Below, one piece after another: positions 1-59,569 of a stretch of 59,569 nucleotides of DNA. This DNA comes from Herpetosiphonaceae bacterium (lineage in GTDB: Bacteria > Chloroflexota > Chloroflexia > Chloroflexales > Kallotenuaceae). Both the position numbers and the translations under genes were made by a program. A model generated the notes under the pieces. It was given only the letters and a program-made list of their open reading frames with translations, did no database searches and was not told where the DNA came from. The DNA is taken from the NCBI GenBank assembly GCA_013821605.1, contig JACDGP010000016.1:1-59569 (forward strand), read 5' to 3'. The stretch's first letter is position 1, and every line of letters begins with the position of its first letter.

Positions 1-1169
1 CGGCTCATCAGGACAGCACAGCCCAGACCGAGCCATGGACCGAGCAGCAGGGCTACACTGCTGAAGAACAGCCACTCCCAGCCAGTAATCGCCATGATCT
101 GTATAGCTGGCACCCCACGCGTTTGGAGCAGCGCCACCTCGCTGCGTTGCCCGTCAACCAGCAGCTGTGCTACCAACAGCGCGAAATAGATGACGAGGCC
201 CAGGATAGGCAGACTATACACCAGCAACTGCGCCGTGAGGGTAGCAGATGTGCGTTGATACAGCCGCAGTGCTTCAGCCGGACTCTGCTCGATGCTGAGT
301 CCGGGCACCATCCGAGCCACAACGGTTTGCAGGTGATCAAGCCGCGTCAAGAGAGGTAGGGCTTGGGCAGCAGTGAGGTGGGTATCGTCGAGTTGGGCAA
401 ACCACGCCACCTGGCCCACGCCTTGAGGCACCAGGCGCGCGACTGGTCCTGTAAAGGATGCTTCGGGCAGGAGCAGCAGATCATGAAAGGCACTGGGTGG
501 AAAGAACCAAGTTGGATCATGCGCATTCCGTGCCATCCATACGGCCGTTACTTCGACGGTGATGGGAGTGGTCGTGGCCTGATCAGGCCGCACCTGGAGA
601 CGATCCCCGACGTTGAGCCCCAGTTCATCCGCGAAGTCGCGCATGATCATGACTTGGAGTGGCTGACGTGAATCAGCACTCGCAACGGGAAGCTTGCCCT
701 CCATGATTCGCATCGCAGGTTCCAAGCTGCTCACAAAGCCGAGCGTGACTTCCTTCGTACCAGTGGTTGCGCTCCCTGGTGTGACCGGAACAAGCAGCTG
801 GAGCGGGATAGTGCGGGCATGCCGCCCGAGGCTCTGGACAGGCAGGCCCAGGGCTGGGAGTCCCTGCGCGGTGATAAAGCTATCAACCTGTTGGATACGT
901 TCCCAGCCTAACGGTGTGTTCCACATTCCGACATAGCGCACCAACACGGCGAAGGGCGACCGTCCAACTTGCTGCGCTTGCTTGGTAAGGGTTGTCTGCA
1001 GCAGCCGCAGGCTCGCCCCTTCGGCATAGACCGGAATGCAGGTTACGACGGCAACGGTGGCGACGAGGGCCAGTATTCCACAGATAGCAAGGCCGAAATG
1101 CGTTCGCAGACGTTGTGCGGCAAGCACACCAGGTGCTAAGGAGCGTTGGATCAGGCGGGGCACAGTCAT
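1..1169 (-). CDS. FtsX/MacB-like ABC transporter permease (3' part outside window)
   Basis: Reading the minus strand from the ATG at 1169 gives an open frame of about 389 codons that runs off the left edge. A transmembrane segment lies near residues 23-45 (LAICGILALVATVAVV...). It is followed by a large extracytoplasmic domain resembling the MacB periplasmic core, then a second hydrophobic segment (LLVYSLPILGLVIYFALLVA) and the QRSEVALLQTRG stretch typical of FtsX domains. There is no N-terminal ATPase domain, so this is a stand-alone permease and its ATPase would have to be encoded further left. The start codon overlaps the stop of the HlyD-like gene in an ATGA, so translation is coupled. 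Likely role: membrane half of a MacAB-type exporter working with the upstream lipoprotein. The class is fairly sure; the substrate is unknown. Confidence 0.8.
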   Translation of the reverse strand, partial: MTVPRLIQRSLAPGVLAAQRLRTHFGLAICGILALVATVAVVTCIPVYAEGASLRLLQTTLTKQAQQVGRSPFAVLVRYVGMWNTPLGWERIQQVDSFITAQGLPALGLPVQSLGRHARTIPLQLLVPVTPGSATTGTKEVTLGFVSSLEPAMRIMEGKLPVASADSRQPLQVMIMRDFADELGLNVGDRLQVRPDQATTTPITVEVTAVWMARNAHDPTWFFPPSAFHDLLLLPEASFTGPVARLVPQGVGQVAWFAQLDDTHLTAAQALPLLTRLDHLQTVVARMVPGLSIEQSPAEALRLYQRTSATLTAQLLVYSLPILGLVIYFALLVAQLLVDGQRSEVALLQTRGVPAIQIMAITGWEWLFFSSVALLLGPWLGLGCAVLMS

Positions 1170-2326
1170 TGCCCCACCACCGTCATACCAGCGCTGAGCC
1201 CATCCACAATCTCACTGCTCTCCGGGGTTTCGATCCCAAGCGTGACCGTGACCCGGCGTTCGCGCTCCCCTTCCTGCACGACCACAAAGCGCCGTCCCTC
1301 AAATGAACGGATCGCGGCTGGGGGGAGCCATAAGGCATCCGCTCTACGTTCCAGCACGACCCGCATCGTGGCGGCATCGCCCGGTTGCCACGCGAGTGGA
1401 TGGGGGTCGGTGAGGGCGAAGCGCGTTGTTTTATCCGCGTCATGCACCGTTCCACTGCCACCCTGTCCCAATGGCGCTGGCAACTGGCGCACCGTCGCCG
1501 CGAGGGGTGCCTCGGGGTGCGCCAGGAGCCGAATTTCCGCCGCTTGACCTTGGACTAGTTGACTCATCTGATCGCCCGGCAGTTCGGCGGCCACCTCTAG
1601 CGTCGCGGGATCACCCACTTCCATGATGGGCGCAAACGCTTGGATGTCGTCACCAGGGGCGATTGCGAGGGCCAGGACCTGTCCCGCCTGCTCCGCTCGC
1701 ACTTGACCAGCCTGGACTTGCTGTTGAGCCTGAGCCAACACACGTTGGCTTCCTTCGACCGCTGTCTGCTCCACATTGAGCAGGGTGGCTTGTGCTTCCT
1801 CCAGGAGAAGCTGCTGGCGCTCAACCACCCGCTGGGCTTTGCGGATGGCATACGCACTCGTGCCTTGGACATGATTTAAGTCATCTTGGGCATCGGCAAG
1901 CTCGAGCTGTGCCCGGCGAATGGCACGCGTCCGCTGCTCCTGCATACTCGTGAGCGTCCGCTGGGCGGCGGCAACTGCATCTTCGGCTGCGCGCAACGCG
2001 GCCTTCGCATCGGCTTGCAGCAGTTCAGCCAGCACCACCCCCGCTTTGACCCGGTCACCAACCTTGACCTGCACCTGCGCCACTCGTCCGGTCCGTCCAA
2101 ACGATAGTCGGGCCAGATCACGCGGCGTCACTCGACCATTCGCCTCAAGGCTGCGTTCAATAACGCCACGTTGGACTTGATAGCGCGGGCGGGCGAGCGC
2201 TGGGTCGGGCGGCAACGGAGTCGGGGTCGGCAGCGCGGCTTGCCGGGTGCCTCCGGTACCACAACTCGTGAATACAACAAGCAGCAGCACGCCGACCCCC
2301 ACCGCGTGAAGGATCTTCCGCTTCAT
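1166..2326 (-). CDS. MacA/HlyD-like membrane fusion lipoprotein
   Basis: The protein has 386 residues. The chosen start (ATG at 2326) gives MKRKILHAVG..., a hydrophobic stretch and a lipobox ending at Cys22 (VFTSC). It also makes an ATGA overlap with the preceding anti-sigma gene; a longer reading frame would add 25 residues of non-signal sequence. After the signal come a barrel-sandwich half (RYQVQRGVIERSLEANGRV), a long Ala/Gln/Arg-rich helical hairpin (about residues 105-205) likely to form a coiled coil, the second barrel half and a C-terminal beta domain (ALWLPPAAIRSFEGRRFVVV). This layout is that of periplasmic adaptor proteins. As a lipoprotein it would sit on the outer face of the membrane next to the FtsX-like permease. 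Membership in the adaptor family is clear; the exported compound cannot be read from sequence. Confidence 0.85.
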   Translation of the reverse strand: MKRKILHAVGVGVLLLVVFTSCGTGGTRQAALPTPTPLPPDPALARPRYQVQRGVIERSLEANGRVTPRDLARLSFGRTGRVAQVQVKVGDRVKAGVVLAELLQADAKAALRAAEDAVAAAQRTLTSMQEQRTRAIRRAQLELADAQDDLNHVQGTSAYAIRKAQRVVERQQLLLEEAQATLLNVEQTAVEGSQRVLAQAQQQVQAGQVRAEQAGQVLALAIAPGDDIQAFAPIMEVGDPATLEVAAELPGDQMSQLVQGQAAEIRLLAHPEAPLAATVRQLPAPLGQGGSGTVHDADKTTRFALTDPHPLAWQPGDAATMRVVLERRADALWLPPAAIRSFEGRRFVVVQEGERERRVTVTLGIETPESSEIVDGLSAGMTVVGQ

Positions 2327-5277
2327 CGCGGGTCGAAGCCCTGATAGTTGGGGTCCACCTGTATGGTGCAGACGGTCCGGGCCGCACCACCCCTGACACA
2401 CGCGAGATACGCGACCGTCTTCTGTTGGGCCTCAGCGAGGGCACGTTCGAGGGGGGCGCCCTGCAGCGCTTGGTCCAGCGCACGCCAGAGCCAGTAATAA
2501 TCTATTGGTGATTGGGCGGTGGCGTCCCCTGCCGTGATGGAACTGGTGGGACGTTGCAACGCCGCTACATAGGCGTGGTACACATCAACGGCCCCCGCTG
2601 GCGCTGCCTGCTGAAACGCGTCACTTTCGGCAACCGAGCGACGGGCTGGAAAGGCTCCCACCAAGCCGGTGATATCCGCACTCACATACTTCAACCACGC
2701 CCAGCAGGCCTGGGCATGGGGTGTTGTGGCCGTGATATAGAGGCCACTGAGTTGCAGATCATCCGGCGTGACACCGCTCTGGTCAAAGGGCGGGGGGGCG
2801 ACGGCGGGGGTAAAGCTCCGTCCGGTCGTGCCACTGCCCAACCCCGGTCCCGTCAGACTCATACTGAGCCAGAGCCCAACGCGACCCGCATTAATCAACG
2901 CTGACGTCGTATCTGGTAGGGAGTCAGCGGTGTAGCCCGGCAATTGCTGGTGGGGCGAGGCAGTGCGCAGAAGGTTCAGGTAGGTACGGAGCGCCTGAAC
3001 CTCCTGGGGAGCAGTAAAGCTAGGCTGCAACGTCGCGCCACTGCCAGTCGTAACGGACGTACCCAGGCGGCTGAGAAAGAAGGGTACCTCAACGATGGGC
3101 CGATCCGCTAAGACATAACCATACTGCTTGGGTGTAGCGCTCCCACCTGAGAGCTGCTGGCTCGCGTGGAGTAGGTCAGTGATCGTCCAGGCAGCGGTGG
3201 GCTGAGCGATGCCAGCGGCAGCGAAGGCCGCCTGATTATAGGCCACGCTGCGCAACCGCACCGTATAGGGTAAGGCCCGAAGCCTGCCGCCCTGTCGAAA
3301 CGGCGCGAGCCACGTAGCAGGGTAGTCATCCCTGGCGAAGGTCGGATCCGCGTCGATCAAGGGTTGCAGATCGAGCACCTGGGACCATTCATCCGCTGCG
3401 GGCGGCAGAGGGTAATAACGTGCGAAACAATCGGCATTGGCACTTAGCTCAGCAAGTTTGGGATCGAGGCTGGTGGTGATCTCGACGTGGATTGTTGGAT
3501 TGTGTTGGCTAAATTGGCGCGCCACGGCTTTGAGTTGCTCGGTATTAGCTCCCCACGTGCTGAAAGTGATGACCGTCGCACCACTAGCGGGGGACGGGTC
3601 CACGGGGGTGGCGACCACAAATGGTGTGGTCGTGACAGCGGGCGAGGTTGATGGCTTGGCCTGAGCTTGCTCGGCGACCCAGGTGGCTTGGGCGGCCTGC
3701 AAGGCTTGCGTCGGGGCTTGTTGATCAGTGACCACTGCATTCCAGGCCTGCCCAAAGGCTCCGACCAGCCTATCATCCGCTTGCGTGGCGGGCAGGGATG
3801 TTGGGTGGTCCAGGGCAAACCGGACGGCAGCAGCGGTGGCAGGGTCGAGCTTGCGCCAGTAGCCGCTCTGTTCGGCCACCGATTTGCGCGCTGGCAGCAC
3901 CGTCACACTGTCGGGTCGCTCAGGATCATCTTGTTGACTCAAAAACCGCAGCCAACGCCATGCCGCCTCGGGGTGTTGCGTCCCACTGCTCATCATATAC
4001 CCGGTGTTCGGCTCAATGGGCAAGGCCGGTTGCGGCAGGGTGCCGACCGCGAACGGGAGGTGCGGCTGCGCTCCAAGCAGGCTTGTCGGCCAGATCCCGG
4101 CCCGTCCAGCGCGCACGAGGCGCGGAAATTCACTGCTGGGATCGAGATCACGCCCTTCGGCGTGGGTCCAGGGATAGATTGCGTCTTGTATCACGAGGGT
4201 GTGGACGCGCGTCAGCATATCAACGAAGGCCGACCCTTCCAATCCTGCGCTCTGCTGTGCCGCAGTTGCCAAGTCCAGTTTGGCATTGGCGCGCAGACCC
4301 GGTGCGACCACATACGGATTGCCGTCGAGCAAGCCGAAGGTTGGCGTAGCAGGATCGTGTTGATCAGCGAGCTGTTGGGCGGCGGTGAACACATCATTCC
4401 AGTTCCAGCCCAGCTGTGGGGTGGGCAGGTTGTGCTTGGCCCACAGCTCTTTGTTATACGATAACAGCCCAATGGACTGCCGCGTTGGGAGCAGATAGAT
4501 GCTGCCCTGAGCACCGGCACCCTCCAAGACGCCCGGGTAATAGTCCGCGCGGTCAAAGGCCGGATCGGCGTCAATGAAGGGCGTGAGGTCACGGAAGTAA
4601 CCTTTGGTCATGTGTTCTGGCAGCACCACAAATGGCAGGGCCGTATCTGCCGCACCCGCGAGTTGGCGCATGAACAGATCAAGATCGGGGATCGAGGAAC
4701 CGCCATCCGGTTTGATGGCCATGGTGCCTTTTGCGGCCGCATTCAGTGATACTGGCACCACCCGGACGTCGGGGTTGGTTCGATTGAACAGGTCAACAAG
4801 ACGCTGATAGCGTTCCCGATCTGGTTGGTCGAACCAGGGGGCAGCAAAGGTGATCGTCGTGACCCTAGCGGGGCTGGTTGACAAGGACGGGGCAGCGCTG
4901 GTCGGGATGGCAACGACTGCTGCAACGGGCGTTCCAGGGGGTGGAGGTGCCACACGCTGCGTCTGGGATGGGAACTGGCTGATAAGGAGACCAGCGATGA
5001 GTACGGCGAGGAAGACACTGCCGAGTGCGACAGGCTTCCACATAGAACGACGCGGCATACGATCCTCCAAGGTAGCAAAGACAGCCGTGGCAACGCGTGC
5101 TGGTGGTCGAACGGGGGGCAAAGGCACGTTCCGCAGAACCTGCTGGATATGCTGTATGCGCTGCCAATCAGCAGTACACGTGGGACAGTGCGCAAGGTGG
5201 AGTTCGAGATCGCGTTGTTGAATGAGCGACAGGGTATGGCGCGTCGGCAACAACGTGCGTGCCTCTTCACAGTGCAT
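2323..5277 (-). CDS. Anti-sigma factor fused to two tandem extracellular solute-binding domains
   Basis: The protein has 984 residues. The N-terminus (MHCEEARTLL...) has the zinc anti-sigma signature H27-x3-C31-x2-C34. A single transmembrane helix follows at about residues 82-100. Outside the membrane a Pro/Ser/Thr linker leads to a first family-1-type solute-binding domain (about 140-555, ITFAAPWFDQPDRERYQRLV, later GRAGIWPTSLLG and AAWRWLRFL). A second linker leads to a second such domain (about 575-960, ITFSTWGANTEQLKAVARQF, then GRVGLWLSMSLTG and ACWAWLKYVS). The gene starts in the stop codon of the ECF sigma gene (TAATG), so both are made together. Known: anti-sigma proteins of this type hold the sigma at the membrane until a signal arrives. 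Inferred: the two binding domains are the ligand sensor. Ordinary binding proteins are about 400-450 residues and carry no cytoplasmic part, so this fusion is unusual. Confidence 0.85.
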   Translation of the reverse strand: MHCEEARTLLPTRHTLSLIQQRDLELHLAHCPTCTADWQRIQHIQQVLRNVPLPPVRPPARVATAVFATLEDRMPRRSMWKPVALGSVFLAVLIAGLLISQFPSQTQRVAPPPPGTPVAAVVAIPTSAAPSLSTSPARVTTITFAAPWFDQPDRERYQRLVDLFNRTNPDVRVVPVSLNAAAKGTMAIKPDGGSSIPDLDLFMRQLAGAADTALPFVVLPEHMTKGYFRDLTPFIDADPAFDRADYYPGVLEGAGAQGSIYLLPTRQSIGLLSYNKELWAKHNLPTPQLGWNWNDVFTAAQQLADQHDPATPTFGLLDGNPYVVAPGLRANAKLDLATAAQQSAGLEGSAFVDMLTRVHTLVIQDAIYPWTHAEGRDLDPSSEFPRLVRAGRAGIWPTSLLGAQPHLPFAVGTLPQPALPIEPNTGYMMSSGTQHPEAAWRWLRFLSQQDDPERPDSVTVLPARKSVAEQSGYWRKLDPATAAAVRFALDHPTSLPATQADDRLVGAFGQAWNAVVTDQQAPTQALQAAQATWVAEQAQAKPSTSPAVTTTPFVVATPVDPSPASGATVITFSTWGANTEQLKAVARQFSQHNPTIHVEITTSLDPKLAELSANADCFARYYPLPPAADEWSQVLDLQPLIDADPTFARDDYPATWLAPFRQGGRLRALPYTVRLRSVAYNQAAFAAAGIAQPTAAWTITDLLHASQQLSGGSATPKQYGYVLADRPIVEVPFFLSRLGTSVTTGSGATLQPSFTAPQEVQALRTYLNLLRTASPHQQLPGYTADSLPDTTSALINAGRVGLWLSMSLTGPGLGSGTTGRSFTPAVAPPPFDQSGVTPDDLQLSGLYITATTPHAQACWAWLKYVSADITGLVGAFPARRSVAESDAFQQAAPAGAVDVYHAYVAALQRPTSSITAGDATAQSPIDYYWLWRALDQALQGAPLERALAEAQQKTVAYLACVRGGAARTVCTIQVDPNYQGFDPR

Positions 5278-5810
5278 TATCTATTCTCCTGTTGATATAG
5301 CGCACCAAAGCGCACCGACGCTCGGTAGAGGCGGACGCGAACCGTACCGGGTTTGTCCCCGGTGAGGTGCCCGATTTCGGTGGGCGTGAGGCCAACATAG
5401 TTGTGGAGGAGCAACACCTCAGCTTCTTTGCGTGAAAGCTGGGCAAGGCATGCCCGCATGCTCTCCGACGTGGCAACATCGTCCTCAAAACGTGGTGCTG
5501 CTTCATAGCGACTGAGCTGAAACCAGCGCAGCCGTCGCTGCCGCCGCAAGACGTTATACGACAGGTTGACGGCAATTCGGTAGAGCCAGGCGAAGGGATT
5601 CTCGGGAGGAGGATGGGTAGCAAGGGCACGCCATGCTCGCAGAAAGGTGTCTTGGAGGATGTCAGCAGCTTCTTCCCGCTCGCCCACCAGCCGTAAAATA
5701 TGGCGATAGAGTGGCAGTTCATACTCCTGAAACCACTGAGTGATCAGCTGGTGCTGTTCACTCGCACTCAAACAGGTAACGACCGGCAGGGCCATACTCA
5801 CATCTTTCAT
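5277..5810 (-). CDS. ECF-type RNA polymerase sigma factor
   Basis: The protein has 177 residues, normal for the ECF group. Region 2 is seen in YRHILRLVGEREEAADILQD and in TFLRAWRAL, followed by PFAWLYRIAVNLSYNVLRRQ. Region 4 is seen in LSRKEAEVLLLHNYVGLTPT and in EIGHLTGDKPGTVRVRLYRA, a helix-turn-helix that reads the -35 element. The stop overlaps the start of the anti-sigma gene by one base. The start at 5810 was taken because it is the first codon of the frame; a second ATG at 5795 (MALPVV) is also possible and neither has a strong ribosome site. The sigma factor probably drives this four-gene operon and perhaps other targets; a candidate ECF-like promoter lies just upstream. Confidence 0.93.
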   Translation of the reverse strand: MKDVSMALPVVTCLSASEQHQLITQWFQEYELPLYRHILRLVGEREEAADILQDTFLRAWRALATHPPPENPFAWLYRIAVNLSYNVLRRQRRLRWFQLSRYEAAPRFEDDVATSESMRACLAQLSRKEAEVLLLHNYVGLTPTEIGHLTGDKPGTVRVRLYRASVRFGALYQQENR

Positions 5811-5829
5811 CGGTGTCTCTATCTATAAA

Positions 5830-5856
5830 GACACGCGAGAAGTGGCGAGCGTTACA
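5830..5856 (-). promoter_or_regulatory. Candidate ECF-type promoter of the sigma operon
   Basis: On the minus strand TGTAAC (5856-5851) is followed after 15 bases by CGTGTC (5835-5830). This resembles the AAC / CGTC pattern bound by many ECF sigmas, at near-normal spacing and about 20 bases before the start codon. It overlaps an inverted repeat GTGTCT...AGACAC (5813-5834). Autoregulation is an inference; the match is short and could be chance. Confidence 0.3.
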
Positions 5857-5877
5857 GAACTGCTGTACCGTATGGCC

Positions 5878-5906
5878 TTGACGCCGAATCGATTGGGCGA
5901 TATGCT
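5878..5906 (+). promoter_or_regulatory. Sigma-70-type promoter for the cupin gene
   Basis: TTGACG (5878-5883) and TATGCT (5901-5906) are separated by exactly 17 bases, on the plus strand. Transcription would begin near 5913, leaving a leader of about 44 bases that contains the palindrome at 5934-5945. Confidence 0.55.
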
Positions 5907-5933
5907 CAAGGCATCGAACTGAGCCAGTCACTG

Positions 5934-5945
5934 TACCGTGCGGTA
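5934..5945. promoter_or_regulatory. Palindrome TACCG-TG-CGGTA, possible operator
   Basis: Perfect inverted repeat with 5-base arms and a 2-base centre, just before the ribosome site of the cupin gene. The word CTGTACCGT that enters its left arm (5931-5939) also occurs at 5863-5871, 68 bases upstream. Two spaced copies around the promoter could serve a regulator; no regulator is identified. Confidence 0.3.
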
Positions 5946-5956
5946 AAGGATCAAGT

Positions 5957-6313
5957 ATGCTCCACCGGTCCGACCTGAATCGTGTCCTCCTAACGCCAGA
6001 TGGTTCGCGCATTAGCGAAGTATTGGGGCGGGTCACAACAGGTGATGCGGATTGCAGTGTGGCCCGCATCGTGATGCCCATCGGGATGGGACAGCCACGG
6101 CGCCGCAATGGTTTCCGTGAGCTCATGATCATCATCAGTGGGAGTTGCGAGGTTGATCTACCTGATGGGACGGTACAACTCGCTGCTGGCGATGTACTAG
6201 ACTTGCCCACCGGTACCGCATATGCCGAACGTGGCGGACCGGGGGGTTGTAGCTTGTGGGCAGTCTGCTGGCCAGCCTTTCAACCTGCCCTGGTTACGTG
6301 GCTTGAGCCATAA
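5957..6313 (+). CDS. Small single-domain cupin protein
   Basis: The protein has 118 residues. The central part (RRRNGFRELMIIISGSCEVDL, then LAAGDVLDLPTGTAYAERG) matches the two conserved cupin motifs: a glutamate-bearing first strand pair, the glycine turn, and the G-D-x-x-x-x-P turn. The usual metal histidines of motif 1 are not obvious (RRNGFRE in place of HxHxxxxE), so it may bind a small ligand without metal. The start is supported by AAAGGA 8 bases before the ATG. The DinB-like gene follows after 16-19 bases, so the two may be co-transcribed. The substrate is unknown. I am sure of the fold, not the function. Confidence 0.75.
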   Translation: MLHRSDLNRVLLTPDGSRISEVLGRVTTGDADCSVARIVMPIGMGQPRRRNGFRELMIIISGSCEVDLPDGTVQLAAGDVLDLPTGTAYAERGGPGGCSLWAVCWPAFQPALVTWLEP

Positions 6314-6332
6314 TTCGTGAAGAGGCCATGTG

Positions 6333-6821
6333 ATGTTTGACGTTCAACGGGTCCAAAAAAGTTGGCAACAAGAGGTTGATGGGATCAATGGCTTAGTCTG
6401 CGATTTGTCGGAAGCCGAGGCGCGTGCTCCGATCCGTGACGATGGCTGGACAACCCAAGATCTGATATACCATATTGTGAGCAGCGCGCGGTCTTTAATG
6501 CGGATGATGCAGCCCCCAGAGGCGGGCGGCAGGACGCTTGCGTCCGCCTTTGAGCGTGACCGCTGGAACGATGAGCAACGTGTCAAGAATGCCGAACTGC
6601 CGTGGAGTACTACGCGTGACCGCTGGACCAAAACTACGCATGAGATTAGCCACGCGCTTGCCAACCTGACCCCAGAGGATGCAGCGCGACCGGTCAGTAT
6701 TCCCTGGTTGCCGCAGGTCTCCAACGTCGGCGAGATGCTACGTGTTCTGGTGATTCATACCCGCTCGCACCATAGCGAGCTAGCCACCGGCCTACAGGCC
6801 CTTGCTATGCGGAATTGTTAA
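6333..6821 (+). CDS. DinB-like / maleylpyruvate isomerase-type four-helix protein
   Basis: About 162 residues. The sequence has the mostly helical pattern of the DinB/MDMPI superfamily: an N-terminal helix, DDGWTTQDLIYHIVSSARS with the first histidine, and a C-terminal VLVIHTRSHHSELATGLQAL with the other metal-binding histidines. Family members include thiol-dependent enzymes and many uncharacterised proteins. ATG at 6333 was preferred over the adjacent GTG at 6330 because it lies 7 bases after AGAGG. It follows the cupin gene closely and precedes the M19 dipeptidase by one base. The biochemical role is not predictable. Confidence 0.75.
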   Translation: MFDVQRVQKSWQQEVDGINGLVCDLSEAEARAPIRDDGWTTQDLIYHIVSSARSLMRMMQPPEAGGRTLASAFERDRWNDEQRVKNAELPWSTTRDRWTKTTHEISHALANLTPEDAARPVSIPWLPQVSNVGEMLRVLVIHTRSHHSELATGLQALAMRNC

Positions 6822-6822
6822 C

Positions 6823-7899
6823 ATGGGGATGCAAGAGGCGGCCCCGCTAGTCGATGCGCATCTGGATCTGGCCTTTAATGCGGTCGAAGGCTATGATCCA
6901 CGCCTGCCATTAGAACAGGCCCGCAGTAGCCGGTTCGGCCAAGCTGCCGCTGCCCGTGGCATGCTGCCGATGGTCAGCCTACCAGCTCTGCGCGACGCAG
7001 GCGTCAAGATCGTTTTTGGAACATTGTTTGCGATGCCGGTCGGCGCGAACACAGACCTTAAAGGTCGCGTGTATACCACTGCAGCCCAAGCACATGCCTT
7101 AGCGGACGAACAGCTCAGCTACTACCGGCAACTGGCCGCAGAGGGCGAGATTACACTGGTCAAGAGTCAGGCCGATCTCGAAACCGTACTCCATGCAGTC
7201 CCCGACCAAGCGGAGCGCTCCATGCTTGGTCTGGTAACACTGATGGAGGGTGCTGATCCGATTCGTGAGGCTTCAGAAGTGGCGGCTTGGTATGCGGCCG
7301 GAGTGAGACTGGTCGGACCTGCCTGGGGTGCAACACGCTATAGTGGCGGCACGCATGCCCCGGGAGCTTTAACGCCAGCCGGACGCGAGTTGCTCCACGA
7401 AATGGGACGTTGTGGCATGGCCTTAGATGTGAGTCATATGGCCGAAGCCAGCTTTTGGGAAGCGTTGGATCTGCACCGGGGTGCGCTCTGCGCCTCCCAC
7501 AGCAATTGCCGCGCGCTGGTCCCGACCGATCGGCAGCTTAGTGATGCAATGATTCGGGCCATTGTCGAGCGGGATGGCGTGATCGGCACGGTTCTGTTCA
7601 ATCGCTTTTTGCGGCCCGATTGGCAGCCGGGGGATGCGAAAGCGGCGGTAACATTGACAGATGTGGTGCGGCATCTCGAACATATATGTACGGTTGCCGG
7701 TGATACTGCGCATGTCGGGATCGGCTCGGACCTGGATGGTGGTTTCGGCTTGGAAGGATCGCCGGCTGAACTCGACTCGTATGCCGGTGTGCCGCAGCTA
7801 GGTCAAGCGTTGGCCGCGGCAGGCTGGCGACCGGATGAGGTTGCGGGGCTGCTAGGTGGTAACTGGCTACGCTGGCTGGCACATGCATTGCCGGCCTGA
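6823..7899 (+). CDS. Membrane dipeptidase family (peptidase M19)
   Basis: 358 residues from the ATG at 6823. An upstream ATG at 6802 lies inside the previous gene, so it was not used; neither start has a clear ribosome site. Zinc-ligand motifs of renal-dipeptidase-like enzymes are present: VDAHLDLAFN near residue 13 (HxD), TLMEGADPI with the bridging glutamate, DVSHMAEASFW, CASHSNCRAL and HVGIGSDLDGGFG. The length fits the family (about 330-400). These enzymes hydrolyse dipeptides, and some act on D-amino-acid-containing substrates. No signal peptide is seen, so it is probably cytoplasmic. It heads a run of peptidase-type genes (M19, M61) that may recycle peptides. Confidence 0.88.
   Translation: MGMQEAAPLVDAHLDLAFNAVEGYDPRLPLEQARSSRFGQAAAARGMLPMVSLPALRDAGVKIVFGTLFAMPVGANTDLKGRVYTTAAQAHALADEQLSYYRQLAAEGEITLVKSQADLETVLHAVPDQAERSMLGLVTLMEGADPIREASEVAAWYAAGVRLVGPAWGATRYSGGTHAPGALTPAGRELLHEMGRCGMALDVSHMAEASFWEALDLHRGALCASHSNCRALVPTDRQLSDAMIRAIVERDGVIGTVLFNRFLRPDWQPGDAKAAVTLTDVVRHLEHICTVAGDTAHVGIGSDLDGGFGLEGSPAELDSYAGVPQLGQALAAAGWRPDEVAGLLGGNWLRWLAHALPA
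7877..7892 (+). promoter_or_regulatory. Candidate sigma-54 (-24/-12) promoter before the M61 gene
   Basis: TGGCAC and TTGC are separated so that the GG (7878-7879) and GC (7890-7891) lie 10 bases apart, the spacing required by sigma-54. Transcription would start near 7903, 25 bases before the M61 start codon. It lies inside the end of the M19 frame. A match of this length is expected about 0.1-0.2 times by chance in a window of this size, so it is only suggestive. The window does carry rpoN (27287). Confidence 0.3.
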
Positions 7900-7927
7900 C
7901 CCGGAGAAGTGGAGATCGTTGGTGGTC

Positions 7928-9697
7928 ATGATTCGCTATAAGCTCTCGCTAGCGGCCCGGGTACAACATCTGGTTGATGTTGACATCCATCTTACCGATT
8001 TATCGACAGATGCAGTTGATCTTGTCATGCCCGCATGGACCCCAGGCTCGTATCTCCTGCGCGAGTATGCACGGCATGTCCAGAACTTCCGGGCGGAGGC
8101 ACATGGACAGCCGGTCAGCTGGAGCAAAGTGGAGAAGGGCCGCTGGCGGATTGCGGTGCAAGGCAGGAGCCTGAGCGTCCATTATCAGGTGTATGCCAAT
8201 GAACTGTCGGTGCGCACGAGCCACGCGGATGCAACGCATGCTCATCTTATGCCGGCCGCGACGTGTATGTACCTGGAAGGCGCCAAGGACGAGCGGGTAC
8301 AGATCGATGTCGAACCACCGGTTGGCTGGACGGTAGCGACCGGACTGCCTTGCTTGTCGGCCGGTGAACCATGGCCGGGACCCGGTGCGGCGACCTTTAT
8401 GGCCGAGAGCTATGATCAGCTGGTCGACTCGCCCTTTGAGATCGGCACCCATCGCACCTTAGCGTTTGCCGTGGATGGCAGGCCGCACCGTATCGTGGTG
8501 TGGGGGCGAGGCAACGAAGACGACCAGCGGTTAGTGGCCGACACGCAACGGATTGTCGAGGCCGAGCGCGACTTTTGGGGTGGCTTACCCTATGACGATT
8601 ATACGTTTTTCTTGCTGCTCGGCGGCAAAACTGCCAGCGGTGGGCTCGAACATCGCAACTCGACCTCGCTGTTTGTGCCGCGCTTTATTTTCCGCCCGGC
8701 CAAGAACTACGAGCGTTATCTAAGTCTGGTATCGCATGAGTTTTTTCACACGTGGAACGTCAAGCGTCTGCGAGCTGCCGGTTTAGGGCCGTTCGATTAT
8801 ACGCAAGAAACCTATACGCCGCTGCTCTGGGCCATGGAGGGCGTCACCGAATATTATACCGATCTGCTCTTGTGCCGCGCCGGCCTTTTTTCGTCGCAGC
8901 GCTATCTGGAACGACTTGCTGACGATATTTTAATGCAACAAGCGACGCCCGGTCGTCAGTTGCAAAGCTTGTCGTGTTCGTCCTTCGACAGCTGGATTAA
9001 GTTTTACCGGCCTGACGAAAACACCGTTAATACCGGCATTTCATATTATCTTAAAGGCGCGCTGGTCGCATTGGTGCTTGACCTCGACATTCGCCAGCGC
9101 ACCAACAATGTACACTCGCTCGATCACGTCATGAGCTATCTGTACGAGCAGTATCCGTTGGGTGGTCCCGGTATGCCCCCTGACGCCTACCAGCAAGCGA
9201 TCCAACAGGTCGCGGGCATTGATGCAAGCGATTTCTTTGACCGCTATATTAATGGAACGGACGAGGTGCCCTTCAGCGAGTACCTGGCAGCCGCCGGGAT
9301 CGTGCTTGAGTGGAGCTTCAAGGACCGGCAGCATGATGGCGACGAGCCGCGACCAACGCTGGGCATTCGCATCCGCAGCGATAATGGTCAGTTCAAGGTC
9401 GCCAACGTTTTGAGTGATGGCCCGGCGGCCCGGTCTGGTCTGGCAGCGGAGGACGAATTGATCGCGCTGGACGATTTTCGCATCGCGGACGAGGGAACAC
9501 TGTATGAGCGGTTGCGTGATCGGCAGCCGGGCGAGACGGTCACGATGACGGTTTTCCGGCGCGAAATGCTTATGCGGATCGCGGTTACGCTGGGGACACC
9601 ACAGCATGACGGCTTGAAGCTGGTGCTACGACCGGATGTGACAGAGGCACAGCGTGCGCTGCGCGCTGATTGGCTACGACAGCATGATACAGGATGA
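7928..9697 (+). CDS. M61-family aminopeptidase with C-terminal PDZ domain
   Basis: 589 residues from the ATG at 7928; an earlier in-frame start would lie inside the M19 gene and adds unrelated sequence. The N-terminal beta domain (DIHLTDLSTDAVDLVMPAWT, then PGSYLLREYARHVQNF) and the catalytic domain match the glycyl-aminopeptidase family. The zinc motif is HEFFH at 270-274, followed by TWNVKRLR, with the third ligand glutamate in LLWAMEGVTEYYTDL. GGLEHRNSTSL, also typical, precedes them. A PDZ domain fills the C-terminus (GIRIRSDNGQFKVANVLSDG, ARSGLAAEDELIALDDF). No signal peptide is visible. Likely role: removal of N-terminal residues, with glycine or alanine preference, from peptides in the cytoplasm. 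Confidence 0.9.
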   Translation: MIRYKLSLAARVQHLVDVDIHLTDLSTDAVDLVMPAWTPGSYLLREYARHVQNFRAEAHGQPVSWSKVEKGRWRIAVQGRSLSVHYQVYANELSVRTSHADATHAHLMPAATCMYLEGAKDERVQIDVEPPVGWTVATGLPCLSAGEPWPGPGAATFMAESYDQLVDSPFEIGTHRTLAFAVDGRPHRIVVWGRGNEDDQRLVADTQRIVEAERDFWGGLPYDDYTFFLLLGGKTASGGLEHRNSTSLFVPRFIFRPAKNYERYLSLVSHEFFHTWNVKRLRAAGLGPFDYTQETYTPLLWAMEGVTEYYTDLLLCRAGLFSSQRYLERLADDILMQQATPGRQLQSLSCSSFDSWIKFYRPDENTVNTGISYYLKGALVALVLDLDIRQRTNNVHSLDHVMSYLYEQYPLGGPGMPPDAYQQAIQQVAGIDASDFFDRYINGTDEVPFSEYLAAAGIVLEWSFKDRQHDGDEPRPTLGIRIRSDNGQFKVANVLSDGPAARSGLAAEDELIALDDFRIADEGTLYERLRDRQPGETVTMTVFRREMLMRIAVTLGTPQHDGLKLVLRPDVTEAQRALRADWLRQHDTG

Positions 9698-10487
9698 CGC
9701 AGCGATCCAGGCGTTGCGCCAGCGACGCGCTCATTGGTTCTTTGGCGATATTGGACCGGTATTGCCAGCGGGGGTGCAGGCGCGCTGGCGTGTAACGCCG
9801 GGTGAGCCACATGGCTGGCAGTCGAATATGATCGGCTTCGTACAAGCCCCACCTGGGCAACTTGGGGCAGTGTTGGATCTTGCGGTGACCTTCTTCACCG
9901 AACGTGGCGCAGATACATGGGTGGATACCGACGAGTTTAGTCCACTGTGGGATGCCAACGAGTTGCTCACGGAACGGGGCTTCAGCGTCCACGATAATTG
10001 GCTAGCAATGATCTGCCGCCAGTTGCAACCATCCCCACCAACAGCGGTCAGGGTGCGGGCAGCTAGCTCCAAGGATGATCTCCAGGTGGCCGCTTGGATC
10101 GGCGAGCAAAATGAGGCCCCCTATCCACTGACGCGTGACTCGGCAGCGGTCCAGCGACGGTTTGAGCGCTATTGGAGCGAACTGCATGAGTGGCGGACCG
10201 AATTTGCACTGGCAGAGCTTGATGGTCGTCCCGTTGGCACTGCACGCTTGACCGACGAGGTATTGCCGGTGGTCGTCGGTGTCGCAACCTTGCTTGCGGC
10301 ACGAGGGCGGGGTGCTGCTACAGCCATCACGGCCTACCTTACCGCACATGCGCTAGAGCGGCGCGGGGCCTGCGCCTTATACGTCGAGCGCGATAGCGCG
10401 GCAGCGCGCATTTATACCCGGCTGGGCTACACGCCTTTATTCCGCACGCGCGCCTGGCAGCGTGAGGTTGAGGGCGCTGACTCTTGA
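9684..10487 (+). CDS. GNAT-family N-acetyltransferase
   Basis: 267 residues from the ATG at 9684, which overlaps the end of the M61 gene by 14 bases. The C-terminal half has the GNAT pattern: VRVRAASSKDDLQVAAWIG (start of the domain), GTARLTDEVLPVVVGVATLL, the acetyl-CoA loop ARGRGAATAITAYLTAHA, and the last strand-helix pair ALYVERDSAAARIYTRLGYT. The N-terminal 120 residues (FFGDIGPVLPAGVQARWRVT and following) look like a second, degenerate GNAT-like half. The acceptor substrate is unknown. The gene ends three bases before the convergent glycosyltransferase gene. Confidence 0.83.
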   Translation: MIQDDAAIQALRQRRAHWFFGDIGPVLPAGVQARWRVTPGEPHGWQSNMIGFVQAPPGQLGAVLDLAVTFFTERGADTWVDTDEFSPLWDANELLTERGFSVHDNWLAMICRQLQPSPPTAVRVRAASSKDDLQVAAWIGEQNEAPYPLTRDSAAVQRRFERYWSELHEWRTEFALAELDGRPVGTARLTDEVLPVVVGVATLLAARGRGAATAITAYLTAHALERRGACALYVERDSAAARIYTRLGYTPLFRTRAWQREVEGADS

Positions 10488-10488
10488 A

Positions 10489-11235
10489 CTAACGTTCGAA
10501 CTGAGCGGCTCGCTGTCGTTCCTGCCATGCGGCCCAGGCAAAACGTGGCAGACTCAGCATCCGCCGCCAGCGCCAAGGCTGGCGTAGCAGGCGGAATAGC
10601 CATTCGAGGCCCCAGCACTGCATCCAGCGCGGCGCACGCGGCACCCGGCCGGCTAAGAAATCGAAGGCTCCGCCTACACCGATGGCCAGTGGTACCTGGA
10701 GCGTGGTCTGGCAGCGTGCAATCCATACGTCCTGAGCGGGCGCCCCGTAGGCGACCAGCAGGATATCGGGGCTGGCGGTGCGCACGCGCTCAATGATCGC
10801 TGCCGCCTCCTCGGGCCGGGGTGAGCCGGCGTAGCAGCCGGCGATGCGGAGTGCAGGCCAACTGTGCTGCAAAGCTGCCGCCGCGCTTTCAGCGACGCCA
10901 GGCGCGGCACCAAGGAAAAAAAAGCTCCAGCCAGCAGCCGCAGCCCGCTCGGCGAGAGCTTGGAGCAGTTCATTGCCGGTTACGCGCTCGGGCAATGGTC
11001 GTTTTTGCCAGCGAGCCGCTAACAGCAGGCCAACGCCGTCGGCCACACATAGATCGGCCTGCTGCAATACCGTGCGAAAGGGCAGGTTCTGCTGGGCCGC
11101 CATCACGAACTCAGGGTTGATCGTCGCAACCTGATGGGCACCGCCAGCTGCGATCATCCCGGCCATCTGGTCAACAGCTTGAGCGAGGGTTAGATGATCG
11201 ACCGGAATCCCCAGGATCGTGGTTGCGGTATGCAC
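10489..11235 (-). CDS. WecG/TagA/CpsF-family glycosyltransferase
   Basis: About 248 residues. Family motifs are TILGIPVDHLTLAQAVDQM, VATINPEFVMAAQQN, ADGVGLLLAAR, RVTGNELLQAL, FFLGAAPGVAESAAAAL, GSPRPEEAAAII, LLVAYGAPAQDVWI, LAIGVGGAFDFLAGRVPRAP and the Arg/Trp-rich C-terminus (GLEWLFRLLRQPWRWRRM) that binds the membrane. These enzymes add N-acetyl-mannosamine(uronate)-type sugars to lipid-linked precursors of cell-surface polymers. The open frame extends upstream into the cyclophilin gene, so a start inside the 22-base gap was preferred: GTG at 11235, without a clear ribosome site. The exact start is uncertain. Confidence 0.85.
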   Translation of the reverse strand: MHTATTILGIPVDHLTLAQAVDQMAGMIAAGGAHQVATINPEFVMAAQQNLPFRTVLQQADLCVADGVGLLLAARWQKRPLPERVTGNELLQALAERAAAAGWSFFFLGAAPGVAESAAAALQHSWPALRIAGCYAGSPRPEEAAAIIERVRTASPDILLVAYGAPAQDVWIARCQTTLQVPLAIGVGGAFDFLAGRVPRAPRWMQCWGLEWLFRLLRQPWRWRRMLSLPRFAWAAWQERQRAAQFER

Positions 11236-11257
11236 AATGGCAGTCGAGGCTTCTGCC

Positions 11258-11992
11258 TTACTTCTCGGTAATCGTGATGTCCTTGATCCGCACGTCTTCG
11301 GTTGGGCTGGACTGCTCCCCGCCCGCTCCGGCTGTGACCGGCGTATTCGCAATCGCATCCACCGTCGCAAGGCCATCCGTGACCTTGCCAAAGATCGTGT
11401 AATTCTTATCGAGTGGATAGTCTTGATTCATGATAAAGAACTGCGAGCCATTTGTGTTTGCTCCTGAGTTCGCCATAGCCAATGTGCCACGCGTATACTC
11501 GCGGGTCACCGGCTCATCCTTGAAGTTGTAGCCAGGTCCGCCTGTCCCCGTGCCCAGCGGGTCGCCGGTCTGGTCCATGAAGTTTTTCATGATACGGTGG
11601 AACTTCACGTTGCGGTAAAAACCGTCGCGGGCTAGGAAGACAAAGTTATTAACGGTGAGTGGCGCGTCTTTGGCATAGAGCTCCACCGTCAGCTTGCCTT
11701 TGGTCGTGTCGATCACGGCCATATAGGTCTTGTTCGGATCAATCTGCATTTTGGGCGGCGCACTATATTGCTTCTTCGTGCCGCTGCTGGGGTCGGTGCT
11801 CGCACCGCCGCTAGCGGGCGTAGCATTGGCTGCGCCTGGGGGGCTCGCCGGTGTATCGCTGACGGGAGCCGGGGCCGTGGTAGAGACAGCACTGCCATAT
11901 GGTTGACTTGCGGTCGAGTTGTCGGTCGGAGTACCACAGGCGCTCAGGAGTATGAGCACGACCAGCAGTGTGACCGCGAATGAACGGAACAT
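11258..11992 (-). CDS. Cyclophilin-type peptidyl-prolyl isomerase, lipoprotein
   Basis: 244 residues from the ATG at 11992, which has AAAGGA 7 bases upstream. The signal peptide ends in a lipobox at Cys19 (LLSAC), followed by a Thr/Ser/Ala/Pro-rich linker of about 65 residues. The C-terminal 165 residues are a cyclophilin domain: KGKLTVELYAKDAPLTVNNF, YRNVKFHRIMKNFMDQTGDP, GTGGPGYNFKDE, TLAMANSGANTNGSQFFIM and TIFGKVTDGLATVDAI. The catalytic Arg/Phe/Met/Gln set (FHRI, FMDQTGD, GSQFFI) is intact. It probably helps fold secreted proteins on the outer face of the membrane. It sits between pth and the glycosyltransferase on the same strand, with 16- and 22-base gaps, indicating an operon. Confidence 0.92.
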   Translation of the reverse strand: MFRSFAVTLLVVLILLSACGTPTDNSTASQPYGSAVSTTAPAPVSDTPASPPGAANATPASGGASTDPSSGTKKQYSAPPKMQIDPNKTYMAVIDTTKGKLTVELYAKDAPLTVNNFVFLARDGFYRNVKFHRIMKNFMDQTGDPLGTGTGGPGYNFKDEPVTREYTRGTLAMANSGANTNGSQFFIMNQDYPLDKNYTIFGKVTDGLATVDAIANTPVTAGAGGEQSSPTEDVRIKDITITEK

Positions 11993-12008
11993 GCAACGTC
12001 CTTTCGTA

Positions 12009-12629
12009 CTAGGGTGTAACACCTTCTTCAGAAATAGGGGGGGCCGTGGAAATTGCGGGACGTTCTGGAGTATTGTAGCGATTCATCGCTTTGAGCAAGC
12101 CTTCGCGCAGCCAGAGCTCGACGGCATCTGCTACACGACTATAGAGCTCCGGCAGGAGTTCGACTTGGGTGGGAGACCAGTTCTCCAGCACATAATTTTT
12201 CGGATCGCGGCCCGGCTGCGGTCGTCCAATACCCACGCGCAGACGTGGAAACTCTTGGGTACCCAGTTGCTGGATAATGGACTTCATACCATTCTGGCCA
12301 CCGGCACTCCCGTTCGCGCGGAGGCGCAGGGTGCCGAAGGGCAAGTCCATGTCGTCATAGATGACTAGGAGCTGGCGGCTTGGGTCGAGTTTGTGCCAGT
12401 GCACCAGCGCCGCGACCGACTGACCGCTGAGGTTCATGAAGGTAAACGGCTTGGCCAGCACGACGCGCTGTCCGGCGATCATCCCCTGAGCGAGGCGGGC
12501 ATGATGCTTTTTTTCATCGAAGCTTAGCCGGTGTCGCTCGGCTAGGAACTTAACCGACTGAAAGCCCACGTTATGCCGGTTCCGTGCGTATTGCTCACCG
12601 GGATTGCCTAAACCAACAATCGCGAACAT
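12009..12629 (-). CDS. pth: Peptidyl-tRNA hydrolase
   Basis: 206 residues. It hydrolyses peptidyl-tRNA released prematurely from ribosomes. Family motifs are all present: MFAIVGLGNPGEQYARNRHN with the catalytic histidine at 19, PFTFMNLSGQSV, LLVIYDDMDLPFGTLRLRAN, GSAGGQNGMKSIIQQLGTQE and FPRLRVGIGRP. The start at 12629 follows GAGGAG at suitable spacing; a GTG four codons upstream is the alternative. A TACAAT -10-like box lies at 12656-12651, just upstream on the minus strand. The C-terminal tail (RPAISTAPPISEEGVTP) is slightly long for the family. Pth leads the operon with cyclophilin and glycosyltransferase genes. Confidence 0.96.
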   Translation of the reverse strand: MFAIVGLGNPGEQYARNRHNVGFQSVKFLAERHRLSFDEKKHHARLAQGMIAGQRVVLAKPFTFMNLSGQSVAALVHWHKLDPSRQLLVIYDDMDLPFGTLRLRANGSAGGQNGMKSIIQQLGTQEFPRLRVGIGRPQPGRDPKNYVLENWSPTQVELLPELYSRVADAVELWLREGLLKAMNRYNTPERPAISTAPPISEEGVTP

Positions 12630-12672
12630 CCCACTCCTCACAACCGGGGCATTGTACCACCCCTACGCGGCC

Positions 12673-12701
12673 TTGCCGGGGTGCACGCCCTCCGGTATGA
12701 T
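12673..12701 (+). promoter_or_regulatory. Promoter of the histidine kinase gene
   Basis: TTGCCG (12673-12678) and TATGAT (12696-12701) are 17 bases apart on the plus strand. Start of transcription would be near 12708, giving a 50-base leader before the GTG start at 12759. Confidence 0.5.
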
Positions 12702-12758
12702 CTAAGGAGGTGGCGAGCGTTCTATGTGTGCGCGCCATGATGGGGAAGGATAATCGCC

Positions 12759-13844
12759 GTGCGACGCTGGCCCTTGGTGTACCAAATCCTGCTGGTTAAT
12801 ACCTCAATCGTTTTCCTGGGCGCGACCGCCGGTACGCAAATTACCCTGGCTCTGGCATCCTCGTCGAGCTTGGTGCTGACGATTGGGTTTGCCTTCTTAG
12901 GGCTGCTCTTAAGCATTGCGGCCAACTATTTTTTGTTGCGCTTCGCGCTGCGCCCTTTGATCGTGCTGCAAACGGTAGCCGAGTTGGTGGCGGCCGGTGA
13001 CCTGAACGTGCGGGCCGCCTCATTGGCCGAGGGTGAACCGGCGCTGGCGCGGCTGGCCAATACCTTTAACACCATGCTGGATCGTTTAGCCGAGGATACC
13101 CACGCCATCGAGCAATCGCAAATTTTGACCGAGCGACTCACGCAGCAGGTCATCTCGGCCCAGGAAGACGAGCGCCGACGTATTGCACGCGAACTGCATG
13201 ATGAAACGGCGCAATCGCTCGCAACGCTGGTGATCTATGCTGATGCCCTGAACACCGGTGAAGACGAACAAGCTCCCTCCCTGCTACGACAAGGGATCGA
13301 GCGCATTCGCAATATTGCCGAGCAAACCCTCTTCGGTGTACGCGACATTATTGCCGATCTACGACCATCCTTGCTCGATGACCTTGGTTTGGATGCCGCG
13401 ATTCGCTGGCAAGTACAGGAGCGGCTAGAGCCGGCCGGTATTCGGGCCGATGTCCAGGTGCGTGGTGCGGGTCGCCGGCTCTCGCCGGCGATCGAAACTG
13501 CGTTATACCGCGTGGTTCAAGAGGTTGTTTCGAATGTTATTAAGCACGCCGGCGCAAGCTATGTGGAGATCGACCTGGATCTGAGCCGGCGGGAGGTGGT
13601 TACCGCACGGCTGGAAGATAATGGACGTGGCTTTGATGCTGGGCAACTCCAATTCCCGCCACAGCCCGGCATGGGAGTGGGCTTGTTCGGCATGCAAGAG
13701 CGCATTAACTTGTTTGAGGGCACGTTGCAGATCGATAGTTCACCCGGCGAAGGGACCGAGATACGACTATCGATTCCGATCAACGAACCGGCCCGTCTGC
13801 CATCAGCAGAGGTAGGAGTGCTGGCCAGCACCCCTGCGCGCTAA
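12759..13844 (+). CDS. Membrane sensor histidine kinase, NarL-partner type (HisKA_3)
   Basis: 361 residues. Two transmembrane helices lie at about 8-30 and 38-60 with almost no loop between them. A HAMP domain follows (LRFALRPLIVLQTVAELVAAGD to MLDRLAEDT). The dimerisation domain has EDERRRIARELHDETAQS with phospho-acceptor His147. The ATPase domain shows VVQEVVSNVIKHAGAS (N box), LEDNGRGFDAGQL and GVGLFGMQERI (G boxes) and GEGTEIRLSIP. The GTG start is supported by GGGAAGGA about 9 bases upstream. With hardly any outer domain it probably senses the membrane itself or a partner protein. No response regulator is next to it, so it is an orphan here. It ends in a 4-base tail-to-tail overlap with the next gene. 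Confidence 0.93.
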   Translation: MRRWPLVYQILLVNTSIVFLGATAGTQITLALASSSSLVLTIGFAFLGLLLSIAANYFLLRFALRPLIVLQTVAELVAAGDLNVRAASLAEGEPALARLANTFNTMLDRLAEDTHAIEQSQILTERLTQQVISAQEDERRRIARELHDETAQSLATLVIYADALNTGEDEQAPSLLRQGIERIRNIAEQTLFGVRDIIADLRPSLLDDLGLDAAIRWQVQERLEPAGIRADVQVRGAGRRLSPAIETALYRVVQEVVSNVIKHAGASYVEIDLDLSRREVVTARLEDNGRGFDAGQLQFPPQPGMGVGLFGMQERINLFEGTLQIDSSPGEGTEIRLSIPINEPARLPSAEVGVLASTPAR

Positions 13845-14608
13845 CTCAGTCTCCCAGCTTGCTGCCGGTAGAGCTCGGCCAACCGGCGTTGTTGCTCCTC
13901 GGTGAACGGGCCGTGCTGTTCATAGCGCTCGGCCAGGGTATGATGAACGCAGTGGAGCTTGCTCGGATCCTGATCGCCCAATAACTGTTGGCGCGCATCA
14001 CTGGCACTAATCACCGTTTTGTCGACGGCGCCGCGCCGGAAGGCGGCCATGACGTCTGCGTAGGCTGCCGTCACATTGAGATCGGCCAGGGCCTGGACCA
14101 CGAAGCCTATCACCCCAGGGTCGCTTTCCCCGAGCAGCAAAGAGCGGAGCACAGTGATAACTGCGCTGCGCGCTGCAGGGTCGGCTTCCGCTGCAAAGCT
14201 CAAAGCTTCCACGGCCTGAGAACGTTGTGCCACCGGCGCAGCATGATCATCGATCACAGCTTGGATACCGGGTAGTGCGGCTGCGCCCCAGCTGCCGACG
14301 ATCTGGGAGCGATCCTTGTCCCATAAGAAGGCAGCATCCGTGGCCGGATCGCCCTCGGGGATGGTCGGACGCAGCAGACGTTCGGCCTCGGCTCCGGCCG
14401 GCAATTGGCCCAAGAGGCGTAGGGCATGGAGTGGCGCATAGGCCGCCGACGCTTTGCCCAGCAATAGCTCCAGGTCGAGGGCGAGTTCTAGCAAGGGCGG
14501 AATCGCTGCCGGACCAAGGGCCAGAATCGCTTCCCAGGTCGCGGCTCCCGGTCGTATCCCCGCCTGCCGTAGATGCTTGATCGGTCCGAAATCAATCATT
14601 TGCTCCAT
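13841..14608 (-). CDS. HEAT-like helical repeat protein, function unknown
   Basis: 255 residues, nearly all helical. Ala/Leu-rich units such as AILALGPAAIPPLLELALDL, SWGAAALPGIQAVIDDHAAP, AQRSQAVEALSFAAEADPAA and GVIGFVVQALADLNVTAAYA have the pattern of HEAT/PBS-lyase-type repeats, which usually bind proteins. The start has AGGAG six bases upstream. It overlaps the 3' end of rnhB by 17 bases, so the two are co-expressed. No catalytic motif is seen and I do not recognise a named family. Confidence 0.75.
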   Translation of the reverse strand: MEQMIDFGPIKHLRQAGIRPGAATWEAILALGPAAIPPLLELALDLELLLGKASAAYAPLHALRLLGQLPAGAEAERLLRPTIPEGDPATDAAFLWDKDRSQIVGSWGAAALPGIQAVIDDHAAPVAQRSQAVEALSFAAEADPAARSAVITVLRSLLLGESDPGVIGFVVQALADLNVTAAYADVMAAFRRGAVDKTVISASDARQQLLGDQDPSKLHCVHHTLAERYEQHGPFTEEQQRRLAELYRQQAGRLS

Positions 14609-15254
14609 ACGATGCTCCTGTGCTCATCGCCCATAATGGACGAAAACTACGTCGATGCAAGGGTGTCAGGCCGTGCTCCGCCAATGCCAGTTGATGCAAC
14701 GCCGTACCATAGCCTTTATGCTGTCCAAAACGGTGTGGATAGTGCCGGTCAAAGGTCAGCATATAGCGGTCCCGCGCCGTTTTAGCAATGATCGAGGCTG
14801 CGGCGATGCTCAAGCTGGCGCGATCTCCTTTAATCAGCGCCACCTGAGGCTGCGGCAAAGTGGGCAATGTTAGCGCATCCAGCAACAGCACATCTGGCAT
14901 ACAGTTGAGGCTTAAGACCGCCTGCTCCATCGCCAAGCGCGTCGCACCCACGATGCCAAGCTGGTCAACCAGCCAGGCTGGAACACTTCCCACGGCCCAC
15001 GCGATCGCCAAGGCCATAATGCCAGGCGCCAGCGTCCGGCGCTGCTGCGCCGTGAGGAGCTTGGAGTCGGTAACGCCTTCGAGCACACGTGGATCGTTGA
15101 GGACGCCGCGGTCGAAGATAACCGCTGCGGCAACGACCGGTCCGGCCCAACAGCCCCGTCCAACCTCATCAATGCCGGCGATCAGGCGGTAACCTTGTGC
15201 CAGCAGGCCTTGTTCAATCGAGGTTGGGGCAGTGACCGGTGGGTGCTTACTCAT
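14592..15254 (-). CDS. rnhB: Ribonuclease HII
   Basis: 220 residues. It removes RNA from RNA-DNA hybrids and single ribonucleotides from DNA. Motifs: IAGIDEVGRGCWAGPVVAAA with catalytic Asp29 and Glu30, VTDSKLLTAQQRR, LLLDALTL with the third aspartate, ALIKGDRASLSIAAASIIAK and RDRYM with the fourth, then HPHRFGQHKGYGTALHQ-type sequence. The ATG at 15254 overlaps the stop of the methyltransferase gene as ATGA; a start 8 codons earlier lies inside that gene. The gene belongs to the rplS - methyltransferase - rnhB - HEAT group, and rplS next to rnhB is a common bacterial pairing. Confidence 0.96.
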   Translation of the reverse strand: MSKHPPVTAPTSIEQGLLAQGYRLIAGIDEVGRGCWAGPVVAAAVIFDRGVLNDPRVLEGVTDSKLLTAQQRRTLAPGIMALAIAWAVGSVPAWLVDQLGIVGATRLAMEQAVLSLNCMPDVLLLDALTLPTLPQPQVALIKGDRASLSIAAASIIAKTARDRYMLTFDRHYPHRFGQHKGYGTALHQLALAEHGLTPLHRRSFRPLWAMSTGASYGAND

Positions 15255-15940
15255 ACCAGACGTGCTTGCAGAACCCACACCTGCGACTGCTCAACCTCGA
15301 TCCATTGTTCACGGACGATCCATCCGGCCTGCCTTAGAAGCGCCGGACGCGGATCGCTGCGACCACTTTGCATTGTTGCACGGTATGCCAAGTCGATGAC
15401 CGCGGCGTAAGCATCTTGTTGGCTCGGTAGCCCGTTATCAATGATTAAGAATTGTCCATCCGGCTGCAACACACGCTTGATCTCCTGCAAGGTGCTCCTT
15501 TCGAGCACGTACGGTGCAGGAAAAGTGGCGACGACGTTGCGGACGACGTGGGCCTGAACCGGCAGCACGCGGGTGTCGCCACACACGAGCTGGTCCGGGC
15601 TGCCACTCACCGCCACTTTGTGGCGGGCCCAATGGAGCATTGCCGCCGAGCGATCAAGTCCGACATGCGGCAGCTGGCGCAGCGCCAGGGCGCGTTGGAG
15701 ATAGCCGGTGCCACAACCCAACTCCAGCGTTAGGCCAGGTTCGAGCAAGGGTAGGCAGGCGGCGATCCACCATGACCAATACCCCCGTGAGACCAAGGCC
15801 GCAACCAAATCATAGCTCCAGGCAAACTCATTGTAGAGGCGCCGCAGGCTCCACTGAATCACTTGGCTATAAAGGTACTGATATGCAAACGGAGCAGCGA
15901 AGATCGTTTGCTGCTCCGTACTCCAATTGCGGTCAGGCAT
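15251..15940 (-). CDS. Class I SAM-dependent methyltransferase
   Basis: 229 residues. The SAM-binding motif I is LTLELGCGTGYLQRAL, followed by the acidic end of strand 2 (HVGLDRSAAML), CGDTRVLPVQAHVVRNVVAT (motif II region) and the late motif LQPDGQFLIIDNG. The N-terminus (IQWSLRRLYNEFAWSYDLVA) is common in small-molecule methyltransferases of the ubiquinone/menaquinone type, but the acceptor is not predictable. It lies 19 bases after rplS and overlaps rnhB by ATGA. Confidence 0.85.
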   Translation of the reverse strand: MPDRNWSTEQQTIFAAPFAYQYLYSQVIQWSLRRLYNEFAWSYDLVAALVSRGYWSWWIAACLPLLEPGLTLELGCGTGYLQRALALRQLPHVGLDRSAAMLHWARHKVAVSGSPDQLVCGDTRVLPVQAHVVRNVVATFPAPYVLERSTLQEIKRVLQPDGQFLIIDNGLPSQQDAYAAVIDLAYRATMQSGRSDPRPALLRQAGWIVREQWIEVEQSQVWVLQARLV

Positions 15941-15958
15941 ACGCTGTTGGCGTCGGTG

Positions 15959-16303
15959 TTAGATGCGGCGCTCTTTGATGCGCGCTGCCTTGCCCGACAA
16001 GCCGCGCAGGTAGTACAGCCGTGCCCGGTGCACCTTACCGTGGCGCAGTACCTTAATAGTTTCGAGCCGGGGCGAGTTAACCAGGAAGGTACGCTCGACG
16101 CCGATGCCGTGGGCAGCGATGCGGCGCAAGGTAAAGTTTTCGTTGATGCCCTGGTTGCGCCGTCGAATACATACGCCTTCAAAGTCCTGCAAGCGTTCGC
16201 GCTCGCCTTCAACGACACGCACGCTCACGCGCACCGTATCTCCAGGTCCGAAGACCGGCACGTCGCGCAACTGTTCTTTTTCCAACTGGTCAATAATGTT
16301 CAT
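15959..16303 (-). CDS. rplS: 50S ribosomal protein L19
   Basis: 114 residues, typical length. Recognisable throughout: [80 protein letters not shown] and [16 protein letters not shown]. It lies at the interface of the two ribosomal subunits. The start at 16303 ([12 protein letters not shown]) follows AAAGGA by 8 bases; the longer frame adds non-conserved sequence. It has its own strong promoter about 190 bases upstream and a structured leader, and begins the operon with the methyltransferase, rnhB and HEAT genes. Confidence 0.98.
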
Positions 16304-16442
16304 GATGCTGTCCTTTATGCTGCGCCACGCATCGAGCTTAAGGAAAACTGCTGGGCATATCGGCACACAGACGAGACGAGAATTTCGACATCATCTACGA
16401 GCATCGCGCCCAGGGGTGCGTGGCCCCCACAGGCACAAAACA

Positions 16443-16464
16443 GCGCAGCGGCTTTCCGCTACGC
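16443..16464 (-). other. Hairpin in the rplS leader
   Basis: On the minus strand GCGTAGCGG (16464-16456) pairs with CCGCTGCGC (16451-16443) through 9 positions, including one G-U pair, around a 4-base loop. It sits near the 5' end of the roughly 183-base leader of the rplS transcript. A G-rich stretch facing a C-rich one follows (about 16410-16435). Such leaders often bind the ribosomal protein for feedback control; that role here is inference. Confidence 0.45.
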
Positions 16465-16492
16465 AGCCAATCCACCCTAATCAACACGGACG

Positions 16493-16521
16493 ATTATAGC
16501 ATAGCTTGGGACGTGCGACAA
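16493..16521 (-). promoter_or_regulatory. Promoter of the rplS operon
   Basis: On the minus strand TTGTCG (16521-16516) and a perfect TATAAT (16498-16493) are 17 bases apart. Predicted transcript start about 16486. Confidence 0.75.
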
Positions 16522-16560
16522 GGGCTGTGTGCGAGTGCGGCCTAGTAGGTAGCTTTGGAT

Positions 16561-18957
16561 TTAGCGCGTAATCAGGAGTTTGCGGAGCGTGTCGTCACTG
16601 AGCGTTAGCCGGGCAACGTGACTGCCACTCTGACCATCCGCAGTAATGAAGCTGCGCTGAGCCGAGAAGACCAAGGTATCACCGGGACCGCCTTTGGCGC
16701 TACGGTTAGACCGCCCCTGACCGTCAGCGACTAGAGACGCCTCCTGAAGATATGGGACGAATTTGCTGATCAGCCGGCGTGCGACGGCCAAGGATTGTCC
16801 AGGCAAGAGGCCCAAGGGCACGGGTTGGCGTCGCACAAGCGGCGCGCTCAACGCCGGCAGCGCGGCTTTGGCTGCAACGACGGGCCGCGCATATGGTGTG
16901 GCCCAGGGATCGCCGAGCAGTACAAACGACAGCAGGGTTTTGGCATCGTCCGGATCAAGATAGCCCTGTCCCAATGCAGCCGAGCGTGCCAAACCATCGC
17001 GGGCCAGGAGTAGCGCGCGCCCAACGGGATGGCCGCGTCGCAGATTCGCGAGCAAATGGTTGACCAGAACGTCGGCTCCTCCCAGTGGAAGGCCGATCGA
17101 GCCGTAGGACGTCGCCGTTGAGCCGACGAAGGCGAGGGCATTGCTGGCGAGCAGCCGTAATGCCAATGCGTCTTGCGTGGAGCGGCCAGCGATTTCGGCA
17201 CCGTAGCAGGCCTCGCTGACGCAGATCGCGTTGGGATGGAGTGGCACCACATCGCGCGGTGTTAATGCCACTGGCAACGGCTCGTTGGGCGGCGCGTCCG
17301 CAGCCTGCCCGTACCAATTGGCACCGCCAGGCAAACCATGCAGATTAAAATACAGCAGCCGCTGCGCGTTCCAACTCGTGGTCGCGCTGGATGGAACGGG
17401 TGGTGGACAAAGCACCAGCGGCTCGGTGCTCTTCAAGGCGTTGTACACGGTCTGTGATGGCAACTGCCAAGCCAGGGTTGAGGCAGCCCAACCCTGGATG
17501 GGGCTGCCCGGCGGTATAGTTCCACGGCGTAGCCGGAGCAGTGGGAAAAACGTTGCCGGGCTGCGTGGGCTTAGCCAGCCATGGTGGAAGTCGACCGAGC
17601 GTTGCAAGAGTTCCACAAGCAAATGACCACCGGTCTTGCTATCATCCGGCATGCGGGCAACCACGACATCTGGAATCAGGTAGCTGTCGCCGGCACAGCC
17701 GTAGGGATTATCAGAAAGAACGTGCAGGTCGGCATCCGTCGTCGGATTCGGCAGTTGGTGGAAGGGGATAATCGCATCGCCACCGATCAGCATGATCGCG
17801 TCGAGATGCTGGCCCTTCGCCGTGAGCCGCGCATGCACAGCCCGCAACAGCTCGGTAATCGCCTCGGGGCTTGGCTGCACGACCGCTGCCACATCACCGA
17901 ACACAGGTAGTGGCTGCGGATCATCTACCACGACGACATGCGCCTCCACGTCACGAGCTGTCAGGGCGGCTGCCCAATTTTGCAACAATTGCAGGACCCG
18001 CTCGACGTCGTAGGGCATTTGCACTGCGAGGTTGCCGCGATGCGTCACCAACAGTGCTGCACCATGACCATCGCCGAGCGACGGCGGAGTCGCACCCAGT
18101 AGTCGCTGGGTTGCACGCTCGACCTCCGCGAGTGCTACGGCTGAAGCTTGATCGGATTGGGTGCGGGACCGCAGTTGGATTCCCGTTGGTCCTTTTGCTG
18201 CGCGTAAGCGTAGTGGCTTCATTGAGCGTGGGCCTTCGGCCCAGGGATAGGCTGGTAGCATATCTTGCAGGTCATGCACCCGCCGGGCAAGGCTCGCTGG
18301 TATCGGTACTTCAGGCAATTCCGGCAGCAGAAAAGGCGGTTGATCGGGGGCGAAACAACGCTTGGCACTGAGGCCACCCGGATCGGAGGCAACCGCTTGC
18401 TTGATTAACCTGATTAGGTCACCGCGATGAACGACCAGTGCTGCCATCAGCCACAGCGCGGGAACGGGCACCGGGACCTCATCAAGCAGCGGCAACAGCA
18501 GCGTATGGGCCTGCTCCGGCGCGTTCAGGCGACGTAGGGCTTCGGCGCGTAAGATCGTCCACTCATGCCACTGCGGATGGCGCTCGACCAGGATGGTGAG
18601 TCGGCCTAAGGCCAGGTAAGGTTTACCACGGCGCAGATCAGTGACGGCCGCATCCTGCAGCAAGGCCGCACGTTCCGCCGCCATTGCTTGTTCGGCTCCG
18701 GCCGGTAACAGGGTGGCCAGTCCCTGCCACGCTTCACTTTCCAGCGGATCGCGTCCTGCTGCTAAGCGAAAGGCTTTGATGGCGCCGGCGGTCTCACCCT
18801 GGGCCTGCGCCAGCATAGCCCGGACGAGCAGGAATGAGCTGGCATGCGGGGCGAGCAGGCCGAGCGCTTCGATCGCCTGCTGGGCATGTTCAACTTCACC
18901 CAGCAGTATCAACAATTGTGCGGCCGATAGCAGCTGGTCGAGGCGACAGGTCTCCAT
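16561..18957 (-). CDS. TPR protein with C-terminal clan CD (C25/gingipain-like) cysteine peptidase domain
   Basis: 798 residues. Residues 1-190 are TPR-like helical pairs (AQQAIEALGLLAPHASSFLL and similar). From about 295 onward the protein resembles the C25 peptidase fold: ALLVTHRGNL, LDAIMLIGGDAIIPFHQLPN, the IPDVVVARMP strand, then the catalytic dyad His540 (LLYFNLHGLPGG) and Cys584 (AICVSEACYGAEI), followed by NALAFVGSTATSYGSIGLPL and GRALLLARDGLA. The His-Gly and Ala-Cys-Tyr-Gly contexts are those of caspase-like proteases. A C-terminal beta segment follows (about 700-798). No signal peptide, so probably cytoplasmic. It starts 3 bases after the giant NTPase gene ends, so production is coupled. 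A CHAT peptidase is the nearest alternative; the IPDVVVARMP region favours C25. Probably the effector protease of this operon. Confidence 0.75.
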   Translation of the reverse strand: METCRLDQLLSAAQLLILLGEVEHAQQAIEALGLLAPHASSFLLVRAMLAQAQGETAGAIKAFRLAAGRDPLESEAWQGLATLLPAGAEQAMAAERAALLQDAAVTDLRRGKPYLALGRLTILVERHPQWHEWTILRAEALRRLNAPEQAHTLLLPLLDEVPVPVPALWLMAALVVHRGDLIRLIKQAVASDPGGLSAKRCFAPDQPPFLLPELPEVPIPASLARRVHDLQDMLPAYPWAEGPRSMKPLRLRAAKGPTGIQLRSRTQSDQASAVALAEVERATQRLLGATPPSLGDGHGAALLVTHRGNLAVQMPYDVERVLQLLQNWAAALTARDVEAHVVVVDDPQPLPVFGDVAAVVQPSPEAITELLRAVHARLTAKGQHLDAIMLIGGDAIIPFHQLPNPTTDADLHVLSDNPYGCAGDSYLIPDVVVARMPDDSKTGGHLLVELLQRSVDFHHGWLSPRSPATFFPLLRLRRGTIPPGSPIQGWAASTLAWQLPSQTVYNALKSTEPLVLCPPPVPSSATTSWNAQRLLYFNLHGLPGGANWYGQAADAPPNEPLPVALTPRDVVPLHPNAICVSEACYGAEIAGRSTQDALALRLLASNALAFVGSTATSYGSIGLPLGGADVLVNHLLANLRRGHPVGRALLLARDGLARSAALGQGYLDPDDAKTLLSFVLLGDPWATPYARPVVAAKAALPALSAPLVRRQPVPLGLLPGQSLAVARRLISKFVPYLQEASLVADGQGRSNRSAKGGPGDTLVFSAQRSFITADGQSGSHVARLTLSDDTLRKLLITR

Positions 18958-18960
18958 CAG

Positions 18961-21900
18961 CTACAACCGGACTCCATGCTTGACCGCCTCGCCGCCCAGA
19001 CTCATGAGCAGTTGGATCGCCTCACGGAAGTTGCGGTTGAGCTTGACAGCTTTGCGCAGCGCCGTGAGCGCTTCCAGCCAGCGCTTCTGAGCTCGGAAGA
19101 TCTGACCCTGGAGGTAGTAAGCTTCGGCCGACTCAGGATCATACTCGATCGCCAGATGGACTGCCTTTTCCGCTGCATCATACGACCTTCGCTCGAACAG
19201 TACGGCGGCACGCAGCCGGTGCAACTCGGCGAAATGCGGCTCAATCGCCAGCCCTTCTTCGATAGCCTGGTTCGCCTGGTCCAGCCAGCGAAGCTGGATA
19301 TCGGCTTCTGCCTCGAGATAACAGGCTTCCAGACTTGTATCATCCTGCTCCCGTGCTTGACCGGCATACTTGGCGGCGGTTTTCCAGTCCTGGTTCTGCA
19401 GTGCGAGTTCGGCTAGGACGAGGGCTGCTGCAACATTCGTCGTGTCACGCGCCAGCGCCTGCTCCGCCGCTAACCGAGCTTCATCCGTGCGTCCAAGCTG
19501 GAGCATACAATGGCCACGCCCCGCTTCGGCTGCTGCTATCGTAGCCTGCGATGTGGCAGAGCGAGCGGCCCGATTATAGGCTGTCAGCGCCTCGACCCAG
19601 CGCCCCTGCTCGTTCAACAGAGTTGCCAACGCGGTGTGGAGGATATGCACGTTTGGGTAGCGCTCGATTGCTGCTTCCAAGGTTGCTTCAGCAGTCAGGG
19701 TATCGCCCACCTGGGCCTGGGTGCGCGCTAATGCCGCCCATGTTTCCGGACCCGCATCAGGTGTCGTCACGGCGACCTGTAGCTGTTCCAGCGCTACGTC
19801 ATGCTGACCATGCTCCGCTTGAAGCTGCGCTAGCTCGGTGCGCCATGCCGACATGCTTGGTTCGACGGCCAGGGCTTGCTCAAGCAGCCGGATGCGTTCG
19901 CCATTGGTATGGAGCCGTGAGAGCCGGTACCAGATTTTGCCGTTGCCGGGCTCACGTTCGCTGGCGCGGCGCAACATCTGAATGCCGCGATCCAGCCGTC
20001 CGCGACCAATTGCGACGTCTGCGTATTCCAGGAGCCAACTTTGGGGTACTTCGCCGGCGACGGCCCGTTCCCAGGCTTGGAGCATCGCTGACACATCATC
20101 ACGGCGACCGGCAACTTGGGCCATCTGGTACCATGCTTCGGCATTGGTGCGGTCGATCTGTACGGCGCGCTGGATCGATACCCAGGCATCATTTAACTTT
20201 TGCAGGCCGAGCTCGGCGGCGCTACGTGCCGTCCAAGCGGCGGGTCGCGCCTGATCGAGTTTGGTCGCCTTTACCAGATGCTCGTATGCCATCGTAACCG
20301 ATCCGGTGCGGAGCAGCGCGGTCCCCAGCCGCAGGTGATGGGGACCCCATTCGGGCTGCTGCGCGGCCGCACGGGCATAAAATTGGACCGCCAGCGGCAC
20401 GTCGCCTTGTGCTTCACGCGCTTGGCCCAGCAGACTCGCCGTAGCCGCAGTCGCTTGCCGTCGATCGGCCACCTCTAGTGCCTGCGTGGCAGCGGCAGTA
20501 TTTCCGAGCTTCAAGTGGGCAATCCCGAGGTGCCGCGCGGCGTTCGCCTGATCCTCCTGTGACAACGTCGTGTCCTGTGCGGCTCGTTCCAAGAGCGGCA
20601 CAGCAGCCGTTGTGGCACCTGCCAGCAGCAATGTCCAGCCATACTCAGATCCCCAATGCGTATGGTCTTGGATACGAGCAAGGATGTCCCGAGCTTCAGC
20701 CAGTTGTGGGGCGTCAATCTGCCCCGGCACCTCGTCCTCACTGACCGGTTCGTAGGGTCGCCGCAAAGCCAGTGCCAGCGTACCTTGCGCCTCCGGGCTG
20801 TCTTCTTGGGATGCAATCCGCCCCAAGCGCACCGCCTCCTTCCATTCGCCCCGCTGGAAGGCGAGTTGTCCTAGTCGTAAAGCCGCTTGTGCGTCTACGG
20901 GACGGCCCTGGGAGACACGCTCAAAGTCATGGCGGGCACGCTGACCATCGCCCGTTCGGAAGGCGATTTCACCGCGCAGGCGCTGATAACGCACGTCATC
21001 TGGCTTGAGCAGGAGTGCCTGATCGATAGCGTGGCGTGCGTCGGCGAGCTCGTTCTGCTCAAATGCGTACTCGGCCAGACTGCCCCACAGGCCCGCATCT
21101 CGTGGTTGGGCTTTAACAGCATCGCGTAGCATGCGCAGTGCGCGTTGGGGATCACCGGCCGCACGTATATGCTGAGCCAAAACACGTAACACCTCCGGAT
21201 GGTAGCGATCACGCTGGGCAGCTTCCTCGATCGACCGCTGCGCGAGCTGTTGATCGCCGGCCGCTGCTGCCACTTGGTACATTAAGAGCAAGGTTGGGAT
21301 GTCGGCCTGGCCATGCTCAATGATCGGTTGCAGGGCCTGGACCGCAGCAACAGTATTACCGGACGCATGTTCAGCTCGTGCGAGCAGCGCCCGGAGTGCC
21401 GGCGATTGTGGGTGGTGATGTAACGCGACGGCTGCTGCATGGCGGGCCTGACCGACATGTCCGGCTGCAAGAGCACTTTGGGCTAGCGCAGCCCAAACGC
21501 CCGCATCTTCGGGATGTTCGGCCAGGAATGCTTCCAACTGATCCACGATAGCCTCAGGGCTACCCCGTTGCAGATGGAGGTTGGCCAGGGCTAACGCTGC
21601 CTCACGGTCGTCGGGAGCCAGCGCGGCGGCCACTTCCCAGGCCCGCAATGCATCATCAAGGGCTTCGTCTGCAGTGTAAAGGCGGGCCAGCGCGCGCTGG
21701 ATCGGGGCATGGTCGCCTTCCATGGTCAGTGCTTGATTCAAGGCATGCAGGGCAGCGGGTCGCTGGCCGGTTGCCTCTAGGGCTTCGGCCAGCAGCAGCA
21801 GCCGCTCCGGCTTCGGTTCGCGGGCATTCGCGGGTTGTAAAGCCTTAATTGCCTCCGCCGGCTGCTTGATCTGTAAAAGTGCTTCGCCCAGTGCGGTTAA

Positions 21901-24900
21901 CCACGTTGGGTGGGCATCCTCCGCGCTGCTGGCACGTCGCAATACATCGACAGCGGCCTGTGCTTCACCTGTGCGTAGCAGCGCAATACCCAAGTCGGCT
22001 TGACACTCTGGATGATCGGGAACTGCGTCATAGTAGCTGGCTGCAATAGCCCGGGCTTCGGTCCATTTCCCCAGATCTCTGGCCGCCGCGTAGCGCAGCC
22101 GGTCAGCACGAAGACTGGTGCCTGCCAGTGGCTGCAGCACGGCCTGGGCTCGTTGCGGCTCGCCATCTTCGAGAAATAATCGTCCAAGATGGAGCGCGTG
22201 CTGCTGATCACCAGGAGCTAGGCGCTGAGCCTGTTCCACATACGGAATGACACGGCCAGGACCTAAGCGTGCTTCGAGTGCGTGGGCCAGGCCACTCCAT
22301 GCTTCGGGACGGTGCTTGTCCACGCATAGCGCCTGCTCAAAAGCCAACTGTGCCGCCTCTGCATCCTCCATCTGGAGCAACACCCGCCCATGTTGAATAT
22401 GAGCTTGGGCACTCGGAAGCGAACGTAACGTTGTTTGTACAGCCTGCAAGGCTTCCTGCGGCCGGTTGGCTGCCAGGAGTGCCCGGCTAATGTCGAGCAG
22501 CACCTCGGGGTCGCCGGCACCGTGCACATGGGCCGTTTCGAAGGCCGCCAGTGCTTCTTCGATATGACCCGACTGCAACGCCATGCGGCCCATTTGGTGT
22601 TGCAGGTGCGCATTGCGCGGCTGTTGCGCTGCAGCCGCCCGTGCGATCCGCAGGGCTGTTTCAGGATTGCCGATCTGACCATAGGCACGGCTCAAATCAA
22701 GCTGGACACTCGGGTCATTTTGCGGCAGCGCTTGGAGTAAAGGTAGAGCTTCTGCCCCTGCTCCAATATCGAGCAACGCCCCTGCAAACTCATGGACAAT
22801 GGGTGTGCGCTCGCTCAAAGGTATGCGCCGGAATGCACGTACGGCATGGACCGGCTGTTGCATCTGGAGATGTAATCTACCCGCCTCGGCCCAAGCGTTC
22901 GGGCTATGGCGCGCACGCAACACTGCCAGAGCCAGTGTATGGCGCGCTAGCGTCATGTCATTGAGGAGCCGTGCTACACGCGCCTGCGCCAGCAAGACCG
23001 GCTGTGATGGCTGCGTGGAGAGTGTAGCAGCTGCACTGTACGCATCCAGCGCAAGCTGTAGGCTCCCTTGCTGTTCAAGGCAGCGCCCCAGATCGTAGGC
23101 AATGCGGCCATCTGACGGTAGGGCCGCCCGCGCGCGTTCAAGCAGCGAACGAGCGGTCGCTAGGTCACCGACTTCGAGCAGGGCCCAACCAGCCTCCGCC
23201 ACGATCTGGGGCTCGGCCTCATGATGTGCCGCAGTGCGATAGTGTTGTGCGGCTCGTCCGTGGTCTCCCAGCGCCCAGTATGTGCGTGCCAGTTCGAGCC
23301 CGGTCGTACTCGTTGCACCGGACTGCTCAGCATGCGTTAACGTTCTCAAAGCTTCGGGCAAGCGGCCGGCTAACCGTTGGAGCATGCCTAGCTGTGTCCA
23401 TGTTGCCCCATCAGTGGGCAGTAGATCGGCCAGCCGCTGTGCTGCACTCAAGGCTGTTTGCTGCTCGTCATCCTGGAGTGCGAGCTGGAGGAGACCGCGG
23501 TACGCCGTGACCGATTGCGGATCATAATCCAAAGCCGCCTGGTAGGCACGCCGAGCTGCATCTGCTCGCCCATTCCGCTCTTCAATGCCGGCGATTTGGA
23601 TATACGTTGTCGCTGACGCTTGCCCCATTGCTTCGACGCGTTCCAGCTGCTTCAGCGCAGCGGAGTCTTGTCCTGCCTGGAGCAGAAGCTCCGCTACTTC
23701 GGCGGCGACGCCTGCCGTCGCGATCCCCTGGACATCGAGGTCACGTAGCAGTCGACTGGCTTCTTTGCCTTCTCCTAACAGCCGCAGCGTTCGGGCTAGG
23801 GCGAGTACATAGTTGCCTTCATTGGGAACCAACATTGCTGCTCGTCGGAAATGATCGCGGGCTTGAGTCAATTGCTGCCGATCCTCGTACATCTGTCCCA
23901 GCGTAAAGGCCGTCGCCGCCAGTTGGCGATGATGCTCGCTCAGGAGATGCTCCAAGGTCGCGGTAGCAGTATCGGCTTCACCCAAGTCCCGGCAAACTTG
24001 GGCCAACGCTTGTTGGTAGTGGAGGTTGGTAGGATCGGTGCGTAATGCTTCGGTAAAGGCGGCTTGGGCCTCGACAAGCTGAGCGCTTTGCTGTAAAAGT
24101 TGGCCGAGCAAGCCCCACAACTGCGGATCATCATGCCCCTGATTGAGCACGCGGCGCAACAAGCGGATCGCAACATCACGCGAGCCATATTGCGCCCAGA
24201 CGCGACCGAGGGCGATCGTTGAGTAGTCGCTCAATGCTGGGAGGTGGTCAAGAATTTGTTGTGGCTCTAGATTAGCATCCAGGACACCTTGGATGGCCCG
24301 CCACGCCTCGGCAGCGATCAGTTCATCAACGATCTGATTACCTGCACCTATGCCGCAACGCAGGGCCAGCGCCCATGGTGCCTTGCGGCTCAAGTCGACG
24401 GTTGAGATTTCGTTGCGGTAGGCATACGCAAGATCGGCGAGCAGCGGTGAGCGTAGCTCATAGCTTTCACCATTACGGGTTTCCAGCAATGCGATCGCTT
24501 CGATCAGCGCCATCGTGTCGGCAGCTTGTACATTGTTCTGCTGCGCGAAATCACGGGCAATACTGACTACTTCATTGTGGTGCAGGGTGGACATCTGCTC
24601 CAGCCGCTGGACCATGCGCTGTAAGAGTGGTCGCAACATTGTCTCGTCAAACGGAAGGTAGTGTGCCTCCGCTGCTTCGGCGGCTACTGCGGTATACCAT
24701 TTGATGAGCAACGGTCCGGGCAACTCCTGTCTGGTCGTGGTCTTAAGGACGTGCTGCAGTGCATGGAGCCACCGTGGTCGGCGAGCAAGCTCGACCGCTC
24801 CGGGAAACTTCAGTAGACGCTGGCCGCTCGTAGTCATCGCCGGCTCAAGCGCGCTTGCCACCTGCGCATCTGTCCAGGGTCGAATGCGCCATGGTGGCGC

Positions 24901-25500
24901 ACCTAGCGCCTGAAACCAGGCTTCGAAGAGGCTCCAGCTCTCACTTCTGCAGGCGATCAGCCAGCGTCCATGTGGGGCAACCGTGTTGATCGCACGGCGA
25001 ATCGTAGCTAGCCCCGTCATTTGTTCTGAAGGTTGTAGATCACTCAAGGCGTCAATGAGCAGTACACAGCGCCGGCGCAGCACGAGTTCGGCCAGCGCTG
25101 GCCCGCGCCGGCGTGCTTGAGCTGCGAGGCTTGCTTCAATGCTATCGGAGAAATAGGCGAGAGGTATGTACAGGGGGAGTGGTGCCTGCGAATTGGCGAC
25201 AGCTTCTTCCGCCAGTTGCCGTACCAGTTGGCGCACCAGAGTCGATTTGCCGCTGCCGGCCCCACCAAACAGGAGCAGTCCACCTGATCGGTCGAGCGCG
25301 TTCTGCACCGTAACTCGTAAGGCCGGACTGCTCTGCCCGTCCGCTACCTCACCTTGTCGTTCGGCTACGGGATCAAGCTGCTGTTCCAGCCATAATGGTT
25401 GAGCAAGCTGCACTGGCTGTAGCGTTGGCTCAGCTAGAAGTGCTCGCAAATAATGAGCAACCCAGGGCTCCTCCGAGGCGGTAGGCGATAGAATCTGCAC
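18961..25500 (-). CDS. Giant NACHT-type STAND NTPase with very long TPR array
   Basis: 2179 residues. GTG at 25500 was chosen because AGGAGG (25512-25507) lies 6 bases before it; the frame stays open 24 codons further but without a ribosome site. Residues about 60-270 form a P-loop NTPase of the NACHT kind: Walker A GGAGSGKST (79-87), Walker B CVLLIDALSD (about 145-154) and GRWLIACRS as sensor strand. A helical region follows, with DLSRKAPWALALRCGIGAGN near its end. From about residue 430 to the end the protein is tetratricopeptide repeats (A-x-x-x-x-G-x-A-x-x-x-x-x-x-A-L-x-x-x-P spacing), roughly 45-50 units by length. STAND proteins sense a ligand through repeats and oligomerise on nucleotide binding. 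Between a small membrane protein and a caspase-like peptidase, it is the likely sensor of the operon. Confidence 0.85.
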   Translation of the reverse strand: MQILSPTASEEPWVAHYLRALLAEPTLQPVQLAQPLWLEQQLDPVAERQGEVADGQSSPALRVTVQNALDRSGGLLLFGGAGSGKSTLVRQLVRQLAEEAVANSQAPLPLYIPLAYFSDSIEASLAAQARRRGPALAELVLRRRCVLLIDALSDLQPSEQMTGLATIRRAINTVAPHGRWLIACRSESWSLFEAWFQALGAPPWRIRPWTDAQVASALEPAMTTSGQRLLKFPGAVELARRPRWLHALQHVLKTTTRQELPGPLLIKWYTAVAAEAAEAHYLPFDETMLRPLLQRMVQRLEQMSTLHHNEVVSIARDFAQQNNVQAADTMALIEAIALLETRNGESYELRSPLLADLAYAYRNEISTVDLSRKAPWALALRCGIGAGNQIVDELIAAEAWRAIQGVLDANLEPQQILDHLPALSDYSTIALGRVWAQYGSRDVAIRLLRRVLNQGHDDPQLWGLLGQLLQQSAQLVEAQAAFTEALRTDPTNLHYQQALAQVCRDLGEADTATATLEHLLSEHHRQLAATAFTLGQMYEDRQQLTQARDHFRRAAMLVPNEGNYVLALARTLRLLGEGKEASRLLRDLDVQGIATAGVAAEVAELLLQAGQDSAALKQLERVEAMGQASATTYIQIAGIEERNGRADAARRAYQAALDYDPQSVTAYRGLLQLALQDDEQQTALSAAQRLADLLPTDGATWTQLGMLQRLAGRLPEALRTLTHAEQSGATSTTGLELARTYWALGDHGRAAQHYRTAAHHEAEPQIVAEAGWALLEVGDLATARSLLERARAALPSDGRIAYDLGRCLEQQGSLQLALDAYSAAATLSTQPSQPVLLAQARVARLLNDMTLARHTLALAVLRARHSPNAWAEAGRLHLQMQQPVHAVRAFRRIPLSERTPIVHEFAGALLDIGAGAEALPLLQALPQNDPSVQLDLSRAYGQIGNPETALRIARAAAAQQPRNAHLQHQMGRMALQSGHIEEALAAFETAHVHGAGDPEVLLDISRALLAANRPQEALQAVQTTLRSLPSAQAHIQHGRVLLQMEDAEAAQLAFEQALCVDKHRPEAWSGLAHALEARLGPGRVIPYVEQAQRLAPGDQQHALHLGRLFLEDGEPQRAQAVLQPLAGTSLRADRLRYAAARDLGKWTEARAIAASYYDAVPDHPECQADLGIALLRTGEAQAAVDVLRRASSAEDAHPTWLTALGEALLQIKQPAEAIKALQPANAREPKPERLLLLAEALEATGQRPAALHALNQALTMEGDHAPIQRALARLYTADEALDDALRAWEVAAALAPDDREAALALANLHLQRGSPEAIVDQLEAFLAEHPEDAGVWAALAQSALAAGHVGQARHAAAVALHHHPQSPALRALLARAEHASGNTVAAVQALQPIIEHGQADIPTLLLMYQVAAAAGDQQLAQRSIEEAAQRDRYHPEVLRVLAQHIRAAGDPQRALRMLRDAVKAQPRDAGLWGSLAEYAFEQNELADARHAIDQALLLKPDDVRYQRLRGEIAFRTGDGQRARHDFERVSQGRPVDAQAALRLGQLAFQRGEWKEAVRLGRIASQEDSPEAQGTLALALRRPYEPVSEDEVPGQIDAPQLAEARDILARIQDHTHWGSEYGWTLLLAGATTAAVPLLERAAQDTTLSQEDQANAARHLGIAHLKLGNTAAATQALEVADRRQATAATASLLGQAREAQGDVPLAVQFYARAAAQQPEWGPHHLRLGTALLRTGSVTMAYEHLVKATKLDQARPAAWTARSAAELGLQKLNDAWVSIQRAVQIDRTNAEAWYQMAQVAGRRDDVSAMLQAWERAVAGEVPQSWLLEYADVAIGRGRLDRGIQMLRRASEREPGNGKIWYRLSRLHTNGERIRLLEQALAVEPSMSAWRTELAQLQAEHGQHDVALEQLQVAVTTPDAGPETWAALARTQAQVGDTLTAEATLEAAIERYPNVHILHTALATLLNEQGRWVEALTAYNRAARSATSQATIAAAEAGRGHCMLQLGRTDEARLAAEQALARDTTNVAAALVLAELALQNQDWKTAAKYAGQAREQDDTSLEACYLEAEADIQLRWLDQANQAIEEGLAIEPHFAELHRLRAAVLFERRSYDAAEKAVHLAIEYDPESAEAYYLQGQIFRAQKRWLEALTALRKAVKLNRNFREAIQLLMSLGGEAVKHGVRL

Positions 25501-25519
25501 CGGCACCCTCCTGTCCTCG

Positions 25520-25846
25520 TTAGCTATGGCTGGCAGTGACCGCCATCCAGAATGCAATGCCACAGACCCCAACGCCGAGCAGACATAGGAATGCTCCGAC
25601 CCCCACAGCGGTTTGGATCAACTGTGTCACTGTTTGTAACAGGCGCGTAGTACCATCGATAGCTGCAACTACCGTCTGATCGGTCAACGCTTTACCTGCG
25701 AGCTTCGGCGTTTGGGCCGATAAGACCTTGAGCGTTTCCTGGTATTCTTTAGCGACAATAATAAAGAAGCCACTAACTATCATGGCCACCCCAACCAGGA
25801 ACAGCACACAGGCCATACCGATTTCTACTTTGGCAACAAATGACAT
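25520..25846 (-). CDS. Small two-helix membrane protein, first gene of the NTPase/peptidase operon
   Basis: 108 residues. Two hydrophobic helices lie at about 8-31 (IGMACVLFLVGVAMIVSGFF) and 80-102 (VGVGAFLCLLGVGVCGIAFW), joined by a roughly 48-residue soluble segment (AKEYQETLKVLSAQTPKLAG and TQLIQTA). Both helices are glycine- and alanine-rich, which favours helix packing. The start follows AGGAAG at about 6 bases. The stop is 19 bases before the giant NTPase gene, and the promoter at 25949-25977 serves all three. I do not recognise a family. It could be a membrane anchor for the complex, or a pore or substrate acted on by the peptidase; nothing in the sequence decides this. Confidence 0.7.
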   Translation of the reverse strand: MSFVAKVEIGMACVLFLVGVAMIVSGFFIIVAKEYQETLKVLSAQTPKLAGKALTDQTVVAAIDGTTRLLQTVTQLIQTAVGVGAFLCLLGVGVCGIAFWMAVTASHS

Positions 25847-26139
25847 CCAGCGCTTCCTAATAACCTTTCGTAGAAATCCGTTAGAGAATGGTCCCGACAG
25901 GGGGACGGCTAACGCATCAAGGCGTTAATTAGTGAGGTATTACCGGCTATCGTAAGAAAAATGTAAAGATCTGTCAAGACACAAAACACTACGTATTCAG
26001 GCTTGACCAGCCTTAAAGTGCTTAAATACCTCATTTGTAGGGGTCCTGTATGGCGGAGGTTTCATGGTGGTGGGCACATAGGACCGTAGCACTATCCGGT
26101 GCGATAAAGCACCATCGCTATCATGACGAGTGACGTATG
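25847..26139. other. Intergenic region, longest gap in the window
   Basis: AT-richer than its surroundings. It holds the promoter and a roughly 96-base leader of the NTPase operon on the minus strand. In the leader are two small inverted repeats: AACGC...GCGTT, and GTCCC...GGGAC. The remainder (about 25980-26139), downstream of the ROK kinase gene, shows no frame, RNA gene or clear terminator that I can support. Confidence 0.5.
25949..25977 (-). promoter_or_regulatory. Strong sigma-70-type promoter of the NTPase/peptidase operon
   Basis: On the minus strand a perfect TTGACA (25977-25972) and TACGAT (25954-25949) are 17 bases apart in an AT-rich setting. Transcription would begin near 25942, about 96 bases before the first gene. 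Confidence 0.75.
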
Positions 26140-27114
26140 CTAAGGCAACAGTTGGTGTTCTGGATGCGCCTGTGGCTGTGCCAGTAACAGCAAAGCGGCT
26201 GCACCAAGGACGCCAACGTTCTGACCAAGCTTGGCTATGGTGACCGGGACATCACGATACGACTCCATCGCTCGGGCCGTGATTGTGGCAAGGAGCGGGT
26301 CTCGTAGCAGCTCGAAACTATGCATGACGCCCCCGCCGAGGGCGATACGTGCCGGTGAAAAGAGGTGGAGCAAATTTACGACGCCCACGCCGATCAGGGT
26401 ACCTTCCTCATGCAATAGGGTGCGTGAAAGTGCATCATGCTGCTGGGCAGCTTCCCAAACATCCACGGCGGTAACGGTTGCCGGGGTCGCCATGCTATGG
26501 AGCTTGGTGGTAGGAGTATGCTGCATTTCTTCAGCCGCGCGCCGCGCAAGGGCTGTGCCAGATGCTAACACTTCCCAACAGCCGCGATTACCACAACCAC
26601 AGATCGGACCATTGGCCTCGATGATCATGTGCCCGACTTCGGCGGCCATGCCTTTGCGCCCGAGCAGCAAGCGACCATCCATGATCACACCTCCACCGAT
26701 GCCGGTACTGATTGTGACATACACAAAGTCGCGCGTACCACGCCCACTGCCAAAAATCCACTCACCTAAGCCGGCCACATTGGCATCATTGCCAACCTCG
26801 ACCGGAAGCTGCAAGCGTGCGCGCAACATGTCTTTGAGTGGCACGTTATTCCAGCCTGGCAGGTTCGGTGCTTCGAAGACGATCCCGCGTGGACCATCGA
26901 CCGGCCCTGGCGTTCCTACCCCAATGCCGCTGATCTCATTGGCTGCTGCATCTGCTCGCAATGCTTCGATTAAGTGCGTCATGGCAGCCACGACATCGCT
27001 GGGACCACTGGTGGGAGTCGGCATTGCGAGGTGCGCCTTGATCACGCCGTCAGCATCACAGCGCACCGCTCGTAGTTGAGTACCACCTAAATCGATGCCG
27101 ATAACGTCGGCCAT
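26140..27114 (-). CDS. ROK-family sugar kinase (glucokinase-like)
   Basis: 324 residues. N-terminal phosphate loop IGIDLGGTQLRAVRCD; GVGTPGPVDGPRGIVFEAPN; substrate and catalytic part VGNDANVAGLGEWIFGSGRG, then VYVTISTGIGGGVIMDG; the ROK zinc motif CGCGNRGCWEVLASGTAL preceded by GHMII, which supplies the histidine. Adjacent C-terminal sequence has the IALGGGVM adenosine loop. This fits bacterial glucokinases, but other ROK hexose kinases cannot be excluded. The start at 27114 has AAGGAG 7 bases upstream; a frame extending 29 codons further has none. A TATAAT box lies upstream at 27153-27148. Confidence 0.9.
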   Translation of the reverse strand: MADVIGIDLGGTQLRAVRCDADGVIKAHLAMPTPTSGPSDVVAAMTHLIEALRADAAANEISGIGVGTPGPVDGPRGIVFEAPNLPGWNNVPLKDMLRARLQLPVEVGNDANVAGLGEWIFGSGRGTRDFVYVTISTGIGGGVIMDGRLLLGRKGMAAEVGHMIIEANGPICGCGNRGCWEVLASGTALARRAAEEMQHTPTTKLHSMATPATVTAVDVWEAAQQHDALSRTLLHEEGTLIGVGVVNLLHLFSPARIALGGGVMHSFELLRDPLLATITARAMESYRDVPVTIAKLGQNVGVLGAAALLLLAQPQAHPEHQLLP

Positions 27115-27147
27115 CGGATGCTCCTTGCTTTGGTGTGATGCCAGACC

Positions 27148-27153
27148 ATTATA
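27148..27153 (-). promoter_or_regulatory. -10 box for the ROK kinase gene
   Basis: Perfect TATAAT on the minus strand, about 34 bases before the start codon. No convincing -35 element at 16-18 bases. Confidence 0.45.
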
Positions 27154-27226
27154 ACAGTCCACTGAGCCACGATGAGCATACATCGGGGGTCTGCCCCGCA
27201 TGTCACAGCAGTAGCAAACGCTATTT

Positions 27227-27235
27227 TGCTATAAT
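27227..27235 (+). promoter_or_regulatory. Extended -10 promoter for rpoN
   Basis: TGCTATAAT on the plus strand: a perfect TATAAT preceded by the TGn extension, which can replace a -35 element. None is evident at the usual place. Predicted start about 27242, 45 bases before the ATG. Confidence 0.55.
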
Positions 27236-27286
27236 GGAGTGAGGTCGGAAGCCAAGGGGCATCGTTGCAGAGAAGGAGTGCTGGTT

Positions 27287-28669
27287 ATGATGGACATGTC
27301 GATGGGGATGGTTGTGCAGCAGCAGATGAAACCATCGCCCGCCCTCATCGCCCTCAATAATATGCTGATCTTGTCGACGTTGGAACTCCAGCAGTTGATC
27401 CAGCATGAGATTGAGGAAAACCCGGCGCTCGAACTTGTTGAGTCGGACGAAGGTTTGTGCCAGCGCTGTGGGCGGCAGCTATCGGGTACGGTGTGTGTCC
27501 ATTGCCAGCAAGAAGATTTACGGATTATCGAAGCTGAGCGTGATGATTACAGCACGGGCTTCGATGATGATGATTTTGATCCTTTGATGCTGGTAGCGGC
27601 CCCGGCGCAGATGGGTGAACTCTTGATTCGTGATCTGCATGCCAGCCTGCCACGCGAAGATCATTTCATTGCCGAATACCTTGTCGGGAGTTTGAATGAT
27701 CAGGGCTTGCTGGAGGGCAGCGTTGAAGAGCACGCCACGTCATTGAGTGTCGATCCAGAACGGGTCGAGCGAGTGCTGCAAAAGCTTCAGGAGGTTGCGC
27801 CGGTGGGTGTTGGTGCACGCGATGTGCCGGAGTGCCTGCTGCTTCAAATGCGGCGGCTGGCCAGCGAAGGCGTGACCCACCCCTATGTCGAACGGATCAT
27901 CCGCGAACATTGGCGGGACTTGGGCGAGCATCGCTACGGTGTGATCGCGCAGGCGCTTGGTATCGCGTATGACGAAGTGGTTGAGGCGCGCGATTTCATC
28001 CGGCAGCATTTGCGTCCGTATCCGCTGGATCGATCCGGCATCGACGGCGGCGGGAGCCCGACCTCCACGACCTACCTGACGCCCGATGTCATTATTCGGG
28101 AAGAAGAAGGAAAGCTGGTAGCCGAAGTGATCGAGTCACAGCGCTATTTCTTGCGCATGAGTCCGATCTACCAGGACCTAGCCCGCCAAACAACGCGGGG
28201 CAGCGAGTTGCATGTCACTGCCGAAGAAAAAGAACATTTGACCCAATATATGAGCCGCGCACAATTATTCCTAACGAATCTCCGCCAGCGTCGTGAAACC
28301 ATCCGGCGTATCTCGGAATTTCTGATTGATCGGCAAGAACCGTTTTTGCGGCAGGGCGTGCGCCATCTCGTACCACTGACCCGTGCGGAGGTCGCCCTAG
28401 CGATCGGGGTCCATGAGTCGACGGTGAGCCGTGCCACGGCCAACAAGCATGTCCAGATTCCCTCCCATGAAGTGATCCCGTTTGCCCATTTCTTCACCGC
28501 TTCTCTTAGTGTTAAAGATGTCCTGATGGAGCTCATCGCGAACGAGAAAACGCCATTAACCGATCAGGAACTGGTCGAAATATTGAAGGCGCAGGGCTTT
28601 GAAGTCGCCCGTCGCACGGTGGCAAAATACCGTAACCAATTGGGTATCTTAGCCTCAACGCTGCGGTAA
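27287..28669 (+). CDS. rpoN: RNA polymerase sigma-54 factor with zinc-ribbon-like insert
   Basis: 460 residues. Region I (QQMKPSPALIALNNMLILST, LELQQLIQHEIEENPALELV) binds activators. Directly after it lies C58-x2-C61-x8-C70-x2-C73, a probable zinc ribbon not present in the classical enterobacterial protein. The core-binding domain has the LNDQGLLEGS and VAPVGVGARDVPECLLLQM repeats. The DNA-binding part has TRAEVALAIGVHESTVSRAT and ends with the RpoN box ARRTVAKYRN, in which the final glutamate of the usual motif is Asn. The ATG at 27287 follows AGAAGGAG by 8 bases. Sigma-54 reads -24/-12 promoters and needs an AAA+ activator; none is encoded in this window. Confidence 0.95.
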   Translation: MMDMSMGMVVQQQMKPSPALIALNNMLILSTLELQQLIQHEIEENPALELVESDEGLCQRCGRQLSGTVCVHCQQEDLRIIEAERDDYSTGFDDDDFDPLMLVAAPAQMGELLIRDLHASLPREDHFIAEYLVGSLNDQGLLEGSVEEHATSLSVDPERVERVLQKLQEVAPVGVGARDVPECLLLQMRRLASEGVTHPYVERIIREHWRDLGEHRYGVIAQALGIAYDEVVEARDFIRQHLRPYPLDRSGIDGGGSPTSTTYLTPDVIIREEEGKLVAEVIESQRYFLRMSPIYQDLARQTTRGSELHVTAEEKEHLTQYMSRAQLFLTNLRQRRETIRRISEFLIDRQEPFLRQGVRHLVPLTRAEVALAIGVHESTVSRATANKHVQIPSHEVIPFAHFFTASLSVKDVLMELIANEKTPLTDQELVEILKAQGFEVARRTVAKYRNQLGILASTLR

Positions 28670-28688
28670 AACAGGGTAAGGAGTATAC

Positions 28689-29930
28689 GTGGCTCAACAG
28701 ATTAAGACGCATCATTTTCCGAATGGTTTGACGCTGACCGTAGAGACGATGCCGCATTTACGCTCTGCGTCGTGGACGTTGTTGATCCCGGCGGGATCGG
28801 CAACCGACCCTTCCGGGCGGAGTGGCGCGGCGCAAGTTTTGAACGGCATGATCTATCGCGGAGCGGGTGACCGTGATGCGCGGGCGCTCTCGGATGCCGT
28901 TGATGATCTGGGGGTGCAGCGTGGTGGCGGGGTTGACCGGGAATATATGACCTTAAGCGGCGCACTCTTGGCGGATGATCTTCCGGCAGCGCTGGCCCTA
29001 TATGCAGATATTGTCCAACGACCACAGTTGCCCGTCGATGAGCTAGATGCTGAACGTGCACTCGCTGTCCAAGCCGTGCAAAGCCTGCAGGATCGGCCTG
29101 CTCAACGGCTCTTCCAGGAATTAAATCGTATCTATTTTCCTGGGAACTTTGGTCGACCCACGCTAGGCGAGATCGATGAGCTCGGAGCATTAACACCAGG
29201 CGATCTCCAAGCCGACCATCAAGCGCGCTTTTGTTCCGACGGTGCGATCCTTGCTGTGGCAGGGGGTGTTGAGTTTGAGGCGGTCAAGGCAACCGTTGAG
29301 CAGCTGTTTGGCAACTGGGCCGGTAAAGGACCATCGACGCCTGCGGTTAAGCTCCGTGATGAGCCGCTCTACCACCATCTGCCACAGGATACAGCGCAGA
29401 CGCAGATCGGCGTCGCGTATGCCGGCTTCCCGCTTGGCGATCCAGAGTATTACATGGCTCGCCTGGCGTTGAATGTGTTGTCTGGGGGCATGGGGGCACG
29501 GCTGTTTACCGAAGTGCGTGAGAAGCGGGGTCTGGTATATTCGGTGGGTGCATCGCCGCGCGTCCTCAAAGGAGTCGGGATGGTACTGGGCTATGCCGGT
29601 ACTCAGCCTGAGCGTGCACAGGAAACCGTGGACGTGTTGTTGGGCGAACTCCGCCGGATCAAAGCCGGTGTAAGTGCTGATGAGCTGGAACGCGCGCGCA
29701 CCGGCTTGCTTGCGGCCCTCGTCATGGCCGGCGAAGCGACCGGCTCGCGGGCTGGCTCAATGGCTGCGGATATTTTCCTGCTCGGTCGTCCGCGCACGTT
29801 AGACGAGATTCGCGATGCCGTCGAAGGTGTGACGCTGGCCGCCTTGAACGAACACGTGAGTACGCACGCCCCAACAAATTTTACCGTACTCACCCTGGGA
29901 CCCGCTCCGGTTGAGATCCACTCCATATAG
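28689..29930 (+). CDS. M16-family peptidase homologue, catalytically inactive subunit
   Basis: 413 residues with GTG start preceded by AAGGAG. It has the overall M16 fold (FPNGLTLTVETMPHLRSASW, AGVAYAGFPLGDP-type second half, VREKRGLVYSVGASPRVLKG). The zinc motif H-x-x-E-H is missing: at the corresponding site it reads SGAAQVLNGMIYRG. The substrate-closing Arg/Tyr region near EKRGLVYSVGA is retained. It lies 14 bases before an M16 gene with an intact motif. Paired inactive/active subunits forming heterodimers are known for this family, with the inactive one shaping the chamber. Likely role: processing or degrading peptides with its partner. Confidence 0.9.
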   Translation: MAQQIKTHHFPNGLTLTVETMPHLRSASWTLLIPAGSATDPSGRSGAAQVLNGMIYRGAGDRDARALSDAVDDLGVQRGGGVDREYMTLSGALLADDLPAALALYADIVQRPQLPVDELDAERALAVQAVQSLQDRPAQRLFQELNRIYFPGNFGRPTLGEIDELGALTPGDLQADHQARFCSDGAILAVAGGVEFEAVKATVEQLFGNWAGKGPSTPAVKLRDEPLYHHLPQDTAQTQIGVAYAGFPLGDPEYYMARLALNVLSGGMGARLFTEVREKRGLVYSVGASPRVLKGVGMVLGYAGTQPERAQETVDVLLGELRRIKAGVSADELERARTGLLAALVMAGEATGSRAGSMAADIFLLGRPRTLDEIRDAVEGVTLAALNEHVSTHAPTNFTVLTLGPAPVEIHSI

Positions 29931-29944
29931 GACAAGGATAACCC

Positions 29945-31183
29945 ATGCGTTACGACCAAGCTACTCTGCCTAATGGTCTACAGATTATTGGTGAACATAA
30001 TCCTGATGCTCAGTCGGTTGCGCTCGGCTTCTTTGCGCGTACCGGCTCGCGCGACGAGACGCCCGAGATCTCGGGCGTGAGCCACTTCTTGGAACATATG
30101 ATGTTCAAAGGCACCGAGCGCCGCTCGCCTGAAGATGTTAACCGCGAGTTTGACGAGATGGGCGCGAACTACAATGCATTCACCTCCGAAGAAAATACGG
30201 TGTATTTCGGTGCGGTGCTGCCGAAGTTCCAGGGTCAATTGGTTGATCTGCTAGCCGATATGATGCGGCCAACGCTGCGCACCAGCGATTTTGACACCGA
30301 AAAAAAGGTGATCCTGGAAGAGATCGCGATGTACAAGGATCGACCACAGTCGGTGCTCTTCGATGTGGCCCGCGAGACCTATCATCATGGTCACCCGCTA
30401 GGTAACAGTGTGTTGGGCTCAACCGAGAGCATTACTGCGCTGGAGCGTGACCGTATGCTCGAATATTTCGAACGACGCTATGCGCCGAACAATCTTCTGC
30501 TGGTACTGACCGGCAACTATGATTGGACCGGTGCTGTGGCTCAAGCCACTGCAGCCAGCGCTACATGGCAGCCAGCTGACGCTCCGCGTGCGCTTTCCGC
30601 GCCTGAGCCATATGCCTATGAACGAATGGTGGCCGATCCCAAGCGTGATCGCGTGTATATTGCACTGGTCGCACCCGCTCCTGCCGCCCAAACTGCTGAA
30701 CGGTTCGCGGCTGAGGTACTCGCCGCAGCGGTTGGTGGAGGCGAAGGCTCACGACTCTACTGGGCGCTGGTGCATGGTGGGCTAGCCGACAGCGTTGGAC
30801 TGTGGTATGACTCAAGTGATGGTGCCGGTGCATTTTATACCTACGCCTCGTGTAGTCCGGAGCGGGTGCAGGAGGTGCTTCAGATCATTCGCGCAACCCT
30901 CGAAACCGCTCAACGTGATGGTCTGAGCGAAGACGAGTTGGCACGAGCGCGGCGTAAGATTGCCTCGGGGCTTATGCTAGGGGCAGAAACGCCGATGGGT
31001 CGCCTGACTGCCGTGGGCTTCGATTGGGTATACCGTAAAGCTGTCATGCCATTGAACGAGGTTGCCGATCATTATCTGGCTGTTACACCCACCGAAGTGG
31101 CAAAGCTTCTCCAGACTCAACCGTTTGCGACCTTAACCGTCGTCGTGCTTGGCCCATTAGCTGAAGCTACCCCCGGCCTATGA
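29945..31183 (+). CDS. M16-family zinc peptidase, active subunit
   Basis: 412 residues. The inverted zinc motif HFLEH is at 47-51 (GVSHFLEHMMFKGT), and the third ligand is in the ILEEIAMYKDRPQSVLFD region about 75 residues later. GHPLGNSVLGSTESI and the C-terminal GGGEGSRLYWALVHGGLADS are typical of processing-peptidase-like proteins. Most such proteins have 410-430 residues. It ends in an ATGA overlap with the following esterase gene and follows the inactive M16 gene, so it belongs to an rpoN-M16-M16-esterase run. No signal peptide is seen. Confidence 0.93.
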   Translation: MRYDQATLPNGLQIIGEHNPDAQSVALGFFARTGSRDETPEISGVSHFLEHMMFKGTERRSPEDVNREFDEMGANYNAFTSEENTVYFGAVLPKFQGQLVDLLADMMRPTLRTSDFDTEKKVILEEIAMYKDRPQSVLFDVARETYHHGHPLGNSVLGSTESITALERDRMLEYFERRYAPNNLLLVLTGNYDWTGAVAQATAASATWQPADAPRALSAPEPYAYERMVADPKRDRVYIALVAPAPAAQTAERFAAEVLAAAVGGGEGSRLYWALVHGGLADSVGLWYDSSDGAGAFYTYASCSPERVQEVLQIIRATLETAQRDGLSEDELARARRKIASGLMLGAETPMGRLTAVGFDWVYRKAVMPLNEVADHYLAVTPTEVAKLLQTQPFATLTVVVLGPLAEATPGL

Positions 31184-31944
31184 AGACCGGCATCCTTTTG
31201 CTGCATGGCTTCACGTCGGATGAGCGGTCGGTTGATAAGCTGCTGTTAATTGCCCAAGAACTTGGCTATCAAACCGAGGCACCCCGCTTGCGGGGCCACG
31301 GCCTGCATTATCGCGACTTGTATGGTAAGCGCTGGGAGCACTGGCGCGAAGATGTGCGTCAAGGCTACCAACTCCTACGCGAACGGGTCGATCAAGTCGT
31401 CGTGGTCGGCTTTTCAATGGGCGGGTTGCTGGCACTTGAGCTGGCAGCACAGCCTGATGTTGAGCTGGCTGGCGTTGCCGCACTCGCCCCAGCTACCCAC
31501 ATTGCCCATCCGCTTGCTCCGATTGCCTGGATGGCGCGGGGCTGGTACCGCTTCTTGCCGATGGGCAAGAGTGTTGGCTACAGCGATCCCGACTTAGCAA
31601 TCGCTGATGATAGCTACCCCCGTCTTGCGACCGACGCCTTTGTGTCATTCTACCGGGCCTCACGCCGAATTCGGCGGGTATTGCCACAGATCAGCGCCCC
31701 ATTGCTGCTGATTCATTCTCGTCGGGATCGCGTGATCAAACCGTGCAGTTCGCAATTCGCCTTTGACCAAGTCAAGTCAGTGACGAAAGAGTTAATCTGG
31801 CTTGAGCAGAGTGGGCATGCCATGCTGGATGATATCGAGGCTGATACCGTGGTGGCACATGTCCGGAACTTTCTGCTACGCTTCATAGAAGCCCCGCTTC
31901 AATCTGTAGGAAGGCATGAGGCGCGAACGTTCTCGCCGGCGTAG
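31180..31944 (+). CDS. Alpha/beta hydrolase, carboxylesterase/monoacylglycerol-lipase type
   Basis: 254 residues. GILLLHGFTSDERSVDKLLL forms the oxyanion region, VVVVGFSMGGLLALELA the nucleophile elbow (Ser in GFSMG), HSRRDRVIKP carries the acid residue and LEQSGHAMLDDIE the histidine. This pattern fits the Est30-like carboxylesterases. The start codon overlaps the stop of the M16 gene. The C-terminal 30 residues are shared, in another frame, with the start of the next gene. The natural substrate is not known. Confidence 0.88.
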   Translation: MKTGILLLHGFTSDERSVDKLLLIAQELGYQTEAPRLRGHGLHYRDLYGKRWEHWREDVRQGYQLLRERVDQVVVVGFSMGGLLALELAAQPDVELAGVAALAPATHIAHPLAPIAWMARGWYRFLPMGKSVGYSDPDLAIADDSYPRLATDAFVSFYRASRRIRRVLPQISAPLLLIHSRRDRVIKPCSSQFAFDQVKSVTKELIWLEQSGHAMLDDIEADTVVAHVRNFLLRFIEAPLQSVGRHEARTFSPA

Positions 31945-32245
31945 AAGCAGTCGAACACACGAACGACGCTACGCCACAGCACATTCAACCCGCGCACTGC
32001 TGCTGATTGGCGGCTTTGTTGCCGGGGCACTGCTCGAGTGGGTACGTTCCCAGCCACGCTCGGTGCATTGGGGCTGGCAGTCCGATACCATAGCAACATT
32101 GCTGGCTGCTTGGGCTGCGGTTGCTTTATTGGCTTGGTGGCCGGAGCGCAGCGAACGCCAACTCCCCGGGGCCGCTGCCTTGATGCTTGCCATGCTATTC
32201 CTGGGCACGTTGGTGATGCACGAACTCATCAACCATCATGTGTGA
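31916..32245 (+). CDS. Small membrane protein with Arg-rich N-terminus, function unknown
   Basis: 109 residues. The first 20 are strongly basic (RRERSRRRRSSRTHERR), followed by three hydrophobic helices at about 27-43, 58-75 and 85-105. The positive N-terminus should stay inside. Start ATG at 31916 follows AGGAAGG closely and lies 29 bases inside the 3' end of the esterase gene. I recognise no family. It ends 6 bases before a convergent gene. Confidence 0.6.
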   Translation: MRRERSRRRRSSRTHERRYATAHSTRALLLIGGFVAGALLEWVRSQPRSVHWGWQSDTIATLLAAWAAVALLAWWPERSERQLPGAAALMLAMLFLGTLVMHELINHHV

Positions 32246-32251
32246 TGGGTG

Positions 32252-32671
32252 TTAATTGGCGCGAGCGAGCAGATCGAGCAAAGCCATGCCATAGGCATCT
32301 TCGCCGCTGGGAGCCGTAAAGGAGCGTAGGTCGCCCTTGGTCCCAACCGTGCAGGTATACTCCCCGCTGCCGCGCACCAGCCGCAATTCGGCCGGTGCCG
32401 GGAGCTGCCGGTCCAGGAGCATGCGCAACTGCGTTTCGGTCGGCAGCCACACCACATCCCCCACGACGACGTGATCGAGTGCCCATTCGGTACTGCCGTG
32501 AAACACGATCATCGGTACGCCATTTAAGCGCTGCACAAAGGCCGTTTGTTCGCTGATCACAAAAGGATGGTCGTCAAGACCCGTGCCTGGCACGGCAAAA
32601 TGATCGCCAACCGCCGGTTCCCAGGGCAAGCCGGCAGCATGTAATTGTTGGGCCAGTGGTACTGTGATCAA
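32252..32671 (-). CDS. Conserved-looking hypothetical protein, about 140 residues
   Basis: 139 residues, no signal peptide or membrane helix. It starts with SIMLAR-type short helix VPLAQQLHAAGLPWEPAVGD and continues HFAVPGTGLDDHPFVISEQT, EWALDHVVVGDVVWLPTETQ, LRMLLDRQL and ends EDAYGMALLDLLAR. The layout reminds me of small soluble proteins found in Chloroflexi genomes that are sometimes labelled as pilus-assembly-like, but I cannot support that label. It lies 27 bases after the GlsB-like gene on the same strand. Confidence 0.6.
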   Translation of the reverse strand: MITVPLAQQLHAAGLPWEPAVGDHFAVPGTGLDDHPFVISEQTAFVQRLNGVPMIVFHGSTEWALDHVVVGDVVWLPTETQLRMLLDRQLPAPAELRLVRGSGEYTCTVGTKGDLRSFTAPSGEDAYGMALLDLLARAN

Positions 32672-32698
32672 GCCAAAGCCTCCGTTGCTGCCTGTCGG

Positions 32699-33010
32699 TC
32701 AATAATAACGTGTACGCCGGTACCGAAAGCTGCTGCCTAAGAGCACCAGCACGATCGCTCCTAATAAGGCCCATACCAATTGAACATTCACGCCGGCGAT
32801 CGATAAGGTGATCAACGGTGGAAGATGCAGAACGACCGCTAGCCATGAGCCAGCCAATGCACCGATCAGCCCGACACCGGTTGAGCCAAGTAATCCAATA
32901 TGCGTATAGCCGAGAATAGATTCCGCAATAGCCCCACACACGAGTGCTACGACGAGCCAAACCACGATCTGGATGACGGCAATTGGCTGCCCGTTGAGTG
33001 TCAATCCCAT
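32699..33010 (-). CDS. GlsB/YeaQ/YmgE-type (transglycosylase-associated) membrane protein
   Basis: 103 residues from the ATG at 33010, with AAGGAG 7 bases upstream; the open frame extends 24 codons further without support. Three helices carry the glycine patterns of this family: VVWLVVALVCGAIAESILGY, GLLGSTGVGLIGALAGSWLA and VQLVWALLGAIVLVLLGSSF. Such small proteins are linked to envelope stress, but their mechanism is unknown. The tail is basic (RYRRTRYY). Confidence 0.82.
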   Translation of the reverse strand: MGLTLNGQPIAVIQIVVWLVVALVCGAIAESILGYTHIGLLGSTGVGLIGALAGSWLAVVLHLPPLITLSIAGVNVQLVWALLGAIVLVLLGSSFRYRRTRYY

Positions 33011-33086
33011 TCGTCGCTCCTTAACAAACTCAGCAAAGTATACATCCTTAAGCTCCTCGACGTCAGACTGTTGCGCCAGCAACCAA

Positions 33087-33112
33087 AGGCCTCGCTGAGT
33101 TCAGCGAGGCCT
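33087..33112 (-). terminator. Hairpin terminator after the copper-protein gene
   Basis: Perfect inverted repeat: AGGCCTCGCTGA (33087-33098) and TCAGCGAGGCCT (33101-33112) around two bases. On the minus strand it is followed by TTTGG, a short T run. It lies 23 bases after the stop of the azurin-like gene. Confidence 0.7.
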
Positions 33113-33134
33113 GAAGAAAACCAATGGCGCGAGG

Positions 33135-33545
33135 CTACTTAACGACGACGTTGCCCTTCATGGTCGCTTCATGACCGGGGAAGGCACAGTAGAATTCATA
33201 CGTGCCGGCCGCTAACGTAACAGGTGCCCCCGTCTTGCTCTGGCCATTGTCCAGGTAAGCCGTCTTGTCTGGGCCCGGGATAAAATACTGATCTGTACCG
33301 GCTGCATTCTTGATCACAAAGTTGTGCTGCATCCCGCCATTGTTCACAAAATTGACGGTGAAGGGCTGATTAGCCGTCGCATCAAGCTCTGCCTTGTCAT
33401 ACTTAATGCCTTCGACGGCCGTAATCGTCAATGCCTGCGGGGGTGCTGCATTACCGCCACCACCAGCACCGCTACCTCCACCACAGCCCGTCAGTGTTAG
33501 GGCAACTGCAACGGCGCTGCCCCCTAAGAACATGCGTAGTTTCAT
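33135..33545 (-). CDS. Azurin/auracyanin-like blue copper lipoprotein
   Basis: 136 residues. Signal peptide with lipobox at Cys21 (LTLTGC), then a Gly/Ala-rich linker (22-36). The cupredoxin domain has a full set of type 1 copper ligands: His74 (GMQHNFVI), Cys120, His125 and Met129 (YEFYCAFPGHEATMKG). The Cys-x4-His-x3-Met spacing is that of azurin. It would carry single electrons at the outer membrane face. Auracyanins of green filamentous bacteria are of this kind and replace soluble cytochromes as donors, so a similar respiratory role is likely here. Good ribosome site (GAGGAG), its own promoter and terminator: a single-gene unit. Confidence 0.92.
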   Translation of the reverse strand: MKLRMFLGGSAVAVALTLTGCGGGSGAGGGGNAAPPQALTITAVEGIKYDKAELDATANQPFTVNFVNNGGMQHNFVIKNAAGTDQYFIPGPDKTAYLDNGQSKTGAPVTLAAGTYEFYCAFPGHEATMKGNVVVK

Positions 33546-33573
33546 CTATTGGGCTCCTCATAAAACCTATTGG

Positions 33574-33589
33574 GTAGCCGCTGGGCTAC
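33574..33589 (-). other. Hairpin at the 5' end of the copper-protein transcript
   Basis: GTAGCC (33589-33584) pairs with GGCTAC (33579-33574) around a 4-base loop on the minus strand. By the promoter spacing it begins at or next to +1, a position known to protect mRNAs from 5' decay. Confidence 0.4.
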
Positions 33590-33595
33590 TTGTGT

Positions 33596-33623
33596 ATTAT
33601 ATCACAATGTCAACGGACGTCAA
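33596..33623 (-). promoter_or_regulatory. Promoter of the copper-protein gene
   Basis: On the minus strand TTGACG (33623-33618) and a perfect TATAAT (33601-33596) are 16 bases apart. GTTGAC occurs twice, 10 bases apart, within this region, which could serve a regulator. Confidence 0.65.
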
Positions 33624-33696
33624 CTAGCTTAGGTGCAGAATATTGCATTCTAATCCCTTAAATTGTCATTGCTCCGAACACAAAATAGGTTGCAGG

Positions 33697-35121
33697 TTAG
33701 GGCGTTATAAACTGTGCGAAGTCATCGCCCAGCACCACAGTTGCATCTTCATCCCCCTGTGAAGTTGTGGTGGCAGCCTGCACCACCGGCATGCCTAGAA
33801 GGAGAGCTTGCAAACGTTTGATGGTATATGGCTTAGGGTTATAAACCACGATCCGGCTTTTCGGCGTCGGGGGCGTATCACCTGGCACATCAACATTAAA
33901 TTGAGCATCGGTGAGTGTTGTGGTGATACGTGCGGCCAGTCCCGCAACCCCCGTGCCATTCAAGACCTGTAGCCGTGCTCGCTCCTGGGCCTCGCCCGGT
34001 GGCGAAAAAAGTTTGGCTGCCAACTGTTGCACTCCGGTGGCATCCCAGTGGAGATCCGAGCCATCTTCCTGCATGTTTACCACATCCGGTGTCAGGCGAT
34101 ATTGCTGCAGTTGGGCAGGATTAAAACGAGCCATATTCAGCCCCAGCAGCAAGGCATCAGGGCGGCCCACCGGCAAGGTTGTTTCAACCGCCCCACTTGC
34201 CGCCTCGAGTACGCGTAAGGCTACAAACGGTCGTAGCGGCAGGGGCTGATTACGCAAGGCCGTGCTCATCGCCTGTAAAACCTGCTGTTGACGCTCACTA
34301 CGACCGAAGTCGGAGTCGGCATGCCGGGTGCGCACATACTGGAGCGCCCGTGCGCCGTTCATGTGCTGATGCCCTGCCTCGATCACCAGCCGCATCGTCC
34401 CAAAATCGGGTGTGGGGTATGCATCGTCAACGATCCGCTGTGGTACATCGATGTCGATGCCCCCGAGCGCATCAACGATCGCCGCAAAGCCATCGAAATT
34501 GATCGTAGCGACGTAGTTAATGCGCTGGCCCAGCGCCGGCAAGCGTAAAAAGCTTTCCACAGTATCTGCAGCGGTCGCCATGCCAGCACCGACGGCCGGT
34601 AGGCCGGCGCTACCGGCTTGTTCATAACCATGGGCAAAGCCACGGTTAATCTTGGTGTCACCTTCGCCCGGTATGCTGGCGATCGAGTCACGTGGAATGG
34701 CCAGCAAGCTCGCCCAGCCACCAGCGGGATCCAGATGAAGCAGCTGAAGCGTATCGGAGCGCACACCTTCTTCAGGATGACTCGCACGGAGATCGACGCC
34801 AAGCAGCAGAATGTTGATGGGGCTTACGAGGAGGCCGCGCACCGGCCGGTTGGTACGTTCGTCGGGGACGACTATCCGGCCCGCCACAGTTTGTTGCAAA
34901 ACCACGAGCCCGGCGCAAGCCACAAGGATCAGCAGAAGCAGGCCGATGCCAGCCCAACGCAGCCAGCTCCAGATGTGTCGCCTATGGGCAGGTGTTAACG
35001 GCGGTTTAGGCCTTGGTTGGGATGGTGACAGCGGGCGGCGTGCGGCTGCTTTAATGGGTTCTTGTACCGGCAGAACGCGCGTCGGACCGGTATAAGGTTG
35101 ATCGTTTTCGGCTTCTGGCAT
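33697..35121 (-). CDS. LytR-CpsA-Psr family protein with LytR C-terminal domain
   Basis: 474 residues from the ATG at 35121 (GGAG 6 bases upstream). A Pro-rich cytoplasmic tail of about 50 residues precedes one transmembrane helix (LRWAGIGLLLLILVACAGLVV). The LCP domain follows: NILLLGVDLR, SDTLQLLHLDP, ASLLAIPRDSIASIP, GDTKINRGFAHG, INFDGFAAIVDALGGIDIDV, MNGARALQYVRTRHADSDFG and RSERQQQVLQAM, with the phosphate-binding Arg and Asp residues in place. A LytR_C domain ends the protein (ARLQVLNGTGVAGLAARITT). These enzymes transfer lipid-linked polymers onto peptidoglycan or act in related wall assembly, which implies a wall-bearing cell. Confidence 0.92.
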   Translation of the reverse strand: MPEAENDQPYTGPTRVLPVQEPIKAAARRPLSPSQPRPKPPLTPAHRRHIWSWLRWAGIGLLLLILVACAGLVVLQQTVAGRIVVPDERTNRPVRGLLVSPINILLLGVDLRASHPEEGVRSDTLQLLHLDPAGGWASLLAIPRDSIASIPGEGDTKINRGFAHGYEQAGSAGLPAVGAGMATAADTVESFLRLPALGQRINYVATINFDGFAAIVDALGGIDIDVPQRIVDDAYPTPDFGTMRLVIEAGHQHMNGARALQYVRTRHADSDFGRSERQQQVLQAMSTALRNQPLPLRPFVALRVLEAASGAVETTLPVGRPDALLLGLNMARFNPAQLQQYRLTPDVVNMQEDGSDLHWDATGVQQLAAKLFSPPGEAQERARLQVLNGTGVAGLAARITTTLTDAQFNVDVPGDTPPTPKSRIVVYNPKPYTIKRLQALLLGMPVVQAATTTSQGDEDATVVLGDDFAQFITP

Positions 35122-35258
35122 CAAAACTCCATACCCAGTTTTACCACAGGAGATAGCATACATTTGGACCACTGTAAAGCGTAGCTAACACCAAGCGTGG
35201 CCCTATTCTTGCGAAATGGCAGGGAGTAGAGATACCAAATTGATCACGGGGGAGAACC

Positions 35259-36596
35259 ATGCTTAGTCGTCGATTTCAACGTGGAAGTATAGTGGCACTC
35301 GTGGCAGCTTTGTCGCTGAGTGCCTGCGATGTTTCGCAACAAACAACTCAAAACCAACAGCCGGCGCCACAGGCGCAAAATCAAACTCGTAGCCAACAAA
35401 ATCCCACACTGGCGCAGCAACCGCAAACCCAGCAGCCGCAGACCCAATCAGCACCGCAAGCTCAACAACCGCAAACGCAACAGCCACAAACGGCCAATAG
35501 CGGTGGTGTTGGGGGACTAACGGATCAGCAGATCGGTTCGGGCGGTGTCGCGGCGGCCCAGACGCGACCAACACCGATAGCCAATAACGATCAAAACTTA
35601 GTTTCCGAATACGAGCGAGTTATTAACAATGTTTATGAGCGTAATATCGGCGCGCTTGTGAATCTGAGCGATGGGCAGGTCACCGGGTCCGGCTTTATCG
35701 TCGATACCCAAGGCCATATTATCACAAATAACCATGTGGCCTCGAACCTGCAACAAATCACGATCACCTTTTCGGATCGAACGAGTGGTGTCGGTAAGCT
35801 GGTTGGTGCATTCGCGGCCGGCGATATTGCCGTGATCCAGGCCGACCATATACCGAATGGTGTACAGCCGGTTGAACTCGGTGACTCCGGCAACCTCAAG
35901 GTTGGTCAAATCACCGTAGCGATGGGTAGCCCACTTGGCTTAGAGCAGACCGTGACCTCAGGCATTATTTCGGCACTTAACCGCTCGATTGATGATGTTA
36001 ACCAGCAGGCGACGGCCGATAGTAGTTCGAGCAGCTTACAAGGGCTGATCCAAACCGATGCTCCTATCAACCCTGGTAACTCCGGCGGCCCGCTCTTCGA
36101 CTCACATGGCCGGGTGATCGGAATGGATACGCTGATTGCAACACGGGCTACTTCTGAAGCAACGGCCGGCAGCATTGGCCTCGGCTTTGCTGTCCCGATT
36201 AATCGCATTAAACGTGTTGCGCAGCAGATCATCCAAACCGGTCATTACAACCGCCCGGTAATGGGTATTTCGTCGTTTCCGATCGATCCACGGATTGCAC
36301 GTGTCCTCAACTTACCGGTCACGAGCGGTATTATGGTTGCCAAGCTTACTGGGCCGCAAGCGCAGCAAGCCGGGCTGCGGGCAGCTACTACTTCCACGAA
36401 CCTGCAAGCGAGCGATGGATCGCAAGTGCAGTTCCCAACGAACGGCGACATTATTGTCGCTATTAACAACACACCGGTGCGGACGACCGGCGACTTGCGC
36501 AATGTGATTGAAACCCAGGCGAACCCCGGCGATACGGTCACAATCACATTTGTGCGGGATGGCCGCGAGCAAACCACGCGCCTGACGTTGAAATAA
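35259..36596 (+). CDS. HtrA/DegP-like serine protease with PDZ domain, lipoprotein
   Basis: 445 residues. Lipobox at Cys23 (LSLSAC), then a Gln/Pro/Thr tract to about residue 80. The trypsin-like domain has His159 (ITNNHVASN), Asp189 (AAGDIAVIQ) and Ser275 (NPGNSGGPLF): a complete triad. A PDZ domain at the C-terminus (SGIMVAKLTGPQAQQAGLRA, GDIIVAINNTPVRTTGDLRN) would bind C-termini of misfolded proteins. Ribosome site GGGGGAG before the ATG. It lies divergent to the LCP gene and is followed by a strong hairpin. Role: quality control of proteins at the outer membrane face. Confidence 0.95.
   Translation: MLSRRFQRGSIVALVAALSLSACDVSQQTTQNQQPAPQAQNQTRSQQNPTLAQQPQTQQPQTQSAPQAQQPQTQQPQTANSGGVGGLTDQQIGSGGVAAAQTRPTPIANNDQNLVSEYERVINNVYERNIGALVNLSDGQVTGSGFIVDTQGHIITNNHVASNLQQITITFSDRTSGVGKLVGAFAAGDIAVIQADHIPNGVQPVELGDSGNLKVGQITVAMGSPLGLEQTVTSGIISALNRSIDDVNQQATADSSSSSLQGLIQTDAPINPGNSGGPLFDSHGRVIGMDTLIATRATSEATAGSIGLGFAVPINRIKRVAQQIIQTGHYNRPVMGISSFPIDPRIARVLNLPVTSGIMVAKLTGPQAQQAGLRAATTSTNLQASDGSQVQFPTNGDIIVAINNTPVRTTGDLRNVIETQANPGDTVTITFVRDGREQTTRLTLK
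35337..35492 (+). repeat. Gln/Pro/Thr repeat tract in the HtrA-like protein
   Basis: Codons 27-78 are almost only Gln, Pro, Thr, Ala, Asn and Ser, with PQTQQPQT occurring twice. It is a flexible tether between the lipid-modified cysteine and the protease domain. CAA/CAG repeats may change length by slippage. Confidence 0.8.
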
Positions 36597-36617
36597 TCGC
36601 TCACCCCTCCTGGCACG

Positions 36618-36651
36618 GCGCCTCCCCAGGCTAAGCAGTCTGGGGAGGCGC
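36618..36651 (+). terminator. Hairpin terminator after the HtrA-like gene
   Basis: GCGCCTCCCCAG (36618-36629) pairs perfectly with CTGGGGAGGCGC (36640-36651) around a 10-base loop. The following TGCTTTGCC is only weakly T-rich. It begins 21 bases after the stop codon. Confidence 0.75.
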
Positions 36652-36725
36652 TGCTTTGCCCGTAGTGCACATGGTACAATGCGGCGCCTGCGACCGGCCA
36701 TGGTCAACATAGGTGAACGAGTGCT

Positions 36726-38729
36726 TTGAAACCTACGAATGGGTTCTCTCAACGACCGCGCATCCACATCCTCGGAGCGTTCGCCCTCGGATTGATCGCA
36801 CTCAGTTTGCGGATGTGGGGTGCGGGCTGGTCTTTACCCTATACAGATCATCCTGACGAGCCTGCGGTTATGAACGTGGTCTTGCGCATCGTCGCCGGCC
36901 AGTTCGATCCCCATTTCTTTTTTTATCCGTCGTTGATGTTGTATGCGCAGGCGCTGCTCCTCAAGCTACATTTCGCCTGGGGACTGCTCCGTGGCAGCTA
37001 TCATGCCCCGCTCACACTCCCCGCTACCACTGATTTCATAACCACTATTCCACAAGCTTTTGTGGTGACCCGGCTGCTCACGGCCGTGCTTGGCGCGGCG
37101 AGCGTCGTCGTCGTGGCGCTCGGCGGTGCCCAGGTACTTGGCCGGCGTGCAGCACTGCTTGGAGCGGCACTGTTGGCGCTCTCGCCCTGGGCCATTACGC
37201 ATGCTCACTATATGACGGTCGATGTCCCGGCAGCGTTCGGTAGCACATGCGCGATCATTGGGGCAATGTCTGTGCTCGAACGAGGGACATGGCGCTCCTA
37301 TCTACTAGGCGGACTCGCGGTGGGACTGGCTATGGCAACCAAGTATCAAAATGCCTTGCTCTGTGTCCCGCTTCTGCTCGCTCATCTGCTGTACTGGCGA
37401 CGACACGCGCTGCTATCCAGCGGGCGATTAATCATAGCCGGAGCCGTGGCAGGAGTTGTTTTCGTTGCCACGTCGCCCTATATTCTCCTTGATTGGAGCG
37501 CGTTTCGGCATGATCTCGGCACATTGTTCGGCTCATACAATGGCCAGCATGGCGATATCACCGGTGCCTGGCCCGTGCGTGCCTACCTTAACTTCTTGTG
37601 GTCACAAGCGTTAGGACCGCTGGCCGCGCTACTGGCAACGATCGGGACGATAGGCCTGCTCCACCGTAGACCAGCTCACGCTGCTGTGCTCCTGGCGTTT
37701 CCGGTGGTGCTGCTCCTGACACTCCTCCGTGTTCAAACCCACTTTTTTCGGAATCTGCTGCCGCTCCAGCCCTCCCTGCTGTTGCTCGCTGGTTATGGTG
37801 CTACTCAGTTGTGGGACGTATTGGCGCTACGCTTGCCGAGGCAGCTTAGACCTGGACTAGCACTTGCCGCCATCGCGGGCTTGTCGCTGCCGTCTGGCAT
37901 CGCCGCCTTTAGTGAAAGTGCCAAGTTTGCGCAGCCCGATGCGCGGGTGATGGCCCAAACATGGACCAGCAGCAGATGGCCGGGCACGCGCATTGCGGGT
38001 GAGCTACAACATCCCCTGACCGTGGGCGGCGTTTCCCAGATAACGAGCTTTCCAAACCTTGCCGCCCACTCCATCCCTTGGTACCGTGGCCAAGGCTATG
38101 GCCTGCTACTGCTCAGCTCGGATGCACGCCGCAGTTGGGAATTGACGACACCCTACCAGCAACTGCTGTCTGGCGGCAAGCAAGCCGGCCGGTGGGGAGG
38201 CCCGGGTAGTGGCTATCGTGGTCCGCGCATTGATCTGCTTGATACGGGATTGACAACAGCTACGCTGAGTGCACAGCCGGTGAGCGCGACGATCGGCCCG
38301 TTGCGGCTTAATGCAGTGCTTTTTGGCCGGAAGCTCACCGGACCGGCCGGTCCTGAAATCGCAGTGGGTCGGGCGGTCAAGCCGGGCGGCATGCTCGGGA
38401 TTACCGCCTTTTGGGAGCACATCGTCCCGGTCGTTCCAGACGCTCAGTACATAGCGTTTATCCAGTTGCGCGACACGATCGGTCATACTGTTGCTCAGCG
38501 GGATACGCCGCCTTGGGCCGGCCTGTTCCCTATCAGTAGCTGGCGACTTGGCACGGTAGTGGAAGAAGCGCTTGATCTGCCCATGCCGGCGACACTCGGT
38601 GTGGGTACGTATCATCTGGTGCTCGGTATGTATGATCGAACAACCGGCACCCGGCTTGAGATCCGCCAGACGGCAGGTCAACGCGTACAGAACGAGATCG
38701 ATCTCGGGACCGTAGCGGTGGAGCGCTAA
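36726..38729 (+). CDS. Glycosyltransferase family 39-like membrane protein
   Basis: 667 residues. The first helix (IHILGAFALGLIALSLRMWG) is followed by SLPYTDHPDEPAVM, where the DHPDEP acidic motif fits the catalytic aspartates of the GT-C / PMT-like fold. About ten further hydrophobic helices run to residue 400 (for example VTRLLTAVLGAASVVVVALG), then a soluble extracytoplasmic C-terminal domain of about 270 residues. These enzymes use polyprenyl-phosphate sugars to glycosylate lipids or proteins outside the membrane. A TTG start at 36726 was accepted because AGGTGA lies about 9 bases before it and no ATG precedes the first helix. A TACAAT box is at 36675-36680. It overlaps the convergent EamA gene by 4 bases. 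Confidence 0.82.
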   Translation: MKPTNGFSQRPRIHILGAFALGLIALSLRMWGAGWSLPYTDHPDEPAVMNVVLRIVAGQFDPHFFFYPSLMLYAQALLLKLHFAWGLLRGSYHAPLTLPATTDFITTIPQAFVVTRLLTAVLGAASVVVVALGGAQVLGRRAALLGAALLALSPWAITHAHYMTVDVPAAFGSTCAIIGAMSVLERGTWRSYLLGGLAVGLAMATKYQNALLCVPLLLAHLLYWRRHALLSSGRLIIAGAVAGVVFVATSPYILLDWSAFRHDLGTLFGSYNGQHGDITGAWPVRAYLNFLWSQALGPLAALLATIGTIGLLHRRPAHAAVLLAFPVVLLLTLLRVQTHFFRNLLPLQPSLLLLAGYGATQLWDVLALRLPRQLRPGLALAAIAGLSLPSGIAAFSESAKFAQPDARVMAQTWTSSRWPGTRIAGELQHPLTVGGVSQITSFPNLAAHSIPWYRGQGYGLLLLSSDARRSWELTTPYQQLLSGGKQAGRWGGPGSGYRGPRIDLLDTGLTTATLSAQPVSATIGPLRLNAVLFGRKLTGPAGPEIAVGRAVKPGGMLGITAFWEHIVPVVPDAQYIAFIQLRDTIGHTVAQRDTPPWAGLFPISSWRLGTVVEEALDLPMPATLGVGTYHLVLGMYDRTTGTRLEIRQTAGQRVQNEIDLGTVAVER

Positions 38730-39655
38730 CGCTCCTGCTGCTCGGCCAACGAAACAACGCCGATCCCCGCTACCAGCACGAGTCCACCAATAATCTGTAG
38801 CACGGCAAGTTGTTGGTTAGGCAGCAACAACAACGCTAGCAACGCTGATCCTACCGGCTCGCCCAGCACTGCTACCGTGACGAAGGTCGCAGACAGATGC
38901 TTGAGGCACCAGTTAAAGGCTGTATGGCCGGTGAGTTGTGGCCCGAGCGCCAGTAAAAATAACAAGCCATAGACCACAGCGGGCAGGCCCAACAAGGAGT
39001 CACCGGCCAGCGCCATCCAGAGGAGCAAGACCACCGCCGCAATGCTATAGACCATCCAGATATAGGGCACGATCCCCAGGCGCTTACGCAGTTCACGACC
39101 GACAAGAAAATAACCCGAGGCCGTGATTGCGCCAACTAATGCCAGCAGATCACCGAGCAGTGGCTGGCTGCCATGGCCACCACTGCGATCACTCAAGCCG
39201 ATCAAGGCCGAGCCGGCGATGGTCAGTGCGATACCAAGCAGGACCGAGTGCCGGATGCGTTCATGAAACAACACCACCGAGGCCAGGCCGACGAAGAGGG
39301 GGTTGGTGGACACTAAAGCAGTCGATGACGCCACTGAGGTAAAGGTCAACGATGTAATCCAACTCGCGAAGTGCACCGCAAGGAGGCCTCCGCCTAGCAG
39401 TGCCAGCGCACGATCACGAGTGCTGACCGCCACTATTTCACTTTTGTGGCGCTTCAAGGCATAGGGTGTTAGAAGGATGGCAGCAAAGGTCAACCGCCCG
39501 GCCGCAATCGTTAATGGGGACGCGCCGCGGTGCTGTGCTAGGTTGATAAAGATGGCCGCAGTCGAAACGACCAGTACACCTACGAACAGCACAAGATGGG
39601 CGGTCGTGCTCCGCTGTACCGGGGCTGCAAGCACGTTCTCACTCTCAAGGCTCAT
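38726..39655 (-). CDS. EamA/DMT-family transporter (first of two)
   Basis: 309 residues with ten predicted helices in two EamA halves: LVLFVGVLVVSTAAIFINLA, GRLTFAAILLTPYALKRHKS and VASSTALVSTNPLFVGLAS in the first; LLGDLLALVGAITASGYFLV, PQLTGHTAFNWCLKHLSAT and VAVLGEPVGSALLALLLLPN in the second. The family exports or imports metabolites and amino acids; the substrate is unknown. It follows the second EamA gene by 7 bases, so the two are co-transcribed. Confidence 0.88.
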   Translation of the reverse strand: MSLESENVLAAPVQRSTTAHLVLFVGVLVVSTAAIFINLAQHRGASPLTIAAGRLTFAAILLTPYALKRHKSEIVAVSTRDRALALLGGGLLAVHFASWITSLTFTSVASSTALVSTNPLFVGLASVVLFHERIRHSVLLGIALTIAGSALIGLSDRSGGHGSQPLLGDLLALVGAITASGYFLVGRELRKRLGIVPYIWMVYSIAAVVLLLWMALAGDSLLGLPAVVYGLLFLLALGPQLTGHTAFNWCLKHLSATFVTVAVLGEPVGSALLALLLLPNQQLAVLQIIGGLVLVAGIGVVSLAEQQER

Positions 39656-39662
39656 CTCAGTC

Positions 39663-40595
39663 TCATGCGTGAGTTGGCGCTTGATCGGTAGTCGGGAGTG
39701 GCTTCCCTTGTCTGCCGGCTGCGGTAAGGAGCAGGACGGCCGCTAACACACATGCCCCACCTAGTAACTGTGCGAACCCCAAGCCTTCTCCTAACAGCAG
39801 GGCCGCCAATCCTGCAGCGATGACCGGTTCCAACGTCGCTATGATCGAGGCATCGGAGGTTGGTACGCTTTGCAGCCCCCAGGTAAAGCATACGGGTGCC
39901 AGCAATGTGGGCAGGAACGCCACCGCCAGCAACCAGCCCCACAACGACGGTGTATGGAGGATACGTGAGGTATCTCCGAGCGGTGCGACGGCAAATAACA
40001 TGATCGCGCCAATGCCGAGTGAGTACGTTACAACCGTCCAGGGCCGGTAGCCGCGCCGGGTAGCCACTGCACTGCACACGCTGTAGACGGCATACCCAAG
40101 CCCGGAACCAAGCCCCCATAGGATGGCAAGCCCATTGCTACGCAGGTGAACCGGGTCCGTAATTCCGGCTACCAATGCGCAACCAACGAAGGCTAGACCA
40201 AGTGCCAACAGCTTGCGCAGACCAAGGAGTTCATGCTCCCGAATGGTTGCCCAAAGTGTAATCCAAAAAGGTGCTGTATATAATAGTACGGCAGCCTGAG
40301 CGACGCTGCCGCTGGAGATAGCGGCGATGTACGCCAGATAAAAGCCTGCTACCCCCACCACGCCGAAGAGGGCAAAAAAGGGCCAATCCTGTCGGCGTAC
40401 GCGGAGCCAGCCCGGTTGCCGCAACAGGAGTCCGGCGATCAGCACAAGGGCCGACAAGCCCGCCCGGTAAGCCACGACCGTTTGTCGCGCTAGGCCATAT
40501 TGGTCAACCAAAATTCGGTAGAATAAGCCGATAGTCGCCCACTGGCTGGCGGCCAGCAGTACCAGCAAGTAGCCCCGCAGGCGTAGTCGTTGCAT
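39663..40595 (-). CDS. EamA/DMT-family transporter (second of two)
   Basis: 310 residues from the ATG at 40595; the frame extends 12 codons upstream without a ribosome site, and the true start is not certain. Two EamA halves: GYLLVLLAASQWATIGLFYR, VAYRAGLSALVLIAGLLLRQ and VAQAAVLLYTAPFWITLWA, then GLAILWGLGSGLGYAVYSVC, FLPTLLAPVCFTWGLQSVPT and TLEPVIAAGLAALLLGEGLG. The two neighbours are only distantly alike, so this is not a recent duplication. Divergent from the DnaQ-WYL gene. Confidence 0.87.
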   Translation of the reverse strand: MQRLRLRGYLLVLLAASQWATIGLFYRILVDQYGLARQTVVAYRAGLSALVLIAGLLLRQPGWLRVRRQDWPFFALFGVVGVAGFYLAYIAAISSGSVAQAAVLLYTAPFWITLWATIREHELLGLRKLLALGLAFVGCALVAGITDPVHLRSNGLAILWGLGSGLGYAVYSVCSAVATRRGYRPWTVVTYSLGIGAIMLFAVAPLGDTSRILHTPSLWGWLLAVAFLPTLLAPVCFTWGLQSVPTSDASIIATLEPVIAAGLAALLLGEGLGFAQLLGGACVLAAVLLLTAAGRQGKPLPTTDQAPTHA

Positions 40596-40613
40596 GCGCC
40601 ATAGGATACGCGA

Positions 40614-40644
40614 TTGGAACAGTTCCAGCAAGGGATGTTATACT
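40614..40644 (+). promoter_or_regulatory. Promoter of the DnaQ-WYL gene, leaderless arrangement
   Basis: TTGGAA (40614-40619), a 19-base spacer, then TATACT (40639-40644). The ATG at 40651 is 7 bases after the -10 box, so transcription and translation would begin at the same base. No ribosome site precedes the ATG, in agreement. Confidence 0.5.
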
Positions 40645-40650
40645 TGTGTG

Positions 40651-41487
40651 ATGTTAATCGCTGACCGTTCTGCGCTGCTTGGCGCGCCCATCATGGACGT
40701 GCCCTTTGTCTTATTAGATATCGAAAGCACTGGACTTAAGCCGGAGGAAGACCGGATCTGCGAAATCGCCCTGATGCGTTGGCAGCACGGTCAGATCGTC
40801 CATACCTTCGAGGCGTTGGTCAGTTCGGCTCGGCCGATCGCACCGGATGCGTATGCTGTGAACGGCATCAGCGCCGACATGCTAGCAGGAGCACCGGAGT
40901 TCGAGTTAATCATGGCTCCTTTGCTTGACGCAATTGGCGATGGTGTCCTGGTGGCGCATAACGCGCCCTTCGATGTGTGTTTTTTGAATGCCGAGTTGGT
41001 ACGGGCCGGTCAGCGACCATTGAACAATGTCGTCGTTGATACGTTATCGCTGGCTCGCCATTTTCTCCGCCGTGATCGCTACAACCTTGGCGCTTTAGCC
41101 CAGCACGTCGGCGTGGCACGACCACAGCATCGCGCGATGAGTGATGTCGAGGCATTATTAGCGGTCTTCGCGCACCTGTTGCGGCAGCTTGAACCACTCG
41201 GCGTCGAGACGCTTGAAGATTTGCTGCGGGCACAAGGCGGTTTATTACCCGGTGATCTTGAGCCGGCCGCCGATCCAATGGTCCTCGAAGCGTTGCGTCA
41301 GGGTCGGCAACTGCGCATTGCCTACCGCACGAAAGGTGGCGATCCTATTCTGCGCACAATTCTGCCACTTGAGCTACACATGGCCGACGGGCTGCCACGC
41401 GTGATCGCTTATTGCTTCCTGCGCAACTCACAGCGCACCTTTTACCTTGACCGCATTGCCGAGATGATGCTGGTTGATGAGGGTTAG
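40651..41487 (+). CDS. DnaQ-type 3'-5' exonuclease fused to a WYL-like domain
   Basis: 278 residues. The exonuclease domain has the DEDDh pattern: Exo I VLLDIESTGL (Asp23, Glu25), Exo II VLVAHNAPFDVCFLNAEL and Exo III HRAMSDVEALL. From about residue 205 the sequence LRQGRQLRIAYRTKGGD, LRTILPLELHMADGLPRVIA and YCFLRNSQRTFYLDRIAEM has the form of a WYL domain, known to bind nucleic acid or nucleotides in regulators of DNA-damage and defence genes. The ATG at 40651 was chosen from the promoter position; ATG at 40693 is the alternative. Likely role: DNA repair or turnover controlled through the WYL part. Confidence 0.85.
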   Translation: MLIADRSALLGAPIMDVPFVLLDIESTGLKPEEDRICEIALMRWQHGQIVHTFEALVSSARPIAPDAYAVNGISADMLAGAPEFELIMAPLLDAIGDGVLVAHNAPFDVCFLNAELVRAGQRPLNNVVVDTLSLARHFLRRDRYNLGALAQHVGVARPQHRAMSDVEALLAVFAHLLRQLEPLGVETLEDLLRAQGGLLPGDLEPAADPMVLEALRQGRQLRIAYRTKGGDPILRTILPLELHMADGLPRVIAYCFLRNSQRTFYLDRIAEMMLVDEG

Positions 41488-41489
41488 CA

Positions 41490-42167
41490 TCAGGAGAGGG
41501 TGTTAATAGCCCGCGCGGCGAGCACGGCGATGACCAGCAAGGAGATCAACGACTGGATCATCATCAGCCCTTTGGCGCGCCGTGATAGCACCATCGTATC
41601 AGTCGGACTAAAAGCGGTGCTCGTGTTAAAGGCCAGGAATAGATAATCCAGAAAGTCGGGTGCCCAACCTTGGACGAGGGCCGGGTCCATCGTCATTTGT
41701 GGAAACAGGAAATCACTGCTGGCGTGATGATCGAGGCGGCGCACGTTCGGGCCGCCGCCATCGATCTCCCAGTACCAGAGGGCAAAGCATAAGATGTTGG
41801 CGATCCAGATCAAGGCTGCATCACGGAGGAGCACACCTGCTTTCGTCCCACCGCCTTGTAGTCGTATAAGCAACAAGGCAGCACTTGATGCAATGATCAC
41901 TGTGACCAACATGGTCAGTCCGCGAGCCAATATTTTGACAATATGATCCAGCCCATTCAAGCGCGCAATGTTTATTGGCACTAGTAGCACGAGCACCGCA
42001 GCCAAAATAAGCCAAGATGGTACCGAGAGATGCCGGCCTGAGATGAGCAGGTAAATGCCACCGATCGATAGAAAGGCCAAGGCTGCCGGCCAGCGGGCTA
42101 CGGCTGCACTATCGTTCTTTAGACTGAATCTCGATGGCTTGGATCTGCGCCGCGCTTGATTGTTCAC
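41490..42167 (-). CDS. Multi-pass membrane protein with ion-channel-like loop
   Basis: 225 residues. GTG at 42167 was chosen for the GGGAG 8 bases upstream. Five or six helices: ALAFLSIGGIYLLIS, WLILAAVLVLLVPINIARL, LARGLTMLVTVIIASSAALL, AALIWIANILCFALWYWEID and, at the end, LMMIQSLISLLVIAVLAARA. Before the last helix, DYLFLAFNTSTAFSPTDTMV resembles the pore loop of two-helix potassium channels but lacks their GYG filter. A channel or transporter role is only a guess. It is divergent to the M28 gene with overlapping promoter space. Confidence 0.7.
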   Translation of the reverse strand: MNNQARRRSKPSRFSLKNDSAAVARWPAALAFLSIGGIYLLISGRHLSVPSWLILAAVLVLLVPINIARLNGLDHIVKILARGLTMLVTVIIASSAALLLIRLQGGGTKAGVLLRDAALIWIANILCFALWYWEIDGGGPNVRRLDHHASSDFLFPQMTMDPALVQGWAPDFLDYLFLAFNTSTAFSPTDTMVLSRRAKGLMMIQSLISLLVIAVLAARAINTLS

Positions 42168-42187
42168 TGTGATACTCCCGTGCTGCG

Positions 42188-42216
42188 TTGACCGAAACCA
42201 CACCGGCTTCTATAAT
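42188..42216 (+). promoter_or_regulatory. Promoter of the M28-purQ-purC operon
   Basis: TTGACC (42188-42193) and a perfect TATAAT (42211-42216) are 17 bases apart. Transcription would begin at about 42223, exactly at an in-frame GTG. Confidence 0.75.
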
Positions 42217-42222
42217 AGCCGC

Positions 42223-43209
42223 GTGGCACTTCTGATGCAATGGTACATCATGCGGCGGCTTGGCTGCAGCTTCGTCCTAGTGCTGCTGGCAGCATGTGGG
42301 CCCGCTGGCGTGTCGCGATCCCCATTCCCAGCTGTCCTTGCAAGTGCTACGCCACAAGTCCCGACGCTCACCCAATCACCTGAGTCACTTGTGCTTAAGA
42401 CCCCGTTTACACCGCTGTTCGACGGGGTTCGTGCGATGCAAGTCGCTGCCACCCAGATGCAGTGGGTGCCACGCGATACCGGATCGCCCGGCTGGCAACA
42501 CACCGGTGATTACATCATTAGGCAATTACGCCAGTCCGGTTGGCAGATAACTGAACAGCGCTTTCCCTACCGCGGGATCACATGCCGCAATATACTGGCT
42601 CAACGCGGCTCGGGACCGCTCCTGCTGCTTGGTGCACATTATGACTCGCGTCGCCAGGCCGACCACGACCCCGATCCAAACAAACAACACGAGCCGGTAC
42701 CCGCTGCAAATGATGGGGCTAGCGGTGTGGCCGTACTGCTAGAGCTGGCGCGGGTTGTACGACCCGAAGCGTTCGGGCGGACGGTGCAGCTCGCCTTCTT
42801 GGACGCCGAAGACGATGGCGATTTGGATGGTTGGGAATGGACGGTCGGGTCCAACTATCTTGCTACGCACCTCGCGGTTCGCCCTGTCGCCGTGGTGATC
42901 CTCGATATGATCGGTGACACCAATCTCGACGTGTACTATGAAAGCAATTCCACGCCTGCCCTCCGCGAGAGCGTCTGGGCGGCAGCGGCGCGGCAGGGCT
43001 TTACGCAATTCATACCGCGCGAGAAGTATGGAATGCTGGATGACCATTCGCCATTTTTGGCTCAAGGCATTCCTGCGGTCGATGTAATCGACTTCGATTA
43101 CCCCCCGTGGCACACGACCGGTGACACCCTCGATAAAATCTCTGCGACAAGTTTAGCCATTGTCGGTCAGACGATGGAATTATGGCTCAATAGTGGTGGT
43201 GTACTATGA
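42223..43209 (+). CDS. M28-family zinc aminopeptidase, lipoprotein
   Basis: 328 residues if read from the GTG at 42223, which coincides with the predicted transcript start; ATG at 42235 or 42250 (MRRLGCSF) are alternatives. A lipobox (LLAAC) follows the signal helix. The two-zinc site is complete: LLLGAHYDSR (His, Asp), ANDGASGVAV (bridging Asp), LDAEDDGDLDGW (Glu pair), VVILDMIGD (Asp) and DDHSPF (His). Such enzymes remove N-terminal residues from peptides outside the cell. Its stop overlaps the purQ start as ATGA, an odd pairing of a secreted peptidase with purine synthesis. Confidence 0.9.
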   Translation: MALLMQWYIMRRLGCSFVLVLLAACGPAGVSRSPFPAVLASATPQVPTLTQSPESLVLKTPFTPLFDGVRAMQVAATQMQWVPRDTGSPGWQHTGDYIIRQLRQSGWQITEQRFPYRGITCRNILAQRGSGPLLLLGAHYDSRRQADHDPDPNKQHEPVPAANDGASGVAVLLELARVVRPEAFGRTVQLAFLDAEDDGDLDGWEWTVGSNYLATHLAVRPVAVVILDMIGDTNLDVYYESNSTPALRESVWAAAARQGFTQFIPREKYGMLDDHSPFLAQGIPAVDVIDFDYPPWHTTGDTLDKISATSLAIVGQTMELWLNSGGVL

Positions 43210-44003
43210 CCGTGAATGCACCTCGAATATTGGTATTGCGGGCGGCAGGCATTAATTGCGACCACGAGACGGCAGCAGCCGTGACGCTTGCCGGAGGGCA
43301 TGCCGAGCTCGTCCACATAAACCGGCTCGCTGAAGGAACAGTCGACCTCAAGCACTATGCCGGCTTAATCATTCCCGGTGGCTTTTCCTACGGCGATCAT
43401 CTTGGTGCTGGTAAATTGCTGGCGGTGGACCTCATTTATCGCTTGGGCAGTGCTTTGGAACGCTTCATCGCGGATGGACATCCAGTGCTCGGGATCTGTA
43501 ATGGCTTTCAAGTGCTGGTCAAAGCCGGTCTGCTTGGGCTTGAGGATAGCCCGCAGCAGGAGCCAGCGATCACCCTCACCACGAACCAGTCGGGCCACTA
43601 CGAATGTCGTTGGGTGCGTTTAGTGGCGCCTCTCGGCCAGCAGTGCATTTTTCTGCGGGATATTAGCGCACCCTTCGAGCTACCGGTTGGCCATGGGGAG
43701 GGCCGGCTGGTTGCTGGCGTTGCGTCGCTGGTGCGTCTCGAACAGCAGGGCCAGATTGCCTTACGCTACGTGGATCGTGCTGACCAACCTACGCTGCACT
43801 ATCCGGCTAATCCCAACGGTGCAGCGGGTGCGATTGCTGGTGTATCGAACCGGCGTGGCAACGTTCTTGGCTTGATGCCACATCCCGACCGCGCCTTTTT
43901 GCCACAATTGCATCCCGATTGGGTCCGCAATAAGCAACGTCGGCAAGGTGATGGGTTACCCATCTTCCGCAACATGGTGCAGTATGCGGCGAGCTTGTCA
44001 TAA
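43206..44003 (+). CDS. purQ: Phosphoribosylformylglycinamidine synthase, glutaminase subunit
   Basis: 265 residues. Class I glutamine amidotransferase fold: ILVLRAAGINCDHETAAAVT, LIIPGGFSYGDHLGAGKLLA, nucleophile Cys98 in VLGICNGFQVLVKAGLL, the PVGHGEGRLV segment and the triad histidine in GLMPHPDRAFLP. It supplies ammonia for the fourth step of purine synthesis. The C-terminal GLPIFRNMVQYA resembles the end of the amidotransferase domain of large PurL proteins. The start codon lies in the stop of the M28 gene. Neither purS nor purL is present here. Confidence 0.95.
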   Translation: MTVNAPRILVLRAAGINCDHETAAAVTLAGGHAELVHINRLAEGTVDLKHYAGLIIPGGFSYGDHLGAGKLLAVDLIYRLGSALERFIADGHPVLGICNGFQVLVKAGLLGLEDSPQQEPAITLTTNQSGHYECRWVRLVAPLGQQCIFLRDISAPFELPVGHGEGRLVAGVASLVRLEQQGQIALRYVDRADQPTLHYPANPNGAAGAIAGVSNRRGNVLGLMPHPDRAFLPQLHPDWVRNKQRRQGDGLPIFRNMVQYAASLS

Positions 44004-44029
44004 GGTAGCACATGAAACGGGAGTGCGCT

Positions 44030-44785
44030 ATGGAATACGGCCCACAACTCGCTGAAGGCAAGACAAAAATTATTTATGCGGATTCTGTGGATCCCGCGCT
44101 GGCCATCATGGTCCAAAAAGATGCTATTAGTGCTGGCGATGGTGCACGCCGGGACGTGCTGCCCGGCAAAGGGCACTTGAGCAGCCATACTGCCGCCAAT
44201 GTCTTCGGGCTACTCAACACTGCCGGGATACCAACCCACTTTGTATCTACGCCGGCAGAGGGCACACTGCTGGTACGTCGCTGTGAGATGATCCCCTTGG
44301 AAGTTGTGATGCGGCGTCTCGCTACCGGCTCGTACCTTAAGCGCGTTCCGGGCAGCACCGAGGGCCAACGTTTTGACCCGCCGCTGGTAGAATTCTTCCT
44401 CAAGGATGACGCTCGCCATGATCCGCAAATGACGGAGCACGAGATCGTGACCCAACGGGTGGCAACTGGCTATGAGGTAACGCGCATGACTGAGCTGGGC
44501 CGAGCGGTTTTTGGCGTGCTAGAAGGTGCCTGGGCAGCACAAAATGTGGTGCTGGTCGACCTTAAGATCGAGTTTGGCCGAACCACGGACGGTGTGCTGG
44601 TTGTGGCGGATATGATCGACAACGACTCGTGGCGGCTGTGGCCCGCTGGCGACAAGGATCAGATGCTCGACAAACAAATCTATCGTAATATGCTGGCAGT
44701 GGATCAAGCGGGCCTTGATCTGGTGCTGACCAAATATCGCGAAGTTGCCGCCTTAACCGATCGCTTCAAGTCCCATCTGGAGTAG
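44030..44785 (+). CDS. purC: SAICAR synthase
   Basis: 251 residues from the ATG at 44030, with CGGGAG 7 bases upstream and the family-like beginning MEYGPQLAEGKTKIIY; an ATG at 44012 is possible. Motifs: KDAISAGDGARRDVLPGKG, SSHTAANVFGLLNTAGIPTH, PLEVVMRRLATGSYLKRVPG, LVDLKIEFGRTTDGVLVVAD and IDNDSWRLWPAGDKDQMLDK. It joins aspartate to CAIR using ATP, in the same pathway as the preceding purQ. A shared hairpin terminator follows. Confidence 0.95.
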   Translation: MEYGPQLAEGKTKIIYADSVDPALAIMVQKDAISAGDGARRDVLPGKGHLSSHTAANVFGLLNTAGIPTHFVSTPAEGTLLVRRCEMIPLEVVMRRLATGSYLKRVPGSTEGQRFDPPLVEFFLKDDARHDPQMTEHEIVTQRVATGYEVTRMTELGRAVFGVLEGAWAAQNVVLVDLKIEFGRTTDGVLVVADMIDNDSWRLWPAGDKDQMLDKQIYRNMLAVDQAGLDLVLTKYREVAALTDRFKSHLE

Positions 44786-44865
44786 CTCGTTGCTTGAGGC
44801 CGGGCCGCTGGCCTCTTAGCACGCCAATTCCAGATCAGCTCGTGTGAGGCAGTCATTAAAAGCGC

Positions 44866-44891
44866 AACGTGCAACCAATTGGCTGCACGTT
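44866..44891. terminator. Bidirectional hairpin terminator between purC and the small zinc-protein gene
   Basis: AACGTGCA (44866-44873) pairs with TGCACGTT (44884-44891); the loop contains the self-complementary CCAATTGG. TTT follows on the plus strand and GCGCTTTT on the minus strand, so it can serve both converging genes. Confidence 0.65.
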
Positions 44892-44918
44892 TTCGATTGG
44901 CGAACATTGCTGGAGTGG

Positions 44919-45113
44919 TCAAGCAGCGAGAGGTAGACGCTGTTCCCATGGCATCGTCACAGTTTCACGGCGGAGTGCTTCAGCGGTCGGTGGGCGAACC
45001 AGTAACCGCGTGCCGTACAATACCCAATCGCCATGCTCAGCGCAGGTGAACACATCATCGTGCTGGGTAAGCGTCCGGCTGCACGTTGGACACTTCTGGT
45101 TGCGTGTTTCCAT
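44919..45113 (-). CDS. Small zinc-ribbon-like protein
   Basis: 64 residues from an ATG with an excellent ribosome site (GGGGAGG, 6 bases upstream); the open frame goes 57 codons further but without support. The N-terminal half has Cys-x2-Cys (KCPTCSRTL) and Cys-x2-His (FTCAEHGDWV), a probable single zinc site. The C-terminal half is Arg/Pro-rich. No family name can be given; it may bind nucleic acid or a protein partner. Confidence 0.65.
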   Translation of the reverse strand: METRNQKCPTCSRTLTQHDDVFTCAEHGDWVLYGTRLLVRPPTAEALRRETVTMPWEQRLPLAA

Positions 45114-45265
45114 CGTTACCTCCCCAACAACACGAAATACCCACTCCGAACGGAGCAGGCCATCTTCGCCCAATAGTGATCTACGGTGATCGGTAATTGG
45201 CTTTGGTGGAGTATACACGCTTGTTAAGCCTGATGCAACCTGGGAATGTACGGGTATGCGCGAAA

Positions 45266-45291
45266 CGGGAGCGTGCATTTGCATGCTCCCG
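45266..45291 (-). terminator. Hairpin terminator after the 45323 membrane-protein gene
   Basis: CGGGAGCGTGCA (45266-45277) faces TGCATGCTCCCG (45280-45291) with one G-T pair and a very small centre, so the real loop is 4-6 bases. On the minus strand TTTCG follows. Confidence 0.55.
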
Positions 45292-45322
45292 CGTTCACTC
45301 CTGCGCTACCGGTGGGTGATGC

Positions 45323-45739
45323 TTATACACCACCCTCACGCGAAACATTTCGTTGTACGACCGGTGTCGTCGTACGTCGGGCCATAGCCCAGAGGGTAAG
45401 TCCCACGAACAGTGCCTCGACGATTAACGATGCGATCCCCAGTGGTTCAAGCCAAACATCTGGCTCAAGACCGGGCAGACCAACTGTGCGGCTAATAATG
45501 TACATCACGAACGCGCCGCCCGCTACCAGTAGGCCGAGTCCCCAACCCCAACTGCGTGAACCTCGGTAGATGCCGACGGCAGACACCAGTGCGCCCAGCG
45601 CATTAGCGACAAATAACAGCCCTTTGTAGGTTGCATCGCCAAAGCTACTGGGTGCATCGATCACATGAATGAGTCCGGTCAGCAGGATCAAGATGATCCC
45701 GGCCCACATGACCTTCTTCGATAGCGTGTTTGAGTCCAT
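45323..45739 (-). CDS. Four-helix membrane protein, function unknown
   Basis: 138 residues from the ATG at 45739, with GAGGAGGAG directly upstream; the longer frame has no ribosome site. Four hydrophobic helices: MWAGIILILLTGLIHVIDAP, GLLFVANALGALVSAVGIYR, WGWGLGLLVAGGAFVMYIIS and PLGIASLIVEALFVGLTLWA. The pattern is of small integral membrane proteins found next to redox or stress genes, but I recognise no family. Confidence 0.65.
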   Translation of the reverse strand: MDSNTLSKKVMWAGIILILLTGLIHVIDAPSSFGDATYKGLLFVANALGALVSAVGIYRGSRSWGWGLGLLVAGGAFVMYIISRTVGLPGLEPDVWLEPLGIASLIVEALFVGLTLWAMARRTTTPVVQRNVSREGGV

Positions 45740-45848
45740 ACTCCTCCTCCTCCTCTCTCCATGGGAAAGGATACTGGAGATAGATTGGACTTCCATTGGA
45801 ACGACCTCGCAGATTTCTTATCTTTTTCCAATGGTTGTTAAGACGCAG

Positions 45849-47151
45849 CTAGACGGTCATCCATGCCGGTCCGCTAGGAAACGAGAATCTATCCAATGAT
45901 TCTGGTCGCATCGTGATGCTGTATCCCGACTGACTTGGTGGCATATAGTGTCCATCCCGAATGATCACCGGATCGAGAAAATGCTCATGTAAATGATCTA
46001 CGTATTCGACCACACGATTTTCAAGCGACCCACTCACGCACACATAATCAAAGATCGACAGATGCTGCACGTATTCGCACAAACCAACGCCACCCGCGTG
46101 CGGGCAGACCGGGATCCCGAACTTGGACGCCATCAACAGCACTGCCAGCACCTCGTTGACTCCTCCTAAGCGGCAGCTATCGACCTGGCAGAATTGGATG
46201 GCACCGGCCTGCAGCAACTGCTTGAAAATCACGCGGTTCTGGCAATGCTCGCCGGTAGCAACGCCAATTGGGGCAATTGCCCGCGCGATCGCGGCGTGGC
46301 CTAAAACGTCATCGGGGCTGGTCGGCTCCTCGATCCACCATGGGGCAAAGCGGGCCAGTTCGTGCATCCGTGCAATTGCTTCGGGCACATCCCAGCGCTG
46401 GTTGGCGTCAAGCATCAGTTTGCAATCGGAGCCGATCTCTTCCCGCAGGATCGCGACCCGCCGCAGATCGTCGGCACTATCTGCCCCAACTTTGAGTTTG
46501 AAGTGTGTCCAACCGGCAGCCAATCCTTCCCGGCAGAGCCGCCGGATCTTCGCGTCATCATAGCCGAGCCAACCAGCTGAGGTGGTATACGCGGGGTACA
46601 TCCCGGCGCATTTCGGCCTCGCGCTCTGGACGGGTCGAGGCATGCGTACTGAGGATTGCAAGCGCTTCATCCGGCGTGAGCGCATCTGTGATATAGCGGA
46701 AGTCGATGCAAGCAACGAGCTGCTCCGGTGTCATGTCGGCCAATAATTTCCACAACGGCTTGCCCTCGACCTTGGCATACAGATCCCAAATGGCATTAAC
46801 GATGGCTGCCGTTGCTAGATGGATCACGCCCTTCTCCGGCCCCAACCACCGTAGTTGGCTATCGCCCGTAATCATCCGCCAAAAAGCGCCCATGTTAGCG
46901 GTAAAGGATTCGAGTGTCTTGCCAATGATCAACGGCGCGAGTGCGTGGATCGCGGCGACACACACCTCATTCCCACGACCGATCGTGAACGTCAGCCCAT
47001 GGCCTTCGAGTCCGGCTGCCCCATCGGTGGTGAGGATGACGTAGGCTGCCGAGTAGTCGGGATCGGGATTCATAGCATCGGAGCCATCCAGCGACCGCGA
47101 CGTCGGGAATCGAATGTCTCGGGCGATGACGCCAGTAATCATAATGGGCAT
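45849..47151 (-). pseudogene. L-fuconate dehydratase (enolase superfamily), split by a frameshift
   Basis: Two frames together give one protein of about 433 residues. The first (47151 to about 46600; [60 protein letters not shown]) stops at 46558. The second continues as [20 protein letters not shown] with the catalytic lysines in HFKLKVGADSADD, LMLDANQRWDVPEAI, WWIEEPTSPDDVLGHAAIAR, GEHCQNRVIFKQLLQAGAIQ and PHAGGVGLCEYVQHLSIFDY. The match to L-fuconate dehydratase is strong along the whole length. The break lies near 46599, where GAT-G-TAC stands in place of an expected Asp-Gly-Tyr: two bases missing or one extra. It is a sequencing error or a true lesion. The start has AAGGAG; it follows the DeoR gene by 41 bases. 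Confidence 0.85.
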
Positions 47152-47192
47152 GCAACTTCTCCTTGCCGCGTCGTTTATCTAATCATCTGCCG

Positions 47193-47975
47193 TCAAACCA
47201 TCTCGACGTTGATGCCTTGCTCGCGCAAGCCGCTGACCACTACCGCAGGTGCACTTTCGTTGGTGAAGATCCGATCAATCTCATGTGGCAGCGCGAACGC
47301 ACTGAAGGAGATCGCACCGAACTTGCTGGCATCGGCAATGCCCACGACCAGACCGGCAGCGCTCACCATCTGCTGCTTCAGTTGCGCTTCATCAATGTCG
47401 GACTCCATCAAGCCATCGGCTGCGGTTATACCGCGCGCACCGAAAAACCCGATATCAACGCGCAGCCGGCGGAGCAAATCGTAATTGAGACTACCAACGA
47501 GCGAACTCGATCGACGCTGCATTGTTCCCCCGACCACTATCGTGGTAATACCTGTGCAGAAGTTCAATTCGAGCGCCGTATACAAACCATTGGTAACGAC
47601 CACGAGTGCCGTACGGTCTTTGATCAGCCGGGCGACCTGCAGCGCAGTCGTGCTGGCATCTAGGAAGATACGCTGTCCAGAATGAACCAGCGCGGCAGCA
47701 GCCTCAGCAATCCGCCGTTTCTCCTCAAGATGCTCTTGCTCACGGGCTGCAAAGTGCAGTTCAAGCCGGCCTCGTCCCGAGACTATGGCACCACCATGGA
47801 CGCGTGTCAAAACACCCTGCGCCTCAAGCGCGTCCAGATCTTTCCGGACGGTCACTTCCGAAACGCCGAGTACCTCGCTCAGTTCACCGACCGATGAGCG
47901 ATCGCGGGCGCTCAAGTACCGAAGGATCTGATCACGGCGGCGTTCCGGCGATAACCCTTGCTCGGCCTGCGACAT
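47193..47975 (-). CDS. DeoR-family transcriptional regulator, likely of the rhamnose locus
   Basis: 260 residues. The N-terminal winged helix (RRDQILRYLSARDRSSVGEL, SEVLGVSEVTVRKDLDALEA, GVLTRVHGGAI) is the DeoR signature. The C-terminal sugar-phosphate sensor domain has IFLDASTTALQVARLI, VVVTNGLYTALEL, VGGTMQRRSSSLVG, FFGARGITAADGLMESDIDE and VVGIADASKFG. It lies divergent to the transporter genes and upstream of the broken dehydratase. DeoR proteins are known regulators of rhamnose genes in several phyla; here it probably represses in the absence of a rhamnose-derived phosphate. GGGGAAG precedes the start. Confidence 0.92.
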   Translation of the reverse strand: MSQAEQGLSPERRRDQILRYLSARDRSSVGELSEVLGVSEVTVRKDLDALEAQGVLTRVHGGAIVSGRGRLELHFAAREQEHLEEKRRIAEAAAALVHSGQRIFLDASTTALQVARLIKDRTALVVVTNGLYTALELNFCTGITTIVVGGTMQRRSSSLVGSLNYDLLRRLRVDIGFFGARGITAADGLMESDIDEAQLKQQMVSAAGLVVGIADASKFGAISFSAFALPHEIDRIFTNESAPAVVVSGLREQGINVEMV

Positions 47976-48088
47976 ACATCTTCCCCACCAGCTATGATTT
48001 GGTACAGGCTACCCGTGCATCATACCTACCAGGAAAGGTAGCGTCAAGCTGGTCGTAAGCAAAAGGAAACGGAGATTCTTCGAAGCTC

Positions 48089-48119
48089 TTGACTTACGTC
48101 ATTTCATATGATAGCGTAA
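48089..48119 (+). promoter_or_regulatory. Promoter with overlapping dyad before the rhamnose transporter operon
   Basis: TTGACT (48089-48094) and TAGCGT (48112-48117) are 17 bases apart. The same stretch carries the arms TTACG (48094-48098) and CGTAA (48115-48119), with the palindrome TCATATGA (48104-48111) between them, slightly off centre. A DeoR dimer or tetramer site is the likely meaning; this is inference. Confidence 0.45.
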
Positions 48120-48171
48120 CGCAAAAGAAATCGGAATGTTATAGACGCCTTTCGATTCTGATGAGGCCGGT

Positions 48172-49662
48172 ATGCGTGACCAAGCACCGGTGATGGAAGT
48201 CCATCATCTCTCCAAACATTTTGGTGGAGTGCGTGCGCTCAAGGACGTTCAACTCGAACTACGTGCCGGGGAAATCCATGCCCTGCTCGGTGAGAATGGG
48301 GCCGGTAAATCGACGCTCATCAAAATCATGACCGGCTTCTATCAGCCTGACGAGGGCCAGCTCGTCTTCGAGGGCCAGACCGTTCATTTTGGGAATACGC
48401 GTGATGCACAGCTAGCCGGCATCGTTGCGATTTATCAGGAGCCGAGCCTTTTTCCCGATCTTGATATTGCCGAGAACATCTTTGTTGGTCGGCAACCTGT
48501 ACAGCGTGGACGGGTAGCATGGCGGCAAATGTACCGTGCGGCGGCTGAGCTGCTCCAGCAACTCGGTGTAGCACTTGACCCACGCACCAAGGCGCGCGAA
48601 CTCAGTGTTGCCCAGCAGCAAATGGTGGAGATCGCACGGGCCATTTCCATCAAGGCCAAGGTATTGATCATGGATGAGCCGACGTCGTCGCTCACCCAAA
48701 ACGAAGTTGCCGAACTCTTCGCTATCGTCCGGCAACTACGTACCACCGGCACGGCCATCGTCTTTATCTCGCATCGCTTGGAAGAACTTTTCGCGCTGGT
48801 TGATCGCGTCACAGTGTTGCGGGACGGTGCCTATGTCGCTACGCAGGAGATGGAGCACGTCACGACCTCTGATCTGATTCAGATGATGGTAGGGCGTACG
48901 CTGAACGAACTTTTCCCGAAGCAAGCCGTAGTGCCCGGCCCTGTCGTTCTCCAAGTAGAGCAGCTAGGCGTTCCGGGGAGCTTTGCCGATATATCGTTTA
49001 CCCTCCGGCAGGGCGAAATCGTCGGCATGGCCGGCCTGATCGGCGCGGGACGAACCGCCGTAGCCCGCACGCTCTTCGGCATTGACCCGGCTGTCAGCGG
49101 GACGATCAAGCTGGATGGCCATGCCGTTAGCATCACGAGTCCGCAGGTCGCCATGGCGCTTGGCATTGGCTATGTCCCCGAAGATCGCAAACAACAGGGG
49201 CTGGTCCTCGCAATGAGCATTGCCAACAATATATCGCTACCGGTCTTGTCGCAGCTGTCGTCCGGTGGCTGGTTGAACACGCGCCGTGAACAGCAACTGG
49301 CCGCAACTGGCGCGCAACAGCTGGAGGTCAAGATGGCGGGTGTTCGGCAGCAGGTCGGGCAGCTCTCGGGGGGGAATCAGCAGAAGGTTGTGCTGGCGAA
49401 GTGGCTGGGTACCAATCCGCGTGTACTCGTTCTGGATGAACCGACGCGCGGCATCGACGTCGGTACTAAAGCGGCAGTGCATCGACTGATGAGCAGCTTG
49501 GCGGCGCAGGGCATGGCCATCCTGATGATCTCTTCCGAGCTTCCAGAAGTGTTGGGCATGAGCGACCGGGTACTGGTTATGCGCGAAGGGCGCATCACGG
49601 CTGAGTTCACTCGCGTCGAGGCGACCCAGGCAAAGATTATGGCGGCAGCCACGGCGGCCTAG
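48172..49662 (+). CDS. Sugar ABC transporter ATP-binding protein (RbsA type), likely rhamnose
   Basis: 496 residues: two ATPase domains in one chain. First domain: GENGAGKSTLIKIMTGF (Walker A), LSVAQQQMVEIARA (signature), VLIMDEPTSSLT (Walker B). Second domain: a degenerate Walker A (GLIGAGRTAVARTL), LSGGNQQKVVLAKWL and VLVLDEPTRGID. This asymmetry is usual in RbsA/MglA-like proteins. It powers import through the two permeases that follow. Context with rhaA, rhaB and the aldolase fusion points to rhamnose. GAGG precedes the ATG by 6 bases. Confidence 0.93.
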   Translation: MRDQAPVMEVHHLSKHFGGVRALKDVQLELRAGEIHALLGENGAGKSTLIKIMTGFYQPDEGQLVFEGQTVHFGNTRDAQLAGIVAIYQEPSLFPDLDIAENIFVGRQPVQRGRVAWRQMYRAAAELLQQLGVALDPRTKARELSVAQQQMVEIARAISIKAKVLIMDEPTSSLTQNEVAELFAIVRQLRTTGTAIVFISHRLEELFALVDRVTVLRDGAYVATQEMEHVTTSDLIQMMVGRTLNELFPKQAVVPGPVVLQVEQLGVPGSFADISFTLRQGEIVGMAGLIGAGRTAVARTLFGIDPAVSGTIKLDGHAVSITSPQVAMALGIGYVPEDRKQQGLVLAMSIANNISLPVLSQLSSGGWLNTRREQQLAATGAQQLEVKMAGVRQQVGQLSGGNQQKVVLAKWLGTNPRVLVLDEPTRGIDVGTKAAVHRLMSSLAAQGMAILMISSELPEVLGMSDRVLVMREGRITAEFTRVEATQAKIMAAATAA

Positions 49663-49689
49663 CAAGCGCTTCGCATGCAAAAAGGACCG

Positions 49690-50709
49690 ATGATGGGAAA
49701 GATGGACATGGCACCGCGCCTGCGTGCCGGCCTGCTTCAGGCGGTTATTAAATTCAGGGAAGCCGGCATTCTTGTCTTTATCGTTGCGCTGGCCGCTGTG
49801 GTGACACTACGGACCCCGGCCTTCTTGACGCTCGATAACTTTCGCGACATCCTGCTCAACATCTCGATCCTGGTGATCGTCGCGCTGGCGCAAAGCATGG
49901 TCATCATCACGCGTGGTGTCGACCTATCCGTCGGCTCGATCATTGGCCTAACGGCGATGATGGTGTCATTTGTTGTCGTCGCCTTCCCGGCCTTGCCCGG
50001 GCCGGTCGCCATGGTCTTAGGCATGCTGCTCGGCATGGTCCTTGGCAGCTTCAACGGCGTGCTCATCTCGTTTGGCGGCGTACCGCCGATCATTGCAACT
50101 TTGGGCACGCTCAGCATCTACCGTGGCCTGGTCTTTTGGTACAGTCGTGGCACCTGGGTCAATGCATCACAACTGCCGCCGGGCTTCCGGCAACTTGCTA
50201 AAGGCAGTGTGTTGCTCCTGCCGAATATTATTCTTGGTGCGATCATCGTCGTGGCAGCCGTGTACTACTTTTTGCGCTACACCCGTACCGGCCGCGATAT
50301 TTATACGGTGGGCAGCAATCCCGATGCAGCCCGCTTTGCCGGTATCCGGGTGCAACGCGTGATCTTCCTGGTATATATGCTCTCGGGCCTGCTATGCGGT
50401 CTGGCAGGCGTGCTCTGGGCCTCGCGCTTCGAGGCGGCGCAGACCAATACGGCGGCGGGTTTTGAGCTTCAAACGGTAGCGGCCTCTGTCGTTGGCGGCG
50501 TCAACATCTTCGGCGGCAGCGGCAGCGTGCTCGGCGTCGTGCTCGGCGCATTTCTGCTGGGCACGATCCAGAATGCCCTCACCCTGGTAGGCATTTCACC
50601 CTTCTGGCAGTTGGCGGCCCAAGGTCTCCTTATCTTGCTCGCTGTAATCGTAGACTCGGCCATCCTGCGGCGCCTGCAGCGCTTCGCATCGGGAGCACAA
50701 CGCGTATGA
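49690..50709 (+). CDS. Sugar ABC transporter permease 1, likely rhamnose
   Basis: 339 residues; the ATG at 49690 follows AAGGA closely, while the ATG at 49675 has no ribosome site. About ten helices with the RbsC/AraH-like pattern: FLTLDNFRDILLNISILVIV, ALAQSMVIITRGVDLSVGSI, LISFGGVPPIIATLGTLSIY, YTVGSNPDAARFAGIRVQRV and ASVVGGVNIFGGSGSVLGVV. It forms half of the membrane channel with the next gene, whose start overlaps its stop as ATGA. Confidence 0.93.
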   Translation: MMGKMDMAPRLRAGLLQAVIKFREAGILVFIVALAAVVTLRTPAFLTLDNFRDILLNISILVIVALAQSMVIITRGVDLSVGSIIGLTAMMVSFVVVAFPALPGPVAMVLGMLLGMVLGSFNGVLISFGGVPPIIATLGTLSIYRGLVFWYSRGTWVNASQLPPGFRQLAKGSVLLLPNIILGAIIVVAAVYYFLRYTRTGRDIYTVGSNPDAARFAGIRVQRVIFLVYMLSGLLCGLAGVLWASRFEAAQTNTAAGFELQTVAASVVGGVNIFGGSGSVLGVVLGAFLLGTIQNALTLVGISPFWQLAAQGLLILLAVIVDSAILRRLQRFASGAQRV

Positions 50710-51818
50710 CGAAGCCTATCGGTTCGGCAGCTACGACGCAGCAGCCCGCGTACTCGGCCCGCGATACGCTTGCTCGCCTACTGGTGCGCTGGGAATGGCT
50801 ATTGGTCGTGCTCATTATCGCGGTTGCGGTGCTCAACACGCGCCTATCGCCTTTCTTCCTCCGCACCAACAATCTCCTGCGGACCACCTCGGACTTCATG
50901 GAGATTGGGATCATGATGCTGCCGATGGTCTTTATTATCGTGACTGGCAACATCGATCTGTCGATTGCCTCAACGCTGGGCTTGTCGGCCTCATTCATGG
51001 GCTGGCTGCATATCATGGGCGTCAATATCTGGTTGGCAGCTACGGCGGCCTTGCTGGTGGGTGCCTTGGCCGGCTTGCTCAACGGTGTATTGATCGCCAG
51101 GCTCCGCTTGCCGGCGCTGGTGGTGACCTTGGGCACCTTTTCTTTCTACCGCGGCCTGGCCTACGCGCTGCTGGGTGACCAAGCCGCACGTGGCTATCCG
51201 CCGGCGTTCACCTCCCTGGGTCAGGGTACATTGGGCCGGACACGCATTCCCGTTGCGCTGCTGATCTTTGTGCTGCTGGCGCTAGCTTTCGGGCTCGTGC
51301 TTAACCGCATGACCTTTGGTCGGTACTTGTACGTGATCGGCAACAACGAAGAGGCGAGCCGGTTTTCGGGCGTGCCAACCGTGCGCATCAAAATCGCGAT
51401 GTATGTCTTGTCCGGCCTGATGGCAGCACTGGCCGGATTGATCTTGGCCGCCCGTTTCGGCAGCACGCGTCCAGATATCGGTACCGGCCTGGAACTAACG
51501 GTGATCACGGTCACGGTGCTCGGTGGCATCAGTATCTTCGGCGGCAGTGGCACAATGATCGGCGCAATCCTCGCCCTGCTGCTGATCGGGATTCTGCGCT
51601 TTGGGATGGGCCTCGTCAACATTCAGGGTCAAGTACAGGATATCGTGATCGGCTCGCTACTGATCCTGTCTATTTTGCTGCCCCGGCTCGCCGGCCAGCT
51701 CTCGGCTATCCGCTCTTGGCGAGGCGCCACGCTCGGCAAAATCGGCCTCGCCTTGCTGGTCACGGTGCTGTTTGGTTGGTTCTTCTTCTGGTCACGCACC
51801 CTGATCCCGGCCAAGTAA
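50706..51818 (+). CDS. Sugar ABC transporter permease 2, likely rhamnose
   Basis: 370 residues. Same family as permease 1: LRTTSDFMEIGIMMLPMVFI, VTGNIDLSIASTLGLSASFM, RLPALVVTLGTFSFYRGLAY, YVIGNNEEASRFSGVPTVRI and ITVTVLGGISIFGGSGTMIG. Two different permeases in one operon is the arrangement of rhamnose- and autoinducer-2-type transporters, unlike ribose systems with one. Extra residues at the C-terminus (SAIRSWRGATLGKIGLALLV) give one more helix. Confidence 0.93.
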   Translation: MTKPIGSAATTQQPAYSARDTLARLLVRWEWLLVVLIIAVAVLNTRLSPFFLRTNNLLRTTSDFMEIGIMMLPMVFIIVTGNIDLSIASTLGLSASFMGWLHIMGVNIWLAATAALLVGALAGLLNGVLIARLRLPALVVTLGTFSFYRGLAYALLGDQAARGYPPAFTSLGQGTLGRTRIPVALLIFVLLALAFGLVLNRMTFGRYLYVIGNNEEASRFSGVPTVRIKIAMYVLSGLMAALAGLILAARFGSTRPDIGTGLELTVITVTVLGGISIFGGSGTMIGAILALLLIGILRFGMGLVNIQGQVQDIVIGSLLILSILLPRLAGQLSAIRSWRGATLGKIGLALLVTVLFGWFFFWSRTLIPAK

Positions 51819-51911
51819 CAGAAAGGAGCATGCCTATTCGTCGGTCCACGAGGGAACTGTACAAACATCGGTACGGATTTCTTTGGCTTAACATCTTATT
51901 AGGAGGCCACA

Positions 51912-53243
51912 ATGTTCGAAAAAGGTCTGAGGTCATTCCTCATCCTTGTCGTGCTGGCGGTTTTGTCCGCCTGCGGCGGAACACCCGCAACCACAACCTC
52001 TAGCACAGCTACCCAGGGCGCGGCCACTTCAAGTTCATCCACGATGGCTGCCACGACCGAAACAAGTGCGGCGACCATGGTGGCTGCCACCGACACCAGC
52101 ACAACCACGATGACAGCCGCGACCGAAACAAGTGCGGCGACCATGGCGGCTGCCACCGACACCAGTACAGCGGCCACGGCAGCCGCAACCGACACCAGCG
52201 CAGCAACGATGACGGCTGCCACCGACACCACCACAGCGACCATGGCAGCTGCGACTGATACCAGCACGGCGACTATGGCAGCAACCGGCGCGGCTGCCAC
52301 TGCAGCTGGTAGTGGCGCAGCTGGTGGAGCAAAGACCTATATCCTTGTTCCCAAAGCGTTAGGTAACCCATATTTTGATACGGCAAATAAAGGTGCTCAA
52401 CAAGCTGCGAAGGAATTGGGCGTTACGGTAACGTACCAGGGACCGGCGACGGCCGATGCGACCCAGCAGATCCAGTTGATCAACTCGCTGATTGCCCAAA
52501 ATGTGAGCGGCCTTGCGATCTCTGCTGACGACTCCGATGCCCTGGTACCGGCGGGCAAGCAGGCGATGGATGCCAAGATCCCCGTCGTGACCTGGGACTC
52601 AGCCATCGCCCCCGGTGGCCGTATGGTGCATATCAACCAGGCGGTGGCTGCAGATATTGCCGCCATCCAGATCAAAATGGCCTCCGATCTCGCCGGCGGC
52701 GCCGGTAAGATCGCCATCCTCAGTGCTACTTCCACCGCTCCTAACCAGAACGAGTGGATCGGCTTGATGAAAGAGGAGCTCAAGAAGCCTGATTATGCCA
52801 AGCTTCAGCTGGTGGATACGGTCTACGGCGATGATCAGGATGAGAAGAGCTATACCGAGGCGCAAGGCCTGATGAAGAAATATCCAGACTTAAAGGTGAT
52901 CATTGCGCCGACGACCGTCGGCATCGCCTCCTCTGCGCGGGCCGTGCAAGATGCCAAGCTGGTTGGCAAGGTCTTCGTGACCGGCCTTGGCACGCCTAAC
53001 CAGATGCGCGACTATGTCAAAAGCGGTGCGGCGCCGCAATTCGCGCTTTGGAATCCGAGCGATCTCGGCTACCTCGCGATCCAGACCTTGGATGCTGTCG
53101 CAAGCGGTAAGATCAAAGGTCAGCCCGGGGACACGTTTACGGCCGGCAAGCTTGGTTCCTACACCATCGACAAGGATGGCGTCGTTCTGTTGGGCAAGCC
53201 GACGGTCTTCAACAAGGACAACATCGACCAGTTCAACTTCTAA
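51912..53243 (+). CDS. Sugar-binding lipoprotein of the ABC transporter, likely rhamnose
   Basis: 443 residues. Lipobox at Cys21 (LAVLSAC), then a Thr/Ala/Ser/Met repeat linker to about residue 135. A periplasmic-binding-protein domain of the RbsB/LsrB type follows: TYILVPKALGNPYFDTANKG, AQQAAKELGVTVTYQGPATA, AQNVSGLAISADDSDALVPA, GKIAILSATSTAPNQNEWIG, LKVIIAPTTVGIASSARAVQ and FALWNPSDLGYLAIQTL. It captures the sugar outside the cell. Strong AGGAGG site. An intercistronic hairpin follows the gene, consistent with higher expression of the binding protein than of the enzymes downstream. Confidence 0.92.
   Translation: MFEKGLRSFLILVVLAVLSACGGTPATTTSSTATQGAATSSSSTMAATTETSAATMVAATDTSTTTMTAATETSAATMAAATDTSTAATAAATDTSAATMTAATDTTTATMAAATDTSTATMAATGAAATAAGSGAAGGAKTYILVPKALGNPYFDTANKGAQQAAKELGVTVTYQGPATADATQQIQLINSLIAQNVSGLAISADDSDALVPAGKQAMDAKIPVVTWDSAIAPGGRMVHINQAVAADIAAIQIKMASDLAGGAGKIAILSATSTAPNQNEWIGLMKEELKKPDYAKLQLVDTVYGDDQDEKSYTEAQGLMKKYPDLKVIIAPTTVGIASSARAVQDAKLVGKVFVTGLGTPNQMRDYVKSGAAPQFALWNPSDLGYLAIQTLDAVASGKIKGQPGDTFTAGKLGSYTIDKDGVVLLGKPTVFNKDNIDQFNF
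52053..52283 (+). repeat. Seven 33-base tandem repeats in the binding-protein linker
   Basis: Seven units of 33 bases (11 residues, consensus ATDTSxATMAA) run in frame between the lipobox and the binding domain. The DNA units are close to identical in places, so copy number may vary between strains. The product is an extended, Thr-rich tether that could carry O-linked sugars. Confidence 0.9.
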
Positions 53244-53256
53244 ACGCCGGCGGGAT

Positions 53257-53288
53257 GGCTGCTCGACTATGGATACGGTCGGGCAGCC
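53257..53288 (+). terminator. Intercistronic hairpin between the binding-protein gene and rhaA
   Basis: GGCTGCTCGAC (53257-53267) pairs with GTCGGGCAGCC (53278-53288) over 11 positions with one U-G pair, around a 10-base loop. TTCGTGTTC follows, too poor in T for efficient termination. Probably a partial terminator or a 3' end stabiliser that sets a higher level for the upstream genes. Confidence 0.6.
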
Positions 53289-53323
53289 TTCGTGTTCATC
53301 GCAATTAATGCACAGGAGGAGCC

Positions 53324-54604
53324 ATGCCCAACGCGGTTCCCACCACCCAACAACTTCAAGATGCCTACGTGCTGGCCCAAGAGCGCTATGCTGCGCTCGG
53401 TGTTGACACCGAGCGAGCGCTCGCACAGCTCGGCCAGCTTTCCGTGAGTCTCCAGTGTTGGCAAGGTGACGATGTCGCCGGTTTTGAGTCGCCCGACGCC
53501 GAGCTTACCGGTGGCATTGCGGCGACCGGCAACTATCCGGGCAAGGCCCGCAACGCTGCCGAACTCCGCAGTGACCTCGATCAAGCCTACCGCCTCATCC
53601 CGGGGCGGCATCGCTTGAGCCTCCACGCGATCTATGCCGAAACTGGTGCCACCGCTGTAGAGCGCAATGCGCTTCAGCCGGAGCACTTCGCTGCCTGGGT
53701 TGAGTGGGCCAAAGCCAACGAGCATGGCCTCGACTTTAACCCGACCTGCTTTTCGCATCCGCTCTCTGACAGCGGGTTTACCCTGGCCAGTGCCGATCCG
53801 CACATTCGCCAGTTCTGGATCGAGCACTGCATCGCCTCCCGCCAGATCGGGGCCTATTTCGGTCGGGAACTAGCCACACCCTGCGTAACGAACATTTGGA
53901 TTCCCGACGGCTTCAAGGACACGCCGGTGGATCGCGCAACCCCGCGCCGCTTGCTCAAAGAGTCGCTGGACCAAATCTTTGCGGTCCCGCTTGAGCCACA
54001 GTACAACCTGGACGCGGTCGAAAGCAAGTTATTTGGCCTGGGTTCGGAAAGCTATGTCGTCGGCTCCCACGAGTTCTACCTCGGCTACGCCCTCGCCAAT
54101 GGGATTCTGGTATGCCTCGATACCGGTCATTTTCACCCCACCGAGCTCATTTCCGACAAGCTCTCCGCTGTGCTGATGTACGTCAACGGCGTAGCGCTGC
54201 ATATCAGTCGTGGTGTCCGCTGGGATAGCGACCATGTCGTCACCTTCACGGACGAGCTCCAAATGATCATGCATGAGGTTATACACAGCGGCCAAATGGA
54301 GCGGGTGCATATCGGTTTGGATTTCTTTGATGCCAGCATCAACCGCATCGCCGCCTGGGTTATTGGCTCGCGCAATGTGCTGCGCGCCGGACTGCTCGCC
54401 CTGCTGAGCCCGCTTGACCGGCTACGGCGCTTCGAAGCGGATGGCGATTACACCGCGCGCCTTGCCTTGCTCGAAGAACTCAAAGGCTTGCCCTGGGCAG
54501 CTGTTTGGGATCAGTTCTGCGTACAGCAGAACGTGCCGGTCGGCTTCCAGTTCCTAGACGAGATTAAAGCCTACGAGGCACAGGAACTTTCACAGCGTGT
54601 CTGA
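53324..54604 (+). CDS. rhaA: L-rhamnose isomerase
   Basis: 426 residues, close to the 419 of the E. coli enzyme and alike along its length: [140 protein letters not shown]. The metal-binding Glu, Asp and His residues of the barrel are kept. It converts L-rhamnose to L-rhamnulose. Ribosome site AGGAGG. It sits between the transporter and the aldolase fusion. Confidence 0.97.
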
Positions 54605-54617
54605 GGAGAACGCAGTC

Positions 54618-56822
54618 ATGTCAACAGATCCCTCGACGTTCAAATATGTCCACTACGGCTGGGACGATGCCTATGCTCAGCAGCTTGACCCGGTCGCGCG
54701 CCTGATCTACCGTTCGAATCTGCTAGGTTCGGATGGCCGCATCACCAATACCGGCGGCGGTAACACCTCCGCCAAGCTAACACAGCCCGATCCTCTGACC
54801 GGCGTTCCCGTCGAGGTCCTGTGGGTTAAAGGCTCGGGCGGCGATCTGCGGACCGCCAAGCGCCCAAACTTTTCGTCACTGTACATGGACAAGCTGCGCG
54901 GGCTGCAACGCCACTACCACCATGCCCCAGAGCGCGGCCCTAAATCAGCGATCGAGGATGAGATTGTCGGACTGTACAGCCATTGCACCTTTAACCTCAA
55001 TCCGCGCCCGTCATCGATTGATACCCCGTTGCATGCCTTTGTGCCCTATCCCCATGTCGATCATACTCATCCCAACGCCGTGATCGCGCTGGCGGCCGCC
55101 AAACATGGCGAGCGCCTCACCCGCGAAATCTATGGCGATGAAGTGATATGGACGGCCTGGCAGCGCCCCGGCTTCGATCTTGGTCTCAAGCTTGAGCAAC
55201 TCTGTCGCGAACATCCGCAGGCGCGAGGCGCGCTTCTGGGCAGCCATGGATTGATTAACTGGGCTAACGACGATCAGGCTTGTTATGCCTTGTCACTCGA
55301 TTTGATTGAGCGTGCCGCACAGTACATCGAAGCGCGCGACAAAGGCGACCAGACGTTTGGCGGTCAGCGTTACCAGGCGTTGGACGAGGAGCGCCGTCAT
55401 GCCATCTTTGCCGCTATTTTGCCATGGCTGCGTGGGCAGGTCAGCGGGAAGCCCTTAGGCTCTAAACGCATGGTCGGTACTGTGCAGGAGGATGCCCCCA
55501 TCCTGCGCTTCGTCAACAGCCGCGACGCTTCGCGTCTCGCCGAACTCGGCACCTCCTGTCCCGATCACTTTCTGCGCACTAAGATCAAACCGCTGTATGT
55601 GGACTGGGATCCACAAACCGAAGATGTCGATGCGCTCAAGCAAGTTCTGAGTGCTGGTCTGGAACAGTACCGGATCGACTACGCAGCCTACTATGCGCAG
55701 CATAAACACCCGGACTCGCCCGCCATGCGTGATCCCAACCCCACGGTCATCTTGATCCCTGGGCTGGGCATGATCGCCTGGGGCAAGGACAAGAGCGAAT
55801 CGCGGGTCACTGCCGAGTTCTATAATTGCGCCATCGAAGTCATGCGTGGAGCCGAAGCGATCGATACCTATACTGCGCTGCCGCTCCAGGAAGCCTTCGA
55901 TATCGAGTATTGGCTCTTGGAAGAAGCCAAGCTGCAACGCATGCCACCTGAAAAAGAGCTAGCCCGCCAGATCATCGCGGTGGTCGGTGGCGGCAGCGGC
56001 ATTGGCCGTGAGGTCGCGCTGCGGTTGGCCAAGGAAGGCGCCCATATCGTGTGCGTGGATCGCGACGCAGGGGCCGCCGACGTGAGTGCTAGGGCGATTA
56101 CGAACCAGTATGGGCTTGGCATCGGAGTAGCCGGCAGTGGTATCTCGAACTGTGGCCCGGCACTGGGCCTGTACGCCGACATCACACAACGTGAGAGTAT
56201 TCGCACGATGTGCGATCAGATTGCGTTGGCCTATGGTGGCCTGGATGCGGTCGTCGTTACCGCCGGCATCTTTGTGACGCCCGATACCGGTGGTCATATT
56301 CCAGACGATATGTGGGCTCTGACCTTCGCGATTAATGTGACGGGGCTGTATATGGTAGCCGACGAAGCTGCCACGCTCTGGCAAGCTCAGGGCCTGCCAG
56401 CCACGCTGGTTTTGACGACCTCGGTCAACGCCGTCGTTGCGAAAAAAGGCAGCCTGGCCTACGATACGAGCAAAGCGGCGGCGAACCACCTTGTGCGTGA
56501 GTTGGCGATCGAGCTCGCACCACTGGTCCGGGTCAACGGTGTTGCCCCAGCTACCGTCGTTCAGGGCAGTGCCATGTTCCCGCGCGAGCGCGTTATTTCG
56601 TCGCTGTCCAAATACGAGATTGCCTACATCGAAGACGAGCCCACGGAGGTGCTGACGGCCAAGTTGGCCAACTTCTATGCCGGTCGTACGTTGCTGAAAC
56701 GACCGATTACCTTGGCAGATCAGGCCGAAGCGGTTTTCCTGCTGCTGGGTGATCGGTTACGGCAAACCACCGGTCAGATCCTGACGGTCGATGGTGGGCT
56801 CCATGAGGCGTTTCTGCGCTAA
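54618..56822 (+). CDS. rhaEW: Bifunctional rhamnulose-1-phosphate aldolase / lactaldehyde dehydrogenase (RhaEW type)
   Basis: 734 residues. The N-terminal part (to about 430) is a class II aldolase/adducin domain: TNTGGGNTSAKL-type beginning, the zinc pair in VDHTHPNAVIALAAAKHGER and LLGSHGLINW. The C-terminal part (about 450-734) is a short-chain dehydrogenase with the NAD loop GGGSGIGRE (457-465), Tyr615 and Lys619 in AYDTSKAAANHL and a final TGQILTVDGG. The first domain splits rhamnulose-1-phosphate to dihydroxyacetone phosphate and lactaldehyde; the second oxidises lactaldehyde to lactate. Such fusions are known from Chloroflexus and Bacillus. ATG at 54618 follows GAGGAG; a GTG at 54597 would overlap rhaA. 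Confidence 0.93.
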   Translation: MSTDPSTFKYVHYGWDDAYAQQLDPVARLIYRSNLLGSDGRITNTGGGNTSAKLTQPDPLTGVPVEVLWVKGSGGDLRTAKRPNFSSLYMDKLRGLQRHYHHAPERGPKSAIEDEIVGLYSHCTFNLNPRPSSIDTPLHAFVPYPHVDHTHPNAVIALAAAKHGERLTREIYGDEVIWTAWQRPGFDLGLKLEQLCREHPQARGALLGSHGLINWANDDQACYALSLDLIERAAQYIEARDKGDQTFGGQRYQALDEERRHAIFAAILPWLRGQVSGKPLGSKRMVGTVQEDAPILRFVNSRDASRLAELGTSCPDHFLRTKIKPLYVDWDPQTEDVDALKQVLSAGLEQYRIDYAAYYAQHKHPDSPAMRDPNPTVILIPGLGMIAWGKDKSESRVTAEFYNCAIEVMRGAEAIDTYTALPLQEAFDIEYWLLEEAKLQRMPPEKELARQIIAVVGGGSGIGREVALRLAKEGAHIVCVDRDAGAADVSARAITNQYGLGIGVAGSGISNCGPALGLYADITQRESIRTMCDQIALAYGGLDAVVVTAGIFVTPDTGGHIPDDMWALTFAINVTGLYMVADEAATLWQAQGLPATLVLTTSVNAVVAKKGSLAYDTSKAAANHLVRELAIELAPLVRVNGVAPATVVQGSAMFPRERVISSLSKYEIAYIEDEPTEVLTAKLANFYAGRTLLKRPITLADQAEAVFLLLGDRLRQTTGQILTVDGGLHEAFLR

Positions 56823-56864
56823 GACATACGTGACAGTTGCAATGATTCGGGGAGCGGATCTGTT

Positions 56865-58355
56865 ATGAGCCACAAGACAAGCTTCCTCGCGATCGACCTC
56901 GGTGCCTCTAGTGGCCGGGTGATTGTTGGACGGTGGGATGGTGTCCGCTTCGAACTGCGCGAATTGCACCGTTTTGCCAATGGACCGGTGCAGCTGCGAG
57001 GGCACCTGCACTGGGACCTGCTACGACTATGGCAGGAGATCAAGACGGGTCTGGGGCAGTACCCAACTCAATACGACGAGCCGCTGGCCGGTATCGGTAT
57101 AGATACTTGGGCCGTAGATTTCGGGCTTCTAGACAGCAGCGGAGCGCTGTTGGGTAACCCCTACCATTATCGTGATCGACGCACCGAGGGGTTGCCCGAG
57201 CAAGTCGACCTGCGCGTGTCACCCCGTCGCTTGTTTGCGCAGACTGGCATTCAACGCATGCCGATCAACACGCTGTACCAACTTGTGAGCATGCGCCACC
57301 AGCACGACCCGCAACTGGATGTGGCCGCAACGCTCTTGCTGATCCCCGACCTGTTCCACTACTGGCTGAGCGGACGGCAAGTGGCTGAGTACACCAACGC
57401 CACGACGACCCAGTTCTTCGACCCTCAGGCCCGCATGTGGGCGACGGAACTTCTGCGCGAGCTGGAGTTGCCGGCCCACATTCTGCCGCCGGTGGTGCTG
57501 CCCGGTACGATACTTGGCGACCTCCTGCCTGACATCCGTGCGGAAGTGGGCCTACACGGGCCGGTGCCCGTGATTGCAGTTGGCAGCCATGATACAGCGA
57601 GCGCCGTAGCTGCCATCCCTGACCTTGACGAGCACAGTGTCTACATCAGCAGCGGGACCTGGAGTCTGGTCGGCGTCGAACTCTTTCAGCCCATCCTCAG
57701 CGACCGCGCAGCGGCACTCAATTTCACGAACGAAGGTGGCGTTGCAGGTACCATCCGCTTCCTCAAAAACGTTGGTGGTCTTTGGCTGCTCCAGGAATGC
57801 CAGCGCCAGTGGCAGCGCGAAGGACAAACGTACACGTGGCCCGGCCTCGTCGCACGGGCCGAAGCAGCCCCGCCACTGGCCAGCCTGGTTGATCCTGATG
57901 CACCGGAGTTTCTTCATCCTGGCGACATGCCGGCGGCGCTGCAAGGCTACTGCGCCCGGACGGGTCAGCCTGAGCCCACCACTGTGGGTGCCCTGATACG
58001 CTGTTGCTTAGAAAGCTTGGCGCTCAAATATCGCTGGGTCGTCGAAGCATTAGAAGAGTTAACCGGTCGCCACTGTGATACGATTCGTATCGTCGGTGGC
58101 GGCAGTCAGAACGCGCTGCTCTGCCAGTTGACTGCAGACGCTTGCGTGCGCCGTGTGGTGGCCGGACCGGTCGAGGCGACAGCACTGGGCAATATCCTGG
58201 TTCAGGCGCTCGCCTGCGGTGCTCTGCCGAATATCGCTGCGGGTCGTCGTGCTGTCGCAGCATCGGTGCAGCAAGCGATCTTCGAGCCCCACCCTGGTGG
58301 CGGCTGGGATCAGGCCTTTGCTGCTTTCGACGCACTGATGCGTGCACCCGCATAA
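56865..58355 (+). CDS. rhaB: Rhamnulokinase
   Basis: 496 residues, FGGY kinase family. SFLAIDLGASSGRVIVGRWD is the first phosphate loop; GIGIDTWAVDFGLLDSSGAL, GNPYHYRDRRTEGLPEQVDL, ATTTQFFDPQARMWATELLR, AVGSHDTASAVAAIP, YISSGTWSLVGVELFQPILS and RIVGGGSQNALLCQLTADAC complete the RhaB pattern. It phosphorylates L-rhamnulose at O1 with ATP. It follows the aldolase fusion by 42 bases and ends the operon. Confidence 0.96.
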   Translation: MSHKTSFLAIDLGASSGRVIVGRWDGVRFELRELHRFANGPVQLRGHLHWDLLRLWQEIKTGLGQYPTQYDEPLAGIGIDTWAVDFGLLDSSGALLGNPYHYRDRRTEGLPEQVDLRVSPRRLFAQTGIQRMPINTLYQLVSMRHQHDPQLDVAATLLLIPDLFHYWLSGRQVAEYTNATTTQFFDPQARMWATELLRELELPAHILPPVVLPGTILGDLLPDIRAEVGLHGPVPVIAVGSHDTASAVAAIPDLDEHSVYISSGTWSLVGVELFQPILSDRAAALNFTNEGGVAGTIRFLKNVGGLWLLQECQRQWQREGQTYTWPGLVARAEAAPPLASLVDPDAPEFLHPGDMPAALQGYCARTGQPEPTTVGALIRCCLESLALKYRWVVEALEELTGRHCDTIRIVGGGSQNALLCQLTADACVRRVVAGPVEATALGNILVQALACGALPNIAAGRRAVAASVQQAIFEPHPGGGWDQAFAAFDALMRAPA

Positions 58356-58388
58356 CTGCCCCTTGCTGCTCGCCCAGCCACGATTTGC

Positions 58389-58394
58389 TAGAAT
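58389..58394 (+). promoter_or_regulatory. -10 box for the MFS gene, leaderless arrangement
   Basis: TAGAAT ends 6 bases before the ATG at 58401, so the start codon is at the predicted +1. No -35 box at ideal distance is evident; TTGCTG at 58363-58368 leaves a 20-base spacer. Confidence 0.35.
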
Positions 58395-58400
58395 ATAAGG

Positions 58401-59569
58401 ATGAATGATGTAGCCTCCTCCTTTGTCGCCCTCCGCTACCGGAACTTTCGGCTGCTCTGGCTCGGGCAGCTGGTATCGATGGTGGGCTCAATGATGCAGA
58501 ACGTCGCGATCCTGTGGCACATCTCGTTGCTCGTGCCACCCGCGCAAAAAGGGCTGGCACTCGGGTTAGTTGGCCTGGTCCGGGTCGTGCCGATCATCAT
58601 CCTCTCGCTGGTGAGTGGTGTCGTCGCCGATGTGCTCGACCGGCGCAAGGTGATGCTGTTGACGCAAACTGGCATGGCGCTTACGGCCATCGTATTGGCC
58701 ATCGTAAGCTTCGCTGGACTGCACGTCGCTTGGCCGATCTATGTGTTGACGGCACTCAGCGCCGGTATCGGGACCTTCGATGGCCCCGCCCGCCAAGCGT
58801 TAATTCCGTCGCTGGTACCAGCCGAGCACTTCCCCAACGCCATCAGCCTTAATACCGTCATGTTCCAGTTTGCAGCGGTGCTTGGTCCGGCGCTGGGCGG
58901 TCTTGTGCTCGCGACACGGGGCGTTAGCTGGGTCTACGCCTTCAACGCAATTTCATTTGTGGCGGTGATCGTAGGCCTGTTGCTGATGCGTGATCTCCCG
59001 GTCCGTGCGCGGGCCGCCGAGCAGGCCCAGCCGCACATCAGTCTTGGCGCAGCCATCGATGGGCTGCGCTTTGTCTTTGGCACGCCCCTGATTCGTTCAA
59101 CCATGCTGCTGGACTTCTTTGCAACCTTCTTCTCATCGGCCACGGCCCTGCTGCCGATCTTTGCCCAAGACATCCTTCAGGTTGGTGCACAAGGCTATGG
59201 CTTGCTCTTCGCAGCACCGGCCGTCGGCGCATTTGTCGCCGGACTCGGCATGCTCCGCGTAGCCAATCGCATCCAACGTCGCGGCTGGGTGCTCCTCAGC
59301 GCAGTCCTGGTTTATGGCCTGGCAACGGTCGTCTTCGGCGTGTCGCACCTGTTCTGGCTGACCTTCGCTTGCCTTGCACTAACCGGAGCTGCTGATACGG
59401 TAAGTATGGTGCTGCGCAATGTTGTGCGCCAGCTTGCGACGCCGGACGAGTTGCGCGGGCGCATGACCAGCGTCAACATGATCTTTTTCATGGGCGGTCC
59501 GCAGTTAGGTGAACTAGAGGCAGGTGTGGTCGCGAACGCATGGGGAGCACCGCTCTCGGTGATCAGTGG
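58401..59569 (+). CDS. MFS transporter of the EntS type (3' end outside window)
   Basis: 389 codons are visible and the frame is open at the window edge. It begins MNDVASSFVALRYRNFRLLW, then LGQLVSMVGSMMQNVAILWH and the family motif GVVADVLDRRKVMLL between helices 2 and 3, GTFDGPARQALIPSLVPAEH, NAISLNTVMFQFAAVLGPAL and DELRGRMTSVNMIFFMGGPQ. These match the MFS_3 group (EntS-like exporters of siderophores and drugs). It is 45 bases after rhaB but has its own possible -10 box, so it may not belong to the rhamnose operon. Confidence 0.88.
   Translation, partial: MNDVASSFVALRYRNFRLLWLGQLVSMVGSMMQNVAILWHISLLVPPAQKGLALGLVGLVRVVPIIILSLVSGVVADVLDRRKVMLLTQTGMALTAIVLAIVSFAGLHVAWPIYVLTALSAGIGTFDGPARQALIPSLVPAEHFPNAISLNTVMFQFAAVLGPALGGLVLATRGVSWVYAFNAISFVAVIVGLLLMRDLPVRARAAEQAQPHISLGAAIDGLRFVFGTPLIRSTMLLDFFATFFSSATALLPIFAQDILQVGAQGYGLLFAAPAVGAFVAGLGMLRVANRIQRRGWVLLSAVLVYGLATVVFGVSHLFWLTFACLALTGAADTVSMVLRNVVRQLATPDELRGRMTSVNMIFFMGGPQLGELEAGVVANAWGAPLSVIS

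Follow-up and report, generated by a model that had tools for sequence, protein, structure and literature searches.

An anti-sigma factor whose outer part consists of two solute-binding protein (SBP) domains is encoded in the window, by which we mean the whole 59,569-nucleotide stretch of DNA analysed, from a Chloroflexales bacterium, between the gene of an ECF sigma factor and the genes of an FtsX-type ABC transporter. The arrangement is best explained, in our judgement with a little better than even confidence, by a transporter-linked, autoregulated receptor anti-sigma factor that has the tandem SBP of the FtsX-type ABC transporter as its sensor; through the fusion protein, the transporter's own genes would probably be turned on either by a molecule from outside or by the transporter. 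The pairing of an ECF sigma factor with an anti-sigma protein carrying two solute-binding domains, as put forward in the original prediction, was borne out, since the fusion is an unbroken frame of 984 residues that overlaps the sigma gene by one base. The domain layout, the gene overlaps, the operon extending over two contigs, the shared promoter-like sites and the replacement of a lipoprotein signal can be read from the sequence, and the case for a transporter-coupled receptor anti-sigma factor is, in our view, a credible one. The features are listed in Table 1.

Table 1. Features of the sigma/anti-sigma/transporter locus in the window.
Feature	Positions	Strand	Basis
FtsX-family ABC permease, first 389 aa, cut by contig end	3..1169	-	homolog match
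HlyD/RND-type adaptor (membrane fusion) protein, 386 aa, lipobox-like TSC	1166..2326	-	HlyD_D23, HlyD_3, RND_mfp
Anti-sigma/receptor fusion, ZAS - membrane helix - SBP - SBP	2323..5277	-	open frame 984 aa, Pfam, structure model
Second SBP_bac_1 domain, residues 566-984	2326..3582	-	Pfam, alignment A2, PDB, model, Foldseek/VIA
First SBP_bac_1 domain, residues 138-545	3643..4866	-	Pfam, PDB sequence matches, model
Membrane helix, residues 83-98	4984..5031	-	model; alignment A2
ZAS domain, residues 1-75, C3, H27-x3-C31-x2-C34	5053..5277	-	alignment A1; PDB profile matches
ECF sigma factor	5277..5810	-	177 aa; Sigma70_r2 + Sigma70_r4_2 Pfam
Putative ECF-type promoter TGTAAC-N18-GTCTTTATA	5824..5856	-	exact pattern search, genome

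Two SBP_bac_1 stretches of the fusion scored above the Pfam cut-off (E 5.5e-22), and both sequence and fold are those of type II SBPs. The structure prediction that had been proposed for the binding part yielded an AlphaFold model (33 sequences, mean pLDDT 80.5) with a helix at residues 83-98, two separate SBP folds and three ZAS helices, the latter at low confidence (block means 43-63). The membrane helix is preceded by RMPRRSMWK, which places the N-terminus inside, and in alignment A2 it occupies the position of the lipoprotein signal of relatives. The PDB sequence matches of the first SBP domain were sugar-binding proteins, as were the Foldseek matches to the SBP fold (E 7e-17) and those of VIA (Z 29.4, rmsd 3.6, 366 aligned); the VIA matches all fall on the second SBP domain, with other parts of the fusion not represented. 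The two domains are 27% identical to each other, and Cys 617, 858, 960 and 970 of the second were invariant across the 18 sequences of alignment A2.

The gene downstream, encoding the adaptor, overlaps the fusion gene via ATGA and in turn overlaps that of the FtsX permease. Comparison of the adaptor with the PDB gave MacA/MexA-type matches. The window part of the permease, for which FtsX Pfam fell below its cut-off, corresponds to residues 3-383 of a 947-aa homologue, and the start of another contig, C97, to residues 384-945; C97 thus encodes the remaining permease (564 aa), followed by two LolD/MacB-type ABC ATPases. The joint between the window contig (C48) and C97 is based on frame and homology, as their ends overlap only weakly, by 4 bases. 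Read across both contigs, the operon order is sigma factor, ZAS-SBPx2 fusion, adaptor, FtsX permease, ATPase and ATPase, and the last four are those of a MacAB-type system in one operon, with its permease split by the contig end. The partner genes of the fusion are of FtsX type and not binding-protein-dependent importer permeases; nor does the fusion resemble a secreted or lipid-anchored importer SBP, as it has no lipobox and possesses the ZAS domain and membrane helix. The same genome encodes a second operon of adaptor, FtsX permease and two ATPases, without a tandem SBP (L136:5428-10945, G000:C51), which adjoins dehydrogenase E1/E2-like genes.

Tandem SBPs of about 850 aa, whose alignments start near residue 87-140, are common in some families among 100 relatives, and a search of genome contigs with a 5-row alignment located the layout in several Chloroflexota groups. 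The SBP duplication thus predates the fusion, being old and common to the whole family, and the two-domain layout is therefore not a special feature of the fusion receptor. A strict lipobox was present in 65 of the 75 N-terminally complete tandem-SBP relatives and the ZAS motif in two, while five of the remaining eight carried a near-lipobox by eye. The neighbourhood of these genes was enriched in transporter components, with an adaptor, FtsX permease or ABC ATPase no more than two genes away at 23 of 63 tandem-SBP loci; for background genes the figure was 18 of 217 (Fisher p 3e-7). In family f3, which by its inferred name is Roseiflexus-like, SBPx2 is regularly followed by the adaptor and permease (and ATPases). 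No other tandem SBP of the same family was found by a search of the fusion's genome, and plasmids gave partial matches of the single-SBP kind only. As the fusion takes the SBP slot of the relatives' operon in a genome where no second tandem SBP of the family was found, its lipoprotein signal has been replaced by the ZAS domain and membrane helix, and the binding domains probably stayed with the transporter.

These findings divide the receptor idea of the original prediction into two parts. A membrane helix does indeed link the SBP domains to an anti-sigma domain, and such capture has recurred (L233 and L176, described below), whereas the view that they had left ABC transport could not be upheld, given an adaptor/FtsX-permease/ATPase operon that is also used by lipoprotein relatives and a genome in which no other tandem SBP of the family was found. 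A receptor pure and simple, its SBP pair binding an outside sugar-like ligand with no transport role and the transporter being a mere target of the sigma factor, is accordingly rather doubtful in our estimation: the closeness of the SBP folds to sugar-binding proteins, the free exchange of outer domains in the sigma clade and the capture of SBPs of another family by an anti-sigma factor, a kinase and a cyclase would all agree with it, but the fusion gene lies exactly in the slot of the relatives' transporter SBP, and no second tandem SBP of the family was found in the genome.

Several tandem-SBP genes were encountered in other settings. One (L120:1-2726, identical to L214; G077:C553) overlaps by 4 bases the gene of an ECF sigma factor from another group, with no anti-sigma gene adjoining. 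At a further locus (L034:7400-11036, G046:C9) two tandem-SBP genes flank the frameshifted remnant of an ECF sigma factor, and the first of the two is likewise broken. A distant tandem-SBP gene (L178:2679-7885, G311:C177) is followed on the same strand by a response regulator and a histidine kinase, which suggests that it serves as a sensor in a different way. Arrays of four tandem-SBP genes on short stretches (L213:2-9110; L227:3732-16784) suggest local duplication, and a 1043-aa frame (L220:2436-5567) with a KamA-type radical SAM-like start and a tandem-SBP family match further on is either a fusion or an assembly error. Elsewhere in the window, the minus strand encodes a 2203-aa STAND-type protein with NACHT and TPR domains (18961-25572), beside a 798-aa frame with no Pfam match (16561-18957).

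In the mechanism that we propose for the transporter-linked receptor, the N-terminal ZAS domain would keep the ECF sigma factor inactive in the cytoplasm, and the membrane helix would place outside the two sugar-SBP-like domains that relatives tether by lipid. The trigger may be a ligand, probably sugar-like, in one or both clefts, or the state of the adaptor/FtsX permease touching the SBP part; by altering the outer part, it would cause the ZAS protein to be cut or rearranged. Intramembrane proteolysis of the ZAS protein is plausible, and as members of the site-2 protease family M50 are present in the genome, these could perhaps bring about release of the sigma factor. Once freed, it would transcribe from its own promoter the genes of the sigma factor, anti-sigma/SBP fusion, adaptor, permease and both ATPases. 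Ligand sensing, proteolysis and the double duty of the fusion as transporter SBP and anti-sigma factor are predictions made on sequence grounds. The outer part could conversely be envisaged as a docking platform, with envelope or flux sensing in which transporter activity, or stress on the transporter, triggers release without a small-molecule ligand. A co-sensor role is known for FtsX-type ABC systems, as in BceAB-BceS, and the adaptor, permease and ATPase genes come next in one overlapping operon; we nevertheless consider sensing of this kind unlikely, as both SBP folds look intact at good model confidence and loss of binding is not indicated.

Autoregulation is suggested by the sites upstream of the sigma gene. 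The pattern TGTWAC-N18-GTCTTTATA occurs at exactly two sites in the 5.88 Mb genome, upstream of the window sigma gene and of a paralogous sigma gene on contig C202, with a spacer of 18 bases at both; having been derived from its own two sites, the pattern gives in this count a statement of specificity and no independent test. Its presence before the window sigma gene and the paralogue, and at no other site of the genome, thus points to autoregulation of the sigma factor from a putative promoter of its own. The motif GTCWTWW was found within 90 bp upstream of 9 of 10 clade sigma genes, compared with 2% of random 90-mers.

The sigma factor scored above the cut-offs of Pfam (Sigma70_r2, E 9e-15; Sigma70_r4_2, E 1e-9) and of the NCBIfam profile sigma70-ECF, and has regions 2 and 4 only, at the size of about 170-200 aa typical of ECF (group 4) factors. 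Comparison with the homologue in G005 indicates that the inner ATG at 5795 is probably the start, giving a protein of 172 aa; the stop of the sigma gene and the start of the anti-sigma gene have one base in common (TAATG). The nearest sigma homologues are 46-54% identical, and every intact one examined adjoins a gene for a ZAS protein. In ten aligned N-termini (the window protein and nine homologues, alignment A1) C3, H27, C31 and C34 were invariant, and a profile of these sequences matched RsiW (5wuq), RslA (3hug) and DdvA (8rlz) in the PDB. The fusion thus has the N-terminal helical domain of class I (ZAS) anti-sigma factors, related to RsiW/RslA, with the Hx3Cx2C motif and an upstream ligand, even though zf-HC2 was sub-threshold at 15.3 bits against a Pfam cut-off of 22.2. 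It also behaves as such a factor in adjoining its own sigma gene, with a 1-nt overlap, and co-varying with it: over ten pairs, sigma and ZAS identities were correlated with r 0.89 (Mantel p 1e-4). We predict that the ZAS domain of the fusion binds and inhibits the sigma factor. That the ZAS domain and helix serve merely to anchor the SBPs, anti-sigma function having been lost or never present, is a reading that the weak Pfam score and a ZAS-SBPx2 protein without a neighbouring sigma gene (L233) might invite, but one that the invariant zinc ligands, the overlapping sigma gene, the sigma-ZAS co-variation and the RsiW match render very improbable.

The outer parts of the ZAS proteins beside the nearest sigma factors are diverse, comprising a PQQ-like propeller (G000:C202) and an LCP domain (G076), and in G027 and Herpetosiphon-like genomes (name inferred) the ZAS partners carry unassigned outer domains. 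On these comparisons the sigma/ZAS pair is a member of a Chloroflexales clade with swappable ectodomains (propeller, LCP and others). The LCP (LytR-CpsA-Psr) protein is encoded at L104:5775-7504 (G076:C301), beside a sigma gene of the same clade.

Captures of SBPs by other regulators were also found. Two further proteins combine a ZAS domain with SBP domains. The first, in an Anaerolineae MAG (L233:4784-7579), has 931 aa with a ZAS domain, a membrane helix and two SBP_bac_1 domains, and no adjoining sigma gene. A single origin of this protein and the window fusion was rejected as a joint clade (p_AU 1.06e-05), L233 being a long branch; the two ZAS-SBPx2 fusions appear to have arisen independently, unless that long branch misleads. 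The second (L176:2632-5315, G137:C8) joins a ZAS domain to SBP_bac_5 and is overlapped by its own ECF sigma gene, in a genome of another Chloroflexota order than the window (probably Ktedonobacteria). The nearest relatives of this protein are plain SBPs, one of them adjoining an importer permease, and among its SBP_bac_5 relatives are one protein kinase fusion and one fusion with HTH and cyclase domains. In different genomes of this one Chloroflexota order (L280:502-3282; L278:574-3585; L284:1396-4650) the same SBP_bac_5 type was thus seen, besides the ZAS protein, as kinase and HTH-cyclase fusions and, in a close relative, as a plain SBP adjoining an importer permease. A search for VFT kinases found little. 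A ZAS-SBPx2 protein joined to a window-type sigma factor was found in only one genome and was not met with in 100 relatives or a 400-genome sample of the phylum.

The frame of the fusion withstood scrutiny. A missed frameshift joining separate genes, against which the original prediction had cautioned, was looked for and no break was seen; frameshift or read-through of two genes could be rejected, as relatives cover this length in a single frame. More than 50 relatives conserve the frame between about residue 115 and its end, and this conservation, together with the sigma/ZAS co-variation, makes the fusion more than a chance reading. That faulty assembly or binning brought an anti-sigma gene and an SBP gene together, as a single draft genome of 259 contigs and 100 relatives without the fusion could bring to mind, is hardly conceivable against a continuous frame with its joint in the membrane helix/linker, tight overlaps on both sides, a promoter pattern common to a paralogue on another contig and a second independent fusion (L233).

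To our knowledge, the signals of ECF sigma systems are mostly unknown. The sensor of the fusion is a fold with screenable ligands and the product of its operon is evident, and signal, receptor and output could thus be tested together. A bolder interpretation, which we advance only tentatively, is that of a bifunctional "transceptor", the transporter's substrate-binding subunit being the inhibitor of its sigma factor, with Chloroflexota repeatedly turning ABC binding proteins into receptors (anti-sigma, kinase and cyclase); ligand loading or transport state would then be read directly as transcription. Solute-binding domains have been captured independently by anti-sigma factors, and those of the SBP_bac_5 type by a kinase and a cyclase as well, which suggests that there is a general way for transport proteins to become receptors. 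The analysis also brings to attention a little-described Chloroflexales ABC system of tandem SBP, adaptor and FtsX permease.

Membrane ZAS anti-sigma factors, RsgI proteins with carbohydrate-binding modules, tandem-SBP importers and SBP-type kinase sensors are already known. We found no description of an anti-sigma factor with a solute-binding domain in the open-access library that was searched. BceAB-BceS flux-sensing modules resemble the window in tying the operon of an FtsX-family ABC transporter to its own regulator, which we take to be a kinase there, with no SBP. BvgS-type histidine kinases (tandem Venus-flytrap) likewise have two tandem SBP-like domains outside and one output inside, the output presumably being a phosphorelay and the SBPs of another family. 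MacAB-like FtsX ABC systems (PMC5768738) and LolCDE share with the window a HlyD-type adaptor, an FtsX-family permease and LolD/MacB-type ATPases in one operon. The Chloroflexales version has a tandem SBP; a family-1 SBP is not known from MacAB-like systems or LolCDE. GlnPQ importers also carry two SBP domains in tandem, but these are fused to an importer permease (PMC8025302), whereas those of the fusion are joined to an anti-sigma domain and have an FtsX-type partner. The RsgI anti-sigma-I factors of Clostridium thermocellum bear carbohydrate-binding modules and are thought to sense substrates (PMC4711584). Like the fusion, they are membrane anti-sigma factors with a sugar-recognising outer domain. 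Their sigma type, anti-sigma domain and binding modules are, we assume, different, and they presumably have no transporter SBP. Members of one anti-sigma group are reported as a rule to keep the same fused domains (PMC7406223), whereas those of the clade described here differ between close relatives. With class I (ZAS) anti-sigma factors of the RsiW/RslA type the fusion shares a cytoplasmic Hx3Cx2C zinc domain, one membrane helix and a gene overlapping that of the sigma factor, but its outer part, in contrast to theirs, amounts to about 850 residues with two solute-binding domains and is encoded in a transporter operon.
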